Of a stretch of 64,000 nt of DNA, positions 1 through 64,000 are shown piece by piece; positions within the stretch are counted from its first letter, which is position 1; each line of letters begins with the position of its first letter. Origin of the DNA: Companilactobacillus tucceti DSM 20183 (lineage in GTDB: Bacteria > Bacillota > Bacilli > Lactobacillales > Lactobacillaceae); contig NZ_AZDG01000002.1 in assembly GCF_001434665.1 (NCBI RefSeq), positions 62,001 through 126,000 on the forward strand, given 5' to 3'. Under the pieces are notes generated by a model. The model did no database searches, had not been told where the DNA came from, and was given only the letters and a program-made list of their open reading frames with translations. The position numbers were made by a program, and so were the translations under genes.

Positions 1-819
1 TCTGGTGGCAGTCATTCTTTGCTAGCCTTTGGCTCTATAACAAATACATCAACTCTAGTAGCCTTTTTAGGCATTTTAATATGTCTATTTCTAATGATGA
101 AAAAGATTCCTGGAGACTTTTTGATAGGAATAATTATTACTACTATAATTGCCAAAGTATTTGGAGTTAGTGGTTCAGCTTCATCAACAGTTTCAATTAA
201 AGACATTGGAGTCTTTGCACATTCATTATTACAATTTGATTTTTCAAGTTTTTTTAGTGCAAAATTTATTATTGCAATTTTTTCAATGTCGATGATATTG
301 ATTTTTGAATCTATGGGGCTATTACAAGGATTATTGGAAGATACAAAAAGGTTTAAGAAATCGTTTCAGGCAAGTTCTATCACTGCTATTTTATCTTCAG
401 GATTATCTACAAGTCCAACGGTAGCGGCTGCAGAGAGTGCTTCTGGTATTCAAAGTGGTGGACGCACAGGTATTACTGCGTTAGTTACAGGAATATTATT
501 TGGGATTTCGATTATTGCAGCTCCGCTAATAGCTTTAATACCACAGGCTGCCATTTCTCCAGTAATAATAATCACTGGTGCAATTATGATGAAGGAACTT
601 TCAAGTATTGATATGCGAGAATTAGATGATTGGATTCCAGCATTTTTAATAGTTACTTTAATACCATTGACTGGGAGTATTTCGACTGGTCTACAATTTG
701 GTTTTATTTCATATCCGTTAGTGAAATTCTTTGCTAAAAAAAGAGAAGATATTAATCCTGTCATATTAATTGTTTCAGGTTTATTTTTAATTAATCTAAT
801 ATTGTCAGCTATAATATAA
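1..819 (+). CDS. NCS2-family purine-type permease, 3' part only
   Basis: The reading frame is already open at base 1, so the gene starts upstream of the window; a TTG at 19 is internal. The visible 272 residues are a run of hydrophobic segments. The segment coded around 409-470 (TSPTVAAAESASGIQSGGRT) matches the conserved loop of the AzgA/PbuG branch of NCS2 transporters, which import hypoxanthine, guanine or adenine by proton symport. The substrate cannot be fixed from this fragment. A strong hairpin with a T-run follows the stop, so this is the last gene of its transcript. Confidence 0.85.
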   Translation, partial: SGGSHSLLAFGSITNTSTLVAFLGILICLFLMMKKIPGDFLIGIIITTIIAKVFGVSGSASSTVSIKDIGVFAHSLLQFDFSSFFSAKFIIAIFSMSMILIFESMGLLQGLLEDTKRFKKSFQASSITAILSSGLSTSPTVAAAESASGIQSGGRTGITALVTGILFGISIIAAPLIALIPQAAISPVIIITGAIMMKELSSIDMRELDDWIPAFLIVTLIPLTGSISTGLQFGFISYPLVKFFAKKREDINPVILIVSGLFLINLILSAII

Positions 820-820
820 T

Positions 821-857
821 AAAAGCCGATCAGATATCTGTCTGAACGGCTTTTTTA
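821..857 (+). terminator. Rho-independent terminator after the permease
   Basis: A GC-rich stem, AAGCCG-x-TCAGA pairing with TCTGA-x-CGGCTT, is followed by a T-run directly after the permease stop codon. Confidence 0.8.
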
Positions 858-982
858 TATATTTTCTTAGTTTTTTATGTTAAAAAGGAATAAAAAATAT
901 TCCAACATTAGTATAAATTGATTGTGAATTATTATTCAAAGGAGTAGAATACTGTTTGTTATCAAATAGGGAGATGAAACAA

Positions 983-1480
983 ATGGTAAAATTTTTACGT
1001 AATAGTAAAGTTGCTTCCGTTATTTTAGCAGTTATCAGAGTCTACTTGGGATTTGAGTGGGCAATTGCTGGTTGGGGTAAAATAACTGGTGGTTTTTCAG
1101 CTTCAGGGATGCTGATGGGTGTTGTTAAGAATCCTGTTAAAGGACCAGAAGGGAACGTATTATATCCATGGTTCAATGGAATGATACAACATATGATCTT
1201 GCCTAATTCAGGTGCAATTAGTTTTATGGTTGCTTGGGGTGAGTTCCTAGTTGGTTTAGGTTTAATTTTTGGTTGCTTAACTACTGCCGCTACTTTCTTT
1301 GGTATGATGATGAACTTCTCATACATGTTGGCTGGAACAGTATCAGTTAATCCAGAATATATTTTCTTAGAAATGTTTATCATTTTTGCTGGTTTCAATG
1401 CTGGTAAAATTGGCTTGGATTACTGGGTAATTCCATGGATCAGAACACATATTTTTAAACAGAAAACTAAAACGGAATAA
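983..1480 (+). CDS. DoxX-family membrane protein
   Basis: About 165 residues with four hydrophobic segments. The early stretch VIRVYLGFEWAIAGWGKITG is the DoxX/DoxD-like first helix, and WGEFLVGLGLIFGCLT is the conserved second one. DoxX proteins are small integral membrane proteins linked in other bacteria to redox homeostasis; the role here is unknown. I chose ATG 983 because AGGGAG (968-973) lies 9 bases upstream. TTG 956, with AAAGGAG 11 bases upstream, is a real alternative that adds 9 residues. The gene is monocistronic, with a bidirectional terminator between it and the convergent esterase. Confidence 0.8.
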   Translation: MVKFLRNSKVASVILAVIRVYLGFEWAIAGWGKITGGFSASGMLMGVVKNPVKGPEGNVLYPWFNGMIQHMILPNSGAISFMVAWGEFLVGLGLIFGCLTTAATFFGMMMNFSYMLAGTVSVNPEYIFLEMFIIFAGFNAGKIGLDYWVIPWIRTHIFKQKTKTE

Positions 1481-1482
1481 AT

Positions 1483-1515
1483 AAAAAGTCGACCTAAAAA
1501 GGCCGGCTTTTTATT
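1483..1515. terminator. Bidirectional terminator between convergent genes
   Basis: AAAAAGTCGACC pairs imperfectly with GGCCGGCTTTTT around a short A-rich loop. A-rich and T-rich flanks allow it to serve both the DoxX gene (plus) and the esterase (minus). Confidence 0.75.
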
Positions 1516-2239
1516 TTTCTAACCAATTCATAACATTTTCGATGTTTCCAACCCAGGTTGTCCAAGAATGATCTCCATCGACTGCCATGTATTTAAAATC
1601 ATCTTTTAAGTGAACCGTTAAAAAGTTTTTAAACATAACATTATCTTCATGCATATAGTCGTCATCCCCACAAATCGTAAGAACTTTTAATTTGGGATGT
1701 TGGCGATTAAAAATATTGACTAATTGGTTATCAAAAACTTTTTGAGAACTATCAAAAATAGTATCGAAAGTATTCTTTTCCATTGGTGCTTTGGGGTTAT
1801 TACGGAACTTCTCTATATCTACAACTGGTGATAGTCCTGCTACTTTACTAAATTTGTCAGGATTCTTGAAGGCAATTTTAAGGGCACCATAACCGCCCAT
1901 ACTTGAGCCAACAATATAGTTATCTTTTTTATCTGTTGAGATAGGTAAGAGCGATTGAATTTTAGGGATATATTCATTAATAAAAAAGGTATAGTAAGGT
2001 ATAAAGTCTGAATCACTGTAGAATGCGTTTCTAGCTTCAGGCATGATAATGACCCAATTGTGTTCTTTAGATAGGGCCTCGATATTAGTGTGTCTTATCC
2101 AGGCACTATCATCACCAGTGTAGCCATGTAATAGCCAAACAGCTTTATAATTTTTCTTACCAGTATCAGGAACTACAGCAGTTGTTTTAAAGTATGTATG
2201 TAAGTAATCTGTTTTATAACTGAGATTTATCAGTGTCAT
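1511..2239 (-). CDS. Alpha/beta-hydrolase esterase (EstA/tributyrin-esterase type), copy 1
   Basis: 242 residues, close to the usual length of lactic acid bacterial EstA-like esterases. Visible features are the oxyanion motif WLLHGY (35-40), the nucleophile elbow G-S-S113-M-G-G, a likely catalytic Asp in CGDDDY (190-195) and His224 in DGDHSW. The family hydrolyses short-chain acyl esters in the cytoplasm; no signal peptide is seen. It is a paralogue of the next gene upstream (2402-3130): same length, catalytic residues at identical positions. The two are separated by 162 bases that carry a hairpin, so they may not be one transcript. The physiological substrate is unknown. Confidence 0.85.
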   Translation of the reverse strand: MTLINLSYKTDYLHTYFKTTAVVPDTGKKNYKAVWLLHGYTGDDSAWIRHTNIEALSKEHNWVIIMPEARNAFYSDSDFIPYYTFFINEYIPKIQSLLPISTDKKDNYIVGSSMGGYGALKIAFKNPDKFSKVAGLSPVVDIEKFRNNPKAPMEKNTFDTIFDSSQKVFDNQLVNIFNRQHPKLKVLTICGDDDYMHEDNVMFKNFLTVHLKDDFKYMAVDGDHSWTTWVGNIENVMNWLEK

Positions 2240-2327
2240 TTAAAGTACCTCGATTATTTATTAGCTGTATTTATAATAATGAATTCAATTTTTAAAGTCC
2301 AATTACAAGAATTTAATGGATAACAAT

Positions 2328-2398
2328 AGGGGCCGTGACATAAGTCACAACCCCTATTTTAGTTTCTAAATTTTTATAGACTAAACGTGCAACAAAAG
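2328..2398. repeat. Intergenic hairpin repeat, copy A
   Basis: A stem of AGGGG (2328-2332) with CCCCT (2351-2355) and GTGAC with GTCAC, followed by an AT-rich tail (2356-2398) that ends in ACTAAACGTGCAACAAAAG. The same hairpin layout and nearly the same tail occur at 37623-37696. Both copies lie just downstream of a minus-strand gene. Read on the minus strand, this copy lacks a good T-run, so it is a weaker terminator than copy B. Confidence 0.7.
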
Positions 2399-2401
2399 AT
2401 T

Positions 2402-3130
2402 TTACTTACTCAACCAAGCTAGGACTTGATCTATATTTGCTGACCAAGTAGTCCAGGAGTGATCTCCTTTAACTGGCATCCATTTATAATTGCCCTTTAA
2501 TTCATTTTCCAAGAATTCCTTCAATGCTAAATTATCATCACGCATGAAGTCAGCATCACCACATAGATGTAGGACTTTTTGATCAGGGTGGAATTGATTA
2601 AATATATTAGTTATTTGATTTTCTTCTACTTTTTTATCTGAATCAAAAATAGTATCAAACGTATTTATTGGCATAGGACTTTTTTCGTTATTACGAAAAT
2701 GTTCAATATCTGCAACAGGAGACATTGCAGCAATTTTGCTAATTTTGTCAGGATTTAGAAAACCGATTTTAAGTGCACCATATCCACCCATACTTACACC
2801 GGCAATATAATTATCCTCAGCTTTGTCTGATATAGGCAACATGCCTTGTATTTTTGGCATTAGTTCCTTAACAAAGAAGCTATAGTAAGGTATGAAATTA
2901 GAATCAGTATAAAAGGCGTTTCTTCCTTCGGGCATGATGACAGCCAAATCATATTTAGCTGCTAGTTGCTCGATATTAACGTTTCTCATCCAAGTAGTAT
3001 CATCAGCTGTGTAACCGTGTAAAAGCCAAACGGCCTTATAATTTTCCTTACCTGAATCAGGAATTACGATTGTTGTTTTAAAATATGTATGTAAAAAATT
3101 TGTACGAAAACTGGTATTTAATAATGTCAT
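2402..3130 (-). CDS. Alpha/beta-hydrolase esterase (EstA type), copy 2
   Basis: 242 residues, aligning end to end with its neighbour at 1511-2239. The nucleophile elbow is G-V-S113-M-G-G, an acidic residue lies in CGDADF, and the catalytic His224 is in KGDHSW. I chose the ATG at 3130 because GGAGGTATAAAT directly precedes it; the open frame extends 21 codons further upstream without support. Differences such as TADD versus TGDD after WLLHGY, and a more hydrophobic VSM elbow, suggest divergence after duplication rather than a recent copy. Predicted cytoplasmic; substrate unknown. Confidence 0.85.
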   Translation of the reverse strand: MTLLNTSFRTNFLHTYFKTTIVIPDSGKENYKAVWLLHGYTADDTTWMRNVNIEQLAAKYDLAVIMPEGRNAFYTDSNFIPYYSFFVKELMPKIQGMLPISDKAEDNYIAGVSMGGYGALKIGFLNPDKISKIAAMSPVADIEHFRNNEKSPMPINTFDTIFDSDKKVEENQITNIFNQFHPDQKVLHLCGDADFMRDDNLALKEFLENELKGNYKWMPVKGDHSWTTWSANIDQVLAWLSK

Positions 3131-3236
3131 ATTTATACCTCCAGAAATTGAGTATCCAATATGAAGTTTGTATCTTACGACAATTGATGTCAAGCCAAGC
3201 TAAATTTATAGTTACATAAGATATATTTATGGAAGT

Positions 3237-3270
3237 TAAAAAGAACCATACATTTCTGTATGATTCTTTA
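3237..3270. terminator. Terminator of the mleS-mleP operon
   Basis: Read on the minus strand after the mleP stop, AAAGAATCATACA and TGTATGGTTCTTT form a 13-bp stem with a GAAA loop and a T-run. It lies between mleP and the esterase promoter region. Confidence 0.8.
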
Positions 3271-3276
3271 CAACTA

Positions 3277-4239
3277 TTAAATAAAGTTAACGATTTGCAT
3301 TAGGATAGGAACAACGATAACGAATAGAACAGTTGATGTAGTTACAACGTTAGTTGCATATTCGACATCACCATGTGATTGTCCAACCAAGATAGGTAGA
3401 ACAGCTAAACCAGGTGCAGCTGCTTGAATAATTAATGTATTGCTTTCTAGATTAGGCATTGGGTGACCTAATGAAACACCAAGCATTACAAAACCAATCA
3501 CGATTGCAGGTGCAAAGACGAATCTACCAAGTAATGCAAGTATTGTATCGCGGTCAAAACCAATTGATTTAAGGCCGGCATCAGCTAAGATGATACCAAT
3601 GTAGATAAGAGACATTGGTGTAACGATACCACCAACCATGTCTAGGGTTTTATTGATCCATTCAGGAACTGGGATTGCTAATAGCAAGAATACTAGTGAT
3701 ACTAAGAAACCAACAAGTGGAGCAGGTAGAAGTTTCTTCCAATTGAATTCTTTTTTAGTACCTTTTTCAACTGTTGGATCATCATTTGAGATGAAGAATA
3801 CACCAATTGCCCAAGTTGAAATTGTATTCATAACATAGTAAACAAGGAAGTAAGGTAAACTCTTTGTTCCAAATAAAGCCATGTTTAGTGGTAGACCAAT
3901 GAAAATAGTATTAGCATTGGCAAACATGTTGATAAATGTACCACGGCGGCCTTTTTTAATATGGAATACTTTAGTAAAGATCCAAGCTAGTAAATAACTG
4001 CAGGCAAAACTGGCAAAAGCAAAGACTAAACCGCCTGAAAGGCTAGCTAATTTGTCACGTGTTAAATATTTTAATACTGATACGAAAATAGATGCTGGCA
4101 AAGCAATTTTCATAATAATAAATGAGATATTGCTCTTAAATTCGTCACCAAGACGTCCTGAACTTCTAAGCCAGTAGCCAAGCGCAATAACGATGACGAT
4201 TTCGGCAACACTTTCTAATGAAGTAATAAATGCTTCCAT
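3277..4239 (-). CDS. mleP: AEC-family malate permease
   Basis: 320 residues with about ten hydrophobic segments, typical of the auxin-efflux-carrier (AEC) family. Signature-like stretches include MKIALPASIFVSVLKYL near 43-60 and NMFANANTIFIGLPLNMALF near 103-122, the latter the conserved asparagine-rich half-helix. In lactic acid bacteria AEC proteins beside the malolactic enzyme exchange malate for lactate, or import malate. It starts 39 bases downstream of mleS on the same strand and so should be cotranscribed. The family assignment is clear; the substrate is inferred from the neighbour. Confidence 0.88.
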   Translation of the reverse strand: MEAFITSLESVAEIVIVIALGYWLRSSGRLGDEFKSNISFIIMKIALPASIFVSVLKYLTRDKLASLSGGLVFAFASFACSYLLAWIFTKVFHIKKGRRGTFINMFANANTIFIGLPLNMALFGTKSLPYFLVYYVMNTISTWAIGVFFISNDDPTVEKGTKKEFNWKKLLPAPLVGFLVSLVFLLLAIPVPEWINKTLDMVGGIVTPMSLIYIGIILADAGLKSIGFDRDTILALLGRFVFAPAIVIGFVMLGVSLGHPMPNLESNTLIIQAAAPGLAVLPILVGQSHGDVEYATNVVTTSTVLFVIVVPILMQIVNFI

Positions 4240-4278
4240 GAATATAATTCCCCTTCTCTTATAACGTAATCCTAAAAA

Positions 4279-5901
4279 TTAATATTTTGGTTCCCATTTG
4301 ATGTCATCGATTGCTTTTTTAGCATCTTTGGCATCTGTTAATTTTTCATCAATTGCTTGTTGAGCAACGCCCATAGCAACTGTCATACTAAATTCATCTA
4401 ATTTTGAAACTGGAGGTAATACAGCAGCACCAGCTTCTTCTGGATCAACAATTCCACCTAATGAGTGAGCAGCCTTATTGATCATACCGTCACTAAGTAA
4501 CTTAGCATTAACGGCCATTGCACCAAGTCCAAGACCAGGGTATACAAGCGCATTGTTAGCTTGTCCAATATTGTAAGTTACACCGTTGTATTCAACTGGA
4601 TCAACAGGAATACCAGTTGCAACTAGAGCTTTACCATCTGTCCATTTCAAAAGATCTTCAGCTTTTGCTTCAGCAAGTTTTGTAGGATTTGATAATGGGA
4701 AAATAATAGGACGAGCAGTGTTTGCGGCCATTTCCTTGATGATTGATTCTGTAAATGTACCAGGTTGTGTTGAAGTACCAACAAGAATAGTAGGGTGGAC
4801 TGCTTTAACCGCTGCTTCAAGCGATGTTAATTCATCAGCATTAGCGAATTCACTACGACTTCTTGTAAATGGTTTTTGTTCAGGTGTTAGGCCTTCAGTG
4901 TCATCAAACAATAAACCTTGTTTATCAACTAAGTAGAAGTGTTTTCTTGCTTCTTCTTCAGATAGTCCTTCTTCAACCATTGCGTCAAAGATACGTTTAG
5001 CAATACCAGCACCGGCTGTACCAGCACCAAATGACATGTAAACTTGGTCAGTGAATTTTTCCTTAGAAATATTCAAAGCACCTAAGATACCAGCAAGAGT
5101 AATAATACCTGTACCTTGAATGTCATCATTAAATGTTAAGATTTGATCTTTGTATTTATTTAAAATATTAGCAGCATTATCACGACCAAAATCTTCAAAG
5201 TGAAGATACATGTCAGGGAACAAGTCTTCTGCAAGGGCAACAAATTTGTCTACAAATGCATAATAGTTGTCACCAGTAACACGTTCATGATGATTACCCA
5301 GATAAAGGTCATCATTCAACAATTCTTTATTGTTAGTACCAGCATCAAGAACAACTGGTAGAACTGACTTAGGATCGACACCTGCGGCAGCTGTATAAAC
5401 CATAAGTTTTCCAACTGAAATATCTACACCTTGAAGACCCCAATCACCAATACCAAGAATTCCCTCACCATCAGTTACAACGATTAATTTTATGTCGCGG
5501 TCGCCAGCAGCATTCTTTAATGAAGCTTCCATATCTTCTTGATCATCGATTGATAAGAATGCGGCATTTTGAGGATCTAAGAAAAAGTGACTATAGTTTT
5601 CAATTGTATCAGCGATAGTTGGATCGTAAACGACTGGCATGAAGTCATATACGTGTTCGCTGAATAATTTATAAAATAGAGTACGGTTTTCATTGAAAAG
5701 ATCCATTAAGTACATGCGTTTTGCTAATGGAGTTGGTTTTTTACCGTATTGTTCATATGCTTGAGCAACTTGTTGATCAAGTGTTTGAACGAATGGAGGT
5801 AATAAACCTTCAATTTTATTAGCTTTTCTTTCTTCTTTTGTAAAAGCAGTTCCCTTATTTAAAAAAGGATTATTTAGTAAATCTAAACCTGTGTATGTCA
5901 T
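4279..5901 (-). CDS. mleS: Malolactic enzyme
   Basis: 540 residues, the usual length for MleS (about 541). It converts L-malate to L-lactate and CO2 with NAD+ and Mn2+ as bound cofactors. The malic-enzyme signature [12 protein letters not shown] sits at 144-155, the metal and substrate loop [11 protein letters not shown] near 234-244, NDDIQGTG just after it, and a glycine-rich NAD site (FGAGTAGAG) near 287. A plain NAD-malic enzyme (MaeA) is related, but the direct AEC-permease and LysR neighbours favour malolactic function. The ATG is preceded by a strong AGGAGG. Transcription probably starts in the 101-base gap shared with the divergent regulator. Confidence 0.92.
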
Positions 5902-5933
5902 TGCTTTGCCTCCTGAAATAACTTTCGTGACAT

Positions 5934-5975
5934 ACTATAAACCGTTATAAAAAATATAGTCAAATATGTTATAAT
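5934..5975. promoter_or_regulatory. Divergent mleS/mleR control region with candidate MleR operator
   Basis: Between the divergent start codons lies the dyad TATAA-ACCG-TTATA (5936-5949), itself inside ACTATA (5934-5939) and TATAGT (5955-5960). A TATAAT (5970-5975) faces mleR. LysR-type regulators usually bind such T-N11-A-like dyads in the gap next to their own gene, with malate as coinducer for MleR. The operator role is inferred from position and symmetry. Confidence 0.55.
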
Positions 5976-6002
5976 TGATAAAAAATATTTATAGGTGAGA
6001 CG

Positions 6003-6872
6003 ATGAATTTAAATGACTATGGATATTTCCAAAAATTGAGTGAAATGAAAAGCTTTTCGGAAACAGCGCACCATTTTAACGTCAGTCAACCAACTATAAC
6101 CTATGCGTTAAAAAGGTTAGAAACTGAATACGATACTAAACTAGTAGAAAGAAAGAGTTATGCTAATTCTCTTTCACTAACATATGCAGGAGAACAGCTC
6201 TTAAAACATGTAAACAAAATATTACATGAGGATAGCTTAGTTAAAGCTGATTTAAATCGTATAAAGAAGAAAAAAATCAAAATGGGATTACCACCAATAA
6301 TTACTAATTATTTAGTACCCAAGGTTTTTGACAACTTAAAAAAATTTGATTATTTAAACCGAATCGTACCAGTGGTTGATGGCTCAAAAGAGCTACTGAC
6401 TAAGTTAAAGAATGGTGATATAGACTTATCACTTTTGGGATCAACATCATTACCTGAAGATCCAGAATTAGAATATAAAGTGTTGGATATACATCAATTC
6501 AAAATAATTGCTAGTAGTAATAGGAAGTTTAAAAATAATTTAAAGTTGTCAGACTTGATTGATGAAGATTTTATAATTTTGGATGAGAAGTCTGTTCATC
6601 AACAAGTTTTTAATGATTTTATTGATAAATATAATGTTTCTCCAAATATTATCTTTCAGACTAGTGATTATAAATTACTTCTGAAATTGGTTCAGGAAAA
6701 TAAAGGAATAAGCTTTATAACCGAAACTGCTATTAGAGATACATCTGGAATACAAGAATTAAAATTCGATAATTTAGATCTACCACCTTTTTATATAATG
6801 ATGATATATCGAAAGAATACGGTGAAAAGTTCAATTTTTCAGAAATTAATTAGCATTTTTGAAAATGTTTAG
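6003..6872 (+). CDS. mleR: LysR-family regulator of malolactic genes
   Basis: 289 residues, standard LysR length. The N-terminal winged HTH (about 1-60) contains FSETAHHFNVSQPTITYALK, the recognition region, followed by a linker helix and a substrate-binding domain from about residue 90. It is divergent from mleS with a 101-base gap that carries a dyad, the classic arrangement for a LysR activator and its target. The product probably senses L-malate and activates mleS-mleP. The function is inferred from context; the LysR family is certain. Confidence 0.88.
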   Translation: MNLNDYGYFQKLSEMKSFSETAHHFNVSQPTITYALKRLETEYDTKLVERKSYANSLSLTYAGEQLLKHVNKILHEDSLVKADLNRIKKKKIKMGLPPIITNYLVPKVFDNLKKFDYLNRIVPVVDGSKELLTKLKNGDIDLSLLGSTSLPEDPELEYKVLDIHQFKIIASSNRKFKNNLKLSDLIDEDFIILDEKSVHQQVFNDFIDKYNVSPNIIFQTSDYKLLLKLVQENKGISFITETAIRDTSGIQELKFDNLDLPPFYIMMIYRKNTVKSSIFQKLISIFENV

Positions 6873-6940
6873 ATAAAAAATTAATATTTCTATTAAATGT
6901 TATGAATTTTTTGTGGTATACGTGTCTGCTTAGAGTGATA

Positions 6941-6946
6941 TATAAT
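6941..6946 (+). promoter_or_regulatory. -10 element for the first structured RNA
   Basis: A perfect TATAAT lies just upstream of the first hairpin. The best -35 match (TTGTGG, 6911-6916) is too far away at 24 bases, so the promoter call rests mainly on the -10 box. Confidence 0.4.
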
Positions 6947-6949
6947 TAT

Positions 6950-7118
6950 AGGTGCCAATAGTATGTATGGGATTAATCCGACTATTCGGTAATAGATAAT
7001 TTAGTATCAAATAGTCGACTTTGATCCAACAAATTATCTTTACAGAAACAGGCAAATATTGGGATAGTTCTTCAAATAGCCGTTTCTGGAAGAAGCTGAG
7101 TATTCGGCTTCTTTTTTT
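6950..7118 (+). ncRNA. Candidate structured RNA 1, about 165 nt, with own terminator
   Basis: No coding frame fits. Three consecutive hairpins are visible. H1 pairs AATAGT (6957-6962) with ACTATT (6981-6986). H2 pairs GATAATTT (6995-7002) with AAATTATC (7031-7038) and ATCAAA (7006-7011) with TTTGAT (7020-7025). H3 pairs CAGAAAC (7043-7049) with GTTTCTG (7082-7088), extended by GGC/GCC across one bulged base. A terminator follows at 7090-7113 with eight Ts. I do not recognise an Rfam family. It could be a trans-acting small RNA or a lineage-specific 6S-type RNA. Confidence 0.6.
7090..7118 (+). terminator. Terminator of structured RNA 1
   Basis: AGAAGCTGA (7091-7099) pairs with TCGGCTTCT (7104-7112, one G-U pair) around a tetraloop-sized gap, then a T-run. 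Confidence 0.85.
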
Positions 7119-7201
7119 TACAACAAAATATTGAAAATAAGAAAATATAGCAAAATTTTAAAAGAATCCTCCTTTTGCCTGTCTGACAAGGGATTGAGAG
7201 A

Positions 7202-7207
7202 TATAAT
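7202..7207 (+). promoter_or_regulatory. -10 element for the second structured RNA
   Basis: A perfect TATAAT lies 4 bases before the first paired base of the second RNA. A TTGCCT at 7175-7180 is a possible -35 but 21 bases away. Confidence 0.4.
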
Positions 7208-7210
7208 AAG

Positions 7211-7384
7211 GAAATTAATGAACGATATATAGAATCTATACTTATATATATAGATACGTTATGCTATATTATTCGTTGGAGAGGAAATCCCTGTTTCCTC
7301 TCTCTTGATAATTTCATGTTTATAACAGTCTGATAATCTGTTATTACCCTGAATGGTAGTTCCTCCCTGAGCTACCATTTTTTT
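7211..7384 (+). ncRNA. Candidate structured RNA 2, about 175 nt, three-way junction
   Basis: A closing stem P1 pairs GAAATTA (7211-7217) with TAATTTC (7309-7315). Inside it lie a long arm, AACGATATATAG (7221-7232) against 7264-7277 capped by ATCTATA (7234-7240) with TATAGAT (7249-7255), and a perfect 9-bp hairpin, GAGAGGAAA (7279-7287) with TTTCCTCTC (7294-7302). After P1 comes ATAACAG (7322-7328) with CTGTTAT (7338-7344), then a terminator. This closed junction plus terminator is what an independent RNA looks like. The family is not recognised; a 6S-like or regulatory RNA is possible. The next gene begins 105 bases later with its own -10 box. Confidence 0.65.
7352..7384 (+). terminator. Terminator of structured RNA 2
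   Basis: AATGGTAG (7352-7359) pairs perfectly with CTACCATT (7372-7379) around a 12-base loop and is followed by a T-run. Confidence 0.85.
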
Positions 7385-7443
7385 ATGCCTTTTTTCTTGT
7401 TTATCGATCTATATTGGTCGGTTTCAGGAAATAGATAGTAATA

Positions 7444-7452
7444 TGGTATAAT
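7444..7452 (+). promoter_or_regulatory. Extended -10 promoter of the HTH-phosphatase operon
   Basis: TGG followed by TATAAT (7447-7452) forms an extended -10 element 36 bases before the ATG at 7489. No good -35 is seen, as expected for extended -10 promoters. Confidence 0.6.
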
Positions 7453-7488
7453 TTTGTTACTAAGTTACTAGGAGTATTCAGTTATACG

Positions 7489-7764
7489 ATGAAATATAAT
7501 AAAGAACAACAGATTGAAATTGCTAAATATGCAATAAATAACGATTATGGTTATAAAAAGACCGGTGCTAAATATGATATTTCGTACCAACAAGTAGCTG
7601 CTTGGGTTAGAAAATGTGAAACGCAGTTAAAAAACAAAGAAGTAAAAACTGAATCTGAGAATGAATCTAACGAAGCAAGTACATTGGATATTTTAAATCG
7701 TCGCGATCCTGTTTTAGAAAAACGATTGGAAGATGTTAAACGTCGCCTAGGGTTAATAGATTAG
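7489..7764 (+). CDS. Small helix-turn-helix protein of the transposase-OrfA type
   Basis: 91 residues. The N-terminal 45 residues read as a homeodomain-like HTH similar to IS3 OrfA proteins: EQQIEIAKYAINNDYGYKKT then GAKYDISYQQVAAWVRK. The C-terminal half is charged, and the final segment (VLEKRLEDVKRRLGLI) is probably helical. No transposase catalytic gene, inverted repeat or target duplication lies nearby, so this looks like a domesticated DNA-binding protein. It sits 17 bases upstream of the tyrosine phosphatase gene and should be cotranscribed with it. Function unknown. Confidence 0.75.
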   Translation: MKYNKEQQIEIAKYAINNDYGYKKTGAKYDISYQQVAAWVRKCETQLKNKEVKTESENESNEASTLDILNRRDPVLEKRLEDVKRRLGLID

Positions 7765-7781
7765 TTGAGGAAGATAGTTAA

Positions 7782-8237
7782 ATGAAGAATATTATTTTCG
7801 TTTGTTTAGGTAATATTTGTCGTTCTCCAATGGCTGAAATGATGATGCGTGAGTACATAGCCGAGAATAATTTGAATAATAAAATATCAGTTTCATCTAG
7901 AGCTACTGAAGATTATGAATCTGGCAATCCGATGCATCCGGGGGCGGTTGCTGAATTAAATAAACATAGCGTTCAAATTGTTGAACATCATTCTCAGAAA
8001 ATTTCTCAGGCTGATTTTTCCGAAGCTGATTTGATTATTGGAATGGATCATCAAAATATTATTGATTTAAGAAGTATGACAAATACTTATCAGGATAAGA
8101 TTCATCTAGCACTAGAATTTATGGATAATAAAGAGATTCAAGATCCGTGGTATGACCATAAATTTGATCGAACTTATTCTGAATTAAGTCAGGCAATTCC
8201 ATATTGGACAACTTTTCTTTTGAATAGTATTGAATAA
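7782..8237 (+). CDS. Low-molecular-weight protein-tyrosine phosphatase
   Basis: 151 residues, the usual length. The P-loop C8-LGNIC-R14-S fits the CX5RS signature at the N terminus, and the general acid Asp121 lies in DPWYDH, the conserved DP loop. Such phosphatases remove phosphate from protein tyrosine, often opposing BY-kinases that control capsule or stress functions. No kinase or polysaccharide genes are adjacent here, so the target is unknown. Second gene of an operon with the small HTH protein; a weak hairpin follows the stop. Confidence 0.9.
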   Translation: MKNIIFVCLGNICRSPMAEMMMREYIAENNLNNKISVSSRATEDYESGNPMHPGAVAELNKHSVQIVEHHSQKISQADFSEADLIIGMDHQNIIDLRSMTNTYQDKIHLALEFMDNKEIQDPWYDHKFDRTYSELSQAIPYWTTFLLNSIE

Positions 8238-8288
8238 GAGTCGGAGACTTTTAGTTTCAAGCTCTTTTTTTATGGAGGAGGCATTACT

Positions 8289-8990
8289 GTGCAATTAAGT
8301 GCAGTTACTATAATATTAAGGTTAATTATTGCTACTGGTATATCTGGTGTTATTGGCTGGGATAGAGAGCATAAAAATAGACCAGCTGGTATTAGAACTC
8401 ATATACTGGTCTGTTTGGGTGCATGTATTGTAGCTTTGATTCAAAAGGAAATAGGTTTTAATGCGTTAAGGGTCGCAGCACAATATCCACAATATAAGGG
8501 AGTTATTCGTGCTGATGAAGCTCGATTAATTGCTCAAGTTGTCAGTGGTATCGGTTTTTTGGGTGCCGGAACAATTATTGTTGAACATCATTCAATTAAA
8601 GGATTAACAACGGCTGCTAGTTTATGGGTAGTAGCTTGTATGGGTCTTGCTGTTGGTATGGGAAACTACGTTATTGCCATAGCAAGTTTCATAGTTGTTT
8701 TTGGAGTCATAGCTTTCTTGAAACGTATTGTGAGAGTTAGTGCAATTAAGAGTATTGAAATTCAATATAAAAATAAAGTGGAAACAAAGAAATTTATTTA
8801 TGATTATTTCCAAAGTAAGAATATTGCTATAAGTAATGTAGTTTTTAGAGCTAATAAAATCGATGGTGAATACTTGTATACTAATGTTTACGAAGTCAAA
8901 TTACCTCGAACTTTGAAATACGTGACAGTTATAGAGGATCTGTCTAATCACGATGACGTTACCAAAGTTAGAACAATCGCTGCAGGATAG
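8289..8990 (+). CDS. MgtC/SapB-family membrane protein
   Basis: 233 residues. The N-terminal half has the MgtC fold: a first helix ending in GWDREHKNRPAGIRTHILVC, which contains the conserved RE and the PAG-RTH motif, then further membrane segments including VSGIGFLGAGTIIV and GLTTAASLWVVACMGLA. The C-terminal ~90 residues are soluble and ACT-like. Members are linked to Mg2+ limitation, acid stress and F-ATPase modulation in other bacteria. GTG start at 8289 with GGAGGAGG upstream. Probably transcribed separately from the phosphatase gene, from which 51 bases divide it. Confidence 0.88.
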   Translation: MQLSAVTIILRLIIATGISGVIGWDREHKNRPAGIRTHILVCLGACIVALIQKEIGFNALRVAAQYPQYKGVIRADEARLIAQVVSGIGFLGAGTIIVEHHSIKGLTTAASLWVVACMGLAVGMGNYVIAIASFIVVFGVIAFLKRIVRVSAIKSIEIQYKNKVETKKFIYDYFQSKNIAISNVVFRANKIDGEYLYTNVYEVKLPRTLKYVTVIEDLSNHDDVTKVRTIAAG

Positions 8991-9088
8991 ATTCATATCT
9001 TTGAGAAGTGATTTATAATTTTGATAATTTTTTCTTGGTTGTAATTAAAAAAATCATCTGATAAAGTTTTCTTGTCAGGGGGAATTAA

Positions 9089-9535
9089 ATGTTTAAGCGA
9101 GTGGTATTGGGGATTTCACTTATAGCGCTCATTAGTGGTGGCTCAATTATTTCAATGAAATACAATACAACTAATGCTGTAAATTTTGATCGTGTGATTA
9201 AACGTAAGGATTATAACTATGTTTCATTTCAAAATCTATACGAGAATCCACAACTGTATGTAGGAACTAAGATATATCAATACGGTACAGTAGAAAAGGT
9301 TGTCTTTAATAGTGATAATAGCTATATGCTAGTAGTTTTGAATGGTAAGGATCAGTCAAACATTATTAAACTCAATTTTGATTATAGCAAAACTGATAAT
9401 GCTAATCGCTTTTCCGTAGGCACTAAAGTTAGATTCTATGGTAAAGTAGCAAAATCAGAAGACTATGAAACTGCTAAAGGTAGAGAAACTACTAGGCCAG
9501 TTGTTAATGCAAATTATGTAGACTTAAAAAAATAA
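9089..9535 (+). CDS. Secreted or membrane-anchored protein with OB-like C terminus
   Basis: 148 residues. The first ~25 residues form a signal peptide or anchor (basic MFKR, then a hydrophobic stretch) without a lipobox. The mature part has alternating beta-like segments such as YVGTKIYQYGTVEKVVF, SYMLVVLNG and GTKVRFYGKVAKS, the pattern of an OB-fold module. I do not recognise a named family. It starts 98 bases after the mgtC-like gene and ends in a strong terminator. It probably acts outside the membrane; function unknown. Confidence 0.7.
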   Translation: MFKRVVLGISLIALISGGSIISMKYNTTNAVNFDRVIKRKDYNYVSFQNLYENPQLYVGTKIYQYGTVEKVVFNSDNSYMLVVLNGKDQSNIIKLNFDYSKTDNANRFSVGTKVRFYGKVAKSEDYETAKGRETTRPVVNANYVDLKK

Positions 9536-9571
9536 CAGAACCCACCGGAATTGGTGAGTTCTGTTATTTTT
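9531..9571. terminator. Terminator after the secreted protein
   Basis: AATAACAGAAC (9531-9541) pairs with GTTCTGTTATT (9558-9568), with an inner CCACC/GGTG stem. It overlaps the stop codon and is followed by Ts on the plus strand. Confidence 0.85.
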
Positions 9572-9666
9572 GTTTATCAAAAGGGTTTTTATATTTGTAA
9601 CGGACAGTAAATATAAATGGCAATCACTCTTCTAAAAAGAAGGGTAGAACATATGAGAAGTTATCA

Positions 9667-9816
9667 TTACTTTTGATCTTTGGAATCTTTATCCTTAGAG
9701 GATTTTTCTTCCGCGGATTCAACGCGTTTAACATTTTCTTTTACATCATCGGGAAGTGAGGCAAATTTGTCAAATAAACTGCCAAAATCATTTTCGCGTT
9801 TCACTGTTAAGCCCAT
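9667..9816 (-). CDS. SPJ_0845-type 49-residue conserved small protein
   Basis: A short minus-strand gene. The translation begins MGLTVKRENDFGSLFDKFAS and ends in a highly charged, probably disordered tail rich in Glu, Lys, Ser and Asp. The N-terminal pattern MGLT-K-(aromatic)-LFDKFA-LPDD matches the SPJ_0845 family of tiny Lactobacillales proteins as I remember it; its function is not known. AAAGGGG lies upstream of the ATG (9816), and a textbook promoter sits at 9859-9887. The plus-strand open frame over the same bases (9680-9865) is a shadow. Confidence 0.8.
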   Translation of the reverse strand: MGLTVKRENDFGSLFDKFASLPDDVKENVKRVESAEEKSSKDKDSKDQK

Positions 9817-9858
9817 CGGAATCAGCCCCTTTCAGTTATTTCTTTATCTTTTAAATAC

Positions 9859-9887
9859 ATTATAAAGCCATCAGATAGAAAACTCAA
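9859..9887 (-). promoter_or_regulatory. Promoter of the small SPJ_0845-type gene
   Basis: On the minus strand, TTGAGT (complement of 9882-9887), a 17-base spacer and TATAAT (complement of 9859-9864), 43 bases before the ATG. Spacing is ideal. Confidence 0.75.
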
Positions 9888-9974
9888 ATTGTTGCAACCT
9901 TTTTTTAATAGTTTAAAATATAAAGAGCGTGCAATTAAAGTTAATTAATAAATTAATAGGAAGGGGATAATCCA

Positions 9975-11792
9975 TTGGCTACTGAATATCTTGAACATAA
10001 ATTAAGCCTTCTTCCACCTAAACCGGGTTGTTATCTGATGAAGGATGTTAATTCAAAGATAATTTACGTTGGTAAGGCCAAGAACTTAAAGAATCGTGTC
10101 CGATCCTATTTTAAAAGTTCACATGAAGGAAAGACTGCTAGATTAGTTTCTGAGATTCGTGATTTTGAAACTATTATAACTTCTAACGATAAAGAAGCGT
10201 TCTTATTAGAAATTACGCTGATTCAAAAACATCAACCTTATTATAATATTAAACTTAAACGTGGTACTGGTTATCCATATATCAAGATCACCAATGAACG
10301 TGATCCTAAAATGGAAATAACGGGATTAGTAAAAAAAGATGGTGGATACTATTTTGGACCATATCCTAACGTATATGCTGCTCAAAATACTTTAAACTTT
10401 TTACAAAAAGTTTATCCCTTGAGGCGTTGTCAAGGTCATTTAGGGCGTCCGTGTTTGTACTATCATATGGGACAATGTTTGGGTGCTTGTTTCAAAGAAG
10501 TGCCCAAGTCAGAATATGATACCCAAATTGAGAAAATCAAAAGCTTTTTGGGTGGAAACGTTGGTGAAATCAAAAGAAACTTAAATAGTCGTATGATGAA
10601 GGCTGCTAAAAAAGAGGAATATGAACGTGCAGCCGAGTTACGTGATCAAATTCAATATATTGAAGCAACCGTTGAAAAACAAAAAATCATCTCAAATGAT
10701 GGTACACCAAGAGATATTTTTAATTATTATGTTGAAAAAGGTTGGATCTCGATTCAAATATTCTTCATTAGACAAGCTAGACTTATGAAACGTGAAAAGC
10801 GTGTATTCGCATGTATTAATACACCTGAAGAAGAACTTTCTACGTTTATTCTTCAATTTTATAATCGTCGTAATCAAGTTATGCCTAGAGAAATATTAGT
10901 ACCTGATAATTTGGATAAAGATACTTTATCACAGGTCTTGAATGTACCATTTAGAACACCTCAACGTGGTCAAAAGAGAGATTTAATGGACATGGCACAT
11001 GAGAACTCTAAATTAGTTCTACAAGAGAAGTTTCGCTTGATGGAATTAGATAATAGACAGACATACGGTGCACAGAAACAAATTTTTGATGCATTAGGAT
11101 TGCCGTATGGTCATGTTATTGAGTCATTTGATCATTCTCATATTCAAGGAACCAGTCCAGTGTCGGCTATGGTTATGTTTCAAGATGGACGCCCTGAAAA
11201 GAGTGGTTACCGTAAGTATAAAATAAAGGGCGAAGTCGAACACCAATCAGGAGCCGATGAAGCTGCTAATACAAGAGAAGTTATTTATCGCCGATATTCA
11301 AGATTGATCAAGGAAAAAGATAATTTACCTGATTTAATTTTGATGGATGGTGGAATTATTGAACTTCGTGCTGTTATGGATGTATTGGAAAATGAACTCG
11401 GCATTCATATTCCCGTTGCAGGGATGGTAAAGGATGATCATCATAATACCTCTCATTTGATTGTTGGTGAAGATGGTGAGGAAGTTCCATTGGATCGAAA
11501 GAGCCAAGGATTCTATTTGTTACAAAGAATTCAGGATGAAGTGCATAGATTTGCTATAACATTTCATCGTAAAACAAGAAGTAAAAATGCTCTATCTTCA
11601 AAATTAGATGGTATTCAAGGTGTGGGACCTAAGACTAGAACTAAATTGTTGAAGAAATATGGTTCAGTTAAGAAAATGAAAGAAGCATCCGTTGAAGATA
11701 TTACTAATTTGGGTATTCCTAAGACTACAGCGCAGACTATTAAAATTACGCTGGCAAGTACAGATTTTCATAAAAAATATAAAAAGGGATAA
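9975..11792 (+). CDS. uvrC: Excinuclease ABC subunit C
   Basis: 605 residues, standard UvrC length. It makes the dual incisions around UvrB-bound DNA lesions in nucleotide excision repair. The GIY-YIG nuclease domain begins at GCYLMKDVNSKIIYVGKAKN (about 14-33). A UVR motif that contacts UvrB is seen at EEYERAAELRDQ (about 213-224), then the RNase-H-like endonuclease domain, then paired helix-hairpin-helix motifs near the end (LDGIQGVGPKTRTKLLKKYG). The start is TTG 9975, preceded by GGAAGGGG; ATEYLEHKL is the usual UvrC beginning. Confidence 0.97.
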   Translation: MATEYLEHKLSLLPPKPGCYLMKDVNSKIIYVGKAKNLKNRVRSYFKSSHEGKTARLVSEIRDFETIITSNDKEAFLLEITLIQKHQPYYNIKLKRGTGYPYIKITNERDPKMEITGLVKKDGGYYFGPYPNVYAAQNTLNFLQKVYPLRRCQGHLGRPCLYYHMGQCLGACFKEVPKSEYDTQIEKIKSFLGGNVGEIKRNLNSRMMKAAKKEEYERAAELRDQIQYIEATVEKQKIISNDGTPRDIFNYYVEKGWISIQIFFIRQARLMKREKRVFACINTPEEELSTFILQFYNRRNQVMPREILVPDNLDKDTLSQVLNVPFRTPQRGQKRDLMDMAHENSKLVLQEKFRLMELDNRQTYGAQKQIFDALGLPYGHVIESFDHSHIQGTSPVSAMVMFQDGRPEKSGYRKYKIKGEVEHQSGADEAANTREVIYRRYSRLIKEKDNLPDLILMDGGIIELRAVMDVLENELGIHIPVAGMVKDDHHNTSHLIVGEDGEEVPLDRKSQGFYLLQRIQDEVHRFAITFHRKTRSKNALSSKLDGIQGVGPKTRTKLLKKYGSVKKMKEASVEDITNLGIPKTTAQTIKITLASTDFHKKYKKG

Positions 11793-11885
11793 TACTGTGT
11801 TCCTACAATAATCACGATAATTGCTAGTAATACCATGGCTGCTGATAAAAGAAATAGTGCGTTACCAATAACTAGACACTAAATG

Positions 11886-11906
11886 TATATGAAACCGTTT
11901 CATATA
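11886..11906. promoter_or_regulatory. 21-bp palindrome, candidate operator
   Basis: TATATGAAAC (11886-11895) and GTTTCATATA (11897-11906) are perfect 10-bp arms around one base. It resembles a LacI/CcpA-type site but has an odd centre, so it is not a standard cre. It lies in the 266-base gap between uvrC and the VanZ-like gene, about 150 bases before the latter's start. Apart from AT-rich sequence I see nothing else in this gap. Confidence 0.5.
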
Positions 11907-12058
11907 GTCTGTCAAGATTGCGTTCATAAATGGAAATATATATTCCCATCACAAAATCATCACACTTTTTTAAGCTTGCTTAAATTCCTTAATAGTAGGG
12001 TGTATGTATCAATTAAATAAAAATACTTAAAAGCAAATTTAAAAAAGGAGTGTTGCTA

Positions 12059-12565
12059 ATGCGTTGGATACCATTTTTTATGATTTCAAGTGTATCTTTT
12101 TTAACTGCTGTTTATATCCTTACTAATATTAGAGAGTTTGATAAAAGAAGAATGGCTTTATTTAGTCTTGGATATTTGACCTTTATAGGTGTCATATTAT
12201 TTACACCAATGTCATTTGATGGTAGATCAGTCTATATTATGCCAGCAGGGATTGGTTCGGTAAATCTTTATCATATCTACTATGATTTAGGATTTGTTGA
12301 GAACATCATTTTAACAATTCCATTAGGATTTTTGATCAAAGAATATTTTTACGAAATAGCTTTATTTGATTTAATTCCAATTGGATTACTGATTGGAGCC
12401 TCAATAGAAACTTTGCAATTTGTTTTATCACACGTATTATTGATCAATCGTACTGGTGATATTAGTGATGTTGTTTCAAATGGAGTTGGAATTTTTATTG
12501 GTGCCTCGTTATTCTTGATTTATCAGTATGCTTCAACGAATAAATTATTAGATAAATGGATCTAA
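12059..12565 (+). CDS. VanZ-like membrane protein
   Basis: 168 residues with five hydrophobic segments. The central region (YDLGFVENIILTIPLGFLIK) and the GASIETLQFVLSHVLLINRT segment followed by GDISDVVSNGVG carry the conserved E-x-x-Q-F and R-x-x-D-x-x-D-x-x-x-N pattern of the VanZ fold. VanZ itself gives low-level teicoplanin resistance, but most homologues in lactobacilli have no known role, and no van genes are nearby. I chose ATG 12059, 8 bases after AAAGGAG (12044-12050); the in-frame GTG at 12050 overlaps that Shine-Dalgarno sequence. Confidence 0.85.
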   Translation: MRWIPFFMISSVSFLTAVYILTNIREFDKRRMALFSLGYLTFIGVILFTPMSFDGRSVYIMPAGIGSVNLYHIYYDLGFVENIILTIPLGFLIKEYFYEIALFDLIPIGLLIGASIETLQFVLSHVLLINRTGDISDVVSNGVGIFIGASLFLIYQYASTNKLLDKWI

Positions 12566-12600
12566 AAAGAGTGTGCCAACACATGGTCATTTTTCGAGCA

Positions 12601-12656
12601 TTAAAACAAAAGACCCTATCAATCTGATTTTAGATTGATAGAGTCTTTTGTTTTAA
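12601..12656. terminator. Long bidirectional terminator hairpin
   Basis: Arms of 25 bases (12601-12625 with 12632-12656) pair with a single C/A mismatch around a 6-base loop. It separates the VanZ-like gene from the convergent SPFH gene and is unusually long for a terminator. Confidence 0.8.
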
Positions 12657-12739
12657 GTAAAAAAACCGTGTATCATTGAACGTTTATGCTGCATGTTTAA
12701 GGACAATAATATTTTTGCCAAAAACTCTTAGTATTTAAG

Positions 12740-13609
12740 TTATTTAACATCAGAAGTATTAATAATTGGTTGTGAACCACGTTCAGAAATAATTGTTACC
12801 ATCATATTATTGATCAATTGTAACTTCTTATCGTCAGATAACTGCATCCCCGTATCTTTCTCGAGACGTTTAATGGTTTCTTCAGTAATAGAAACGGCAC
12901 CTTCAACGATAACTTTACGAGCAGATAAAATAGCTGTAGATTGCTGTCTTTGTAGCATTGCACTAGCAATTTCTGTTGCATAGGCTAAATGAGTTAATCT
13001 TGTTTCTACAATTTCAACTCCCGCAACATTTAATCGTTCTTGAAGTTCTTGTGTCAATCTATCAGAAACTTCTGTTGGATTACTACGCAAAGTTAAAGGT
13101 TGTTTGCTGTTATCAAAAGTATCGTAAGGATATTCGGAAGCAATATGACGCACTGCTGATTCGCTTTGAATTTCAACAAATTGTTCATAATTATCAACGG
13201 CAAATAAGGCCATACTTGTATCAACTACTTTAAATACGATAACGGCCGCGATTTCGACTGGATTACCACGTAGGTCATTAACTTTTAAAATGGCACTGTT
13301 GAAATTACGAACTCTTAGTGAAATTGATGTTTTTCCAGTTAAAGGAACCGTCATAAACAAACCTGCATCACGAATCGTTCCTATATACTTACCAAAGAAA
13401 GTCAAAACTTTGGCCTGATTAGGTCCAACGATAGTTAGAGAACTAGCACCAAAAATAGCAACTAGAATCAAAAGAATGCCTAAAATAATACTTATGGAAC
13501 TAGATGATTTGGTGCCTGTAAGGAATAACCAAGCACCACCTAAAATAAATAGAATTGCTAAAATTAAACCAATGTAACCATTAATATGAAATACTTGTTT
13601 TTCTTTCAT
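12740..13609 (-). CDS. SPFH/band-7 membrane protein (prohibitin-like)
   Basis: 289 residues. Two N-terminal hydrophobic segments (about 12-30 and 36-58) are followed by the SPFH domain from LTIVGPNQAKVLTFFGKYIG through VEIAAVIVFKV and TQELQERLNVAGVEIVETRL. A C-terminal alpha-helical region with ILSARKVIVEGAVSITEE is typical of the family. SPFH proteins oligomerise at membrane microdomains and act as scaffolds for proteases and stress proteins. The gene stands alone between two terminators. Role here unknown. Confidence 0.88.
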   Translation of the reverse strand: MKEKQVFHINGYIGLILAILFILGGAWLFLTGTKSSSSISIILGILLILVAIFGASSLTIVGPNQAKVLTFFGKYIGTIRDAGLFMTVPLTGKTSISLRVRNFNSAILKVNDLRGNPVEIAAVIVFKVVDTSMALFAVDNYEQFVEIQSESAVRHIASEYPYDTFDNSKQPLTLRSNPTEVSDRLTQELQERLNVAGVEIVETRLTHLAYATEIASAMLQRQQSTAILSARKVIVEGAVSITEETIKRLEKDTGMQLSDDKKLQLINNMMVTIISERGSQPIINTSDVK

Positions 13610-13659
13610 TAAATTTAACCTCCTATTTGTTAAGTATATCTAGAATTTTTACTAAATAC

Positions 13660-13692
13660 AAAAAGACCGTCCTCGATTGAGAACGGTCTTAA
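13660..13692 (-). terminator. Terminator of the fructose operon
   Basis: On the minus strand, AAGACCGT-x-CTC pairs with GAG-x-ACGGTCTT, followed by five Ts. It lies 7 bases beyond the fruA stop. Confidence 0.9.
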
Positions 13693-13698
13693 TTATTA

Positions 13699-15642
13699 TT
13701 AATCTTTTTTCTTAGCAGGTTTCCAAATACCATAGATAACACCAGAAATGATTGAACCAATGATAACTGCTAATAAGTACATCAATGGTTTATTAGCTAA
13801 TGGTGTAACGAAGATACCACCGTGAGGTGCAGGAACGTTAACATGCCATAATTGTGTTAAACCACCACCGATTGCTGAACCGATAACACTGGATACAATA
13901 ACGTGTAATGGATCTCCAGCAGCAAAAGGAATAGCACCTTCTGTGATGAATGAAATACCTAGAACATAGTTAGATAGACCAGCTTGTCTTTCTTGTTCAG
14001 TAAACTTGTTCTTCCAAAATGTTGTTGCAATAGCAATTGCTAGAGGTGGGATCATACCACCAACCATAACGGCAGCCATCAAAGCACCATCTTGTGTAGC
14101 AGTGAATGTACCAATAGCAAATGTATAAGCGGCTTTGTTGAAAGGACCACCCATATCGATTGACATCATACCACCAAGTAAAGCACCAAGTACGACTGCA
14201 TTACCTGTACCCATTGTTTCTAGGAATGAAGTGATAGCATGATTTACAACGGCAAAAACTGGATCGACTGCGAAGTACATAATGGCTCCAACAATCAGTA
14301 AACTAAGAACTGGGTAAAGCAAGATAGGTTTCAAACCATCTAATGACTTAGGTAAGTTCTTAAGAGCCTTCTTCAAGTAAACTACTGTCCATCCAGCGAT
14401 GAAACCAGCAAGTAGACCACCGATAAATCCAGCAGGACTCTTTGAAGAAATAACTGAAGCTGATGCTTGTGATGCCATATAACCACCAACAAAACCAGGT
14501 AGTAGGGCAGGACGATCACCAATTGAAACGGCAATGTATGCTGCAAGAACTGGAATCAAGAAACTAAATGCGTAGTTACCAACATTATTGAAGAATAAGA
14601 ACCATTGTGAATGTGAACCAACGGAATTTTCCAATAAGAAGGAAATTGCCATTAAGATACCACCACCGACAACAAATGGTAGCATATTTGAAATACCATT
14701 CATTAAATCAGCATAGATTTTTGACCAAAGTGATTTCTTTTCAGTACTTTCTTCTTCCTCAGCAGCACCGCCTTCAGAATGGAAGACAGGTGCTTTTTGA
14801 TCAACAGCAAGATTGATAAGTTCTTCGGCTTTATTGATACCATCACTTACGGGACGGTTAACAAGGTGCTTACCATCAAATCTTGGCATATCAACTTTTT
14901 TATCAGCTGCGATAATAACACCAGCAGCACGATCGATTTCATTAGCTGTAAGCTTGTGTTTTACACCTTCAGAACCATTTGTTTCAACTTTAATGTCGAC
15001 ACCCATTTTTTCAGCTTGTTCTTTAAGTGCGGCCTCGGCCATATATGTATGTGCAATACCAGTAGGGCAGGCTGTGACAGCAACAACATAAGGTTTTTCA
15101 TCTTTTGATGTTTTTGCCGCGTTTGCTTCAATTTCGGCTTCCTTAGCTTTTTCCTTTTCTTCGTCAGCCTTATCTTTTGCTTCTTTTTCTTTCATAGCCT
15201 TATCGAATAGGTTCTGAACTTCATCAGCTGTTGTAGCTTTTTTCAAGTTAGCTACAAGTTCAGGATTGATCAACAGTGATGATAGGGCAGCTAAAGCTTG
15301 TAAATGAAGATTATCAGCTCCATCTGGTGCAGCAATCATGAAGAATAGGTATGCTGGTTGTCCGTCAAGCGATTTGTAATCAATTCCTTTGTCGCTTTTG
15401 GCAAATAATACAGTAGCACGTTGAACAGCTTTATCACGAGCATGTGGCATGGCGATCCCATCACCAATACCAGTACTAGTTTGTGCTTCACGTTTTAAAA
15501 TATCTGATTTGTATAAGTCTTTATCGTTAATGACACCAACTTGGTAATACTTATCGACCATTTCTTCGATGGCTTCTTCTTTAGTAGTAGCCTTCAAATC
15601 CATGATCATAGCGTCTTTTAATAGTAATTGCTTAAGATCCAT
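13699..15642 (-). CDS. fruA: Fructose-specific PTS transporter, EIIABC
   Basis: 647 residues with all three PTS domains in the order IIA-IIB-IIC. The phosphorylated His67 of IIA lies in AMPHARDK. A Lys/Glu-rich linker spans about 150-180. The IIB active-site Cys192 lies in TACPTGIAHTY. The membrane IIC domain runs from about 310, with DMGGPFNKAAY and ITEGAIPF signatures. It imports fructose as fructose-1-phosphate, which FruK then phosphorylates. It starts 15 bases after fruK on the same strand as the last gene of fruR-fruK-fruA and is followed by a strong terminator. Confidence 0.95.
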   Translation of the reverse strand: MDLKQLLLKDAMIMDLKATTKEEAIEEMVDKYYQVGVINDKDLYKSDILKREAQTSTGIGDGIAMPHARDKAVQRATVLFAKSDKGIDYKSLDGQPAYLFFMIAAPDGADNLHLQALAALSSLLINPELVANLKKATTADEVQNLFDKAMKEKEAKDKADEEKEKAKEAEIEANAAKTSKDEKPYVVAVTACPTGIAHTYMAEAALKEQAEKMGVDIKVETNGSEGVKHKLTANEIDRAAGVIIAADKKVDMPRFDGKHLVNRPVSDGINKAEELINLAVDQKAPVFHSEGGAAEEEESTEKKSLWSKIYADLMNGISNMLPFVVGGGILMAISFLLENSVGSHSQWFLFFNNVGNYAFSFLIPVLAAYIAVSIGDRPALLPGFVGGYMASQASASVISSKSPAGFIGGLLAGFIAGWTVVYLKKALKNLPKSLDGLKPILLYPVLSLLIVGAIMYFAVDPVFAVVNHAITSFLETMGTGNAVVLGALLGGMMSIDMGGPFNKAAYTFAIGTFTATQDGALMAAVMVGGMIPPLAIAIATTFWKNKFTEQERQAGLSNYVLGISFITEGAIPFAAGDPLHVIVSSVIGSAIGGGLTQLWHVNVPAPHGGIFVTPLANKPLMYLLAVIIGSIISGVIYGIWKPAKKKD

Positions 15643-15657
15643 TAGGAAATTCCCCCC

Positions 15658-16581
15658 TTAGCTTAATTCTTTAATAGAAATATCTTGATAAACTTCATTA
15701 ATTTTTTCTTTAACAGCGATATCTTGACTGAATGCCGTTGCTGATCCGCAGGCAGCTCCCATATGGAAACTTTCAATGGCATCATTTGTTTTCATAAATG
15801 TACCAACAAAACCAGCAATCATCGAATCTCCAGCTCCAACAGAATTTATTACTGTTCCCTTAGGAGCGTTAGCATGATAGGCGTGGTCTTTAGTAACTAG
15901 TAGAGCACCATCACCGGCCATTGATACTAGAACGTGTTTGGCACCTTTGTCTAGTAACTTTCTAGCGTTGTCAATAATATCTTGATTGTCTTTGAATGTT
16001 GTATTGAACAATTCAGCAAGTTCATGATGATTTGGTTTAACGACCAATGGATTAAGTGGTAGTGTATCCAACAATGCTTGTCCAGTTGTATCAATAACAA
16101 AGTCTGCACCTTGTTTTTGAATCATTTCTGCAATATCAAGATAGAATGTTTCAGAGATTTTCTTTGGCAAACTACCTGACATGACAACAACATCGCCATT
16201 TCCAACTTTTTTGAGTTGTTTAATGAATTCGTCTTTTTCTTGATCTGAAATGTCAGGGCCAGTACCATTGATCTCTGTTTCTTCATCTTGTTTAACAGCA
16301 TTGACTTTAACGTTGATTCTGGTGTCTTCAGATACTTGTGTGAATGATGTCTTAAGGTCATGTTTAGATAATAAATTTTCAAACATTTTTCCAGTTGCAC
16401 CACCGACAAATCCAAGTGCCGTAGAATCAATTTCTAATTCCTTCAAAATTCTTGATACGTTGATACCCTTGCCACCAGGAAGTTTAACGTCACTAACAGT
16501 GCGGTTAACTTCACCAAGTGTAAGAGTCGTTAATTGCAATACATAGTCAATCGATGGATTAGCTGTAATTGTATATATCAA
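15658..16581 (-). CDS. fruK: 1-phosphofructokinase
   Basis: 307 residues of the PfkB ribokinase-like family. It phosphorylates fructose-1-phosphate to fructose-1,6-bisphosphate with ATP. Visible are the substrate motif PGGKGINVSR (35-44), LPLNPLVVKPNHHELAELF in the middle, and the catalytic/ATP motif NSVGAGDSMIAG with Asp252 as base. The ATG follows the fruR stop without a gap, so translation is probably coupled. Tagatose-6-phosphate kinase (LacC) is a close relative, but the fruA and fruR neighbours settle the assignment. Confidence 0.95.
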   Translation of the reverse strand: MIYTITANPSIDYVLQLTTLTLGEVNRTVSDVKLPGGKGINVSRILKELEIDSTALGFVGGATGKMFENLLSKHDLKTSFTQVSEDTRINVKVNAVKQDEETEINGTGPDISDQEKDEFIKQLKKVGNGDVVVMSGSLPKKISETFYLDIAEMIQKQGADFVIDTTGQALLDTLPLNPLVVKPNHHELAELFNTTFKDNQDIIDNARKLLDKGAKHVLVSMAGDGALLVTKDHAYHANAPKGTVINSVGAGDSMIAGFVGTFMKTNDAIESFHMGAACGSATAFSQDIAVKEKINEVYQDISIKELS

Positions 16582-17340
16582 TTAATTAACCTCCATAATT
16601 CTGGTTTTTTTATTTAGTAGTTCTAGTTCTTTATCAGTTAAGCCACTAGTAATTAAAGTTACATCTTTGATATCTGCAAATTTACTAAAGCTTACTTGAC
16701 AGTACTTAGAACTATCTGAGAGAACAAATGCTAAATTAGATTGGGTGATTGCTAAATTCTTAATGGCTGACTCTTCAGGATCAGGTGTTGTAAAACCAGA
16801 ATCGATAGAAAAACCATTTGCTCCAATAAATGCTTTGTCAAAATGATATGTTTCAAGAGTCTGTATCATAGTTGAACCAACTAACGCCTTGGTAGCCGAT
16901 TTGAGACGACCACCTGGTAAAAAGGTATCTATATTGTAATCGGCCAACATTGAGGCGTTATCAACACTGTTGGTCACTACTAACAAATCTTTATGTTCGA
17001 TCAAATATGGAATCATAAATTGAATCGTGGTTCCGGAATCTAAAAAAATTACTTCATTATTTTGAACTAAGTTTGCTGCAGCTTTTCCGATAGCCTTTTT
17101 CCCATCTAAATTAACTGTTGCCTTTTGGGAAAGAGCAGGTTCCTCATGTAGAGATATAACATTTTGAGCACCGCCATGAATCCTCAATAACTTATGGCAG
17201 CTTTCAAGATCTTTTAAATCTCTTCGTAAAGTTGACGCTGATGCTCCAGTAAGGGGAATCAAGTCGTGCAATTTTACAATATTATGTATTTTTAATTGCT
17301 GTAATATAATCTGTTGTCTTTCTTCAGTAAGCACTTTCAT
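16582..17340 (-). CDS. fruR: DeoR-family repressor of the fructose operon
   Basis: 252 residues. The N-terminal DeoR HTH (about 1-57) contains LIPLTGASASTLRRDLKDLE. The C-terminal effector domain has KAAANLVQNNEVIFLDSGTT, the conserved DeoR sugar-phosphate pocket (GTT). In related operons fructose-1-phosphate relieves repression. First gene of fruR-fruK-fruA, hence autoregulated. The 194-base gap to divergent obgE carries a good promoter and repeated AACGTT-type half sites. Confidence 0.92.
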   Translation of the reverse strand: MKVLTEERQQIILQQLKIHNIVKLHDLIPLTGASASTLRRDLKDLESCHKLLRIHGGAQNVISLHEEPALSQKATVNLDGKKAIGKAAANLVQNNEVIFLDSGTTIQFMIPYLIEHKDLLVVTNSVDNASMLADYNIDTFLPGGRLKSATKALVGSTMIQTLETYHFDKAFIGANGFSIDSGFTTPDPEESAIKNLAITQSNLAFVLSDSSKYCQVSFSKFADIKDVTLITSGLTDKELELLNKKTRIMEVN

Positions 17341-17355
17341 TCTCCTCCAAAAAGT

Positions 17356-17384
17356 ATATTACAACCATATTCAATCAAAATCAA
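17356..17384 (-). promoter_or_regulatory. Promoter of fruR-fruK-fruA
   Basis: On the minus strand, TTGATT (complement of 17379-17384), a 17-base spacer and TAATAT (complement of 17356-17361), 16 bases before the ATG at 17340. Confidence 0.65.
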
Positions 17385-17388
17385 CCAA

Positions 17389-17427
17389 AAACGTTCATTT
17401 TCTTTCAAAATCATTCATAAACGTTTA
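17389..17427. promoter_or_regulatory. Candidate FruR/CcpA operator region
   Basis: Two AAACGTT half sites lie upstream of the fru promoter, one near 17388-17394 and one inside the perfect palindrome TAAACGTTTA (17418-17427), separated by CATTTTCTTTCAAAATCATT. The palindrome resembles the core of a CcpA cre without its outer TG/CA. Which regulator binds which site is inferred. Confidence 0.45.
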
Positions 17428-17488
17428 AACTGTTTTAATGGCCTTTAAAATGTTTCTTTTATTCAAAGTATTATGAAACCCGTTTTTG

Positions 17489-17497
17489 TGCTAAAAT
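17489..17497 (+). promoter_or_regulatory. Extended -10 promoter of obgE
   Basis: TGC followed by TAAAAT (17492-17497) forms an extended -10; no clear -35. It lies 37 bases before the obgE ATG, which has AGAAAGGGGG upstream. Confidence 0.55.
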
Positions 17498-17534
17498 TTA
17501 AAAATGATAACTATGTTTAGAAAGGGGGATTTTA

Positions 17535-18812
17535 ATGTTTGTAGATAACGTTAAAATCACCGTTAGATCCGGTAAAGGTGGCGACGGAGCTGTTTCGTTC
17601 CGCCACGAAAAATATGTACCTTTAGGCGGTCCAGCTGGTGGTGATGGTGGTCGTGGTGGAGATATTATCCTCAAGGCCAATGAAGGAATGAATACGTTAA
17701 TGGATTTCAGATATAAACGTATTTTTAAAGCTGAACCTGGTCAAAATGGTCAGATCAAAGGTATGTATGGACGTAAAGCAGATCCCGTATATATAGTCGT
17801 ACCCGCAGGTACATCAGTTTATGATGAGGATACTGGAAAGTTAATAGGCGATTTAACAGAACACAACCAAGAGTTAGTTGTAGCAAAAGGTGGTTCTGGT
17901 GGTAGAGGTAATATTCATTTTGCCAATTCTAAAAATAGAGCTCCTGAAATTGCTGAAAATGGTGAACCAGGTCAAGAGTTGCATTTACGTTTGGAATTGA
18001 AATTAATTGCTGACGTTGGGTTAGTTGGTTTTCCTTCTGTTGGAAAATCTACCTTATTATCAGTAGCAACTTCTGCAAAGCCTAAGATCGCAGCATATCA
18101 CTTTACGACTTTATCACCTAATTTAGGGATGGTTAAGTTAGATAGTGGATTAGATTTTGTTATTGCTGATTTACCTGGATTGATCGAAGGCGCATCAAAT
18201 GGTGTAGGGTTGGGAATCCAATTCTTACGTCACGTTGAGAGAACCAGAGTAATTCTTCATTTGGTAGATATGGACCCAGAAAATGGTCGTGATCCTTATG
18301 AAGATTATTTATCGATTCGAAATGAATTAGGTAAATATGATGGCAATATCTTAAAACGTCCTGAAATAATCGTTCCAACTAAGTTAGATATTGCAGGTTC
18401 TGACGAGAGATTAAAAGAATTTAAGAGTAAATTACCTGATGATGTCGATATTTTTCCAATTTCAAGTATTCAACATACTGGTGTCAAAGATTTGATGAAT
18501 CATACTAGCACTGTATTACAAAATGCAGAGCCAATTCACTTTGACGTTGAAAATGATGATGAGACAAAAGAATACAATTATGAAGCAAAAGCTGATCGTC
18601 TCACTGTCGAAAAAGATGGGGAACATAGCTTTATCGTTAAAGGTGAAGATGTTGAAAGACTTCTTCAAAGAAGTAATTTAGATCATCAAGACGGAATTAT
18701 GAGATTTGCACGCATGCTTAAAGGAATGGGAGTTGAAGATGCTCTTATTAAAGCAGGTGCTCAATCTGGTGATTCAGTGACGATTCTTGATTTCACTTTC
18801 GAATTTATTTAG
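17535..18812 (+). CDS. obgE: Obg/CgtA ribosome-assembly GTPase
   Basis: 425 residues, standard for Obg with all three domains. The glycine-rich Obg fold occupies 1-158 ([10 protein letters not shown] and similar repeats). The G domain follows with G1 GFPSVGKST (about 166-174), TT in the switch, and [10 protein letters not shown] as G3. The C-terminal OCT domain ends in [13 protein letters not shown]. Obg binds the 50S subunit late in assembly and links GTP/ppGpp levels to growth; it is essential in most bacteria. The downstream acyltransferase starts 11 bases later and may be cotranscribed. Confidence 0.97.
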
Positions 18813-18823
18813 GGGTTAAAAAA

Positions 18824-20746
18824 ATGAATAAAGCACCGAAAAGAAGATTTATTAGTGGATTTGATGGATTGCGGACATTAGGGGTTATTGGTGTTATCAT
18901 GTATCACTTAAATCCGACTGTCTTTTCCGGAGGGTACTTAGGGGTACCTATATTTTTCTTGATTTCTGGTTATTTAATTACAGATCATTTCTTCAATACC
19001 GTAGATTATGGTGGTAAATTTTCATTAGGAAACTTCTATGGCAAAAGAATCAAAAGATTGTATCCAGGAATGTTATTTGTTTTACTGGCATCTAGTGCGT
19101 ATATAGTGTTCTTTTTGAAAGACCTTTTATATCATCTGGATCAAATATTTATAACTAATATTTTGAATGTTTATAATTGGTGGCAAATATTTAATGGACA
19201 GTCTTATTTTGAAAGATTTGCTAATAACGAATCTCCATTTACACATTTATGGACACTTTCAATTGAAGGTCAATTTTATATTATTTGGCCACTGTTGCTA
19301 TTACTATTCGTAAAATTTGGTGTTAAAAAGAGCAGAATTTTTGGATTTGCAATGATAGTTTCAGTTATTTCTGCTGTTTGGATGGCAATTCTCTTTAAGC
19401 CAGGTGTAGATCCAAGTCGACTATACTATGGAACAGATACTAGATTGTTCTCAATTTTACTTGGATGTGGATTGGCTATTGTTTGGCCTGCCGAGAAACT
19501 TAAAGGTGGCATAGCCAGAGTTGATAAAGTTAAACTTAATGTAATTGGAACTTTGTCAATTGCCTTAATGTTATTAATGATATTTACAATGAAAGATTCA
19601 TCTGCTTTCTTGTATCGTGGCGGAATGTTTATCTTTTCAGTGGTCACATGTATTTTGATTGCAGTTGTTGCGCATCCAGATGCTTTCTGGAATCGAATCC
19701 TATCCAATAAAGTTTTCCATTATATTGGAAGCAGAAGTTATGGTTTGTATCTATATCAATTTCCAGTCATGATATTCTTTGAGTCTAAATTTAAGAATGT
19801 CGCTGATCATCCAATTCTTTATCCAGTTATAGAGGTTGTTTTGATTCTATTGGTAACTGAATTTTCATATAGATTCGTAGAGCAACCATTAGCACATCTT
19901 AATAAACAAAGCTTTAAAAACTTTTTCAAGTCATCATCAGTTCTTCAAAGAACTCTGGCTCTTGTGATTGCATTGATCAGTATTACTGGCTGTTATGGTG
20001 TGGTACAAGCAGTAGGCGCTCCTAAGCCTAATGTTAACCACAGCAAGCTTGCAACTAAGATCAACAAGAATGAAAAAGCAAACAAAAAGAAGAAACAACA
20101 AGCAATTGAGAATTTGAAGAAATCTAAGGATAAATCTAAGAATGGAAAAGTCAGCGCTGCTGACATGGCTAAATATAAGAAGGCCGCAAAAGACCATCCA
20201 GTTAATAAGGATTTTGAAAAATATGGATTGACTCAAATTGATTTGCAAAGATTAAAGGATATTCAATTAACAGCTGTTGGTGATTCAGTTATGGCAGATG
20301 GATCAGATAATTTCTTGAAATTGTTTGATGATAAGAAAGTTATTGTCGATGCAGCTGTTAGTCGCCAATTGGATTCAAGTTTGGATATCTTACAGAAATA
20401 CAAAGATCAAGGAGTTTTGGCTCCAAATGTATTAATTGGCTTAGGAACAAATGGACCATTTAATAATGACCAAGTTTCTCAAGTTATGAAATTAGTTGGA
20501 CCAAATAGACATGTCTTCTGGATCAATGTTCATGTACCAACTAGACCATGGGAAAAGACTGTTAACGGAGTCTTGGATGAATCAAGTAAAAAGTACAAAA
20601 ATCTAACTATTATTGATTGGAATGGCTACTCAGCGGGTCATACTGATTGGTTCTACGATGATAATGTCCATCCAAATCCTGATGGTTCTATGTATTATTC
20701 ATCATTTGTTGTAAAACAAATACTCAAACAATTAGATAAAAAATAG
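18824..20746 (+). CDS. oatA: Peptidoglycan O-acetyltransferase, OatA type
   Basis: 640 residues: an N-terminal acyltransferase-3 membrane domain of about ten helices (1-395) plus an extracytoplasmic SGNH domain. Acyltransferase-3 landmarks are FISGFDGLRTLGVIGVIMYH and FFLISGYLITDHF. A Lys-rich linker (about 410-455) leads to the SGNH domain with GDSVMADGSDN (Ser near 487), GLGTNGP and D-x-x-H in DDNVHPNP (near 615). Such enzymes carry acetyl groups across the membrane to MurNAc O-6, giving lysozyme resistance. Teichoic-acid or exopolysaccharide acetylation is an alternative target. Confidence 0.88.
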   Translation: MNKAPKRRFISGFDGLRTLGVIGVIMYHLNPTVFSGGYLGVPIFFLISGYLITDHFFNTVDYGGKFSLGNFYGKRIKRLYPGMLFVLLASSAYIVFFLKDLLYHLDQIFITNILNVYNWWQIFNGQSYFERFANNESPFTHLWTLSIEGQFYIIWPLLLLLFVKFGVKKSRIFGFAMIVSVISAVWMAILFKPGVDPSRLYYGTDTRLFSILLGCGLAIVWPAEKLKGGIARVDKVKLNVIGTLSIALMLLMIFTMKDSSAFLYRGGMFIFSVVTCILIAVVAHPDAFWNRILSNKVFHYIGSRSYGLYLYQFPVMIFFESKFKNVADHPILYPVIEVVLILLVTEFSYRFVEQPLAHLNKQSFKNFFKSSSVLQRTLALVIALISITGCYGVVQAVGAPKPNVNHSKLATKINKNEKANKKKKQQAIENLKKSKDKSKNGKVSAADMAKYKKAAKDHPVNKDFEKYGLTQIDLQRLKDIQLTAVGDSVMADGSDNFLKLFDDKKVIVDAAVSRQLDSSLDILQKYKDQGVLAPNVLIGLGTNGPFNNDQVSQVMKLVGPNRHVFWINVHVPTRPWEKTVNGVLDESSKKYKNLTIIDWNGYSAGHTDWFYDDNVHPNPDGSMYYSSFVVKQILKQLDKK

Positions 20747-20759
20747 ATAGGATTTTTAT

Positions 20760-21698
20760 ATGGAATTAGAATTTTTAGGAACAGGAGCTGGAGTCCCTTC
20801 AAAAAGCCGCAATGTCTCAAGTGTTGCTTTAAAGATGCTTGATGAAAGAAATGAAGTTTGGCTTTTTGATGTCGGTGAAGCTACGCAGCATCAAATTTTA
20901 AAAACAGCAATTAGACCAAGGAAAATCACTAAGATCTTCATTTCTCATTTACATGGTGATCATATATTTGGCTTGCCTGGACTTTTATCCAGCAGATCAA
21001 ATCAAGGCGGAGATACTCCTTTAGAAATATATGGTCCTGTTGGAATCAGAGATTTTGTTGAGACGTCATTAAATGTAACTGGAAGTAGACCTAATTATCA
21101 CATTAAATATATTGAGCTAAAAAATGGTGGAGAGATATTTAATGATAAGACATTTAAAGTAGAAGCAGGTTTACTTAAGCACCGTGTCACTTGTTTTGGA
21201 TATCGCGTGACTGAAAAGCCACGAGTGGGTGAGTTACAAGTTGATAAGTTGAAAAAATATAATATTCCTAACGGACCAATTTTTGGTCAATTAAAGTCAG
21301 GAGATACAGTTACACTTGATGACGGTACGGTATTAAATGGTAAAGATTTTATTGGTCCAGATAAACCAAGTAAAGTAGTGACGGTCATTTCAGATACTCG
21401 TTACACACCAGAAATCGATCGCCTTTCCAAAGATGCTGACGTTATAGTACATGAATCGACATTTTCTAATTCTGAGAAAAAAATGGCTTATAATTATTTC
21501 CATTCAACAGCTACTCAGGCTGCTGAGGCTGCAAATAAAGCCAGTGCAAAAGGTTTGTTGTTGACACATATCTCAGCAAGATATACAGGTAAAAATGCCT
21601 TAACACTTCAAAAAGAAGCGCAAAAGATTTTTAAAAATACTAAAGTTGTTAATGATTTTGATATTTATGAGGTACCTTTTACGGAAAAGAGAGGATAA
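20760..21698 (+). CDS. rnz: Ribonuclease Z (tRNA 3' endonuclease)
   Basis: 312 residues of the short RNase Z type. It cuts pre-tRNA after the discriminator base in transcripts lacking an encoded CCA, consistent with the CCA-adding enzyme at 49.9 kb. The metallo-beta-lactamase motif [13 protein letters not shown] (62-74) supplies the zinc ligands; VISDTRYTP and VHESTF follow, and THISARYTG lies near the end. It starts 13 bases after oatA and ends 2 bases before the SDR gene, so these genes form an operon. Confidence 0.96.
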
Positions 21699-21700
21699 AT

Positions 21701-22498
21701 ATGACTGATTTATTAAATCAAACAGTTGTTGTTACCGGTGCATCTTCTGGAATTGGTAAAGATGTAGCAATTAATTCAGCAAAGTTGGGTGCAAACGTTA
21801 TTTTATTAGCTAGAAATGAAGAAAAATTACTAGCTGCTAAGAACGAATGTATCAGAGTTGGTGCAGAGAGTGCTCATCATGAGTATTTAAGCGTTGATAT
21901 GTCTGATCCTAAACAAATTTCAGATAGTGTCGATAAAATTTATACTCTAACAGACCAAGTTGATATTCTTGTTAACGCTGCAGGATTTGGGGACTTTTCT
22001 AATTACCTAGACACTGAATTTTCTACCATTGAAAAGATGTTCAGAGTAAATGTTTTAGGTCTCATGTTGATGACTAGATTAGTTGCTAGTAAGATGATTG
22101 GACAAGGTAAAGGTCACGTCATTAATATTGGTTCAATTGCTGGTAAGATCACTACTCCTAAGTCAGCGGCTTATTCAGCTACTAAAGCGGCCGTCATCGC
22201 ATTTTCGGATGGCTTGAGACTAGAACTTAAACCATTTAAGATTCATGTTACAACGGTAAATCCGGGGCCTGTGGCTACAAACTTCTTTGATGTTGCAGAT
22301 CATGGCGGTAATTATTTGGATTCAGTTAAGTATTTTGTTCTTGATCCAAATAAGTTGGCTTGGGAAATTGTTAATTCTTTTAATACTAATAAGCGTGAAA
22401 TAAATCGTCCTAGATATATGGGATTAGCAGCGGTACTCTATAAGTTAGCACCTAGTGTTGGTGATTTACTTGCAAGTACATTTGGTAATCGTAAATAG
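21701..22498 (+). CDS. Short-chain dehydrogenase/reductase
   Basis: 265 residues, classical SDR. The NAD(P)-binding TGASSGIGKD begins at residue 12, NAAGFG is in the middle, and the catalytic Ser-Tyr-Lys set is visible as GSIAGKI and YSATKAA (Tyr near 157). It resembles the YqjQ/DltE group often found beside rnz in Firmicutes; the substrate is unknown. The C-terminal region is long enough for membrane association. It begins 2 bases after the rnz stop. Confidence 0.88.
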   Translation: MTDLLNQTVVVTGASSGIGKDVAINSAKLGANVILLARNEEKLLAAKNECIRVGAESAHHEYLSVDMSDPKQISDSVDKIYTLTDQVDILVNAAGFGDFSNYLDTEFSTIEKMFRVNVLGLMLMTRLVASKMIGQGKGHVINIGSIAGKITTPKSAAYSATKAAVIAFSDGLRLELKPFKIHVTTVNPGPVATNFFDVADHGGNYLDSVKYFVLDPNKLAWEIVNSFNTNKREINRPRYMGLAAVLYKLAPSVGDLLASTFGNRK

Positions 22499-22510
22499 GG
22501 GGAGAGAAGT

Positions 22511-22828
22511 ATGAATAGTAAGCAATCAAGATTTGTTATTGGATTGGTTATTGCGTTGATCGTTGTAATATTTGCAATTTTAAATGTAAATCCTGTAACA
22601 GTAAGTTTTGGTTTTACACATATTAAATTGCCTTTGATAGTATTAATAATTGTTACGCTTTTGTTGGGTGCAATAATTACAATGTTGCTATCGAGTACCG
22701 GTAATAAGAAGAACGATAAGAAATTAAGTAGAAATGCAAAAAAACAATTTTCTAATTTAAAAGTTTCAAATGATAGTCAAATTGCTGATGCTTTAAAGGA
22801 AAATGAAGGAAAAAAGCAAACAAAATAG
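22511..22828 (+). CDS. LapA-domain (DUF1049) small membrane protein
   Basis: 105 residues with two transmembrane helices (about 7-25 and 38-62) separated by NVNPVTVSFGFTHIKLPL, the conserved LapA/DUF1049 loop. The cytoplasmic tail is basic. E. coli LapA works with LapB in LPS control; in Gram-positives the role is unknown. Last gene of the obg-oatA-rnz-SDR run; rpmF has its own promoter. Confidence 0.82.
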   Translation: MNSKQSRFVIGLVIALIVVIFAILNVNPVTVSFGFTHIKLPLIVLIIVTLLLGAIITMLLSSTGNKKNDKKLSRNAKKQFSNLKVSNDSQIADALKENEGKKQTK

Positions 22829-22837
22829 TAATTTTGC

Positions 22838-22878
22838 TTGCCCTAACGTTTTTATGATAGTATTATATTAAACGTTAG
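22838..22878 (+). promoter_or_regulatory. rpmF promoter overlapped by a 9-bp inverted repeat
   Basis: TTGCCC (22838-22843), a 17-base spacer and TATTAT (22861-22866) make a good promoter. CTAACGTTT (22843-22851) and AAACGTTAG (22870-22878) are perfect inverted repeats flanking the -10 box, a typical operator arrangement. Confidence 0.65.
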
Positions 22879-22917
22879 ATTTGATTAAGTTAATATAAAT
22901 TAAAGGAGTTTTTAAAT

Positions 22918-23100
22918 ATGGCTGTTCCAAAGAGAAAAACATCAAAACAAAGAAAACGTCAAAGACGTGGACATATTAAATTGAATACACCAAACATGCA
23001 ATTTGACGTTGCTACTGGCGAATATCGTTTAAGTCATCACGTATCACCATCAGGTATGTACAAGGGTGATCAAGTAGTTGACACTAAAAAAGAAGCTTAA
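22918..23100 (+). CDS. rpmF: 50S ribosomal protein L32, cysteine-free form
   Basis: 60 residues. [20 protein letters not shown] is the classic L32 start. The CxxC pairs of the zinc-ribbon form are absent, so this is the zinc-independent (C-) type, common in lactobacilli. It is a structural protein near the peptidyl-transferase centre of the large subunit. AAAGGAG precedes the ATG and a terminator follows the stop. Confidence 0.97.
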
Positions 23101-23102
23101 TT

Positions 23103-23135
23103 AAAAGCCAAGTAAATTATGCTTGGCTTTTTTTT
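23103..23135 (+). terminator. Terminator of rpmF
   Basis: AAAAGCCAAG pairs with CTTGGCTTTT around a 9-base loop, followed by eight or more Ts. Confidence 0.92.
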
Positions 23136-23154
23136 AATAAGTGGGGAAAATCTC

Positions 23155-23883
23155 ATGAAAAAATCTAGATATTTATTTTTATTGATGGTTCCAATGTTCT
23201 TATTACTTCTGACTGGTTGTTCTAAGCTTTCTTTGACTACTACAAAAGATTCATATAAAGCTGATGGATTGGTAGCCGTTGTGAAAGGTAGAGTTACAGA
23301 TGCTGATAAGGTAACTTATACTGTTAGTGGAAAGACTAAAGATGTCGAAGTTAATGATGATCATTTTGCAATTTCAGTTCCCGTTGCAACTCATGATAAG
23401 AATGTCAGAATAAAGGCAACTAGTGGTGATAATTCGACTACAGAAATAGTTAAGGTTAAAAAAGCAAAACCTTTAGCTGGATATACAACGTTTGCTCAGC
23501 AATATAATTATGCTAATTTAACCTTGGGAAAGCAAAATGACCAAATGAGGTTAATTGCTAATAGTAATGGAATTATAAAGCATACAACAGCTAGTGGAAC
23601 TAAATTAGTAATGAATGTTCAAGATAATCAGTTGATGGGCATTGCTATGAATCTGTCATACAAGTCAATGAAGTCTAAGGTTGGTATGAAGAATTTTGGA
23701 ACTGACCTAGGAATAATCGCTCAATTGGTGGGTGCAGATGGTAAAGCTGTCTTAAAGAACCTGTCCAAGCAGATAAAAGATGCTGACGGCGGAAAAACCA
23801 CAATTAAACAGATTACCTCCAAGGGTGTTAATTTTAATGTTAATTTGACTACTAAAGACTTCTATCTTTATGTAACCAAATAA
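23155..23883 (+). CDS. Lipoprotein of unknown function
   Basis: 242 residues. The signal peptide MKKSRYLFLL...LLLTGC ends in a lipobox LTG-C22, so the mature protein is lipid-anchored outside the membrane. A short beta-rich module follows (about 30-110, with alternating Val/Thr strands like a small Ig/OB-type domain), then a mixed domain to the end. I chose ATG 23155 with GGGGAAA upstream; an upstream in-frame start lies inside the rpmF terminator. No named family recognised. Flanked by terminators on both sides, so monocistronic. Confidence 0.75.
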   Translation: MKKSRYLFLLMVPMFLLLLTGCSKLSLTTTKDSYKADGLVAVVKGRVTDADKVTYTVSGKTKDVEVNDDHFAISVPVATHDKNVRIKATSGDNSTTEIVKVKKAKPLAGYTTFAQQYNYANLTLGKQNDQMRLIANSNGIIKHTTASGTKLVMNVQDNQLMGIAMNLSYKSMKSKVGMKNFGTDLGIIAQLVGADGKAVLKNLSKQIKDADGGKTTIKQITSKGVNFNVNLTTKDFYLYVTK

Positions 23884-23921
23884 AAAAACGAGACTAGTTG
23901 ATCAACTAGTCTCGTTTTTTA
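23884..23921. terminator. Perfectly symmetric bidirectional terminator
   Basis: AAAAAACGAGACTAGTTGAT runs directly into its exact complement, a 38-base perfect palindrome. It serves the lipoprotein gene (plus) and the DUF2929 gene (minus). Confidence 0.9.
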
Positions 23922-23927
23922 TAAGAT

Positions 23928-24110
23928 TTATTTAGCACGATTGTCGCTTTTATCTAAAATAGCAGGAACGATAAAGAAAATAATTGCGAAAACAGCACTG
24001 ACAACAACAGAAGTTTGGAAGTTATAAGCTTGTTGGTTTAAAGCACCACCAATGAAGCCAGCAACTTGACCTAAAATGATTGTCCATAACAATACATCGA
24101 AATATCTCAT
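23928..24110 (-). CDS. DUF2929 (YjzD-like) small membrane protein
   Basis: 60 residues with two transmembrane helices (about 5-22 and 34-52). MRYFDVLLWTIILGQVAGFIGG matches the DUF2929 N terminus, followed by a short loop and FFIVPAILDK. Often found next to dnaE in lactobacilli, as here. I chose ATG 24110 because the family starts at MRY and AAAGTGAG sits 9 bases upstream; an ATG at 24119 is too close to it. Function unknown. Confidence 0.78.
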   Translation of the reverse strand: MRYFDVLLWTIILGQVAGFIGGALNQQAYNFQTSVVVSAVFAIIFFIVPAILDKSDNRAK

Positions 24111-24181
24111 TTCTTCCATCTCACTTTCTTCAGTAGTTTAGCACAAAAATGAGCTTTGCCCAATAATGTTCATAAACACTT

Positions 24182-24190
24182 TGATATAAT
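24182..24190 (+). promoter_or_regulatory. Extended -10 promoter of dnaE
   Basis: TGA followed by TATAAT (24185-24190), 23 bases before the TTG start. The only -35-like hexamer is 23 bases further up. Confidence 0.6.
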
Positions 24191-24212
24191 TTTAACCAAA
24201 GGGGGTAGTCAA

Positions 24213-27200
24213 TTGCAAGCACAACTCCAAGTAATGAGCAGTTATAGTTTATTACATAGTCCATTAAAGTTGACCGAACTAGTCGATAAGGCCAAAGAAC
24301 GGGGCTATCAAGCCATAGCGTTGACAGATATAAATAATCTTTATGGTTCGATCGACTTTTATAAATATGCTAAAAAACAGGGTATTAAACCCATAATTGG
24401 TTTGGTAATTGAGATCAATGGAATAATTGATGTTAATACTGATTATAATTTGATTTTACTTGCAAAAAACAATCAAGGATATAAAAACCTTATAAAAATT
24501 TCTTCTTTGATCATGTCCTCTAAAGAAAAAATTCAAATTGACGATATTTCAGAGTTTATGTCGGGAATATTTGTAATTACTCCTTCAATTGATCCTGAAA
24601 TTTTAAATATAGGTAATCTAAATGAATATTTTGCAAAATTAAAAAATTTAGTTGATAAAGATTCATTATATTTAGGAATAGGACTTTATTCTGAGCAAAT
24701 CAATATTGTCAAAGACATTAGAAAAGTCTCCCAAGATATGGCATTACCACTAGTTGCTTTAGGCGATGTTCGTTATATAAATGATGACGATCATTTGTCG
24801 TATCAAGTATTAAATTTTGTTAGAACAGGTGATAAGTTTGATAATTTAGAACAGATAGTTGAGCATGGTGATCACTATCTACATTCTGCAAAAGATTTTT
24901 CTTCTATATATAAAGAATATGATTTAGGTCAGGCAGTAAATAATTCAGAATTTATCGCCGATCAATGTAATGTTGAAATAAAATTTCAAAACACTGAATT
25001 ACCAAAATTTGATACTCCGGGTACTACTTCCGCCAATTATTTAAGAAATTTGGCTGTTAAAGGTTTAAAAAAACGTCTGAATGATCAAGTTACTTCTGAA
25101 TATCAAAAAAGACTCGATTATGAATTGCAAGTTATAGATGAAATGGGGTTTTCAGATTATTTTTTGATTGTTTGGGATGTTATCAAACACGCACATCAAG
25201 TTGGAATTAAAACGGGACCTGGACGTGGTTCTGCTGCTGGTTCGTTAGTTTCATATACTCTGGGTATAACCCAAGTTGACCCGATTAAGTATGATTTATT
25301 GTTTGAGCGTTTTTTAAATCCACAACGTGTAAATATGCCAGATATTGATTTGGACTTACCTGATGATCGACGTGATGAGATGGTTGAATATATGCACGAT
25401 AAGTATGGATCAGATCATATGGCACAGATAATTACTTTTGGAACATTAGCAGCAAAGATGGCTTTAAGAGATATTTCTAGGACTTTTGGTCAAACTCAAT
25501 TTCAATTAAGTAAGTGGTCAGATTCTATACCAAGAAAATTGAATATAACTCTTAAGGAATCTTTTGAAGAATCTAATGATTTAAGAAATATTATTTCAGA
25601 TTCTAAAGAAAACGAGCTTATTTTCAAAGTTGCAAAACGTATTGAAGGTATACCTAGGCACTATTCAACGCATGCTGCAGGAATCGTTTTAAGTAAAAAG
25701 CCTATGACTGATATTGTTGCGGTGCAATTAGAGGATGATGGCATCAATTTGACACAACAAACTAAAAACAATGTAGAGAGCGTTGGTTTGCTAAAGATGG
25801 ATTTTCTAGGGTTGAGAAACTTAACGATTTTAGATACAGCCATTCAAATGATTACTAATCAATACGGTCGAGAATTTATGCCAGAAAAAATACCATTAAA
25901 TGATCCTGAAACTTTACAGTTATTCCAACGTGGTCAAACTGATGGAGTATTTCAATTTGAATCTGATGGGATAAGAAGTGTCTTAAGAAGACTAAAGCCT
26001 ACCTCATTTGATGATGTTGTGGCTACAAATGCTTTATATCGTCCAGGTCCAATGCAAAATATTGCTACATTTATTGCTAGAAAGCATGGGGATGAACCAG
26101 TAACTTATCCTGACGATTCTTTGAAGAAAATATTACAACCAACTTATGGAATTTTAGTGTATCAAGAACAAGTAATGCAGGTCTCATCACAAATGGCCGG
26201 ATTTTCATTGGCCGATGCCGATATTTTACGTCGTGCTATTAGTAAGAAAAATGAAACTCTAATGCAAGAAAACCATCAAAAATTTGTTAACGGTGCTGTG
26301 AAAAAGGGAGTCGTCAAAGAATCGGCAGAAAATGTTTATCATTATATCGAGACATTTGGTAATTATGGATTTAATAAGTCTCATTCAGTTGCATACTCAA
26401 TGATTGCCTTTTGGTTGGCATATATTAAAGTTCATTTTTCAGGAATATTTTATACTTGCTTGTTGAATTCAAATCTTAATAATGAATCAAAAATTTCTCA
26501 ATATATTCAAGATGCTAAGGATAGTCATATAAAAATTAAAAATGTAAACATCAATAATAGCCAATCGAGTTTTACTTTTAATGATGGATCAATTCAATTC
26601 GGGCTTTTGAATATTAAAGGAGTTCGTCGTGACTTGGCTCAGGATATTTTAGAAGAACGAATTAAAAATGGAGAGTATTCTAATCCTCGTAACTTTCTAC
26701 AGAGAATAGATAAACGTTTTGTTAAAAATGAATATTTGGAGCCACTAATTTTGTCTGGAGCTTTTGATGGATTTAATAAAAATCGCCGAGAACTATTACT
26801 AGATTTTCGTGATTTAACGGAAAGTATTCAACTATCTGGTTCTAATCTCTCACTCTTTGACGTTTTAGAGCCGAAAAAGCACGAAGTTGATGACTTTACT
26901 TTGACCGAAAAATTGAATCAAGAGAAAAAATATTTAGGTATTTATGTGTCAGGCCATCCAGTTGAAAAAATTAGAGAGAAATTATTGAATACTTCTACTA
27001 TTAAAATTAGTCAGTTGGATCAATTTAAACAGCAGAATGTAAATATTGTAGGATTAATTAGAGATGTTCATGTGATAAGAACAAAAAAGGGTCAGCAGAT
27101 GTGTTTTTTGAGCTTAGAGGACGAAACTGGGAAGATATCCGTTACTGTTTTTCCGCGATTGTTCCAAAAGCTATCTGAAGAAGAACTGGACAATAATATT

Positions 27201-27527
27201 TTCTTGATCGTTGGTAGACCAGAAGATGGCAGAAGAGGCGATTTGGAATTTATTGCTGATAAAATAAACGAACCTAATCAATACATGGTCAAACTGCCTG
27301 AAGAAAAATTATATTTAAAAATACCATCTAGTTTTTCGGAGTATAAACTGCGAGAGCTTTATACACTGATAGAAAAAGATGCAGGAAAAGTTCCCGTGAT
27401 TCTTTATTTTGATAAAAATAAGCAGGCAATATTATTGAAACAGAATCGATGGGTGCGTTTTAATGATGATATGAAGACAGAACTTGTAAAAATGTTGGGA
27501 GAAAAAAATGTCTATTTAAAAAAATAG
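24213..27527 (+). CDS. dnaE: DNA polymerase III alpha subunit, DnaE
   Basis: 1104 residues, the length of Firmicute DnaE, which extends primers on the lagging strand alongside PolC. Order: PHP domain (1-~250), palm and thumb with GPGRGSAAGSLVSYTLGIT and the catalytic aspartates in PDIDLDLPDD (near 375-384), fingers with FNKSHSVAYSMIAFW, tandem HhH, then an OB domain (VNIVGLIRDVHVIRTKKGQQ). The PHP metal motifs are degraded: SSYSLL replaces HxHS and TDINN replaces TDH, so PHP exonuclease activity is unlikely. The start is TTG 24213 with AAAGGGGG 7 bases upstream; the open frame upstream is not supported. Confidence 0.95.
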   Translation: MQAQLQVMSSYSLLHSPLKLTELVDKAKERGYQAIALTDINNLYGSIDFYKYAKKQGIKPIIGLVIEINGIIDVNTDYNLILLAKNNQGYKNLIKISSLIMSSKEKIQIDDISEFMSGIFVITPSIDPEILNIGNLNEYFAKLKNLVDKDSLYLGIGLYSEQINIVKDIRKVSQDMALPLVALGDVRYINDDDHLSYQVLNFVRTGDKFDNLEQIVEHGDHYLHSAKDFSSIYKEYDLGQAVNNSEFIADQCNVEIKFQNTELPKFDTPGTTSANYLRNLAVKGLKKRLNDQVTSEYQKRLDYELQVIDEMGFSDYFLIVWDVIKHAHQVGIKTGPGRGSAAGSLVSYTLGITQVDPIKYDLLFERFLNPQRVNMPDIDLDLPDDRRDEMVEYMHDKYGSDHMAQIITFGTLAAKMALRDISRTFGQTQFQLSKWSDSIPRKLNITLKESFEESNDLRNIISDSKENELIFKVAKRIEGIPRHYSTHAAGIVLSKKPMTDIVAVQLEDDGINLTQQTKNNVESVGLLKMDFLGLRNLTILDTAIQMITNQYGREFMPEKIPLNDPETLQLFQRGQTDGVFQFESDGIRSVLRRLKPTSFDDVVATNALYRPGPMQNIATFIARKHGDEPVTYPDDSLKKILQPTYGILVYQEQVMQVSSQMAGFSLADADILRRAISKKNETLMQENHQKFVNGAVKKGVVKESAENVYHYIETFGNYGFNKSHSVAYSMIAFWLAYIKVHFSGIFYTCLLNSNLNNESKISQYIQDAKDSHIKIKNVNINNSQSSFTFNDGSIQFGLLNIKGVRRDLAQDILEERIKNGEYSNPRNFLQRIDKRFVKNEYLEPLILSGAFDGFNKNRRELLLDFRDLTESIQLSGSNLSLFDVLEPKKHEVDDFTLTEKLNQEKKYLGIYVSGHPVEKIREKLLNTSTIKISQLDQFKQQNVNIVGLIRDVHVIRTKKGQQMCFLSLEDETGKISVTVFPRLFQKLSEEELDNNIFLIVGRPEDGRRGDLEFIADKINEPNQYMVKLPEEKLYLKIPSSFSEYKLRELYTLIEKDAGKVPVILYFDKNKQAILLKQNRWVRFNDDMKTELVKMLGEKNVYLKK

Positions 27528-27540
27528 AATTAATTTCAAC

Positions 27541-27554
27541 TTAAAACGTTTTCA
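27541..27554. promoter_or_regulatory. Candidate CcpA site (cre) upstream of pfkA
   Basis: TTAAAACGTTTTCA matches the cre consensus TGWAARCGYTWWCA with one difference (T for G at position 2). It lies upstream of the AT-rich -10 region (TATATT, 27582-27587), the position from which CcpA activates glycolytic operons in related bacteria. Confidence 0.6.
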
Positions 27555-27629
27555 GCTCTACAAAGAATGTGAAAAAAATGTTATATTTTATAAGGTTTTG
27601 TTTTTGAAACAAATAAATTTGGAGTGTGA

Positions 27630-28592
<963 letters not shown>

Positions 28593-28632
28593 TTTGGTAC
28601 AATAGATTTATCAAAAGAAAAGGGGTTTCTTG

Positions 28633-30402
28633 ATGAAAAGAACAAAAATTGTAAGTACACTTGGTCCTGCAAGTAATGATGTTGAAACAATTACTAAGTT
28701 AATCGAAGCTGGAGCTAACGTTTTCCGCTTTAACTTCTCACATGGTGATCATGAAGAACATCTTTCACGTATGAAGATGGTTCACGAAGCAGAAAAAATT
28801 ACTGGTAAGACTGTTGGTATCGTTTTAGATACTAAGGGTGCTGAAATCCGTACAACTGTTCAAGAAGGCGGAAAGTTCGAAGCCAAGATCGGTGATGTTA
28901 TTCGTATTTCTATGGATGATTCATTGACAGGTACACCAGAAAAGATTGCTGTTACATACCCAGGTCTTTATGACGATACACATGTTGGTGGTCACGTATT
29001 GATCGATGATGGTCTTGTTGACTTGAAGATCACAGAAAAAGATGACGAACATCGTGAATTAGTTACAGTAGTACAAAACGAAGGTATGATCGGTTCAAGA
29101 AAGGGTGTTAATGCACCTGGTGTTGAAATCCGCCTACCAGGTATCACAGAAAAAGATTCTGATGATATTCGTTTCGGTTGTGATAACGGAATCAACTTCA
29201 TCTCAGCTTCATTCGTTCGTAAAGCTCAAGATGTTCTTGATATTCGTGAAATTCTTGAAGAAAAACACTGTGAAGATGTTCAAATCTTCCCTAAGATCGA
29301 ATCACAAGAAGGTATCGACAACATCGATTCAATCTTGAAAGTTTCTGATGGTTTGATGGTTGCTCGTGGTGACATGGGTGTTGAAATTCCATTTGAAAAC
29401 GTACCATTCGTTCAAAAGAGCTTGATCAAGAAGTGTAACGCTCTTGGTAAGCCAGTTATCACTGCTACACAAATGCTTGATTCAATGCAAGAAAACCCAC
29501 GTCCTACACGTGCCGAAGTTACTGACGTTGCTAACTCTGTTCTTGATGGTACAGATGCTACAATGCTTTCAGGTGAAAGTGCTAATGGTGACTATCCTGT
29601 AGAAGCTGTTGCTGCTATGAGCCAAATCGACGAACGTACAGAACAACAATTAGACAAGAGTAACCAACTTGCAATCCAAAGATTCGAAGAATACAAGGGT
29701 TCAAACGTTACAGAGTCAATCGGTGAATCAGTTGTTAGAACAGCTGAAGAACTAAACATCAAGACAATCGTTACAGCAACTAAATCAGGTTACACTGCAC
29801 GTATGATTTCTAAATACCGTCCAAGTGCTGATATCCTTGCTATTACATTTGACGAAAGAACACAACGTGGTTTGACAGTTAACTGGGGTGTTGATCCTAT
29901 TATTGCTGACAAGCCTGCAAACACTGATGAAATGTTTGACCTTGCTGCAAAGAAAGCTCAAGAACTTGGCTTTGCTAAAGAAGGAGATTTGATCCTTGTT
30001 GTTGCCGGTGTTCCTGTTGGTGAAAGTGGTACAACTAACTTGATGAAGGTACAACTAATTGGTTCAAAGCTTGTTAAGGGTCAAGGTGTTGGTGAAGAAT
30101 CAGTTGTTGGTAACACAGTTGTTGCTCATTCAGCTAAAGAAGCAAATGACAAAGTTAAAGAAGGAGACATTCTTGTTACAGAAATGACAGACAAGGATTA
30201 CCTTCCAGCTCTTGAAAAAGCTAGTGCCGTTGTTGTTGAAAACGGTGGTTTGACATCACATGCAGCCGTTGTTGGTATTGCTATGGGTCTACCAGTTGTT
30301 GTTGGCGCAAAGGATGCTACTTCACTTATCAATGATGGTGAAACAGTAACAGTTGATTCAAGACGTGGTGTTGTATACAAGGGTGCTTCACGTTCTCTAT
30401 AA
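28633..30402 (+). CDS. pyk: Pyruvate kinase with extra C-terminal PEP-utilizer domain
   Basis: 589 residues, longer than E. coli PykF because of the C-terminal PEP-mobile domain typical of Bacillus and Lactobacillus enzymes (about 500-580, with GGLTSHAAVVGIAMGLPVVV). The TIM barrel carries KIVSTLGPAS at the start, the ADP/PEP site in MVARGDMGVEIP and the switch ITATQMLDSM. It transfers phosphate from PEP to ADP. I chose ATG 28633 after AAAAGGGG. An extended -10 (TGG-TACAAT, 28595-28603) in the 40-base gap may give pyk some transcription of its own beside the pfkA transcript. Confidence 0.97.
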   Translation: MKRTKIVSTLGPASNDVETITKLIEAGANVFRFNFSHGDHEEHLSRMKMVHEAEKITGKTVGIVLDTKGAEIRTTVQEGGKFEAKIGDVIRISMDDSLTGTPEKIAVTYPGLYDDTHVGGHVLIDDGLVDLKITEKDDEHRELVTVVQNEGMIGSRKGVNAPGVEIRLPGITEKDSDDIRFGCDNGINFISASFVRKAQDVLDIREILEEKHCEDVQIFPKIESQEGIDNIDSILKVSDGLMVARGDMGVEIPFENVPFVQKSLIKKCNALGKPVITATQMLDSMQENPRPTRAEVTDVANSVLDGTDATMLSGESANGDYPVEAVAAMSQIDERTEQQLDKSNQLAIQRFEEYKGSNVTESIGESVVRTAEELNIKTIVTATKSGYTARMISKYRPSADILAITFDERTQRGLTVNWGVDPIIADKPANTDEMFDLAAKKAQELGFAKEGDLILVVAGVPVGESGTTNLMKVQLIGSKLVKGQGVGEESVVGNTVVAHSAKEANDKVKEGDILVTEMTDKDYLPALEKASAVVVENGGLTSHAAVVGIAMGLPVVVGAKDATSLINDGETVTVDSRRGVVYKGASRSL

Positions 30403-30433
30403 TACATACTCCATTCATTAAATGATTTAAATT

Positions 30434-30482
30434 AAAAAGCTAATCTACAGAGGGACGCCTCATAGTAGATTAGCTTTTTTTG
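30434..30482. terminator. Bidirectional terminator after pyk
   Basis: AAAAAGCTAATCTAC (30434-30448) pairs perfectly with GTAGATTAGCTTTTT (30465-30479). The loop contains a second small stem (GAGG/CCTC). Confidence 0.9.
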
Positions 30483-30484
30483 TT

Positions 30485-31270
30485 TTAAATAAATTCAGAT
30501 ATAAAATTCAAAACCCCTTGGCTTTGATTATCAGATGTTTGTTTATCGGATACTTTTTTAACGCGATCCTGAGCATTTTCCATTGCTACACCTAGACCAA
30601 CTTCTCTAAGCATTTCCAAATCATTACCGCCATCACCAAAAGCACACATTTCATCTAAAGAAATATTCAATTTCTTTCCAAGTTCAGCTAAACCGGCTGC
30701 TTTATTTCTTCCAGGTTGAATTATATCAATATCTCCGTGACCGCTGCTAGTTGGTTCAGCAATTCCTGATAATTCAGATTTTAATAAATTAACCAAATTT
30801 TCAGTTTCTGATGGTGGACATGTTAAAGCAAATTTTAGAATCTGATCATCAATTTCTTTAAAATTGTCTACAATTGATAATTCATGATAATAATTTTTAA
30901 CATTTTTAATGTAGTCCCTTGGTTCACTATTTAAGGTGTATGCATTTTTTGCCCCACATACTAAAATTTGAAGTTGTGGTATTTTAGATAATTTATCAAT
31001 GATTTTATTTGTGGATGTATTATCGAAGGAATGTAATGCATAAACTTTTTCTAAATCTCGAATGTATGCACCATTCTCAGCAACATAGATAGTATCTGGA
31101 TACTTTTTGAAAAATGATTTTAATTGAAAGTATTGATTACCACTTGCAACAACCCATTTAATATTTTGTGATGTTATTTTTTTATGAATCTCAGCAAATT
31201 TCCCTTCGTCGTAAGTCATATCATCACGTAAAAAAGTTCCATCCATATCAGTAGCAAATAATTTTATCAT
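30485..31270 (-). CDS. Cof-type HAD-superfamily phosphatase
   Basis: 261 residues. Motif I DMDGTFL supplies Asp8 and Asp10, motif III includes a Lys in GRNKAAGL, and motif IV is FGDGGNDLEML. A C2B cap domain lies between about 85 and 185. Members dephosphorylate sugar phosphates, FMN or other small phosphoesters in the cytoplasm; the substrate cannot be read from sequence. Convergent with pyk, downstream of the two-component system but with a 41-base gap. Confidence 0.88.
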   Translation of the reverse strand: MIKLFATDMDGTFLRDDMTYDEGKFAEIHKKITSQNIKWVVASGNQYFQLKSFFKKYPDTIYVAENGAYIRDLEKVYALHSFDNTSTNKIIDKLSKIPQLQILVCGAKNAYTLNSEPRDYIKNVKNYYHELSIVDNFKEIDDQILKFALTCPPSETENLVNLLKSELSGIAEPTSSGHGDIDIIQPGRNKAAGLAELGKKLNISLDEMCAFGDGGNDLEMLREVGLGVAMENAQDRVKKVSDKQTSDNQSQGVLNFISEFI

Positions 31271-31311
31271 TTAAAATAACTCCTAAGTTAAGTTTATTAC
31301 CCAAAATTTTA

Positions 31312-31917
31312 TCATATCCACTTATTTTTTCTAGCAATATATAGAGCTTCAATTCTAGAACGTGTACCTGTTTTACTTAGAATTGAAGAAATATAATTTC
31401 TGACGGTTCCATCTGAAAGAAAAACTTTTTTTGCAATTTCTTGACTGCTCAGTCCTAAATCAATTTGCTTTAAGATATCTATTTCTCTGTTTGTTAATGG
31501 ATTCTTTTCGGAAGTTAAAATGCTAGTTACCAGTTCTGGAGCAAAAATTGTTTTTCCGTCTAAAACTTCTTGAATGGTTTCAATTAATTCGTCAGTTGGA
31601 CTATCTTTTAATAAGTATGCATTTACTTTGGCGGATACGGCTTGTTCAAAATAACTGGCTTGAGCAAACGTCGTAAGAATAATGACTTTAACATTTTGCT
31701 TGATGATCCTTAATTGAGAAGCAATTTCCAGACCAGACATCTTAGGCATTTCAATATCTAAAATCGCTATATCAGGTTGTAACTTAATTATATCTTTTAG
31801 TGCTGATTCGCCATTCGTTGCTGTACCGATGACTTCTATGCTATCTTCAAGATTTAATAGAGTCGATAGGGCAGTATTTAACATTTCTTGATCTTCTGCT
31901 AGATAAACTGTAGTCAT
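31312..31917 (-). CDS. NarL/DesR-type response regulator
   Basis: 201 residues. The receiver domain (1-120) has the acidic pair near E8-D9, phospho-acceptor Asp54 in AILDIEMP, Thr in ILTTFA and Lys in YLLKDS. A LuxR-type HTH (about 135-198) contains LTNREIDILKQIDLGLSSQE. Partner of the histidine kinase ending 3 bases upstream. Inferred target: the ABC exporter in the same operon, through the TGTCA-containing dyad at 34711-34739. DesR (membrane fluidity) and antimicrobial-peptide systems share this layout. Confidence 0.92.
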   Translation of the reverse strand: MTTVYLAEDQEMLNTALSTLLNLEDSIEVIGTATNGESALKDIIKLQPDIAILDIEMPKMSGLEIASQLRIIKQNVKVIILTTFAQASYFEQAVSAKVNAYLLKDSPTDELIETIQEVLDGKTIFAPELVTSILTSEKNPLTNREIDILKQIDLGLSSQEIAKKVFLSDGTVRNYISSILSKTGTRSRIEALYIARKNKWI

Positions 31918-31920
31918 TAT

Positions 31921-33021
31921 TTACTCCTTAGGAACTTTAATTGAAATTGTTGTTCCTTTTTTTGATTGAATTTCTAAGGTTCCTTTAATGTCCTCAATTC
32001 TCTGACTCATTCCTTGGATTCCGAAGGCGTTTTTTCTAATTTTCGAGTATCCAACCCCATTATCTGAAATTGTTAAATAAAAATGCTTGTTGTCTTCGTT
32101 GAATTGAAAAAATACATAATCTGCCATGCTATGACGAATTATATTGGTCGAAGCTTCCTTTATTACTGATGCAAGAATATTTTGAATATCTTTTGGCCAA
32201 TGTTCGGAAATATCTTCATTATCAGAACTTAGATGTATTTTAACTGTTTGTAGGTTATTTTCTTCCTCAATCATTGCAGCGGCAATAGTTTTTTCATTTA
32301 AATCAGCTACAATTTGTCTAACTAGAGTTAAATTCTCTCGTGAAGTTTTAGCAATGTCTTTTAGTTCAGAGTGAGCTTGTTCAACATTTTTATCGATCAA
32401 TTTATCAGCTAATTCCGTTTTAAGAGTTATTAATGAAAATGATTGTCCAAGATTATCATGTAGATCCTTTGCAATTCTAGAACGTTCATTTTGTCTGATA
32501 ATTGATTCCAAACGTTTATTATTTTGGTTTAATGAGGCAAGCCTTCTATAGGAATTACTAAGTGATCTAGCAGCAAAAGGTGAACCAACTGCAAAAGTGA
32601 TTGTAACAATAACACCAAAACTATCGTAACGATTAAAATGGTAAATCATATTGAATCCAAGGGGTATAGTGATTAGTATTAAATAAATAAGGGTGTAAAA
32701 ATGGAATCTTTTTTGAGTGATTTTAACAGAACCTATTTCCCATGCCGTAAAAATAAATAGGGTACTCATATCGTGAGTAAAGCTAAAATAAATAGCTAAA
32801 ATAAGCTGACCAATAATATCAAATGTTAGTAATGGCTGATTTTCGTAACCATCACGATATAATTTTAAAAATATTATGATCAAAAAAAGAGAAAACCAGT
32901 CAAAATTTCCGTTATTAAATAACATTTGACTGGTAAGGATAATTAATGATAGTGTCCAAAAGTATGGCATGAAACCAAAACGTTTTGGAAACAATATCTG
33001 TTCTTTGAAGAATTTTTTCAT
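31921..33021 (-). CDS. DesK/NarX-like sensor histidine kinase
   Basis: 366 residues. About five N-terminal membrane helices (20-155) without a large extracellular domain form the sensor, as in DesK and in kinases that sense envelope stress. The HisKA_3 dimerisation motif NERSRIAKDLH188DNLGQS carries the phosphorylated His. The ATPase domain has ISDNGVGYSK and GIQGMSQRI. Its ATG overlaps the stop of the permease gene (TAATG), so translation is coupled. The signal is unknown. Confidence 0.92.
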   Translation of the reverse strand: MKKFFKEQILFPKRFGFMPYFWTLSLIILTSQMLFNNGNFDWFSLFLIIIFLKLYRDGYENQPLLTFDIIGQLILAIYFSFTHDMSTLFIFTAWEIGSVKITQKRFHFYTLIYLILITIPLGFNMIYHFNRYDSFGVIVTITFAVGSPFAARSLSNSYRRLASLNQNNKRLESIIRQNERSRIAKDLHDNLGQSFSLITLKTELADKLIDKNVEQAHSELKDIAKTSRENLTLVRQIVADLNEKTIAAAMIEEENNLQTVKIHLSSDNEDISEHWPKDIQNILASVIKEASTNIIRHSMADYVFFQFNEDNKHFYLTISDNGVGYSKIRKNAFGIQGMSQRIEDIKGTLEIQSKKGTTISIKVPKE

Positions 33022-33773
33022 TATGTTAATTCCTTATGTCTAAATCTTGTTAGGATAAATGTAAAAGTAATTATTATTAGTAACCAAATAGTTAAACCCA
33101 AAATTTGATTTATACTTATACCTTTATTATAAAGTATAGACTTATCAATAGACGAAAGCTCGAAAGTAGGAGTTAATTTACCAAAAATTTGTAGCCATTT
33201 TGGCATCATGTCAATGGGCCACCATAAACCACTAATCATTGCTAAAGGAAATACTATTAGATTATTTAGCAAGTTTATCGTGTTTGAATTTTTGAATAGT
33301 GAGATAAGAATACCTACAAAAATCAATGGAATTGTTCCCAAAAGGTTGACTGTCATAATGATCAACCATGTGACAATGTTTAATGAAATATGATTAATTA
33401 CTATACCTATTAGAATGATTGCTATTGAGGATATAACATTTAAGAACATAAAAATGATAATTAGTGAAAGATAGTATTGCCATCTGGGAAGAGGTGTTAG
33501 TTTCGTAAATAGATCGAAGTGACTAGTGTGATCTTCCAATAATGTATTTGATACTGTGATGACAGAACCTAAAAGACAACTATAAATAATCATACTTATA
33601 AGGTAGTTGGTATTCCAAATTTTTAAATTAGCCTTAGAGATACCTGAAGTCAGCACTTTTGTATACAACAAGTAAAAGATGATTGGTAACATCATGTCAA
33701 ACAAAAAGAAACGTTTGTTTCTTAAAATTATTCTTGTAAAATTTAACCTTACTTGGTAATTAAATTTAGTCAT
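33021..33773 (-). CDS. ABC-2 type transporter permease
   Basis: 250 residues with six hydrophobic segments, the ABC-2 permease layout. FFLFDMMLPIIFYLLYTKVL near the N terminus and MISGLWWPIDMMPKWLQIFG near 180-200 are typical family landmarks. I chose the ATG at 33773, which overlaps the end of the ATPase gene by 8 bases and has GAAGG upstream; the longer open frame is not supported. With the ATPase it forms an exporter, probably for a lipid, peptide or drug. Confidence 0.9.
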   Translation of the reverse strand: MTKFNYQVRLNFTRIILRNKRFFLFDMMLPIIFYLLYTKVLTSGISKANLKIWNTNYLISMIIYSCLLGSVITVSNTLLEDHTSHFDLFTKLTPLPRWQYYLSLIIIFMFLNVISSIAIILIGIVINHISLNIVTWLIIMTVNLLGTIPLIFVGILISLFKNSNTINLLNNLIVFPLAMISGLWWPIDMMPKWLQIFGKLTPTFELSSIDKSILYNKGISINQILGLTIWLLIIITFTFILTRFRHKELT

Positions 33774-34644
33774 TTTTTTTACCTTCTTCAAAAGAATTAA
33801 ATAGTGAGTCTAATGAGTTTTGATGTACTTTTAGATTAGTTACTCCCTTTAAATAGGGACTTAACTCTTGCATTAATAGTTCAGGATCAGATGTTATCAA
33901 TTGATAATGAGTACCAAAATGATTTAATTTTTTGAGATTTGTTAGATTTCCGAAAACATCTAATATGTTGCTATCAAATTCGATTAGACTTTGCCCTTGT
34001 AGTAAACGAAGTTGTGCAATTGAGTCATCGAATTTAATTTGGTGGTCTTTTAATATAATGATTCTGTCAGCAACATTCTCCAGTTCTTCTAAATAATGAC
34101 TAGTTACGAAAATAGTTTTACCTTGCTTTTTTAATTGAAGGATTTCTTGCCAAAAATCAATTCTACTTTTACTATCCATTCCAGATGTAGGCTCGTCTAA
34201 AAATAATAATTCTGGGTCACCAGCAATGGCTAAAGAAAATGCTAGGTGACGTTTTTGACCACCTGATAATTGTGACATTTTTGAATGTTCGAATTGCTTT
34301 AAATCTGATATTTCGATTAGCTTTTGATATGTTTTGGGTGTTTTATAATAACTGCGCGTTAATTCAATTATTTCTTTTACTGTTATACGGGTAAGAGTAA
34401 TATTATCTTGCATCATTACGCCAATATGTTCTTTAGGATGTTTTGAATTTGGAAATATACTGATTGAACCGGAATCGTGACTTATCAAGTTGAGCATTAT
34501 ATTAATTAAGGTAGTTTTTCCCGCACCGTTTTTTCCTAACAGTGCTATGATTTGTCCGCTTTGAATCGTTAGATTAATATCATTTAGAATTGTGTTTTGA
34601 TTATACTTTTTACTTAAATGTTCAACGGTAATAATATTTTCCAT
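33766..34644 (-). CDS. ABC transporter ATP-binding protein
   Basis: 292 residues. Walker [11 protein letters not shown] (37-46), signature LSGGQKRHLAFSLA, Walker B LLFLDEPTSGMDS and a switch His in VTSHYLEEL are all intact. The C-terminal ~80 residues resemble the extension of CcmA/DrrA-type exporters. I chose the ATG at 34644, directly after GGAGGTAATAATT; the open frame runs 29 codons upstream into the operator region. First gene of a four-gene operon: ATPase, permease, kinase, regulator. Confidence 0.94.
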   Translation of the reverse strand: MENIITVEHLSKKYNQNTILNDINLTIQSGQIIALLGKNGAGKTTLINIMLNLISHDSGSISIFPNSKHPKEHIGVMMQDNITLTRITVKEIIELTRSYYKTPKTYQKLIEISDLKQFEHSKMSQLSGGQKRHLAFSLAIAGDPELLFLDEPTSGMDSKSRIDFWQEILQLKKQGKTIFVTSHYLEELENVADRIIILKDHQIKFDDSIAQLRLLQGQSLIEFDSNILDVFGNLTNLKKLNHFGTHYQLITSDPELLMQELSPYLKGVTNLKVHQNSLDSLFNSFEEGKKND

Positions 34645-34710
34645 AATTATTACCTCCTTTAATTGATAACTAAATTTTAAGGCGATTGAACATTGTGGGG
34701 TAGTAAGTAA

Positions 34711-34739
34711 TGTCACAATATAATATGACAAATGTCATA
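34711..34739. promoter_or_regulatory. Candidate operator of the ABC/two-component operon
   Basis: TATGACA (34724-34730) and TGTCATA (34733-34739) form a perfect dyad with a 2-base centre, and a third TGTCA half site lies at 34711-34715. NarL-family regulators bind such paired half sites, so autoregulation by the response regulator is likely but inferred. Confidence 0.5.
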
Positions 34740-34742
34740 AAA

Positions 34743-34771
34743 AATAGACTACATTAAAAATGTAGTCTATT
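34743..34771 (-). terminator. Terminator of the PRD-regulator operon
   Basis: AATAGACTACAT (34743-34754) and ATGTAGTCTATT (34760-34771) pair perfectly and are followed by Ts on the minus strand. It overlaps the stop codon of the gene at 34767. Confidence 0.88.
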
Positions 34772-36440
34772 CTTGCGTATTAAGTATTTTTAACAGATCA
34801 TCATAACTAGAAATCTGTTTTATTTTTTCTTTTGGGGTGTTATGGAATATCTTATATAGGTAACTAAATATTTGACGAGATTCTTCTTCTTGATCATTTA
34901 TCACAACATTTAAGATTAAGTTGATTAAATTATTGTTTAAATTTACAGGGTTATCTAACTTTATCGCAAATATATTACCAAATTTAATATTGGCAGTAGC
35001 GTGGGGAACTGCAATTACACCGTCTATTATAAGTTGATTACCAGCTTCCTCACGATTGATCAAGGTTTGAATTAAATCATCTGATAAGAGATCTCTGTTC
35101 TTAAATTCGGATAGACCAATCTTTAAATTGCTTAAGTAATTTCCATTGCTATTAGCAAGATTTAGATAGTTATTTGGCGTCAAAATATTACTTAAATTCT
35201 TATTGATGTAGTAATTACTTGTGATTCTCTTTAAATAGGATATGTGTTGTTGATTGATAATTCCGTTGATAGAAATATCAAATTGTCCAGAATCACCTCG
35301 ATTGGGTCCGTTCATAATGCTTATATCATAATGATTTGTTTTTACAAACTTTTCAAATTCATCTTTTGAGTAGACACTTTTAAGATTGATATTATTGATA
35401 TTTTCTAAAAGAATATTCTCGTTGATATTGGCAATTGAACGTTGGTAAGTGTACATCAGTATTTTAATGTTTTTATCTTCAGACATTATGTCCATAGCTC
35501 TTACGACATATAGACCAATATATTCATCATTGATGGAAATATCAGGTATTTTGTTTTCGATAGTTTTTCTAAAGTCATTAGCTAGATCAAAAGCAAAAGG
35601 ATTCTTTATTTTGATATCTTTTATTTGTTTGATAAGAGACGCTGATATGAAAGTAGGGAACAAGTTATTACGGCATAAGTGTTCTGTAATATCCGTTACT
35701 AAAGTAGTTTCATCTAAACGTAATCCATATTTGTTAGTTACTTTTCTTAAAACTTCTTTGATGAATGAGGTATTTAGTTTGTTTAGTGTTTCTATTTTAT
35801 CTAAATAAAAGTCCTGTGTATCTTCAACTTTACAAATATTTAATGCAATAAGTTGTGCTGTGATCTGCTTTGATACAAGGTACTTATTCACTTCTGGCGG
35901 GATATATTGCTTATTCTTTTCAATTATCTTATTAATGGTAGGTAAGTCTAATTCAGGTATATTCTGAATGAACTTGGGATTATTGAAAATTAAATAAGCT
36001 AATAAATCTACTTCAGTTATTTTTTTGAATTCAATTTGATAGCCTTTACCTATTTTTGAAACTATATTGATAAATCCGTGGTAACGATTATTCAATCTTT
36101 CAACTGTATTAGTCACTTCTCTTTTGGAAAGGTAAGTCTCGGCCATTAGATTGTCTATACTTTTATTTTTTAAGATTAATAATTTAAATAAAAAAGTTTG
36201 ATCGTCAATTTCAAATTGTTCAATTAAAGATTGAAATTCTCGGTAATTTTTAATTACCATGTGGTATTTGCTACTAGATTTTATCTGAGCAATTGATCTC
36301 TCGATTAGATATTGATTAATTTCGTTAATGTCACGAATGATAGTTCTGCGTGAACTATTTACTTTTTCGGCCAATTCGGTCCCCGTATAATCATCATTCC
36401 AAAGTAAAATTAAAATTTGTATTTGACGAACATTTAACAT
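34767..36440 (-). CDS. BglG/MtlR-type PRD transcriptional regulator with EIIA-like domain
   Basis: 557 residues. An N-terminal HTH (about 1-60, with YTGTELAEKVNSSRRTIIRDI) is followed by a second HTH-like segment (about 75-125) and two PRD-like helical regions (about 165-370). A poorly conserved EIIB-like segment follows. The C-terminal EIIA_2 domain keeps the phosphorylatable His near 478 in AVPHATAN. Such proteins are activated or silenced by PTS phosphorylation according to sugar supply. It lies 1 base after the MalY-like gene on the same strand as the PTS genes, which are its likely targets. Confidence 0.85.
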   Translation of the reverse strand: MLNVRQIQILILLWNDDYTGTELAEKVNSSRRTIIRDINEINQYLIERSIAQIKSSSKYHMVIKNYREFQSLIEQFEIDDQTFLFKLLILKNKSIDNLMAETYLSKREVTNTVERLNNRYHGFINIVSKIGKGYQIEFKKITEVDLLAYLIFNNPKFIQNIPELDLPTINKIIEKNKQYIPPEVNKYLVSKQITAQLIALNICKVEDTQDFYLDKIETLNKLNTSFIKEVLRKVTNKYGLRLDETTLVTDITEHLCRNNLFPTFISASLIKQIKDIKIKNPFAFDLANDFRKTIENKIPDISINDEYIGLYVVRAMDIMSEDKNIKILMYTYQRSIANINENILLENINNINLKSVYSKDEFEKFVKTNHYDISIMNGPNRGDSGQFDISINGIINQQHISYLKRITSNYYINKNLSNILTPNNYLNLANSNGNYLSNLKIGLSEFKNRDLLSDDLIQTLINREEAGNQLIIDGVIAVPHATANIKFGNIFAIKLDNPVNLNNNLINLILNVVINDQEEESRQIFSYLYKIFHNTPKEKIKQISSYDDLLKILNTQE

Positions 36441-36441
36441 A

Positions 36442-37608
36442 TTAACTGCGAATGCCCAACTCCATTCGCTTCAAACCCTCCTCTAGTTTGATTTTAGGAC
36501 AGGCGATATTCATCCTTAAATAATTACTATCTCCATATGTTGTACCAGGCATTATGCCAACTTTACCTTTATTAATTAGTTTGTCCTGTAGTTCATCCAT
36601 TGAAATATTCAACTTAGAAACGTCCATCCATGCTAAGTAGGTTGCTTGTGGTATTTTGAAACTTATCATAGGAAACTTTTCTTTGAGAAACTTATCAATG
36701 ATCATAAAATTTTCATGAAGGTAAGGTACCAGTTGGTCTACGTATTCAACACCTTCTTCACTATATGCTGCCATTTGTGCATACATCCCTAATATACTTA
36801 CTGATGATAAAGCATTTTTATCTTTTAATTCAACTAAAAAGGCATTTTTTAATTCTTCATCGGGAATAAATGTATAAGAACCTATTAAACCAGGAGTGTT
36901 AAAGGTTTTTGAACCGGAAGAACAAATAACGACATTTTTTTGAGTGATATTTGTGATAGGGATGTATTTTGATCCAGGATAAACAATATCTTTGTGAATA
37001 TCGTCAGAAATGACAAAGACTTTGTATTTGTCACAGATTTGCGTAATTCTTTCCAATTCCTCTTTAGTGAATACTTTACCAGTTGGATTATGTGGATTTG
37101 TTAAAAGAAAAATCTTGGTCTGTTTTTGTGATATTACTGCTTCAAAAGAATCCCAATCTATCTTATAGCCGGATTGGGCACTACCTAACCTTATTGGTAT
37201 TAACATGCGGTTGTTTTGCTCAATTACTTTATAAAAGGCATCATACATTGGTGTGAATGTCGCTACAGCCTCATTTTCATTTGATAGTAAACGAATAAAT
37301 GTTGCAACACTGAAAATAACACTAGGACTATATACGATCCACTCTGGGTCTATTGTTGCTTGATCTCTTTTCTCATACCAACAGGTAATACTGTTTTTAT
37401 AGTCATCGTGGTTCCATCGTGAATAGCCATAAATGGGATGTTCAATACGTTTCTTTATGGCAGTTTGTACAGATTCAGGAACCGGAAAATCAGTGTCTGA
37501 AATAGAGAAGGGGAGAATATCATTTCTTCCAAAGCGGTCAGCGATGTAATCCCATTGTGTACTGTAAGTATTTTTACGATCAATAACATTATCAAAATTA
37601 TATTTCAT
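36442..37608 (-). CDS. MalY/PatB-type PLP enzyme (cystathionine beta-lyase family)
   Basis: 388 residues, fold-type I aminotransferase. NPHNPTGK (171-178), Asp202 in VISDDIHKD and the PLP lysine K234 in CSSGSKTFNTPGL are present, and WDYIADRFGRNDILPFSISDTDF is the MalY/PatB start. The family cleaves C-S bonds (cystathionine, cysteine, S-methyl compounds) to pyruvate, ammonia and a thiol. E. coli MalY also modulates a sugar regulator and sits beside a PTS gene, the same context as here. Probably cotranscribed with the regulator (1-base gap). A terminator separates it from the EIIBC gene. Confidence 0.87.
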   Translation of the reverse strand: MKYNFDNVIDRKNTYSTQWDYIADRFGRNDILPFSISDTDFPVPESVQTAIKKRIEHPIYGYSRWNHDDYKNSITCWYEKRDQATIDPEWIVYSPSVIFSVATFIRLLSNENEAVATFTPMYDAFYKVIEQNNRMLIPIRLGSAQSGYKIDWDSFEAVISQKQTKIFLLTNPHNPTGKVFTKEELERITQICDKYKVFVISDDIHKDIVYPGSKYIPITNITQKNVVICSSGSKTFNTPGLIGSYTFIPDEELKNAFLVELKDKNALSSVSILGMYAQMAAYSEEGVEYVDQLVPYLHENFMIIDKFLKEKFPMISFKIPQATYLAWMDVSKLNISMDELQDKLINKGKVGIMPGTTYGDSNYLRMNIACPKIKLEEGLKRMELGIRS

Positions 37609-37622
37609 AAGTTTTTCCTTTC

Positions 37623-37658
37623 AAAAAAGGGGATGTGACATAGTCATTCCCCTTTTTT
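37623..37658 (-). terminator. Terminator, hairpin repeat copy B
   Basis: AAAAAAGGGG (37623-37632) pairs with CCCCTTTTTT (37649-37658), with an inner TGAC/GTCA stem. It follows the EIIBC gene on the minus strand. The stem layout and the flanking 38 bases repeat those at 2328-2398. Confidence 0.85.
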
Positions 37659-37684
37659 AGTTTCCAAATTTTTATTGACTAAAC

Positions 37685-37795
37685 GTGTCACAAAAGGCTG
37701 CAACCTACACATAGCTACGAACCACGAATGATTGATGGTGCTAATCATTCGTGCCTCTAGACTATGCTCCGGTGGCAAACCACCTTTTGTCACAC
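37685..37795. repeat. 111-bp element with imperfect terminal inverted repeats
   Basis: GTGTCACAAAAGG (37685-37697) and CCTTTTGTCACAC (37783-37795) are inverted repeats with one mismatch. Nested inside are CATAG/CTATG (37710-37714, 37762-37766) and a perfect 11-bp hairpin, CACGAATGATT (37723-37733) with AATCATTCGTG (37743-37753). GGTGG-CAAA-CCACC adds a small stem at 37771-37784. No coding capacity. It looks like a MITE-type element or a long structured 3' UTR behind the EIIBC gene. Confidence 0.6.
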
Positions 37796-37806
37796 TCTCT
37801 TCAAAT

Positions 37807-39240
37807 TTAAGCGGCTTTTGCTTCTTTTGCGGCTTGTTTTTTAAGCCAGTGACTCTTGAAAGTAATAATGAATAGTACATTTAGAGCTAATCCAACAGCA
37901 ACACATAAGTAGAACCAATACCATGGTGATTCTAGACCTATTAGTGGATCAAAGATACCAATACCAGGAGCTGTTCTTTCAACGTTTAAGAAAATTGTTA
38001 AAGCACCTGTGATACCTCCAGCCAAAGTGTTAGCTGTAATCATTGGAAGTGGTGCGGCTAGTGCATAAGGGATAGCTGGTTCTGTAGCAACAGTCATACC
38101 AACTAAGAAAGCTGACCAAGAAGCGGCTCTTTCTTGTTTTGAGAAAATTGATGGTTTGATCCAAGTTGCAATAGCAGCGGCCATTGGTGGAAGTAAAGTT
38201 ACAACACCAACAATACCGTACCAGTTGAATACGTGTGAACTAAGTAGTGAAAAACTAAAGAACCAAGCTGTTTTGTTGATAGGACCACCCATATCAAAGG
38301 CTAACATTGCTCCAACTATGAATCCACCAAGGACTTTCATTGAAGTTGGGATGTTTTGTAGGAATGTTAACATAACACTCATTAACCAAGCCATTGCTGG
38401 ACCGAGTAAGAAGTAAGTTAGTAATCCGAAGACTAATAGTGTAACAAATGGAATGATCATGTATCCTAATACTGATTGGAAATTCTTACCTAGTTTAAGT
38501 TTCTTGAAGTATTTAACAAAATAACCAACAGAAAGACCGATAACGATAGCACCTAAGAAACCGGCACCAGATTTAGTACCAAGTAGTTCATTATCATTTG
38601 CTAAAAATGTAACTAAGAAAGCTGGAGCAAAAGCAGGCTTATCAGAAATTGCATAAGCAATATAGGCACCCATGATGGGAATCATGAATTGAAAGCCTAA
38701 ATTACCAATGCTAGTAATGATCCAGGCTATTGAAGGAGAAGTCCCTTTTCCTAGAGGAGTATTTGGCATTCCAAATTGTACCATCATGCTACCAATAGCA
38801 ATTAAAAGACCACCACCGATAACGAATGGTAATGCGGCCGATACACCGGCCATTAAGTAGCTCATAACACCTTCAGTAACTTTTTCTTGGTCAGAACCTA
38901 ATTTAACTTTAGAAGCTGAAAGTACGTGAGCGTTACCTTCCAAGTCATCAAATAATGTATCAATATGTTTTAAAGCTTCAGATACAGGTAATTCAACAAC
39001 TTTCTTTTGATTAAATCTTTCTTTATCATGATCTGTCAATCCTTTTCCGATTGCTAGGATAACGTAATCAGCTTCAGAAATTTGTTCAGGAGTTAATTTG
39101 TTTTCAACACCGCTGGCACCTTGTGTTTCCACATGTACTTCATAGCCAAGTGATTTTGCTTTTTCTTCAATAGCTTCGGCTACCATATATGTGTGAGCAA
39201 TGCCGGCAGGACAGTTTGTAACAGCTACTATCTTTGTCAT
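37807..39240 (-). CDS. Fructose-family PTS transporter, EIIBC
   Basis: 477 residues: a IIB domain with the phospho-cysteine C10 in TNCPAGIAHTYM, then a IIC membrane domain from about 125 (YLMAGVSAALPFVIGGGLLIA) with DMGGPINKTAW and ATEPAIPYALAAP. It differs from FruA at 15.6 kb in lacking a fused IIA, which is encoded just upstream. The transported sugar may be fructose, mannose-related or another hexose; the sequence does not decide. It starts 12 bases after the EIIA gene. Confidence 0.93.
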   Translation of the reverse strand: MTKIVAVTNCPAGIAHTYMVAEAIEEKAKSLGYEVHVETQGASGVENKLTPEQISEADYVILAIGKGLTDHDKERFNQKKVVELPVSEALKHIDTLFDDLEGNAHVLSASKVKLGSDQEKVTEGVMSYLMAGVSAALPFVIGGGLLIAIGSMMVQFGMPNTPLGKGTSPSIAWIITSIGNLGFQFMIPIMGAYIAYAISDKPAFAPAFLVTFLANDNELLGTKSGAGFLGAIVIGLSVGYFVKYFKKLKLGKNFQSVLGYMIIPFVTLLVFGLLTYFLLGPAMAWLMSVMLTFLQNIPTSMKVLGGFIVGAMLAFDMGGPINKTAWFFSFSLLSSHVFNWYGIVGVVTLLPPMAAAIATWIKPSIFSKQERAASWSAFLVGMTVATEPAIPYALAAPLPMITANTLAGGITGALTIFLNVERTAPGIGIFDPLIGLESPWYWFYLCVAVGLALNVLFIITFKSHWLKKQAAKEAKAA

Positions 39241-39252
39241 AAGATCACCTCA

Positions 39253-39699
39253 TTAATTATTAACTATGTTATTTATTGCATCGAATACTTCGGTTTCTGA
39301 ACCATTCTTTAATATTTTTACAAAATCTTTGTGAACCAATTTACGACTAAGCTTTGCTAATAATTTCAAATGTTCGTCTGCTTGGTCATCGGGAACTAAT
39401 AAACTAATAAATGTATTTACGGGTTTGCCGTCAAGTGAGTCCCATTCAATATCTGAACTGCTACGGCCAAATAAAATTGTTGCACTTTTAATGTTATTTG
39501 AAAGTGCATGTGGGATAGCAACTCCATTGCCAAAACCAGTTGTTGACTCTTCTTCACGTTCTAGGTAATCTTTAACTAATTCAGACTTATCATTAATTAT
39601 ATTTATGTTAAATGCTAAGTCTGCTAACGATTCCATTATTTCTTTTTGGGTTGAACCTTCTAGGTTCATGTTTATGTGATTGATTTCAAAAATACTCAT
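39253..39699 (-). CDS. Fructose-family PTS EIIA component
   Basis: 148 residues, PTS_EIIA_2 fold. The phosphorylated His64 lies in GVAIPHALS, and TTGFGNG precedes it as in all fructose-type IIA domains. It passes phosphate from HPr to the IIB domain of the neighbouring EIIBC. First gene of the PTS unit; AAAGGAG lies upstream of the ATG. The 191-base gap to cvfB contains a probable cre site and divergent promoters. Confidence 0.93.
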   Translation of the reverse strand: MSIFEINHINMNLEGSTQKEIMESLADLAFNINIINDKSELVKDYLEREEESTTGFGNGVAIPHALSNNIKSATILFGRSSSDIEWDSLDGKPVNTFISLLVPDDQADEHLKLLAKLSRKLVHKDFVKILKNGSETEVFDAINNIVNN

Positions 39700-39748
39700 A
39701 TGTCTTGGCTCCTTTGTTTGTTCTATTTGATTTCAAATACATTGTATG

Positions 39749-39762
39749 AGAAAACGGTTACA
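39749..39762. promoter_or_regulatory. Candidate CcpA site (cre) of the second PTS operon
   Basis: AGAAAACGGTTACA fits TGNNARCGNWWWCA with one mismatch (A for the first T). It overlaps the region just upstream of a TACAAT -10 box on the minus strand (complement of 39741-39746), consistent with repression by CcpA. Confidence 0.55.
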
Positions 39763-39848
39763 TTTTTAATGTGCAAATTGTCACTAAGGTGTGACAAAGG
39801 AATTTTGTTAGTTGCTACTGTCAAAATTATGAAAAGTCTTCCTATTAC

Positions 39849-39856
39849 TGGTAGAA
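39849..39856 (+). promoter_or_regulatory. Probable extended -10 of cvfB
   Basis: TGG immediately followed by TAGAAT (39851-39856), about 35 bases before the cvfB ATG. No good -35 seen. Confidence 0.4.
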
Positions 39857-39890
39857 TAGAGAAGCAAATAAAAAAAGAATATGGTGAATT

Positions 39891-40751
39891 ATGGAACTAA
39901 AAGATATGTATGGGAATGTACTTGTCGGTACAGTTACAGACTTAAATAAAGATGAAGCTTTTGTTCAAATCGAAGGTAATACTTTTGCTTTGAAGTTAAG
40001 TGAATTAAATGAGATCCCTGAATTAGGGGATGAGATGGCTGGTTTTGTGTATGAAAATCAGTCTCGTAAAAATCGTATGACTACTAATCTTCCAGGTGTT
40101 TTACAAGGTGTTTGGGATTTTGCAAAAGTAACCGAGGTCAGAACGGATCTTGGTGTTTTTGTAGATATTGGATTAGACGATAAAGATATTGTTGTTTCGT
40201 TAGATGATCTACCATTAGAGCACTCCGAATGGCCCAAAAAGGGAGATACACTAATGGTTAAACTAGTTATAGACCACAAGGGACGTTTATGGGGAAAATT
40301 AGCTGATTTAAATATTTATATGCAATTAATGCGTAGTGCTAATTTGGAAGACAAAAATAAAAATAAAGAAGCTACTGTTATAGCTATTAGAAATTCTGGT
40401 ACTTTCGTCATTACAGAAGATTATTATCTAGGGTTCATTCATCAAAATGAACAAGATGGACCAATGCATATCGGCCAACATGTCACAGCGCGTGTAATTG
40501 GATCAAGTCATAGAAGATTGAATCTATCAATGAAACCTCGTGCTTATGAAGAAATAAGCCCTGATGCTCAAATGATTATGGCTGTTTTGGAACATGCTAG
40601 AGACGGTAAAATTCCATATACAGATAAAAGTGATCCAGATTCAATTCGTGAGTATTTTGGTATTAGTAAAGGTAGTTTTAAGCGTGCTTTAGGTAACTTG
40701 ATGAAGCAAGGTAAAATTGAACAAAAAGATGGTTATACTTATTTAAAGTAG
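39891..40751 (+). CDS. cvfB: CvfB/YitL-type S1 RNA-binding protein
   Basis: 286 residues with three S1-like OB domains (about 1-60, 65-135, 150-215) and a C-terminal winged helix (about 225-286, IREYFGISKGSFKRALGNLMKQG then a short beta hairpin). GVFVDIGLDDKDIVVSLDDLP is a typical S1 segment. CvfB homologues bind RNA and influence virulence and translation in staphylococci. The Shine-Dalgarno sequence is weak and close (GGTGA, 3 bases from the ATG), so initiation may be modest. Followed 9 bases later by xerD. Confidence 0.88.
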   Translation: MELKDMYGNVLVGTVTDLNKDEAFVQIEGNTFALKLSELNEIPELGDEMAGFVYENQSRKNRMTTNLPGVLQGVWDFAKVTEVRTDLGVFVDIGLDDKDIVVSLDDLPLEHSEWPKKGDTLMVKLVIDHKGRLWGKLADLNIYMQLMRSANLEDKNKNKEATVIAIRNSGTFVITEDYYLGFIHQNEQDGPMHIGQHVTARVIGSSHRRLNLSMKPRAYEEISPDAQMIMAVLEHARDGKIPYTDKSDPDSIREYFGISKGSFKRALGNLMKQGKIEQKDGYTYLK

Positions 40752-40760
40752 GGTGATTAT

Positions 40761-41675
40761 TTGGATAAAACACTAAAAAATCAAGCTATGTTAGATGCTT
40801 TGAATGATTATTCGCGTTTCTTACGATTAGATCGTGGTCTTTCGAAAAATACAATTATTTCATATCATCAAGATTTATATGAGTACAGTTGTTATTTGGA
40901 AAAGAACAATATAAGCAGTTACCCTAAAGATCATTTTTTAGTGACTAATTTTTTTGTCGACCAAGACAAACAAAAAAAGTCCAAAACATCTCAAATGAGA
41001 ATGTTTTCGGCTTTAAAAAAATTCTATCAGTGGTTAGAACTGACGGATAAAATCGAAAGTAATCCGATGAATGAGTTGGATGCTCCTAAAAAGGGCTCTC
41101 ATTTACCGGTTGTTTTGTCGATGGATGAAGTTGATTCATTAATAGAATCACCTGATATTTCTATGCCTCTAGGTGTACGTGATCGGGCCATATTTGAAGT
41201 GATGTACGCAACTGGATTACGTGTAAGTGAACTGGTCAACCTTTCGATGGATGATCTTCATTTGGATCTTGGTCTTATTAAAACCTTGGGAAAAGGTGAT
41301 AAAGAAAGACTTTTACCAATTGGAGATACTGCTATTAAATGGTTAAATAAGTATTTTGATGAGACTAGAAATCAATTAGTGGATAAATATGGAGCTCAAA
41401 AAGAAGTTTTTTTGAATTTTCGTGGCAAAAAGTTAACTCGTCAATCCATTTGGAGAATGATAAAAAAATATATTCAAAAAGTTGGTATTAAAAAAGATGT
41501 TACACCCCATACATTGAGACATTCTTTTGCAACTAATCTCTTGGAAAATGGAGCTGATCTTCGGGTAGTACAAGAGTTACTCGGACATTCAGATATTTCT
41601 ACAACGCAAATTTATACGCATATTAATAAAACGCAAATGAAACAAGTTTACAATAGAGCGCATCCACGGGCTTAA
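40761..41675 (+). CDS. xerD: Tyrosine recombinase XerD
   Basis: 304 residues. The N-terminal SAM-like domain (9-95) is followed by the catalytic domain with all six residues: R154 (TGLRVSEL), K178 (GKGDKER), H250 and R253 (HTLRHSF), H276 (LLGHSD) and Y285 (QIYTH). With XerC it resolves chromosome dimers at dif. The start is TTG 40761 with GGGTGAT upstream. Its place before ribT-scpAB is the conserved Lactobacillus arrangement, which makes it XerD rather than a phage integrase. Confidence 0.95.
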   Translation: MDKTLKNQAMLDALNDYSRFLRLDRGLSKNTIISYHQDLYEYSCYLEKNNISSYPKDHFLVTNFFVDQDKQKKSKTSQMRMFSALKKFYQWLELTDKIESNPMNELDAPKKGSHLPVVLSMDEVDSLIESPDISMPLGVRDRAIFEVMYATGLRVSELVNLSMDDLHLDLGLIKTLGKGDKERLLPIGDTAIKWLNKYFDETRNQLVDKYGAQKEVFLNFRGKKLTRQSIWRMIKKYIQKVGIKKDVTPHTLRHSFATNLLENGADLRVVQELLGHSDISTTQIYTHINKTQMKQVYNRAHPRA

Positions 41676-41686
41676 TTGGAGGAATT

Positions 41687-42064
41687 ATGCTAAATAAATA
41701 TAGTGATGAAAATAAGAAGATAGCTATGGGATTCCTTTCATATATTCCGGATTTAAAAGATATGGATAATATGGAACAGGAACTTAGATTGTATGCTGAA
41801 GATGATAATCGACAATTATATTTATGGAAGAGTAACCTTGAAGATTACTCTGGAATAGTTGCTTTGTCTTTTTCTGAGCATACGGTCTTTGTTGAGTATA
41901 TTTCTTTAAATCCTTCATATCGCTCTCAAAGTAATATGTATAAAATATTGGATGAAATTCAGCAAAAATTTTCTAATCAAACTATTCTCGGTAATTTTAA
42001 TCTTGTAAAATTGATCAAAGGCTGGCACAATAAGCAAGCTGAGGAAGTGTCTGAAGAAGAATGA
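41687..42064 (+). CDS. ribT: RibT-like GNAT-fold protein
   Basis: 125 residues. The middle part, with beta strands VALSFSEHTVFVEYISLNPSY then a helix from YRSQSNMYKILDEIQQKF, is GNAT-like with a degenerate acetyl-CoA loop. Homologues called RibT lie between xerD and scpA in lactobacilli and at the end of the riboflavin operon in Bacillus; no enzymatic activity is established. It overlaps scpA by 4 bases (ATGA), so translation is coupled. Confidence 0.82.
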   Translation: MLNKYSDENKKIAMGFLSYIPDLKDMDNMEQELRLYAEDDNRQLYLWKSNLEDYSGIVALSFSEHTVFVEYISLNPSYRSQSNMYKILDEIQQKFSNQTILGNFNLVKLIKGWHNKQAEEVSEEE

Positions 42065-42789
42065 AAAAATTGAACTTGATTTTGACCGATTTTGAAGGTC
42101 CAATTGATTTATTATTACATCTTATTAAAGAATCTAAAATTGATATTTACGATATTCCAATTGCACAGATAACACAGCAGTACTTGGACTATCTTAATAA
42201 GATGAAAGTTTTAGAGTTAGATATTGCCGGAGATTACTTAGTAATGGCTTCTACACTCATGTCTATTAAAAGTAAAATGTTACTTCCAAAGGCACCTGAT
42301 GAATTTGATGATGATGAATTAGAAATGGATGATCCAAGAGATCAATTGGTTTCTCAGTTATTGACTTATCAAACATTCAAACGTGTTTCTGAATATTTTT
42401 CCGAAAAGGAAAAAATACGTAGGTTGTCATTTGATAAAGATGTAAGTATTTCGCAAATTCCGGTTGAGAAATTTTTATTACCAGATTCAATAGCTTTAGA
42501 TGATTTAAAAGAGACCTATATGGATCTTTTGATCAATCAGAATAATCGTCAGCCACAGACTGAAATTATCCAGAACGAAACATTATCTATTGAAGATGCA
42601 GAAGAAAATATTTTGCAAAAATTAACTACAGTTAAAAAAACTAACTTTCAATCACTTTTGAAACTTCATAATGATATTGAAGAAGTTGTTACTAATTTTA
42701 TGGCTATTTTAGAAATGGTCAGGAAGCAACAGGTTTTAGCAATACAAGATGGATATCAAAGTGATTTATTTATTGAATTGAGGAATTAA
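42061..42789 (+). CDS. scpA: Segregation and condensation protein A (kleisin)
   Basis: 242 residues, standard ScpA. LTDFEGPIDLLLHLIKESKIDIYDI is the family's N-terminal SMC-neck-binding region, DYLVMASTLMSIKSKMLLP follows, and the C-terminal winged helix binds the SMC head. An acidic linker lies near 80-95. It joins SMC and ScpB in the condensin complex that organises the nucleoid. It overlaps ribT by 4 bases and is 2 bases from scpB. Confidence 0.97.
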   Translation: MKKLNLILTDFEGPIDLLLHLIKESKIDIYDIPIAQITQQYLDYLNKMKVLELDIAGDYLVMASTLMSIKSKMLLPKAPDEFDDDELEMDDPRDQLVSQLLTYQTFKRVSEYFSEKEKIRRLSFDKDVSISQIPVEKFLLPDSIALDDLKETYMDLLINQNNRQPQTEIIQNETLSIEDAEENILQKLTTVKKTNFQSLLKLHNDIEEVVTNFMAILEMVRKQQVLAIQDGYQSDLFIELRN

Positions 42790-42791
42790 AT

Positions 42792-43316
42792 GTGTATCAA
42801 GCTAAAATTATGGCTTTGCTTTTTGTAGCAGGTGATCAAGGTATTAAAGAAAAAGATTTAGCTGAATTATTAGAAATCGATCGTGCAGCATTAAGGCAAA
42901 GTATTGAACAATTGAAGATTAAGTTAATGAGTGATCAAGATTCTGGTATTATGCTTTTTCAATACAATACTTCATATAAGTTGATAACAAAAAGCGAATA
43001 TAGCGAATTGTTGACAAAGTATTTTAAGACAGGTTTAGGTACAAAACTAAGCCAAGCTGCTTTAGAAGTATTATCGATAATTGCTTATCGTCAACCAATT
43101 ACAAGAATTGAAGTTGATGAAATTAGAGGTGTACAAAGTTCAGGTAGTATAAATACTTTGTTGGCTCGCAAGTTGATCAAAGAAGATGGGAAAAAAGATG
43201 TTATCGGTCATCCCAATCTTTATGTTTTGACAGATGAATTTTTTGATTATTTTGGAATAAAGAGTATTGAAGAACTTCCTAAAATTGAAAAGTTTGAAGA
43301 TTATAAAGAGGAATAA
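42792..43316 (+). CDS. scpB: Segregation and condensation protein B
   Basis: 174 residues with two winged-helix domains (about 1-80 and 90-165). ALEVLSIIAYRQPITRIEVDEIRGV and the NTLLARKLIKEDGKKDVIGHPNLYVLT stretch (positions ~96-150) are the family hallmark. It dimerises on ScpA to complete the SMC condensin. The start is GTG 42792; an overlapping ATG two bases earlier is out of frame. AGGAATT provides a moderate Shine-Dalgarno sequence inside scpA. Confidence 0.96.
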   Translation: MYQAKIMALLFVAGDQGIKEKDLAELLEIDRAALRQSIEQLKIKLMSDQDSGIMLFQYNTSYKLITKSEYSELLTKYFKTGLGTKLSQAALEVLSIIAYRQPITRIEVDEIRGVQSSGSINTLLARKLIKEDGKKDVIGHPNLYVLTDEFFDYFGIKSIEELPKIEKFEDYKEE

Positions 43317-43319
43317 TAA

Positions 43320-44051
43320 ATGGTAGAAACCAATAAAGTAAGATTACAAAAGGCTATGGCAGACGCTGGTATAGCTTCAAGAAGAAAATCAGAGGAATTA
43401 ATTGCTGGTGGACATGTTTTAGTTAACGGTAAAGTAGTTAAGGAAATGGGTGTTAAAGTTGATCACCACGATAAAATAGAAGTTGATGGTGTTCCTATTC
43501 ATAACGAAAAGAAACGTTATATTTTGATGTATAAACCTAGAGGAGTCATTTCCGCGGTTAAAGATGATAAGGACCGTAAAGTTATTACAGATTTATTGGA
43601 AGAAGACTTTAGAGAACGTGTTTATCCAGTAGGTAGATTAGATTATGATACTTCAGGATTGATCATTTTAACTAATGATGGTGATTTTGCCAACAAATTA
43701 ATGCATCCTAAATATCATGTCGAAAAAACTTATGTTGCTAAAATAAAGGGCATTTTAGCACTCGAAGAAATAAAAAAACTAGAGCGTGGGATGAAGCTTA
43801 AAGATTTCAAGACGTCACCAGCTAAAGTTCAAGTAATGTCTAAAGATATGAAAAAAGGAACTTCAATTGTTAAGTTAGTTATTCATGAAGGACACAATCA
43901 TCAAGTTAAGAATATGTTCGCAGCTGTGGGTCATCCAGTTATTAAATTATCTCGTGAAAAATATGGCTTTTTGACTCTAGATGGCCTCGTATCAGGTAAA
44001 TATCGTGATCTTACAAGACAAGAAGTCGCTAAGTTGAAAGATAGGAAATAA
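43320..44051 (+). CDS. rluB: 23S rRNA pseudouridine synthase, RluB type
   Basis: 243 residues. An N-terminal S4 RNA-binding domain (about 7-60, RLQKAMADAGIASRRKSEEL) is followed by the RsuA/RluB catalytic domain, with Asp108 in GRLDYDTSGL as the nucleophile and the VIHEGHNHQVKNMF motif near 185. It isomerises a uridine of 23S rRNA (position 2605 in E. coli RluB); the exact site here is inferred. Follows scpB by 3 bases; last gene before the FMN riboswitch. Confidence 0.95.
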   Translation: MVETNKVRLQKAMADAGIASRRKSEELIAGGHVLVNGKVVKEMGVKVDHHDKIEVDGVPIHNEKKRYILMYKPRGVISAVKDDKDRKVITDLLEEDFRERVYPVGRLDYDTSGLIILTNDGDFANKLMHPKYHVEKTYVAKIKGILALEEIKKLERGMKLKDFKTSPAKVQVMSKDMKKGTSIVKLVIHEGHNHQVKNMFAAVGHPVIKLSREKYGFLTLDGLVSGKYRDLTRQEVAKLKDRK

Positions 44052-44053
44052 TT

Positions 44054-44062
44054 TGTTATAGT
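44054..44062 (+). promoter_or_regulatory. Extended -10 promoter of ribU
   Basis: TGT followed by TATAGT (44057-44062), about 25 bases upstream of the FMN riboswitch, so the riboswitch lies at the 5' end of the transcript. Confidence 0.55.
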
Positions 44063-44087
44063 TAGTTTGTTAAAAATTTAATAAGTT

Positions 44088-44202
44088 GGTTTTCAGGGCA
44101 GGGTGAAATTCCCGACCGGCGGTATAGTCCGCGACCCAGGTTTTCCTGGTTGATTGGGTTTAATTCCCAAACCGATAGTAAAGTCTAGATGAAAGAAAAC
44201 AG
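44088..44202 (+). promoter_or_regulatory. FMN riboswitch (RFN element)
   Basis: The conserved blocks of the RFN aptamer are present in order: CAGGGCAGGGTGAAATTCCC, GACCGGCGGTATAGTC, CGCGACCC, a variable arm (CCAGGTTTTCCTGG), TTGGGTTTAATTCCCAAACC, GATAGTAAAGTC and GATGAAAGA. The aptamer binds FMN and, with the terminator at 44205-44244, should stop transcription of ribU when FMN is plentiful. Confidence 0.96.
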
Positions 44203-44204
44203 AT

Positions 44205-44244
44205 TAGGTCTGTTTTGGTGTGCCCAAAATAGGCCTATTTTCTT
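44205..44244 (+). terminator. Riboswitch expression platform (terminator)
   Basis: TAGGTCTGTTTTGG (44205-44218) pairs with CCAAAATAGGCCTA (44224-44237) with two G-U pairs, followed by TTTTCTTT. It lies between aptamer and ribU, with the ribU Shine-Dalgarno region beyond it, so control is by transcription termination. Confidence 0.85.
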
Positions 44245-44271
44245 TGGAAATCGGCAAGGAAGGTTGATTTT

Positions 44272-44832
44272 ATGGGAAAGAGTACTTATAAGTTTCAAGA
44301 AATGGTAACTATATCTATTTTTGCGGCATTTGCGGCAATAATTATGTTTTTCGAATTCCCGGTATTACCATGGTTCCCATTCTTGAAAGTTGATTTAAGT
44401 GATATAGTCACAATAATTGGAACGATTTTTTATGGACCTGTTGGGGGAAGCTTGATTGCTTTGATCAAGGCTTTAGTACATTGGTTGGTAACCGGATCAG
44501 GAGTTGCTGGAATAATTGGAAATGGTGCTAATGTAATTGGAGCAATTGCTTTGTTACTACCATTTGGTTACTTCTGGAAGAGAAGTAATAAGACAATGGC
44601 AATTATTACCGGTACTATTTCGATGACGGTCGTAATGTCAGTTTTGAATTATTTTGTTATTATGCCACTTTATATTAATGTAATCGGCATGCAACTAAAT
44701 ATGAGTTTGGCAAAATATGTAGCAACTGGAGTTATTCCATTTAATATCGTTAAGTCATTGATCATTTCAGTTGGTGTTTTAGTTGTTTATCCGCGTCTAA
44801 AGGGTCATTTTGTTAATAAAACTGTAAACTAG
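44272..44832 (+). CDS. ribU: Riboflavin ECF transporter S component
   Basis: 186 residues, six hydrophobic segments. MVTISIFAAFAAIIMFFEFP and the loop PFLKVDLSDIVTIIGTIFYG, then GPVGGSLIALIKALVHWLVT, are the RibU fold signatures. It binds riboflavin in the membrane and uses the shared EcfA1A2T module for uptake; those genes are not in this window. The FMN riboswitch directly upstream supports the substrate. No riboflavin biosynthesis genes are seen in this window. Confidence 0.95.
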   Translation: MGKSTYKFQEMVTISIFAAFAAIIMFFEFPVLPWFPFLKVDLSDIVTIIGTIFYGPVGGSLIALIKALVHWLVTGSGVAGIIGNGANVIGAIALLLPFGYFWKRSNKTMAIITGTISMTVVMSVLNYFVIMPLYINVIGMQLNMSLAKYVATGVIPFNIVKSLIISVGVLVVYPRLKGHFVNKTVN

Positions 44833-44835
44833 TGA

Positions 44836-44859
44836 TTCTTTAGAAATCTTTAAAGAATA
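44836..44859 (+). terminator. Possible terminator after ribU
   Basis: ATTCTTTA and TAAAGAAT pair perfectly around an 8-base loop; the following T content is weak, so read-through is likely. Confidence 0.45.
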
Positions 44860-44914
44860 AATTGTAATTTTTATGATATGCTTTAAGGGGTAGAAATTAG
44901 GAGGTTGGTTTTCA

Positions 44915-46018
44915 ATGGCCGAGAACAACAAAAATAACACTTCTGGTGAAAATATCCCCAATTCAACTGCTGGATTAGAAGGATCAGTTAGTCAAGAAGA
45001 TTTAAAGAAATATCATTTGATTCCATCAGATGATAATGAAAATATTCAAGATAATCAAAATGTAGAACAATATCAAAATGAACCGGTTCAAGACAATCAA
45101 GATAAACAAGAACCTGTTGCTCCAGTTATTCCTGTATCTTCAAATGATGATCACTTGCATAGAAGTCAGGCAGAACCTGATCATTTGGAACAATCTGAAG
45201 AGTCACAAGAAATACCACAGGAACAACCAGATCAAAATCAATACGATCAAATTGAGTCGGAACCAAAGGATCAAGAGCAAGATTTAAATTCTAATCCGGT
45301 CGAACCTGAATCAAATCAACCTGAGGAAGCTGAATCAAAAGAAGAAGCTAAGCCTTGGGAAAAGAGCTTTGATGATGATAATGATGAAAGTGGCCATGTT
45401 TCAAGAGCTGTAAGTAAGAAAAAGCAACGTGGAAATCATACTTTAGTAACTACTTTAGTTATTGCTCTGATTGTAATTATGTTTGCACCAGTTGTTATTA
45501 ATGCGATGCATAGTAACAGTGGTGGTGATTTAGATAGTACTCAATCTGAGAAGTCTGTTGAAAGTAAAGATAAGAGTTCAAAGAAAAAGGCTAAGCCTAA
45601 GAAAAAGAAGAGCGACACTAATAAGTCATCAGAAAAGAAGACTACTAAGAAGAAGTCAAATTCTGAGACTGATAATGATGCCAATACTTCTAACGATACA
45701 TCTAATCAATCAACTGATTCAGACAGTCAAGATACTACAACAACTGATAATTCAGCAAATCAAGCAACTACTGGTACTGCTTCAAATAATAACGGTGGAA
45801 ATGCTAATTCTGGTACACAATCAGATACATCACAATCACAAAGTAACAATACTAGTTCAACCAATGATTCTTCAGCATCAGCATCTACTTATACAGTAAA
45901 AGCCGGTGATAATTGGTTTAGAATTGCTTATAATAATAATATGACTACTGCTCAATTGAAGGGCTTAAATGGTGGAGTTTCTACTTTGACACCAGGTACA
46001 ACATTAAGATTAAAATAG
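44915..46018 (+). CDS. LysM-domain surface protein (SAG1386/EF1546 type)
   Basis: 367 residues. An acidic, Gln/Glu/Asp/Asn-rich cytoplasmic segment (about 1-165), a single membrane helix (about 175-197, TLVTTLVIALIVIMFAPVVI), a Lys-rich then Ser/Thr/Asn-rich extracellular spacer (about 205-320), and a C-terminal LysM domain (TYTVKAGDNWFRIAYNNNM onward). No signal peptidase site; topology is type II with LysM outside, binding peptidoglycan. Located upstream of cmk, as for the SAG1386/EF1546 family. AGGAGGT precedes the ATG. The low-complexity spacer is naturally variable. Confidence 0.88.
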   Translation: MAENNKNNTSGENIPNSTAGLEGSVSQEDLKKYHLIPSDDNENIQDNQNVEQYQNEPVQDNQDKQEPVAPVIPVSSNDDHLHRSQAEPDHLEQSEESQEIPQEQPDQNQYDQIESEPKDQEQDLNSNPVEPESNQPEEAESKEEAKPWEKSFDDDNDESGHVSRAVSKKKQRGNHTLVTTLVIALIVIMFAPVVINAMHSNSGGDLDSTQSEKSVESKDKSSKKKAKPKKKKSDTNKSSEKKTTKKKSNSETDNDANTSNDTSNQSTDSDSQDTTTTDNSANQATTGTASNNNGGNANSGTQSDTSQSQSNNTSSTNDSSASASTYTVKAGDNWFRIAYNNNMTTAQLKGLNGGVSTLTPGTTLRLK

Positions 46019-46027
46019 AAGTTTAAG

Positions 46028-46062
46028 AAGGGTCTTGGACATTAAATTGTCGGGCCCTTTTG
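46028..46062 (+). terminator. Terminator after the LysM gene
   Basis: AAGGGTC-x-TGGACA pairs with TGTC-GGGCCCTT around an AT loop, followed by TTTTGTT just before the cmk ribosome binding site. Confidence 0.6.
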
Positions 46063-46080
46063 TTAAGGAGAGAACTATTA

Positions 46081-46740
46081 ATGCAAATTGCTATCGATGG
46101 ACCGGCTTCAGCTGGTAAGAGTACTATTGCTAAATTAATTGCTAAAAATCTAAATTTTGTTTATTGTGATACAGGAGCAATGTATAGAACTGTCACTTTA
46201 CTTGCAAAAAAGAATCAATTAGATTATGGTGATGAGTCAGGTATTTTAAATTTAATGCGTGATCATAAAATTTATTTTGTTAACAAAGAAGATGGACAAC
46301 ATGTCTTCTTGGATGATGAGGATGTATCAGATGTTATCCGTACCGAAGAAATCACTAATAACGTTTCTCAAGTTTCAGCTATTAAAGAAGTAAGAACACA
46401 ATTAGTTGAAATGCAACGTAAAATGGCTGACAATACTAATATTGTCATGGATGGCCGTGATATTGGTACAACTGTTTTACCAAATGCTGAAGTAAAAATA
46501 TTTTTAATTGCCAGTGTTTCGGTTCGTGCTCAAAGAAGATTCAAAGATAATCAAGAACGTGGAATTGATGTTCCATTAACACAATTAGAAGACGAAATAG
46601 CTACTCGTGACTATAAAGATTCGCATCGTGAGATTTCTCCGTTGAAAAAAGCGGATGATGCAATTGAAGTAGATACTTCTAATATGACGATTGAACAAGT
46701 AGTTGACCGTGTAACAGAAATTGTTAATGAAAAAAAGTAA
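46081..46740 (+). CDS. cmk: Cytidylate kinase
   Basis: 219 residues. It phosphorylates CMP and dCMP with ATP. P-loop DGPASAGKST (6-15), MYRTVT and VMDGRDIGTTVLPNA are standard Cmk motifs. I chose ATG 46081, 10 bases after AAGGAG; an in-frame upstream codon at 46060 lies in the terminator tail. It is followed 27 bases later by der. No rpsA lies between them, unlike in many other Firmicutes. Confidence 0.96.
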   Translation: MQIAIDGPASAGKSTIAKLIAKNLNFVYCDTGAMYRTVTLLAKKNQLDYGDESGILNLMRDHKIYFVNKEDGQHVFLDDEDVSDVIRTEEITNNVSQVSAIKEVRTQLVEMQRKMADNTNIVMDGRDIGTTVLPNAEVKIFLIASVSVRAQRRFKDNQERGIDVPLTQLEDEIATRDYKDSHREISPLKKADDAIEVDTSNMTIEQVVDRVTEIVNEKK

Positions 46741-46767
46741 AATTTTAAAATAAGAGGAGGTAGGTTT

Positions 46768-48081
46768 ATGGCTGTTCCTGTAGTTGCATTAGTAGGACGT
46801 CCTAATGTTGGTAAATCAACGATTTTTAATCGTATTATCAATGAACGTCTATCTATTGTTGAAGATACACCAGGTGTTACTAGAGATAGGATTTATGCTA
46901 GAGCAAGTTGGCTTGGAAAAGAGTTTAGATTGATCGATACCGGTGGTATTGATATGAGTGGTGAACCATTGACTGTTCAAATCAAGAACCAGGCTGAAAT
47001 TGCAATTGATGAAGCTGATGTTATTGTCTTTATCGTAAATGGTCAAAATGGTGTTACAAAAGAGGATGAGGATGTTGCTAAAATACTTTACAGAACTAAA
47101 AAACCTGTAGTTTTAGCAGTTAACAAAGCCGATAATCCCGAACAACGTCAAAATATATATGACTTTTATACTTTAGGCTTTGGTGATCCAAATCCAATTT
47201 CTGGTGCTCAGGGTACCGGTGTTGGTGATCTTTTAGATGAAATAGTTCATGCGTTTCCAGCTGATGCCAAGCATGAAGAAGATGAATCTGTTAAATTCAG
47301 TTTTATTGGACGTCCTAATGTTGGTAAATCCTCATTAGTTAACGCTATCCTTGGTGACGAGCGAGTTATCGTTTCAAATATGGAAGGTACTACTCGTGAT
47401 GCGGTAGATACTAAGTATCATGATGAAAAATTGGATAAAGATTTTACTATTATTGATACTGCTGGTATTAGAAAACGTGGTAAAGTTTATGAGAATACTG
47501 AAAAGTACTCTGTTTTGAGAGCTTTAAGTGCAATTGATAAATCCGATGTTGTTTGTGTTGTTTTAAATGCTGAAGAGGGTATTCGTGAACAAGATAAGCG
47601 TGTTGCGGGTTATGCACATAATGCTGGTAAAGGTGTAATTATTGTAGTTAATAAGTGGGATGCCTTGAAAAAGGATACTCATACAATGAAAGATTTTGAA
47701 AATCAGATCAGAACTGAGTTCCAATATCTCTCATATGCTCCAATTCTTTTCACTTCTGCGGTTAAAGGCCAAAGATTGGATCAAATTCCAGAATTGGTTT
47801 CAAAAGTTTATGACAATCGACAAAGAAGAATTCAATCTGCCATTCTTAATGACTTATTGTTGCGTGCAACTTCTATTGCACCAACACCAGTTGTTAACGG
47901 TAAAAGATTGCGTATTTATTACATGACACAAGTGGCGGTTCAACCACCAACATTTGTTGTGTTTGTTAATGATAACGAATTATTGCATTTCTCATATGAA
48001 CGTTTCTTAATTAATCAATTAAGAGACACATTTGACTTTGAAGGAACACCTATTAAAATCTTGCCTAGAAAGCGTAAATAA
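46768..48081 (+). CDS. der: Ribosome-assembly GTPase Der (EngA)
   Basis: 437 residues with the double G domain unique to Der: [11 protein letters not shown] at 10-20 and [11 protein letters not shown] near 181-191, with DTGGID and DTAGIRKRG as the two G3 motifs. A KH-like C-terminal domain ends in [10 protein letters not shown]. It acts in late 50S assembly and is usually essential. AGAGGAGG precedes the ATG. The first 500 bases of the downstream region hold no gene other than hup. Confidence 0.97.
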
Positions 48082-48163
48082 TCCTTAATTGACGCTAATT
48101 TGGAAGATTTTAGGCCAATATTTTAAATAAATTTAGAATTCGCCCATTTTAAGGGGTTAAAAC

Positions 48164-48192
48164 TTGCCACAGCCTTGGTGCTATGGTATTTT
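48164..48192 (+). promoter_or_regulatory. Promoter of hup
   Basis: TTGCCA (48164-48169), a 17-base spacer and TATTTT (48187-48192). The transcript would have a leader of about 70 bases before the hup ATG. Confidence 0.65.
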
Positions 48193-48205
48193 GAATAATG
48201 GAATG

Positions 48206-48232
48206 ATGAACACAGTCGTCGTTCATGTGTTC
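48206..48232 (+). promoter_or_regulatory. hup leader with two overlapping alternative hairpins
   Basis: ATGAAC (48206-48211) can pair with GTTCAT (48221-48226), or GAACACA (48208-48214) with TGTGTTC (48226-48232). The two cannot form together. It lies about 20 bases upstream of the hup Shine-Dalgarno sequence (GGAGG). Confidence 0.4.
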
Positions 48233-48267
48233 TAAATTATTTATACAAATCTCCGGAGGTATTATGT

Positions 48268-48543
48268 ATGGCAAATAAAGCAGAACTTATTGATAGTGTT
48301 GCAAGTAAAACAGGTTTAACAAAGAAAGATGCAACTTCAGCAGTTGATGCTGTTTTTGAATCAATCCAAGAAAACTTATCAGAAGGTAACAAAGTTCAAC
48401 TAATTGGCTTTGGTAACTTTGAAGTACGTCAACGTGCAGCTCGTAAGGGTCGCAACCCACAAACTGGTGAAGAAATTAAGATTCCTGCAAGCAAGGTTCC
48501 TGCATTCAAACCAGGTAAGGCTTTGAAAGATTCAGTTAAATAG
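48268..48543 (+). CDS. hup: Nucleoid protein HU
   Basis: 91 residues, standard [22 protein letters not shown] is the family start, [20 protein letters not shown] the beta-arm entry, and [20 protein letters not shown] the DNA-binding arm with the intercalating Pro. Homodimers bend DNA and compact the nucleoid. A strong promoter and terminator isolate it as a single gene. Confidence 0.97.
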
Positions 48544-48554
48544 TTATTTTTGGG

Positions 48555-48578
48555 GGCGGTCGATTGACCGTCTTTTTT
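48555..48578 (+). terminator. Terminator of hup
   Basis: GGCGGTC (48555-48561) pairs with GACCGTC (48566-48572, one G-U pair) around GATT, followed by six Ts. Confidence 0.9.
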
Positions 48579-48604
48579 ATGTTTAAAATTATGGAGGTAA
48601 ATTT

Positions 48605-49849
48605 GTGAGTAAAGCAAATGAAGTAATTGAAAATATTGATGCGGGTGATTTTAGTGATGTAGATGGCCTCATCCAATCATCAATTGAACAAGACGACGAC
48701 CAAACACAATTTTCTTTAGCAGAGACATTACTTAGTAGAGGGCTCTCAGTTCAAGCTAGAGTAGTTTATGAAGCATTATTAGTACATTATCCAGATGAGG
48801 GGCAAATCCTCTCTAGGCTTGCTGAAATTGCTGTTTCAGATGGTGATTCTGATAAAGCCTTGGATTATATAACAAAAATCGAACCTGATGATGATGCTTA
48901 TGCTGAAAGTTTGCTAGTTTCAGCTGATATATATCAATCACAAGGATTGTACGAGGTTAGTGAGCAAAAGCTTTTAACTGGAATTAGAGAGTTTCAAGAT
49001 GAAGATGTTTTCAAGTTTGCTCTAGCGGAATTGTATTTTGATGAAAATAAGTTTGATAAAGCATTGGTTTACTACGATATTTTGTTAGATGCAGGTATCG
49101 ACAACTATTCAGGAATTTCAATAGTTTTGCGTAAAGCTAGTTCTTTAGCCGGAACTGGTGAATACGAAGCAGCAATTTCAGAATTTGAACAACTAAATGC
49201 TATTGAATTGAATGAAGATGCTCAATATCAATTAGGATTTTTATATAATCAAGTAAAAGATTATAATAAGTCTGTTAAAGTTTTAGAAAAATTGCTTGAA
49301 ATAAACCATGATTATCCAACCGCATATAGCATTTTAGCTGATGATTATTTAAATCTTAAGAGAAATGAAGACGCCTTTAAGTATGCACAATTAGGACTGA
49401 ACTTGAATGAGTTAGACGAAAATCTCTATATGATTGCTTTTGAAGCTGGAACATCAGAGAATCTTTCTGAATCTTTGAGTTTAATTGAAACTGGTATTAA
49501 GAAGGTTGAGAATCCTTTACCATTAATAATTAAACTAAGTGACTTTTATATTACTAGAGGTCAATTCAAAAATAATCTCGATCTGCTTGATGGAAGAGAC
49601 TTAGCAAACAATCCTAAGTTAACTTGGAATTTAGCAAAATCATATTATGAAACAGATAATCAAAAGTTAGCCCAAGACAATATTTTGTTAGTATTCGATG
49701 AATTTAAGGATAATCTTGACTACTTGTCTGATGTCATTGAGATTTTACGCAGCAGCGGAGATAAACAAGTTCTTAAGGTTGCGGTTAAGATGTATTTGAA
49801 ACTTGAACCAGACAATATTGATATGCAAGAATTATTAGAACAGATTTAA
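48605..49849 (+). CDS. Tetratricopeptide-repeat protein
   Basis: 414 residues built of helical repeats. TPR-like units with the pattern A-LY--Y--GQ and A--YD-LL are visible from about 35 to 400, for example FALAELYFDENKFDKALVYY and AQYQLGFLYNQVKDYNKSVK. No signal peptide, so it is a cytoplasmic scaffold protein. The gene is conserved between hup and cca in lactobacilli (YpiA-like); its partners are unknown. GTG start with GGAGGTAAATTT upstream. It is 18 bases from cca. Confidence 0.88.
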   Translation: MSKANEVIENIDAGDFSDVDGLIQSSIEQDDDQTQFSLAETLLSRGLSVQARVVYEALLVHYPDEGQILSRLAEIAVSDGDSDKALDYITKIEPDDDAYAESLLVSADIYQSQGLYEVSEQKLLTGIREFQDEDVFKFALAELYFDENKFDKALVYYDILLDAGIDNYSGISIVLRKASSLAGTGEYEAAISEFEQLNAIELNEDAQYQLGFLYNQVKDYNKSVKVLEKLLEINHDYPTAYSILADDYLNLKRNEDAFKYAQLGLNLNELDENLYMIAFEAGTSENLSESLSLIETGIKKVENPLPLIIKLSDFYITRGQFKNNLDLLDGRDLANNPKLTWNLAKSYYETDNQKLAQDNILLVFDEFKDNLDYLSDVIEILRSSGDKQVLKVAVKMYLKLEPDNIDMQELLEQI

Positions 49850-49867
49850 AAAAGGTGAGGTATTTTT

Positions 49868-51070
49868 ATGCGTATGAAAGAACTTCCTGCAGACTTTAAA
49901 AGAGCTCTGCCAGTCTTAAAAGAAATTGAACAGGCCGGATATGAGGCCTATTTTGTCGGCGGAAGTGTACGCGACCATATTTTAGGTCTACCAATTCATG
50001 ATGTGGATATTGCTACAAGTGCCTATCCAGAAGAAATAAAAGAGATCTTTAAACATACAGTTGATACTGGTATCCAACATGGGACGGTCACTGTACTTTT
50101 TGGCGGTTCATCTTATGAAATAACGACTTTTAGGACCGAATCGGGTTATCAAGATTATAGACGACCTGATGAGGTTACTTTTGTGCGTTCATTAGAAGAT
50201 GATTTAAAAAGGCGTGACTTTACAATCAATGCGTTAGCTTTAGATCGTAATGGTGAAGTTATTGACAAATTTGACGGTTTAAAGGATCTTAATAATCATT
50301 TGATACGTGCTGTTGGTAAAGCAGAGGAACGTTTTAATGAAGATGCGTTAAGAATGATGCGTGCGGTAAGATTTCAATCACAGTTGAATTTTAGAATTGA
50401 AGATAAAACTGCTGAGGCTATTAAGTCAAATGCACATTTACTTGAGAAAATAGCTGTTGAAAGAACTCGTGAAGAGTTTATTAAAATGATGCTCGGACAA
50501 GCTTGGCAAATTGGCTTTTCTGACTTTTTAAGATTCAAATTATGTGAATTTGCTCCTGGTATGAGAGAACATAGCACTTTACTACATAAATTAATTGAAT
50601 TGAAGCCTGTTGAGTTCTTAGATGAAGATTCGGTATGGGTAGCGATTGGATTTGCACTAAAATTATCAGATCATGATTTAAATAAATTATTAAGAGTTTG
50701 GAAAGTTTCAAATAAAACTAGAGAAACTAGTTTGGCAACATATGAGATGTTGGAATTATTTTCAAATCAAAATTTTGATATTTGGGAGATCTATAATTTA
50801 GGCATCGATAATTTTGAAAGAGCAGCTAAATTGTGTCAGTTGTTCAGTATCAAAATGGAATATGACAAAATCTCTAAGTCAATTGAGCAAATTCCTATTA
50901 AATCAAGTCATGATTTAGCAATAACTGGAAATGACTTGATTAAAATATTGAATATTACTCCTGGACCAGAAATTGGTAAAATGCTTAAAAACGTTGAGAA
51001 AGCAGTTGTTGAAGAAAACGTTTGCAATAATTTTGATGAATTAAAAGTTTATGTGTTAAGCAATCGTTAA
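49868..51070 (+). CDS. cca: CCA-adding tRNA nucleotidyltransferase
   Basis: 400 residues, class II CCA enzyme. The head has YFVGGSVRDHILG (29-41) and the catalytic carboxylates D45-x-D47 in HDVDIAT. RRDFTINALA and the EDALRMMRAVRFQSQL neck motif follow, then an all-helical body and tail. It builds or repairs the tRNA 3' CCA end, matching RNase Z at 20.8 kb. Translation may be coupled to the TPR gene 18 bases upstream. Confidence 0.97.
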   Translation: MRMKELPADFKRALPVLKEIEQAGYEAYFVGGSVRDHILGLPIHDVDIATSAYPEEIKEIFKHTVDTGIQHGTVTVLFGGSSYEITTFRTESGYQDYRRPDEVTFVRSLEDDLKRRDFTINALALDRNGEVIDKFDGLKDLNNHLIRAVGKAEERFNEDALRMMRAVRFQSQLNFRIEDKTAEAIKSNAHLLEKIAVERTREEFIKMMLGQAWQIGFSDFLRFKLCEFAPGMREHSTLLHKLIELKPVEFLDEDSVWVAIGFALKLSDHDLNKLLRVWKVSNKTRETSLATYEMLELFSNQNFDIWEIYNLGIDNFERAAKLCQLFSIKMEYDKISKSIEQIPIKSSHDLAITGNDLIKILNITPGPEIGKMLKNVEKAVVEENVCNNFDELKVYVLSNR

Positions 51071-51115
51071 TGCTGTGGTATCATTAAGTTAATAAAGTAT
51101 TGAAAGGGTGATAAT

Positions 51116-51580
51116 ATGTCAAAGCATGTATTTAAAGAATTGAAGTTCTATTTTAGAAATGATGATACTTGGACAGTAAGTCATAGTGAAATGAGCGATG
51201 TCTGGCTAAGTCGTGTTACAACAAGTTATGGACGTATTGCAGGAGGTAGAATGCAAGAGATCCATCCATGTAAGCGTTTTAGAATAGAGATTCTTCCAGA
51301 TGCTGACTATATTAAAGATGCTGATGTTTCAACAGCTGCTATGGCCGATGGAATGTTCAACCGTATTATGAAGTATCAAGATATTGAAAAATGTGATCTT
51401 GTTTTTGAAGATGATGAAGATAAAGATCCATTGCAAATTTACTTCCCATTCAAGAAGAAGGATGCCGATGGATTGGATAACATTTATCAATCATCAGCTA
51501 TCTCAAAGAAGAATGGCAATCTTTACTTAACAATCGATCCAGCACATACAGTGTTCGATTTGTACAAGAATGAACTTTAA
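51116..51580 (+). CDS. Conserved lactobacillar protein of unknown function
   Basis: 154 residues, soluble, acidic in the middle (DLVFEDDEDKDP) and aromatic-rich near the N terminus (ELKFYFRNDDTWTVS). No transmembrane segment, signal peptide, nucleotide-binding motif or cysteine pair. Alternating strands suggest a compact alpha/beta protein. I do not recognise the family. It has a good Shine-Dalgarno sequence (AAAGGGTGAT), an extended -10-like TGG-TATCAT just after the cca stop, and its own terminator. Confidence 0.7.
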   Translation: MSKHVFKELKFYFRNDDTWTVSHSEMSDVWLSRVTTSYGRIAGGRMQEIHPCKRFRIEILPDADYIKDADVSTAAMADGMFNRIMKYQDIEKCDLVFEDDEDKDPLQIYFPFKKKDADGLDNIYQSSAISKKNGNLYLTIDPAHTVFDLYKNEL

Positions 51581-51585
51581 TATTT

Positions 51586-51623
51586 AAGAGGTAGAAGCTA
51601 AATTGGCTTCACCTCTTTTTTTA
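51586..51623 (+). terminator. Terminator after the unknown protein
   Basis: AAGAGGT-GAAGC pairs with GGCTTC-ACCTCTT around a short loop, followed by seven Ts. Confidence 0.9.
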
Positions 51624-51677
51624 ATGCCTATATTCGTCTAAAATATTAAGTAATTAAAAAAATATGTGGTGACTTAT

Positions 51678-53567
51678 TTGAAAACTTTAAATATATCTAA
51701 TGCCTCCAAGTCATTTGGAGAAAGAACCCTTTTTACAGACGTTACGTTCACAATTAATGAAGGAGATAGAATTGGTCTTCTTGGTTTAAATGGAGCCGGT
51801 AAAACTACTTTATTGGACGGAATAGTCGATAATAACGAATTAAATACTATTGACATGGAAATGCCTAAGGATTACAAAATCACTTATCTAAGACAGCAGC
51901 CTGAGTTAGATGAAGATCTTTCCGTTATAGATGCTGTTTTTGCGGGTGAAGGTGAGCAATTCAAACTCATTCGTAAATATGAAAAATCTTTGGCACAATT
52001 TAATAATAATTCGACTGATGAAAAAATTCAGGACGAATTCTTTAAATTACAGGAAAAAATGAACGCAGCTGAAGCTTGGCAAATGGAATCAGATGTTAAG
52101 TCGATTTTAAATAAGCTAGGTATAACTGAACTAGATAAGTTAGTTAAAGAATTATCTGGTGGTCAACAAAGACGTGTTGCTTTGGCACAAGCTTTGATTG
52201 CCGACTCTGATCTATTGATCCTTGATGAGCCTACTAATCACTTGGACTATGAAGCTATCGACTGGTTAGAAGGTTATTTGAATAAATATCGTGGCTCAGT
52301 ACTTTTTGTAACCCATGATCGTTATTTCTTGAATAAAGTATCTACAAGAATTCTTGAGTTGGAGAATCAAAGTATTACTGAATATTCAGGAAATTATGAG
52401 AAATATTTGCAGCAAAAAGCTATCAATGAAGAAATTTATAATTCAGAACAACATCATAAAACGCAAATGTTTAAAAAAGAACTTGAATGGATGCGTGCAG
52501 GTGTAAAAGCCCGTGGGACTAAACAACAAGCGAGAAAAGATCGCTTTACTGATTTAAAAGAAGATCTTAAAAATAAGCCTGAAGTTAAAAAAGATATGAC
52601 TATAGATATTGCTCAACAACGTTTGGGTAATGATGTTTTTGATATTAAAAATGCTAGTTTGAAATTTGATAATCAAGTAATTATTAATGATTTTAGTTAT
52701 CTTGTAACAAAGGGAGATCGTATAGGAATTACTGGAGCTAATGGTTCAGGTAAAACAACTTTCTTAAATACGATCGTTAATAAGATTCCATTAGATTCTG
52801 GTGAAATAAAAACTGGTCAAACAGTTAAAATCGGTTACTATACACAGTACACAGAAGATATGGATCCTGAGAAACGTGTTATTCGCTATCTTGAAGGTAT
52901 TGGACAAGGAGTAAGAAATTCTGACGGAGAGTCAATGTCAGCCTCACAATTGTTAGATACTTTCATGTTTGACCATAAGATGCAAGGTGCATATATTAGA
53001 GAACTATCTGGTGGGGAAAAAAGACGTTTGTATCTTTTGGCAATCTTGATCAGACAGCCAAATGTCTTGTTGCTTGATGAACCCACAAATAATTTGGATA
53101 TTGGAACTTTAACTATTCTTGAAGACTACTTGGAAAAATTCAAGGGGACAGTTATGGCTGTATCTCATGATCGTTATTTCTTGGATAAAGTAGCTGATAA
53201 ATTGTTGATATTCAAAGGTAACGGGAATATTCAAGAAAGTTATGACTCATATTCAAATTATGTTCAAAAAATGAGTCAAGAAAAGCATCAAGAAGTTAAA
53301 GAAAAAAAGGCCGAAGAAAAAGCTGAACGACCTGAGAAAAAAGAAACTGAAAAGACTAAGTTAACTTATTCTGAACAAATGGAATTTGATAAACTAGAAC
53401 CAAAAATTGAAAAATTAGATGATGAAATTACAAAATTGAAGGAACAATTGAATGATGATAATAACGATTATCAAAAGTTGATGGACTTTCAACGTCAGTT
53501 AGATGAAAAAAATGCAGAAGCAGATAAATTGATGGAACGTTGGGAATATTTGGGACAATTTGCTTAG
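51678..53567 (+). CDS. ABC-F ATPase, Uup-like
   Basis: 629 residues, two ABC domains without membrane segments. The first has [28 protein letters not shown] and [12 protein letters not shown]; the second has [27 protein letters not shown] and [14 protein letters not shown] charged interdomain linker (about 240-285) and a C-terminal coiled coil (about 555-625) point to the Uup subgroup, which acts on ribosomes or branched DNA rather than transport. The start is TTG 51678 with GTGGTGA 5 bases upstream; a GTG further up is less likely. Confidence 0.92.
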
Positions 53568-53577
53568 GAGAAAATTG

Positions 53578-54528
53578 ATGAACAATGAACAACAATATTT
53601 AGATTTGTTGAAATATGTTTTAGAGAATGGACATAAAAAATCTGATCGTACCGGTACAGGAACTATCAGCACTTTTGGCTACCAAATGAGATTTGATTTG
53701 AAGGAATCATTTCCGCTATTGACGACCAAAAAGGTTCCATTTGGATTAATTAAAAGTGAATTACTCTGGTTTTTACATGGAGATACTAATATTAGATACT
53801 TGTTAGAACATAAGAATCATATTTGGGATGAGTGGGCTTTTAAAAAATATATTGAGAGTTCAGACTATAATGGTCCAGATATGACAGATTTTGGTCATCG
53901 TTCTTTAGTCGACAGTGAATTTGCTAAAGAATATAAAGTTGAAAAATCTGCCTTTGATAAAAAAATTCTCAAAGACGATGAATTTGCCAAAAAATATGGT
54001 GATTTAGGATTTGTTTATGGCGCTCAATGGCGACATTGGCAAACTCGTGAAGGTGGATTTATTGATCAAATTAAAAATGTTATTGATCAAATTAAAAAGA
54101 CTCCATATTCACGTCGTTTAATAGTTAGTGCCTGGAATCCAGAAGATGTACCTACGATGGCATTGCCTCCTTGTCACACATTATTTCAATTTTATGTGAA
54201 TGATGGTAAATTATCTTGCCAACTTTATCAAAGAAGTGGCGATTTATTCTTAGGTGTTCCGTTTAATATAGCTAGTTATGCATTGTTAACTCATTTGATT
54301 GCTAGAGAGACTGGTTTAGAAGTAGGCGAGTTTATTCATACTCTTGGGGATGCACACATTTATTTGAATCATCTTGATCAGGTTAAATTACAACTAACTA
54401 GAAAGCTTGTCTCTGGTCCAAAACTAGAAATAGATTCAAATAAGAGTATTTTTGATTTAGATACTACAGACATTAAATTGTCTGGGTATGAACCAGAACC
54501 AGCAATTAAGGCACCTGTCGCCGTTTAA
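53578..54528 (+). CDS. thyA: Thymidylate synthase
   Basis: 316 residues, matching the long Lactobacillus casei-type ThyA with its ~50-residue insert in the small domain (about 90-140, here rich in Lys and Glu). The catalytic Cys lies near 198 in [11 protein letters not shown], and [18 protein letters not shown] follows. It methylates dUMP to dTMP using methylene-tetrahydrofolate, leaving dihydrofolate for the next gene. I chose ATG 53578 after AGGAGAAAATTG, so only the ABC-F stop region overlaps the upstream open frame. Confidence 0.97.
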
Positions 54529-54540
54529 GGGAGTAATCTG

Positions 54541-55029
54541 ATGATAAGTTTTTTATGGGCTGAAGATAAAAATCACGTAATAGGTTATAAAGGGCGTTTG
54601 CCTTGGAAATTGCCTAACGATATGAAACGTTTTAAGGATCTAACAATTGGAAAAAGTATTGTTATGGGACGAAGAACATACGAGAGCTTTCCTAATGGTC
54701 CACTACCAAAACGTTTAAATATTGTTATGTCTAGAAATTCAAAGTACCAGGTCAAAGAACCTGCAGTTTTGATAAATGATATTTCGGATCTATCCAAATA
54801 TGTTGATATGAATTCTGAAATCGTTGTAATTGGTGGTAGTAAAATATTTGAAGCCTTCAAAGATATTGTCGATCGTCTTTACTTAACTAAAATAGATTAT
54901 GAGTTTAAGGGCGATGTTAAAATGATTGATTTAGATTATAGTAAATTTAAATTAATTGAAAAAGAAGGCGGTATTATGGACGAAAAAAACATCTATCCAT
55001 ATACTTTTGAAACATATCAAAGAATATAA
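54541..55029 (+). CDS. folA: Dihydrofolate reductase
   Basis: 162 residues, the same length as L. casei DHFR. FLWAEDKNHVIGYKGRLPWKLPNDMKRFKDL at 4-34 (quoted in parts: WAEDKNHVIG, GRLPWKLPNDM) contains the Met20-loop Trp and the substrate Asp26-equivalent in PNDMKRF. MGRRTYES and VIGGSKIFEAF bind NADPH. It reduces the dihydrofolate produced by ThyA, 12 bases upstream; the two are cotranscribed. Target of trimethoprim in related species. Confidence 0.96.
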   Translation: MISFLWAEDKNHVIGYKGRLPWKLPNDMKRFKDLTIGKSIVMGRRTYESFPNGPLPKRLNIVMSRNSKYQVKEPAVLINDISDLSKYVDMNSEIVVIGGSKIFEAFKDIVDRLYLTKIDYEFKGDVKMIDLDYSKFKLIEKEGGIMDEKNIYPYTFETYQRI

Positions 55030-55070
55030 AAAAGTTCTTTGTCAAATAGTATTGATGAATGATTGATCTG

Positions 55071-55099
55071 AAGCACCTCTTAGTTGAGGTGCTTTTTTT
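55071..55099 (+). terminator. Terminator of thyA-folA
   Basis: AAGCACCTC (55071-55079) pairs perfectly with GAGGTGCTT (55085-55093-region) around a TTAGTT-type loop, followed by seven Ts. Confidence 0.9.
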
Positions 55100-55203
55100 A
55101 TGCACTGATAAGCTTAACTCTTTTAATCAGATGATTAAGATTTCTAAATCCATAACAATTATATTTTAATTTTTTATTTTATTAATAGTTCTCTCCACGG
55201 AAG
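55098..55203 (-). pseudogene. Remnant of an ISL3-type transposase C terminus
   Basis: On the minus strand two frames together read SVERTINKIKN and then LKYNCYGFRNLNHLIKRVKL followed by ISA and a stop. INKIK-x-LK-x-x-x-YGFRN-x-x-H-x-x-x-R matches the C-terminal signature of ISL3-family transposases. A frameshift separates the two pieces and stops occur further upstream. Only about 35 residues survive and no inverted repeats were found. The rest of the 335-base gap (to 55364) is AT-rich with nothing else I can support. Confidence 0.55.
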
Positions 55204-55364
55204 CTTATAAATGTTCACACACTTAAATGTATTTTTATTGCAAAAGATAGCTTATTTGATTCTTTAAAAAGTGGATAGACTTATTAATGTCCAAAGTGTC
55301 AAGATTCTTTCATTCAATTTTGGAGTACAATTACTTTACCAATTATCGATGGGAGCTAAATCTT

Positions 55365-56831
55365 GTGAAAAATAAGCATTTAATATTGATTCTTAGTTCA
55401 ATTTTCATTGCAACATTCATGACTTCTGTTGAGACGACAATTGTTACCACTGCACTACCAACTATTACTAGTGACTTGCATGGAATATCCATGCAAAATT
55501 GGGTTTTTTCTATGTATCTACTTACTACCGCAATTTCTACACCAATCTACGGTAAATTTAGTGATCAGATTGGACGTAAGCCAGTATTCTTGATTGGACT
55601 ATTTTTATTCGTATTAGGATCTTCAATGTGTGGGTTTGCTCCAAATATCGTATTTTTGATTTTTTCACGAGCAATACAAGGGATGGGTGCAGGTGCTGTG
55701 ATGCCAGTTACTTTTACCATTATTGTGGATGTATTCCCAGTCGATAAACGTGCCGGAATAATGGCACTAAATAACACTGCATGGGGGATTTCTGCTCTAT
55801 TTGGGCCGTTATTAGGTGGTTTCATTGTGGATCAGCTAAACTGGCATTGGGTCTTCTTTATTAATGCTCCGCTTGGTATTTTAGTTTTTGTCTTAATATT
55901 GTTTGGTTACAAGGAGAAAAAGTCAGTATCCACTTCTCTTCCAATTGATTATATTGGGTCAGCTGTTCTTTCAGTATTTCTAATTACATTATTGTTGGCT
56001 CTTCAATTTCTTGGCAATAAAGATTCATCAAAAATGTCAGCTATAATTCTCTTAATTGTCAGTTTTGCGTCTTTTGTTATTTTCTTAAAACAGGAAAATC
56101 GAAGTATAAACCCAGTAATTCCATTAAAACTTTTTAGAAATAGAACATTTTCAAATCAAATATTCACGGCACTTCTTCTAAGCGGTGTACAAATAGGATT
56201 TCAGATTTATTTTCCTCAATGGTTACAATCCATCTACGGCGTGTCTGCTTCTATCGCTGGTTTTGCAATCACTCCAAGTCCAATTTTTTGGTTAATCTTT
56301 TCATTTGGAGTTGGTCCATTAATTAAACGCTTTTCACCTAAACATATAGCCTTACCGATTATTGTGATACAGACAATTTTTTATATTCCTTTAATTTTTG
56401 CGACTAAGAGCCTTCCAATGATTTTGTTTTATATTATTTCAGCTGTCACAGGTGCTGGATTAGGAACTATTATTACTATGAATACTGTCATTGCCCAAGT
56501 TGAAGTGCCTGAAGAAAACGTGGGAGTTGCATCTTCCATGCTCACACTGGGAAGAACACTTGGACAAACATTAATGACTGGTATTTTTGGATTAATATTT
56601 AACACTAGTTTAAATTATGGAATTCAAAAAAATAATGGTATTTCAATTTCAAAGATCAACCAATACATTGACGCTTCAACTCATAAATTAGTTTCAACAA
56701 CCCAGTCATCAACAATAGACAAAGTTTTATTGGTAGCTTTCCACAATGTGTTCATTTGTGCGATTATTCTTTTTATCATTGTTTTCCTACTCAACTTAAC
56801 TGATAAGACAAACAAAACAATAAAAGATTAA
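55365..56831 (+). CDS. MFS multidrug exporter, DHA2/EmrB-QacA type
   Basis: 488 residues, 14 predicted transmembrane helices. MFS motif A is GKFSDQIGRKPVF between TM2 and TM3, motif C GISALFGPLLGG in TM5, and a DHA2-type first helix FIATFMTSVETTIVTTALPTI with the conserved acidic residue. Members export drugs or antiseptics with proton exchange; the substrate is unknown. I chose GTG 55365, 9 bases after GGGAG (55351-55355), because transporter homology begins there; an ATG at 55287 would add 26 residues of unlike sequence. It stands next to an insertion-sequence remnant, a possible sign of acquisition. Confidence 0.88.
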   Translation: MKNKHLILILSSIFIATFMTSVETTIVTTALPTITSDLHGISMQNWVFSMYLLTTAISTPIYGKFSDQIGRKPVFLIGLFLFVLGSSMCGFAPNIVFLIFSRAIQGMGAGAVMPVTFTIIVDVFPVDKRAGIMALNNTAWGISALFGPLLGGFIVDQLNWHWVFFINAPLGILVFVLILFGYKEKKSVSTSLPIDYIGSAVLSVFLITLLLALQFLGNKDSSKMSAIILLIVSFASFVIFLKQENRSINPVIPLKLFRNRTFSNQIFTALLLSGVQIGFQIYFPQWLQSIYGVSASIAGFAITPSPIFWLIFSFGVGPLIKRFSPKHIALPIIVIQTIFYIPLIFATKSLPMILFYIISAVTGAGLGTIITMNTVIAQVEVPEENVGVASSMLTLGRTLGQTLMTGIFGLIFNTSLNYGIQKNNGISISKINQYIDASTHKLVSTTQSSTIDKVLLVAFHNVFICAIILFIIVFLLNLTDKTNKTIKD

Positions 56832-56855
56832 TAATCGTAAGCTGCTCATTACTTG

Positions 56856-56884
56856 TTGACACGCACACTATACCTGACTTATAT
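56856..56884 (+). promoter_or_regulatory. Promoter in the gap after the MFS gene
   Basis: A perfect TTGACA (56856-56861), a 17-base spacer and TTATAT (56879-56884). It points toward a non-coding stretch with two hairpins, not toward a gene. Confidence 0.55.
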
Positions 56885-56890
56885 CAACTG

Positions 56891-57004
56891 AAAGTTGAAA
56901 GCTAAAATGTACAGTAAAAGCTGGTATTGATTATATTCATCAATACCAGAAAATGTGGAACCATAAAAAAATCCTCAACCGATATTATCAGTTGAGGATT
57001 TTTT
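56891..57004 (+). ncRNA. Candidate small RNA, about 114 nt
   Basis: Between the promoter and the convergent hemolysin-III gene lie a small CAACT/AGTTG stem, a perfect 11-bp hairpin CTGGTATTGAT (56921-56931) with ATCAATACCAG (56939-56949), and a terminator. No reading frame of note. Either a trans-acting small RNA, or the 3' UTR of the MFS transcript with an unrelated -35-like hexamer. Confidence 0.4.
56965..57004. terminator. Bidirectional terminator
   Basis: ATCCTCAAC (56971-56979) and GTTGAGGAT (56991-56999) pair perfectly and are flanked by A and T runs. It serves transcripts from both sides. Confidence 0.9.
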
Positions 57005-57009
57005 AGTGT

Positions 57010-57666
57010 CTAGTGAACATATAAGTAAACCGAGAAATACATCAAAGCTGTACCGATCATAACGAAAATATGCCAGATGACATGAACGTATTTAAGATTC
57101 TTGATTAGATATACACCAGCACCTAGTGTGAAAGCAATACCACCAAATACTAGTAACCAAGTTCCTGTTGCACCAATAGATTGATATAGCGGTTTCATCG
57201 CTATTACAATAGCCCAACCCATTAGTACGTAAAGTAGAGTTTCAAAATATTTGAATTTACCTACATTAAAAATCTTATATAATATTCCAAAAACTGCTAA
57301 AGCCCATATAACAGATAATATGACGATACCAAAGGTTGACCTTCTAAGGGCCAATAAGCAATATGGAGTATACGTACCTGCAATCAATAAAAAAATTGAG
57401 CTGTGATCGAATATTTGAAATACACGCTTAGCCTTGGTGAAGTATAGACTATGGAATAAAGTGGAACTTAAGTATAGGAAAAAAAGTGTAAAAGCATAGA
57501 TGAAATAAGCAGTAATTGTTAAAGCATCCCCACTTTTAAATCCTTTGATCAACAAAAAAACAGCACCAATAATTGCTAGGATTATACCTATTCCATGAGT
57601 GACAGCACTAAATATTTCATTAGTGATAATATATCGCCTAGAAAAGGCTTTTTTTAATTTACTCAA
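57010..57666 (-). CDS. Hemolysin-III family (PAQR-like) membrane protein
   Basis: 218 residues with seven hydrophobic segments. EIFSAVTHGIGIILAIIGAVF (17-37) carries the conserved Ser/His, YLSSTLFHS and FQIFDHSSIFLLIAGTYTPY the central metal-like histidines, and HVIWHIFVMIGT the last. The family is related to eukaryotic PAQR receptors and is called hemolysin III in Bacillus cereus, but a toxin role is not established in lactobacilli; a membrane-lipid role is more likely. Divergent from the helicase gene. Confidence 0.88.
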   Translation of the reverse strand: MSKLKKAFSRRYIITNEIFSAVTHGIGIILAIIGAVFLLIKGFKSGDALTITAYFIYAFTLFFLYLSSTLFHSLYFTKAKRVFQIFDHSSIFLLIAGTYTPYCLLALRRSTFGIVILSVIWALAVFGILYKIFNVGKFKYFETLLYVLMGWAIVIAMKPLYQSIGATGTWLLVFGGIAFTLGAGVYLIKNLKYVHVIWHIFVMIGTALMYFSVYLYVH

Positions 57667-57816
57667 ATTAAGATCTCTACTTTCAAATTAGTTAATTACA
57701 TTATAATACAGATGAATTAATGGTGAGTGAATAGAAGAAGACTCTTTTTCAAGAGACAATTGCGAACGTGTGTTTTATAATTAAAGGTGATTTATATAAA
57801 TGAAAGAGGAGTTTTT

Positions 57817-60165
57817 ATGTCAACAAAGGTAGGTATTCGACAATTAGTTGAGTTTGTTTTACGTAAAGGTGATTTAGTCGAAAATAAGAATAGTCAAAAT
57901 ACTGCCTTAGCTGGCGCAAGAATTCATCGAAAAATACAAAGTCAGCGTTCAACGGATTACGAAAGTGAAGTCTATCTTAAAAAAGCAGTAACTATGAATG
58001 ATCAGGAATATATAATTTCAGGTCGTGCTGATGGTATTAAAAAAACTAAGGACTCAATATTGATTGAAGAGATTAAAACGTCAGATCAAGCGTATGAGGA
58101 TCTGTCTGATAATACTAATGATCTGTACTGGGGACAAGTGAAGGTTTATGGCTATCTATTGTTACAAGATGAGGACTTTGAAAAGGTTACTTTACAATTA
58201 ACATATTTTCAGGTGACCACGGAGAAAGTAACAAAGATAAAAAAGGATTTTACTAAATCAGAATTGACCAAGTTCTTTGTTGATTTAATATCTGAGTATG
58301 AATATTGGTTAAAATTACGAGCAGATTTACGCAAGCAGCGTAACAAATCTATAAAAACTTTATCTTTTCCATTTCCAGAATTTCGTCCTGGGCAGCATGA
58401 ATTAGCAGGGGCTGTATATAAAACAATTTATTTGCAAAAGAGGCTTTTCGTTGAAGCGCCTACTGGTACGGGTAAAACCATTTCTACATTATTTCCAGCA
58501 CTAAAAGCGATGGGTGAAGATTTGATTGAGCGTCTTTTTTATTTAACCGCTAAGCAAAGTACAAGACATGTTGCTGAAGACGCAGTTGAGATGATGATCA
58601 AAGATGGCCTACACATAAAATCCATTACTTTAACAGCCAAAGATCAAATACGTTTTCCAGAAGAAATGGATTTATTGCCAGAAGAAAATCCTTATATGAT
58701 TGGTTATTATGATCGATTAAAACCAGCATTAAAAGATATGCTGACAAATGAAGAGTTATTAACTAGACCATTCATAGAAAAATACGCGAGAAAGCATACA
58801 GTTGATCCATTTGAATTTTCATTAGATGCATCTCTTTTTTGTGATGTTATAATTTGTGATTACAATTACTTGTTTGATCCATTAGTTTATTTACAAAGAT
58901 TCTTTACTGAAAGCGACCCTGATAATTTCTTTTTGATCGACGAAGCACATAATTTAGTGAGTCGGTCGAGGTCTATGTATTCAGCTGAATTATCTAATCA
59001 ACCTATAGATGATCTTTTAAAATTATCCAAATCAGATAAAAGTCAGGCAAGTGAAGATCTTCAAAAACAATTAAAAAAAGTACGACGTTGTTTTAAAGAG
59101 ATAGCTAATGAATTGAAAAATCAAGAAGAATATATTTCAGATGAAGAACCTGAGAAGCTTTTAAAAGTATTGAGAAAATTTGATGAATTTATTACTGACT
59201 GGATGCAAAAGCAAAACCCATCTGAATTGGTCAAATCAGTTCAAGATTATTTTTTTGATTGTCTTACTTTTGTCAAAATAGGGAATTTATTCAATAAAAG
59301 CTATAATACAAGAATTGTTATTGATGGTAGAAAAGTGATCGTTAAACAATTGTGCCTCGATCCTAGTGACTTTTTAGACCAATCTTTGCAACTAGGTTCA
59401 GGAGCTGTTTTATTTTCCGCAACTTTGACGCCGATGAATTATTATCAAAATGTATTAGGTGGAATCGAAAATAGTTTAGCTTATCGATTGCCGTCACCAT
59501 TTCCACCAAAAAATCAGGATATATTGGTTACACAGTACATACAGACAACATATATTCAAAGAAAGTATAGTGAGAATGCCATTGTTACTAGCTTGAAGAC
59601 ATTAATAGAAGCGAAGACTGGAAATTACATGTTTTTCTTTCCTTCATATGGTTATCTTAGGCAAATTGAAGATGCATTTGAAAAAGTTTGTCCGGATATT
59701 AAGATAATAGAGCAAGAAAGTGAAATGGATGCGGTAAGTCGTCAGGAATTTTTGAATCAGTTTGAAGACGCTCCAAAAGAAACCATGGTGGGATTCTGTG
59801 TCTTGGGTGGTATATTTTCAGAAGGAATCGATTTAAACGGTGATAGATTAATTGGCGTTGGAATAATTAGTGTTGGGTTACCTGGATTAAGTTCAGAAAA
59901 TAATTTAATTCGTGATTATTATGATCAGGAAGATAATAAAGGATTTGCTTATGCATATCAGTTGCCAGGGATGAATAATGTTTTGCAGGCAGCAGGAAGA
60001 TTGATCAGAAGTAGCAAAGATGTTGGAATCATATTGTTATTAGACCAAAGATTTGCGAATAGTAGATATACAAATTTATTTCCAAATCATTGGCAGAATT
60101 ATCGACTTATTCGTTCGATACCTCAGTTGCAAGATGAGGTTAGCAGATTTTGGGAAGATAAATGA
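57817..60165 (+). CDS. RecB-like nuclease fused to an XPD/DinG-type helicase
   Basis: 782 residues. Residues 1-180 carry a Cas4/RecB-type PD-(D/E)XK nuclease: H37 (GARIHRKI), D72 (GRADG), E85-x-K87 (EEIKT) and Q107/Y111 (QVKVYGY). From about 190 a superfamily-2 helicase follows: APTGTGKT (about 215-222), DEAH (375-378), FSATLTPM, and QAAGRLIRS near 725. The four cysteines of the usual Fe-S cluster appear replaced (R279, L286, N291, D330). It probably unwinds and trims DNA during repair. I chose ATG 57817 after GAGGAG; the longer frame is unsupported. Monocistronic, with its own terminator. Confidence 0.87.
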   Translation: MSTKVGIRQLVEFVLRKGDLVENKNSQNTALAGARIHRKIQSQRSTDYESEVYLKKAVTMNDQEYIISGRADGIKKTKDSILIEEIKTSDQAYEDLSDNTNDLYWGQVKVYGYLLLQDEDFEKVTLQLTYFQVTTEKVTKIKKDFTKSELTKFFVDLISEYEYWLKLRADLRKQRNKSIKTLSFPFPEFRPGQHELAGAVYKTIYLQKRLFVEAPTGTGKTISTLFPALKAMGEDLIERLFYLTAKQSTRHVAEDAVEMMIKDGLHIKSITLTAKDQIRFPEEMDLLPEENPYMIGYYDRLKPALKDMLTNEELLTRPFIEKYARKHTVDPFEFSLDASLFCDVIICDYNYLFDPLVYLQRFFTESDPDNFFLIDEAHNLVSRSRSMYSAELSNQPIDDLLKLSKSDKSQASEDLQKQLKKVRRCFKEIANELKNQEEYISDEEPEKLLKVLRKFDEFITDWMQKQNPSELVKSVQDYFFDCLTFVKIGNLFNKSYNTRIVIDGRKVIVKQLCLDPSDFLDQSLQLGSGAVLFSATLTPMNYYQNVLGGIENSLAYRLPSPFPPKNQDILVTQYIQTTYIQRKYSENAIVTSLKTLIEAKTGNYMFFFPSYGYLRQIEDAFEKVCPDIKIIEQESEMDAVSRQEFLNQFEDAPKETMVGFCVLGGIFSEGIDLNGDRLIGVGIISVGLPGLSSENNLIRDYYDQEDNKGFAYAYQLPGMNNVLQAAGRLIRSSKDVGIILLLDQRFANSRYTNLFPNHWQNYRLIRSIPQLQDEVSRFWEDK

Positions 60166-60232
60166 TTCTTATGAATAATTAAATGAGATTCATAGTTAAT
60201 CACGTTAAGTGATAAAATCTAAAATTATTTTT

Positions 60233-60268
60233 AAGTTCTTAATTAAATTTGGTTAAGAGCTTATTTTT
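60233..60268 (+). terminator. Terminator after the nuclease-helicase gene
   Basis: AAGTTCTTAA (60233-60242) pairs with TTAAGAGCTT (60253-60262, one G-U pair), followed by ATTTTTATTTT. Confidence 0.7.
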
Positions 60269-60395
60269 ATTTTCAATATTCGCTGCAAGTATAATATAAT
60301 GATATCTGATGTTAATATTTATTTGAGAAAATATGTTTTAACAAATAAAATAGCTGAAAACTTTGGTGTACCAGTATAATACTCTGATTAATTTC

Positions 60396-60404
60396 TGTTA
60401 TACT
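60396..60404 (+). promoter_or_regulatory. Extended -10 promoter of the degV gene
   Basis: TGT followed by TATACT (60399-60404), 48 bases before the ATG. The rest of the 286-base gap is AT-rich, with a second TATAAT at 60375-60380. Confidence 0.55.
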
Positions 60405-60451
60405 TTAACCAATAAACAATGAAAAACCCTATATCGTGAAAGAGGGATACA

Positions 60452-61294
60452 ATGAGTAAAGTAAAAATCATCACCGATTCATCAATTCAAATAACTCCTG
60501 AGGAAATAAAGAAGTACGATATTGGAGTTGTACCTTTGACAATTAATATCGATGACAAAACATATACCGACGGAGTTGACATTACGCGTGAAGAGTTCGT
60601 TAAAGAAATGGATTCTTCAAAAGAATTACCTAAGACTTCACAACCATCAATTGGTACCTTTATGAAGGTTATTGATGATATATCAGAAGATTATACTGAT
60701 ATTCTTTCAATCAATATGACTGAGTCAATTAGTGGGACCGTTAACGCGGCTAGACAAGTGGCTGAAATGACTGACAAGCATATGGAAGTTGTTGATTCAG
60801 AATTTACTGATCGTGCTTTAGCATTTCAAGTTATTAAGGCTGCCCAATTGTCCCAAGAAGGTAAATCTATTGATGAGATAAAAAAAGCCATCAAGAAAGT
60901 TAGAGAAGAAACACGTTTATATATGGGTGTTACAAGTATTGAAAACATCTTGCGTGGTGGACGATTGAGTAGATTTGCTAGTACTTTATCAACATTATTG
61001 AATATCAATGTTGTTTTGACTTTAAAAAATAACAGTTTGGACATTGCTAAACGAGGTCGTGGTAGAAAGACTATCGAGAAATATATGAGTAATGTTATGG
61101 AAGAAATTAAAGGACTAGAAAATATCAAAGCTATTGGTATTTCTTATGTTGATAAACTTGATTATGTAAATGAATTGAAGGAAAAACTTAAGGAAATAGT
61201 TCCTGATGTTCCATTGCTTATTAGAGTTACTAGCCCTGTAATTGCAACACATGCCGGTTCAGGTGCTTTTGCAATTGAATTTTATACAGAATAA
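60452..61294 (+). CDS. DegV-family fatty-acid-binding protein
   Basis: 280 residues, standard DegV. KIITDSSIQITPEEI is the first strand, TSQPSIGTF and MTESISGTVNAAR carry the fatty-acid carboxylate contacts, and SRFASTLSTLLNINVVLTL and THAGSGAFAIEFY complete the fold. Homologues (FakB) present exogenous fatty acids to the FakA kinase for phospholipid synthesis. No fakA is in the window. Single gene with strong ribosome binding site (AAAGAGGG). Confidence 0.92.
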   Translation: MSKVKIITDSSIQITPEEIKKYDIGVVPLTINIDDKTYTDGVDITREEFVKEMDSSKELPKTSQPSIGTFMKVIDDISEDYTDILSINMTESISGTVNAARQVAEMTDKHMEVVDSEFTDRALAFQVIKAAQLSQEGKSIDEIKKAIKKVREETRLYMGVTSIENILRGGRLSRFASTLSTLLNINVVLTLKNNSLDIAKRGRGRKTIEKYMSNVMEEIKGLENIKAIGISYVDKLDYVNELKEKLKEIVPDVPLLIRVTSPVIATHAGSGAFAIEFYTE

Positions 61295-61325
61295 ACATAA
61301 CGATTTTTGATCGTATTTATATACA

Positions 61326-61364
61326 AAGAGGGTGAGAGATAGATTCTGTCTTACCCTCTTTTTT
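61326..61364 (+). terminator. Terminator after the degV gene
   Basis: AAGAGGGT-x-AGA pairs with TCT-x-ACCCTCTT, followed by six Ts. It ends 17 bases before the next ATG. Confidence 0.8.
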
Positions 61365-61380
61365 GAAAGATGGATTATAT

Positions 61381-62235
61381 ATGAAAAAAAGAAATATATG
61401 GATTTTAGTAATAATTATTGTTGTATTAATTGGTGGTGGAGTTGGCTACTACTATTTTAATAATCAAAATAGTTCAAAGACTACCCAAGTGATTAAGAAA
61501 TCAAAGCCTAAAAAAATTAAGAAAAAGGTAAATCCGAATAAGTCTCAAATAAATATTGTCGCTGTAGGAGATTCTTTAACACAAGGTGTCGGGGATTCTA
61601 AAAAAGTGGGTGGCGGATATGTCACTAGACTTAAACAAGATATCGCGAAGAAATACAAAGTTAAAACTAATGCATACAACTATGGAGTGTCAGGGGATAC
61701 AAGTACACAAATCATTTCTAGGATCAAGTCAGATAGGAAAATGCATCAAGATCTACCGAAGGCGGATGTGATTACTGTAACTGTTGGTGGAAATGACTTT
61801 ATGCATTTGTTACAAAAGAAGGGTATTGATTTAACAGAAACAGATATTACTAATGAAGAGAAACAATTTGATGTTAGACTGAAGAATTTATTAGATGATT
61901 TAAGATACTATAATAGTGATGCACCAATATATTTAATTGGTATTTATAATCCGTTTAGTATTTATTTATCTAATGTAAAAAATGCTAAAACAGCATTTAT
62001 CAATTGGAATAAGGCATCCGCTCAAGTAGCGAGTGAAGAAAAGTTAACTTATTTTGTTGATATAAATAATCTTTATCAGACTAAAAAAGTAGATAAAGAA
62101 GCTAAAAAGACGGGAACAAATCCATATCTATATAACAAAGACCATTTCCATCCAAATGGTACTGGTTATGATATGATGACCGCAAAAGTTTTTGAAGAAG
62201 TAAGTAAAACAACGAAAGATTGGCTGATTAAATAA
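61381..62235 (+). CDS. ypmR: SGNH/GDSL lipase-esterase, YpmR-like, membrane-anchored
   Basis: 284 residues. An N-terminal membrane anchor (about 7-26) and a very basic Lys-rich linker (about 38-55) precede the SGNH domain: Ser65 in GDSLTQG, Gly and Asn in GVSGD and VGGNDF, and the Asp-His pair in KDHFHPNGTGY near the end. Extracytoplasmic; acts on lipid, cell-wall or sugar ester bonds. I chose ATG 61381, because the longer frame starts inside the terminator. Its stop overlaps the next ATG (TAATG). Confidence 0.88.
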   Translation: MKKRNIWILVIIIVVLIGGGVGYYYFNNQNSSKTTQVIKKSKPKKIKKKVNPNKSQINIVAVGDSLTQGVGDSKKVGGGYVTRLKQDIAKKYKVKTNAYNYGVSGDTSTQIISRIKSDRKMHQDLPKADVITVTVGGNDFMHLLQKKGIDLTETDITNEEKQFDVRLKNLLDDLRYYNSDAPIYLIGIYNPFSIYLSNVKNAKTAFINWNKASAQVASEEKLTYFVDINNLYQTKKVDKEAKKTGTNPYLYNKDHFHPNGTGYDMMTAKVFEEVSKTTKDWLIK

Positions 62236-62825
62236 TGAAGAAGAATTATTGGAAATATGCATTTATAGCACTTGTAGCAGTTTTGGTAGTAGGTTTAGGA
62301 ATCATTGGTACTAAAGTTATGAGTGCACCTAGTGAAACCTATAAAGTTACATCAAAAATTGACTCAAGCGATAGTGTTTTCACTGTAAACATGAATAAAT
62401 CAGAAGCCAACAAAATGGCGCAATATTATTTGAAACATACTTTAAATGATGGTAAAACTCAGTATCAATTAAAACTTAAAAAGGATGCTGAATTAACTGG
62501 TGCAATTGCCTTTTTAGGATCTAAGATACATTTTAATTTAGTTATGCAACCATATGCTAAGACTAATGGGGATGTACTATTGAAAGCTAAGAAATTAAAG
62601 ATTGGTGATTTGTCATTGCCAATAACTTTTGTTATGAATTATATTAAGAATAGCTTTAAAGTTCCTGATTGGGTTAGTGTTAATGGTCAAGATAAAACAA
62701 TTCTGTTAAAATTCACTAAGTTTACTACAAAAGAAGGATACGGAATTAGAGCTAAAAATATAGATTTGAAACATGACAAATTAACATTTCTTGTTATGAA
62801 TGAGAAAATAACTAATAATCAGTAA
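62235..62825 (+). CDS. ypmS: YpmS-like (DUF2140) membrane-anchored protein
   Basis: 196 residues. One N-terminal membrane helix (about 7-27), then an extracellular beta-rich domain with QYQLKLKKDAELTGAIAFLG and LVMQPYAKTNGDVLLKAKKL, the DUF2140 pattern. It is translationally coupled to the SGNH gene, the same pairing as ypmR-ypmS in Bacillus. The two probably act together at the cell surface; the reaction is unknown. Confidence 0.88.
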   Translation: MKKNYWKYAFIALVAVLVVGLGIIGTKVMSAPSETYKVTSKIDSSDSVFTVNMNKSEANKMAQYYLKHTLNDGKTQYQLKLKKDAELTGAIAFLGSKIHFNLVMQPYAKTNGDVLLKAKKLKIGDLSLPITFVMNYIKNSFKVPDWVSVNGQDKTILLKFTKFTTKEGYGIRAKNIDLKHDKLTFLVMNEKITNNQ

Positions 62826-62836
62826 AGGAATAAAAT

Positions 62837-63061
62837 ATGAAACGAAGCTTTTATGAATATTTGATGACTTTGAGAAATACAGAAAGTGTTGAACCTGAAG
62901 CTGAATTTGCTAATAATGCTTTTAGGGATCAATCTTTTCCAAAACATGAACAAGACTATGAAAAGTTATCCGAATATTTAGAGTTAAATGCGGGTTATTT
63001 ACCCAGTATGACAATATTTGATGAAGTTTTTGAAAAATATCAATATACAGATAGGAAATAG
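62837..63061 (+). CDS. yozE: YozE-type (UPF0346) small protein
   Basis: 74 residues, all helical. MKRSFYEYLMTLRN then FANNAFRDQSFPKHEQDYEK and a C-terminal FDEVFEKYQY match the SAM-like YozE fold. Function unknown. It lies 11 bases after ypmS and 10 bases before rbgA in one operon. Confidence 0.9.
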   Translation: MKRSFYEYLMTLRNTESVEPEAEFANNAFRDQSFPKHEQDYEKLSEYLELNAGYLPSMTIFDEVFEKYQYTDRK

Positions 63062-63071
63062 GTGAATATAT

Positions 63072-63926
63072 ATGGTGATGCAATGGTACCCAGGTCATAT
63101 GAATAAGGCTAAAAATCAAGTTCAAGACCGACTAAAAATGGTTGATATTGTTCTAGAAATTGTGGATGCAAGATTACCATTTTCTTCTAGAAATCCTGTA
63201 TTGGAACAAATAATCGACCAAAAGAAACATATTATTATTTTAAATAAAGCTGATTTGGCTGATCCTAAATTGACCAAAGATTGGAAAGTTAATTTTGAAC
63301 AAGAAGGTACCAAATCAGTAGAATTAGATGCAAAACACAATAAAGGTTTAGGAAAAATCAAAGATTTGATTCGTGGAGAGTTGTCGGAAAAAATAGCTAG
63401 ATATGAATCTAACGGCGTTAAGAATTATCGTATAAAGGCAATGTGTGTCGGAATTCCTAACGTTGGTAAGTCAACAATCTTAAATCGTATTGTTGGTAAA
63501 AATGTTGCTGTGACCGGTAATAAACCAGGTGTTACTAAGAACCAAAATTGGTTGAAGACAGACTTAGGAATCGACCTTTTGGATACACCAGGTATCTTGT
63601 GGCCTAAAATTGATGATCCCAAAGTGGGCATGAAGTTAGCTTTATCAGGTGCAATCAAGGATAAAATATACTCACCTGATGATGTAGCTATTTATGCTTT
63701 AAATTTCTTAGAAACTTATTATATTGATCAATTAATGGAAGTCTATAAGCTAGATCGTACTGATCTTTACAATAGTACAACTCCTGAATTACTAATGGAT
63801 CTAACAAAGAAATTTGGTTATAAAGATGATTATGACAAGGCTTCTAGGAAAATTATCAATGATGTTAGAAAATTAAGATTTGGCCGTGTTACTTTTGATG
63901 TACCAGGTGAATTTTATGAAGAATAG
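63072..63926 (+). CDS. rbgA: Ribosome-biogenesis GTPase RbgA (YlqF)
   Basis: 284 residues. The G motifs are circularly permuted, as in the YlqF family: LNKADLADP (G4) and the G5 segment come first, then [13 protein letters not shown] (G1, about 128-140) and DTPGILWP (G3). The N terminus QWYPGHMNKA carries the family signature, and a C-terminal ANTAR-like helical domain binds rRNA. It acts in a late step of 50S assembly, near L16. It overlaps the next gene (rnhB) by 11 bases. Confidence 0.97.
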   Translation: MVMQWYPGHMNKAKNQVQDRLKMVDIVLEIVDARLPFSSRNPVLEQIIDQKKHIIILNKADLADPKLTKDWKVNFEQEGTKSVELDAKHNKGLGKIKDLIRGELSEKIARYESNGVKNYRIKAMCVGIPNVGKSTILNRIVGKNVAVTGNKPGVTKNQNWLKTDLGIDLLDTPGILWPKIDDPKVGMKLALSGAIKDKIYSPDDVAIYALNFLETYYIDQLMEVYKLDRTDLYNSTTPELLMDLTKKFGYKDDYDKASRKIINDVRKLRFGRVTFDVPGEFYEE

Positions 63927-64000
63927 CTTAACCATCAAAGATGTTAAAGAAATGCTAGAAGATGGTGTAAGTGCAGAACAACTAGAAAATTTTAAAAATG
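63916..64000 (+). CDS. rnhB: Ribonuclease HII, 5' end only
   Basis: Twenty-eight codons before the window ends. MKNSLTIKDVKEMLEDG is the usual start of Firmicute RNase HII, and rnhB directly follows rbgA in many of these genomes. The catalytic domain lies beyond the window. The ATG at 63916 lies inside the end of rbgA, so translation is probably coupled. Confidence 0.75.
   Translation, partial: MKNSLTIKDVKEMLEDGVSAEQLENFKN

Follow-up and report, generated by a model that had tools for sequence, protein, structure and literature searches.

The window, that is, the whole 64,000-nucleotide stretch of Companilactobacillus DNA that was analysed, very probably encodes a LexA-controlled PD-(D/E)XK nuclease-XPD/DinG helicase (EndoDinG) in which the [4Fe-4S] domain has turned into a pseudo-FeS domain that carries no cluster. 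All features listed here lie on the plus strand.

57763..57776, +: LexA (SOS) box-like site CGAACGTGTGTTTT, 54 nt 5' of the ATG, one mismatch to CGAACRNRYGTTYC
57817..60165, +: gene for a PD-(D/E)XK nuclease and XPD/DinG-type 5'-3' helicase (EndoDinG-like), 782 aa from the ATG
57817..58341, +: N-terminal PD-(D/E)XK nuclease domain, residues 1-175 (PDDEXK_1; H37, D72, E85, and K87 conserved)
58456..58479, +: Walker A, APTGTGKT, residues 214-221 (A214, T216, G217, G219, and K220 invariant in 73 sequences)
58603..58839, +: putative pseudo-FeS domain, residues 263-341, no cysteine (alignments; AlphaFold2 pLDDT about 80-96)
58651..58653, +: R279 at the position of Fe-S ligand Cys1 (alignment)
58672..58674, +: L286 at the position of Fe-S ligand Cys2 (alignment)
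58687..58689, +: N291 at the position of Fe-S ligand Cys3 (alignment; N, rarely D, in the clusterless Lactobacillaceae core)
58804..58806, +: D330 at the position of Fe-S ligand Cys4 (alignment; D in 97% of the clusterless Lactobacillaceae core)
58939..58950, +: Walker B or DEAH box, residues 375-378 (D375, E376, and H378 invariant in 73 sequences)
59596..60099, +: helicase C-terminal motor domain, residues 594-761 (Helicase_C_2; Q724, G727, R728, and R731 invariant in 73 sequences)
9975..11792, +: UvrC with four cysteines (C-x7-C-x7-C-x3-C), by sequence motif

Domain architecture and ligand positions of the helicase-nuclease

The plus-strand reading frame was open between 57787 and its stop codon at 60165, and the in-frame GTG at 57787, which lies 30 bases 5' of the ATG at 57817, is a possible longer start. 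The protein matched the Pfam families PDDEXK_1 at its N-terminus (residues 38-156, 25.4 bits against a cut-off of 22), DEAD_2, and Helicase_C_2 (E 9.9e-43). Its best solved full-length relative was the DinG of Finegoldia magna (PDB 9kqh, E 2.1e-165), and the structural alignment of the two (VIA-align) extended over 736 residues with a Z of 42.8 and 40% identity. The nuclease residues E51, D72, E85, I86, and K87 were invariant among 73 sequences, and H37 was nearly so. The protein contained the N-terminal PD-(D/E)XK domain with the H, E, D, E, and K residues of an EndoDinG nuclease, as well as the XPD/DinG core with two motors, the Arch, and the position of the inserted Fe-S domain, but it carried R279, L286, N291, and D330 in place of the CCCC motif for [4Fe-4S]. 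By these motifs, it is an orthologue-level relative of EndoDinG with a pseudo-FeS domain, and not a canonical EndoDinG. A search of the window genome for a cysteine-bearing paralogue returned this single match only, and no gene neighborhood was conserved beyond close congeners.

The sequence-only reading of this DNA had named these four residues as replacements for the cysteines, and its numbering was exact when counted from the ATG at 57817; the columns matched the four cysteines of 9kqh (KVCINNEVKCNPNDC...VCPLE in 9kqh vs. QIRFPEEMDLLPEEN...VDPFE in the window protein). The flanks of the replaced ligands were conserved in the alignments, whereas ligand positions 1 and 2 themselves were variable in the clusterless Lactobacillaceae core. 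The seven cysteines of the window protein were located at residues 342, 347, 425, 482, 513, 625, and 661, and a search for alternative cysteine ligands found none before residue 342 and none in the nuclease or Fe-S domain; thus, no other four-cysteine site is apparent, and the concern that cysteines elsewhere in the fold could ligate a cluster was not borne out. The protein presumably holds no iron at this site. A sequencing artefact was ruled out because every orthologue fetched from the same genus was also without these cysteines, and the three nearest of them shared 82-85% identity with the window protein.

Comparison of the window gene with its closest congeners gave a dN of 0.09-0.19 and a dS near saturation, and the region of the Fe-S domain behaved alike. 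A pseudogene was ruled out by a dN far below dS together with the conservation of motifs, and these rates indicate that the gene is not decaying and is under purifying selection. The earlier description of an open frame and a gene that looks functional agrees with the open frame, the intact motifs, and the substitution rates. The enzyme would probably retain its helicase and nuclease activities. Structure prediction with AlphaFold2, which had been proposed as a check, gave a mean pLDDT of 91.2 for the whole window protein, with about 80-96 in the Fe-S region, and of 91.8 for a CCCC protein of Enterococcus; the cluster loops reached values near 80-83 in both. The best structural match of the window model was again 9kqh, and the pseudo-FeS fold is predicted to survive the loss of the cluster. 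However, since AlphaFold2 was equally confident for the cysteine-bearing Enterococcus protein, the model alone is silent on what replaces the cluster.

Cysteine states among relatives and independent losses

Relatives were taken from whole genomes and from a scan of named genomes and then aligned, which yielded 227 near-full-length proteins. At the ligand columns, four cysteines were present in 101 of these, three in 2, one in 5, and none in 119. The wider family thus carries the ligands, which answers the objection that it may never have had cysteines here. All sampled relatives outside Lactobacillales retained four cysteines except for one that retained three, and the CCCC proteins outside this order included those of Clostridia, Paenibacillus-like Bacilli, Verrucomicrobia, and a Heimdallarchaeota MAG. 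Four cysteines were also found in proteins of Listeria, in Carnobacterium-like and Vagococcus proteins, and in most Enterococcus proteins. They were absent from nearly all Lactobacillaceae, part of Lapidilactobacillus, Tetragenococcus, and one other Enterococcaceae genome. The genera with no ligand cysteine comprised Companilactobacillus (the genus of the window), Lactiplantibacillus, Levilactobacillus, Pediococcus, Loigolactobacillus, Secundilactobacillus, Furfurilactobacillus, Fructilactobacillus, Lentilactobacillus, Ligilactobacillus, Liquorilactobacillus, and Lacticaseibacillus. Within Lapidilactobacillus, a series was observed that ran from CCCC (L080 and L236) and CLCC (L090 and L234) to AYSD (L153 and L094) and a similar form with no cysteine (L233 and L235), and Schleiferilactobacillus had one canonical cysteine and one that was shifted. 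In the two CLCC copies, the helical Arch region was also extended by a stretch of more than 100 residues, placed near position 430 of the query. Among the congeners of the window genome, two (G002 and G034) had a split or frameshifted helicase gene, and one with a genome of 1.5 Mb (G020) was without it.

Trees were built without the Fe-S columns and were evaluated by parsimony counts and AU tests. Parsimony counted five changes. A single origin of the clusterless state was rejected (AU p 5e-43), as were a clade of all clusterless Lactobacillaceae, consisting of the core, clusterless Lapidilactobacillus, and Schleiferilactobacillus (p 1.7e-7), and a clade of the core and clusterless Lapidilactobacillus (p 1e-108). 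On the other hand, one loss for the two Enterococcaceae cases (p 0.28) and one for the core together with Schleiferilactobacillus (p 0.42) were compatible with the AU test. Because these two joinings survived, the safe statement is that the trees indicate at least three losses, in Enterococcaceae (Tetragenococcus halophilus L179; L101), in Lapidilactobacillus, and in the core Lactobacillaceae, rather than the five of parsimony. The alignment with homologues and the mapping of cysteine loss on a tree, both proposed in the sequence-only reading, accordingly showed relatives with the ligands and recurrent loss. The pseudo-FeS form of this known helicase-nuclease is thus real, extends across the clade, and has arisen repeatedly.

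Probable LexA control, Fe-S assembly and other repair enzymes

The LexA box-like site was situated inside a sigma-70-like promoter sequence (57753-57781). The pattern matched once in the window against 0.46 matches expected, which alone could be chance. A box of conserved sequence was also found at nearly the same position 5' of the orthologous genes in Companilactobacillus, Lactiplantibacillus, Levilactobacillus, Lacticaseibacillus, Schleiferilactobacillus, and Listeria. Overall, it occurred in 36 of 106 upstream regions of orthologues (1.8 expected from shuffles), namely in 19 of 41 clusterless (0.8 expected) and 17 of 65 cysteine-bearing ones (1.0 expected). The 13-letter core of the box was present five times in the window genome, 5' of the helicase gene, parE, a gene for a Y-family polymerase, and recA, and once within a gene. 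The intragenic match (L312:1501-1513), in a gene for a 668-aa protein that lies 5' of a ribosomal-protein-L9-like gene, is probably due to chance. Since five sites were also obtained with the reversed-pattern control, there was no genome-wide excess, and the argument for SOS control rests on the genes preceded and on conservation. The box lies in the promoter, is common to recA and other SOS genes, and is conserved in relatives; its position 54 bases 5' of the start and its conservation in other genera make it probable that the helicase gene belongs to the SOS response, in lineages with the ligand cysteines as well as in those without them.

The window genome contained adjacent genes for SufB and NifU_N (SufU-type). 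The cell can thus make clusters, and absent Fe-S assembly was ruled out as the cause of loss in this genome. SufB scored above the cut-off in 155 of 201 Lactobacillaceae genomes, most clusterless relatives retained SUF, and both clusterless Enterococcaceae cases were found in SufB-positive genomes. Seventeen Lactobacillaceae genomes harbored the helicase gene without matches to SufB and NifU_N, and 16 of them were at least 97% complete; it is very unlikely that the helicase holds a cluster in these 17. Examples are G049, G086, and G060, whose lineages may be without Fe-S assembly. Only 8 of the sampled Lactobacillaceae copies had three or four cysteines, which is too few to claim that SUF and the cysteine state are statistically associated.

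Other repair enzymes have lost their cluster motifs as well. The C-x6-C-x2-C-x5-C motif of MutY was lost in all tested Lactobacillaceae with a readable gene (L258-L272) except for genus g12, which retained both this motif and the helicase cysteines; by sequence, the MutY of Schleiferilactobacillus is clusterless too. The motif was retained in Listeria and Enterococcaceae, and no MutY match above the family cut-off was obtained in the window genome. The endonuclease III of the window genome (Nth; L296, C50:71401-71934) was also without C-x6-C-x2-C-x5-C, and retained the lysine of GRKTA and the aspartate of VDTHV. This motif was lost in the window genome, its congeners, g15, g4, g38, g24, and g11, and kept in g12, g14, g21, g22, and g33. 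The distribution suggests that the helicase and MutY lost their clusters first and endonuclease III later. UvrC, which has also been reported as an Fe-S protein (PMC9266487), retained its four cysteines in every Lactobacillaceae genome tested, even in those without SufB, which indicates that the shedding of clusters is selective. In the Enterococcaceae genome G355, which has a clusterless helicase (L101), the UvrC motif was altered (L320; QCLCPY for QCLAPC). Given the SufB and NifU_N genes and the UvrC cysteines, the cell of the window genome is not simply free of Fe-S proteins.

Possible explanations and known systems

Within motor domain 1, the proposed pseudo-FeS domain would keep both its location and its fold, and it would probably still contact and guide single-stranded DNA. 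Protein contacts, including the conserved N at ligand position 3, the D at position 4, and conserved neighbors, may replace iron in holding the loops. The enzyme would then unwind and cut DNA after damage and would stay switched on even if clusters became oxidised or ran short. Disruption of the Fe-S motif abolishes the helicase activity of E. coli DinG and archaeal XPD (PMC12345164), and the motor could accordingly retain only nuclease or translocase activity. A vestigial motor, in a protein that is now chiefly a nuclease or a DNA-binding factor, is nevertheless highly improbable: every helicase motif examined, Walker A and the C-terminal motor arginines included, was invariant, dN falls well short of dS, and two proteins with a pseudo-FeS domain, S. 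aureus DinG and CasDinG, do unwind DNA.

Several selective reasons for a cluster-free helicase-nuclease were considered. The sequence-only reading favored an adaptation of iron-poor lactobacilli. On this account, the cell would save iron by dropping dispensable clusters. The part of this idea that stood is the wider shedding of clusters: the endonuclease III of the window genome and MutY across the family have lost their motifs too, and some lineages that bear the helicase gene lack SufB and NifU_N altogether. However, SUF is retained in the window genome and in most clusterless relatives, both Enterococcaceae losses occurred in SUF-positive genomes, and UvrC keeps its four cysteines throughout the family sample, even without SUF, which makes saving of iron a rather unlikely cause. 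Peroxide attacks exposed Fe-S clusters and is formed by many lactobacilli. Peroxide-forming, catalase-poor bacteria might therefore do away with oxidisable clusters in those SOS and base-excision enzymes on which they depend during oxidative damage; all three affected proteins are DNA-repair enzymes, and the helicase appears to be LexA-controlled. The same retention of cysteines in UvrC speaks against this protection from oxidants, which is a possible, if doubtful, reason. The cluster could also have been only a structural staple, whose loss through drift was compensated by packing and brought no benefit. The variability of ligands 1 and 2 in the clusterless clade, as if the side chain no longer mattered, fits such a neutral replacement, but at least three losses inside one order and none among the sampled relatives outside it, together with the repeated change of ligand 4 to D in Lactobacillaceae, render it an improbable account. 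It may be, and is put forward tentatively, that Lactobacillaceae turned EndoDinG, MutY, and endonuclease III cluster-free successively while SUF was present, and that this partly enabled the later loss of Fe-S assembly in some lineages.

For the [4Fe-4S] clusters of repair helicases and glycosylases, roles as a structural staple, as a redox switch, and in DNA charge transport have been considered. Here, one enzyme has apparently been stripped of the cluster repeatedly, although its sequence and catalytic motifs were kept, as was its probable control by DNA damage. The CCCC, CLCC, and zero-cysteine orthologues within Lapidilactobacillus form natural pairs for directly testing the contribution of the cluster. 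Furthermore, the parallel losses in MutY and endonuclease III and the helicase-bearing genomes without SUF would make Lactobacillaceae a model for the shedding of Fe-S dependence in DNA repair.

In the literature searched, which left most subscription papers outside, no report was found of a clusterless EndoDinG or of a clusterless endonuclease III in lactobacilli, and no publication was found for PDB 9kqh. Clusterless MutY is known, according to the account in PMC11078426, which cites Trasvina-Arenas et al. (2016). It resembles the present case as a DNA-repair enzyme stripped of its [4Fe-4S] ligands, as in most Lactobacillaceae tested here, and differs in being a glycosylase whose fold is unrelated to the helicase. 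That study of clusterless MutY reportedly covered Lactobacillus.

CasDinG, CasDinG-HNH, and part of the ExoDinG proteins, among them the ones from Bacillales and Lactobacillales, have been described as possessing pseudo-FeS (pFeS) domains (PMC11981726). No cluster is required for DNA unwinding by the pFeS proteins S. aureus DinG and CasDinG (PMC12345164; PMC10450177; PMC11981726). CasDinG (Csf4) of type IV CRISPR shares with the window protein a pFeS domain without cysteines and is an active 5'-3' helicase (PMC10450177), whereas the window protein includes a nuclease domain and its gene is preceded by a LexA box; the protein was not identified as Csf4, as TIGR03117 scored 33.5 bits against a cut-off of 400. 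The ExoDinG of S. aureus and of Bacillales and Lactobacillales is likewise an active helicase with a pFeS domain that lacks cysteines (PMC12345164), but its N-terminus is a DEDD 3'-5' exonuclease rather than a PD-(D/E)XK domain, and it is described as not LexA-controlled and shared 16% identity with the window protein in a structural alignment (9ii8). An ExoDinG identity was rejected because the window protein has no DEDD N-terminus and scored far under the cut-offs of NCBIfam dinG_rel and PRK08074. The EndoDinG subgroup (PD-(D/E)XK and DinG; Cheng, 2025) was described with a conserved CCCC motif (PMC11981726). The window protein is like EndoDinG and the Finegoldia magna DinG (9kqh) in its full-length domain order and in its nuclease and helicase motifs, and unlike them in the Fe-S domain, which is CCCC in these proteins and retains none of the four cysteines in the window protein.
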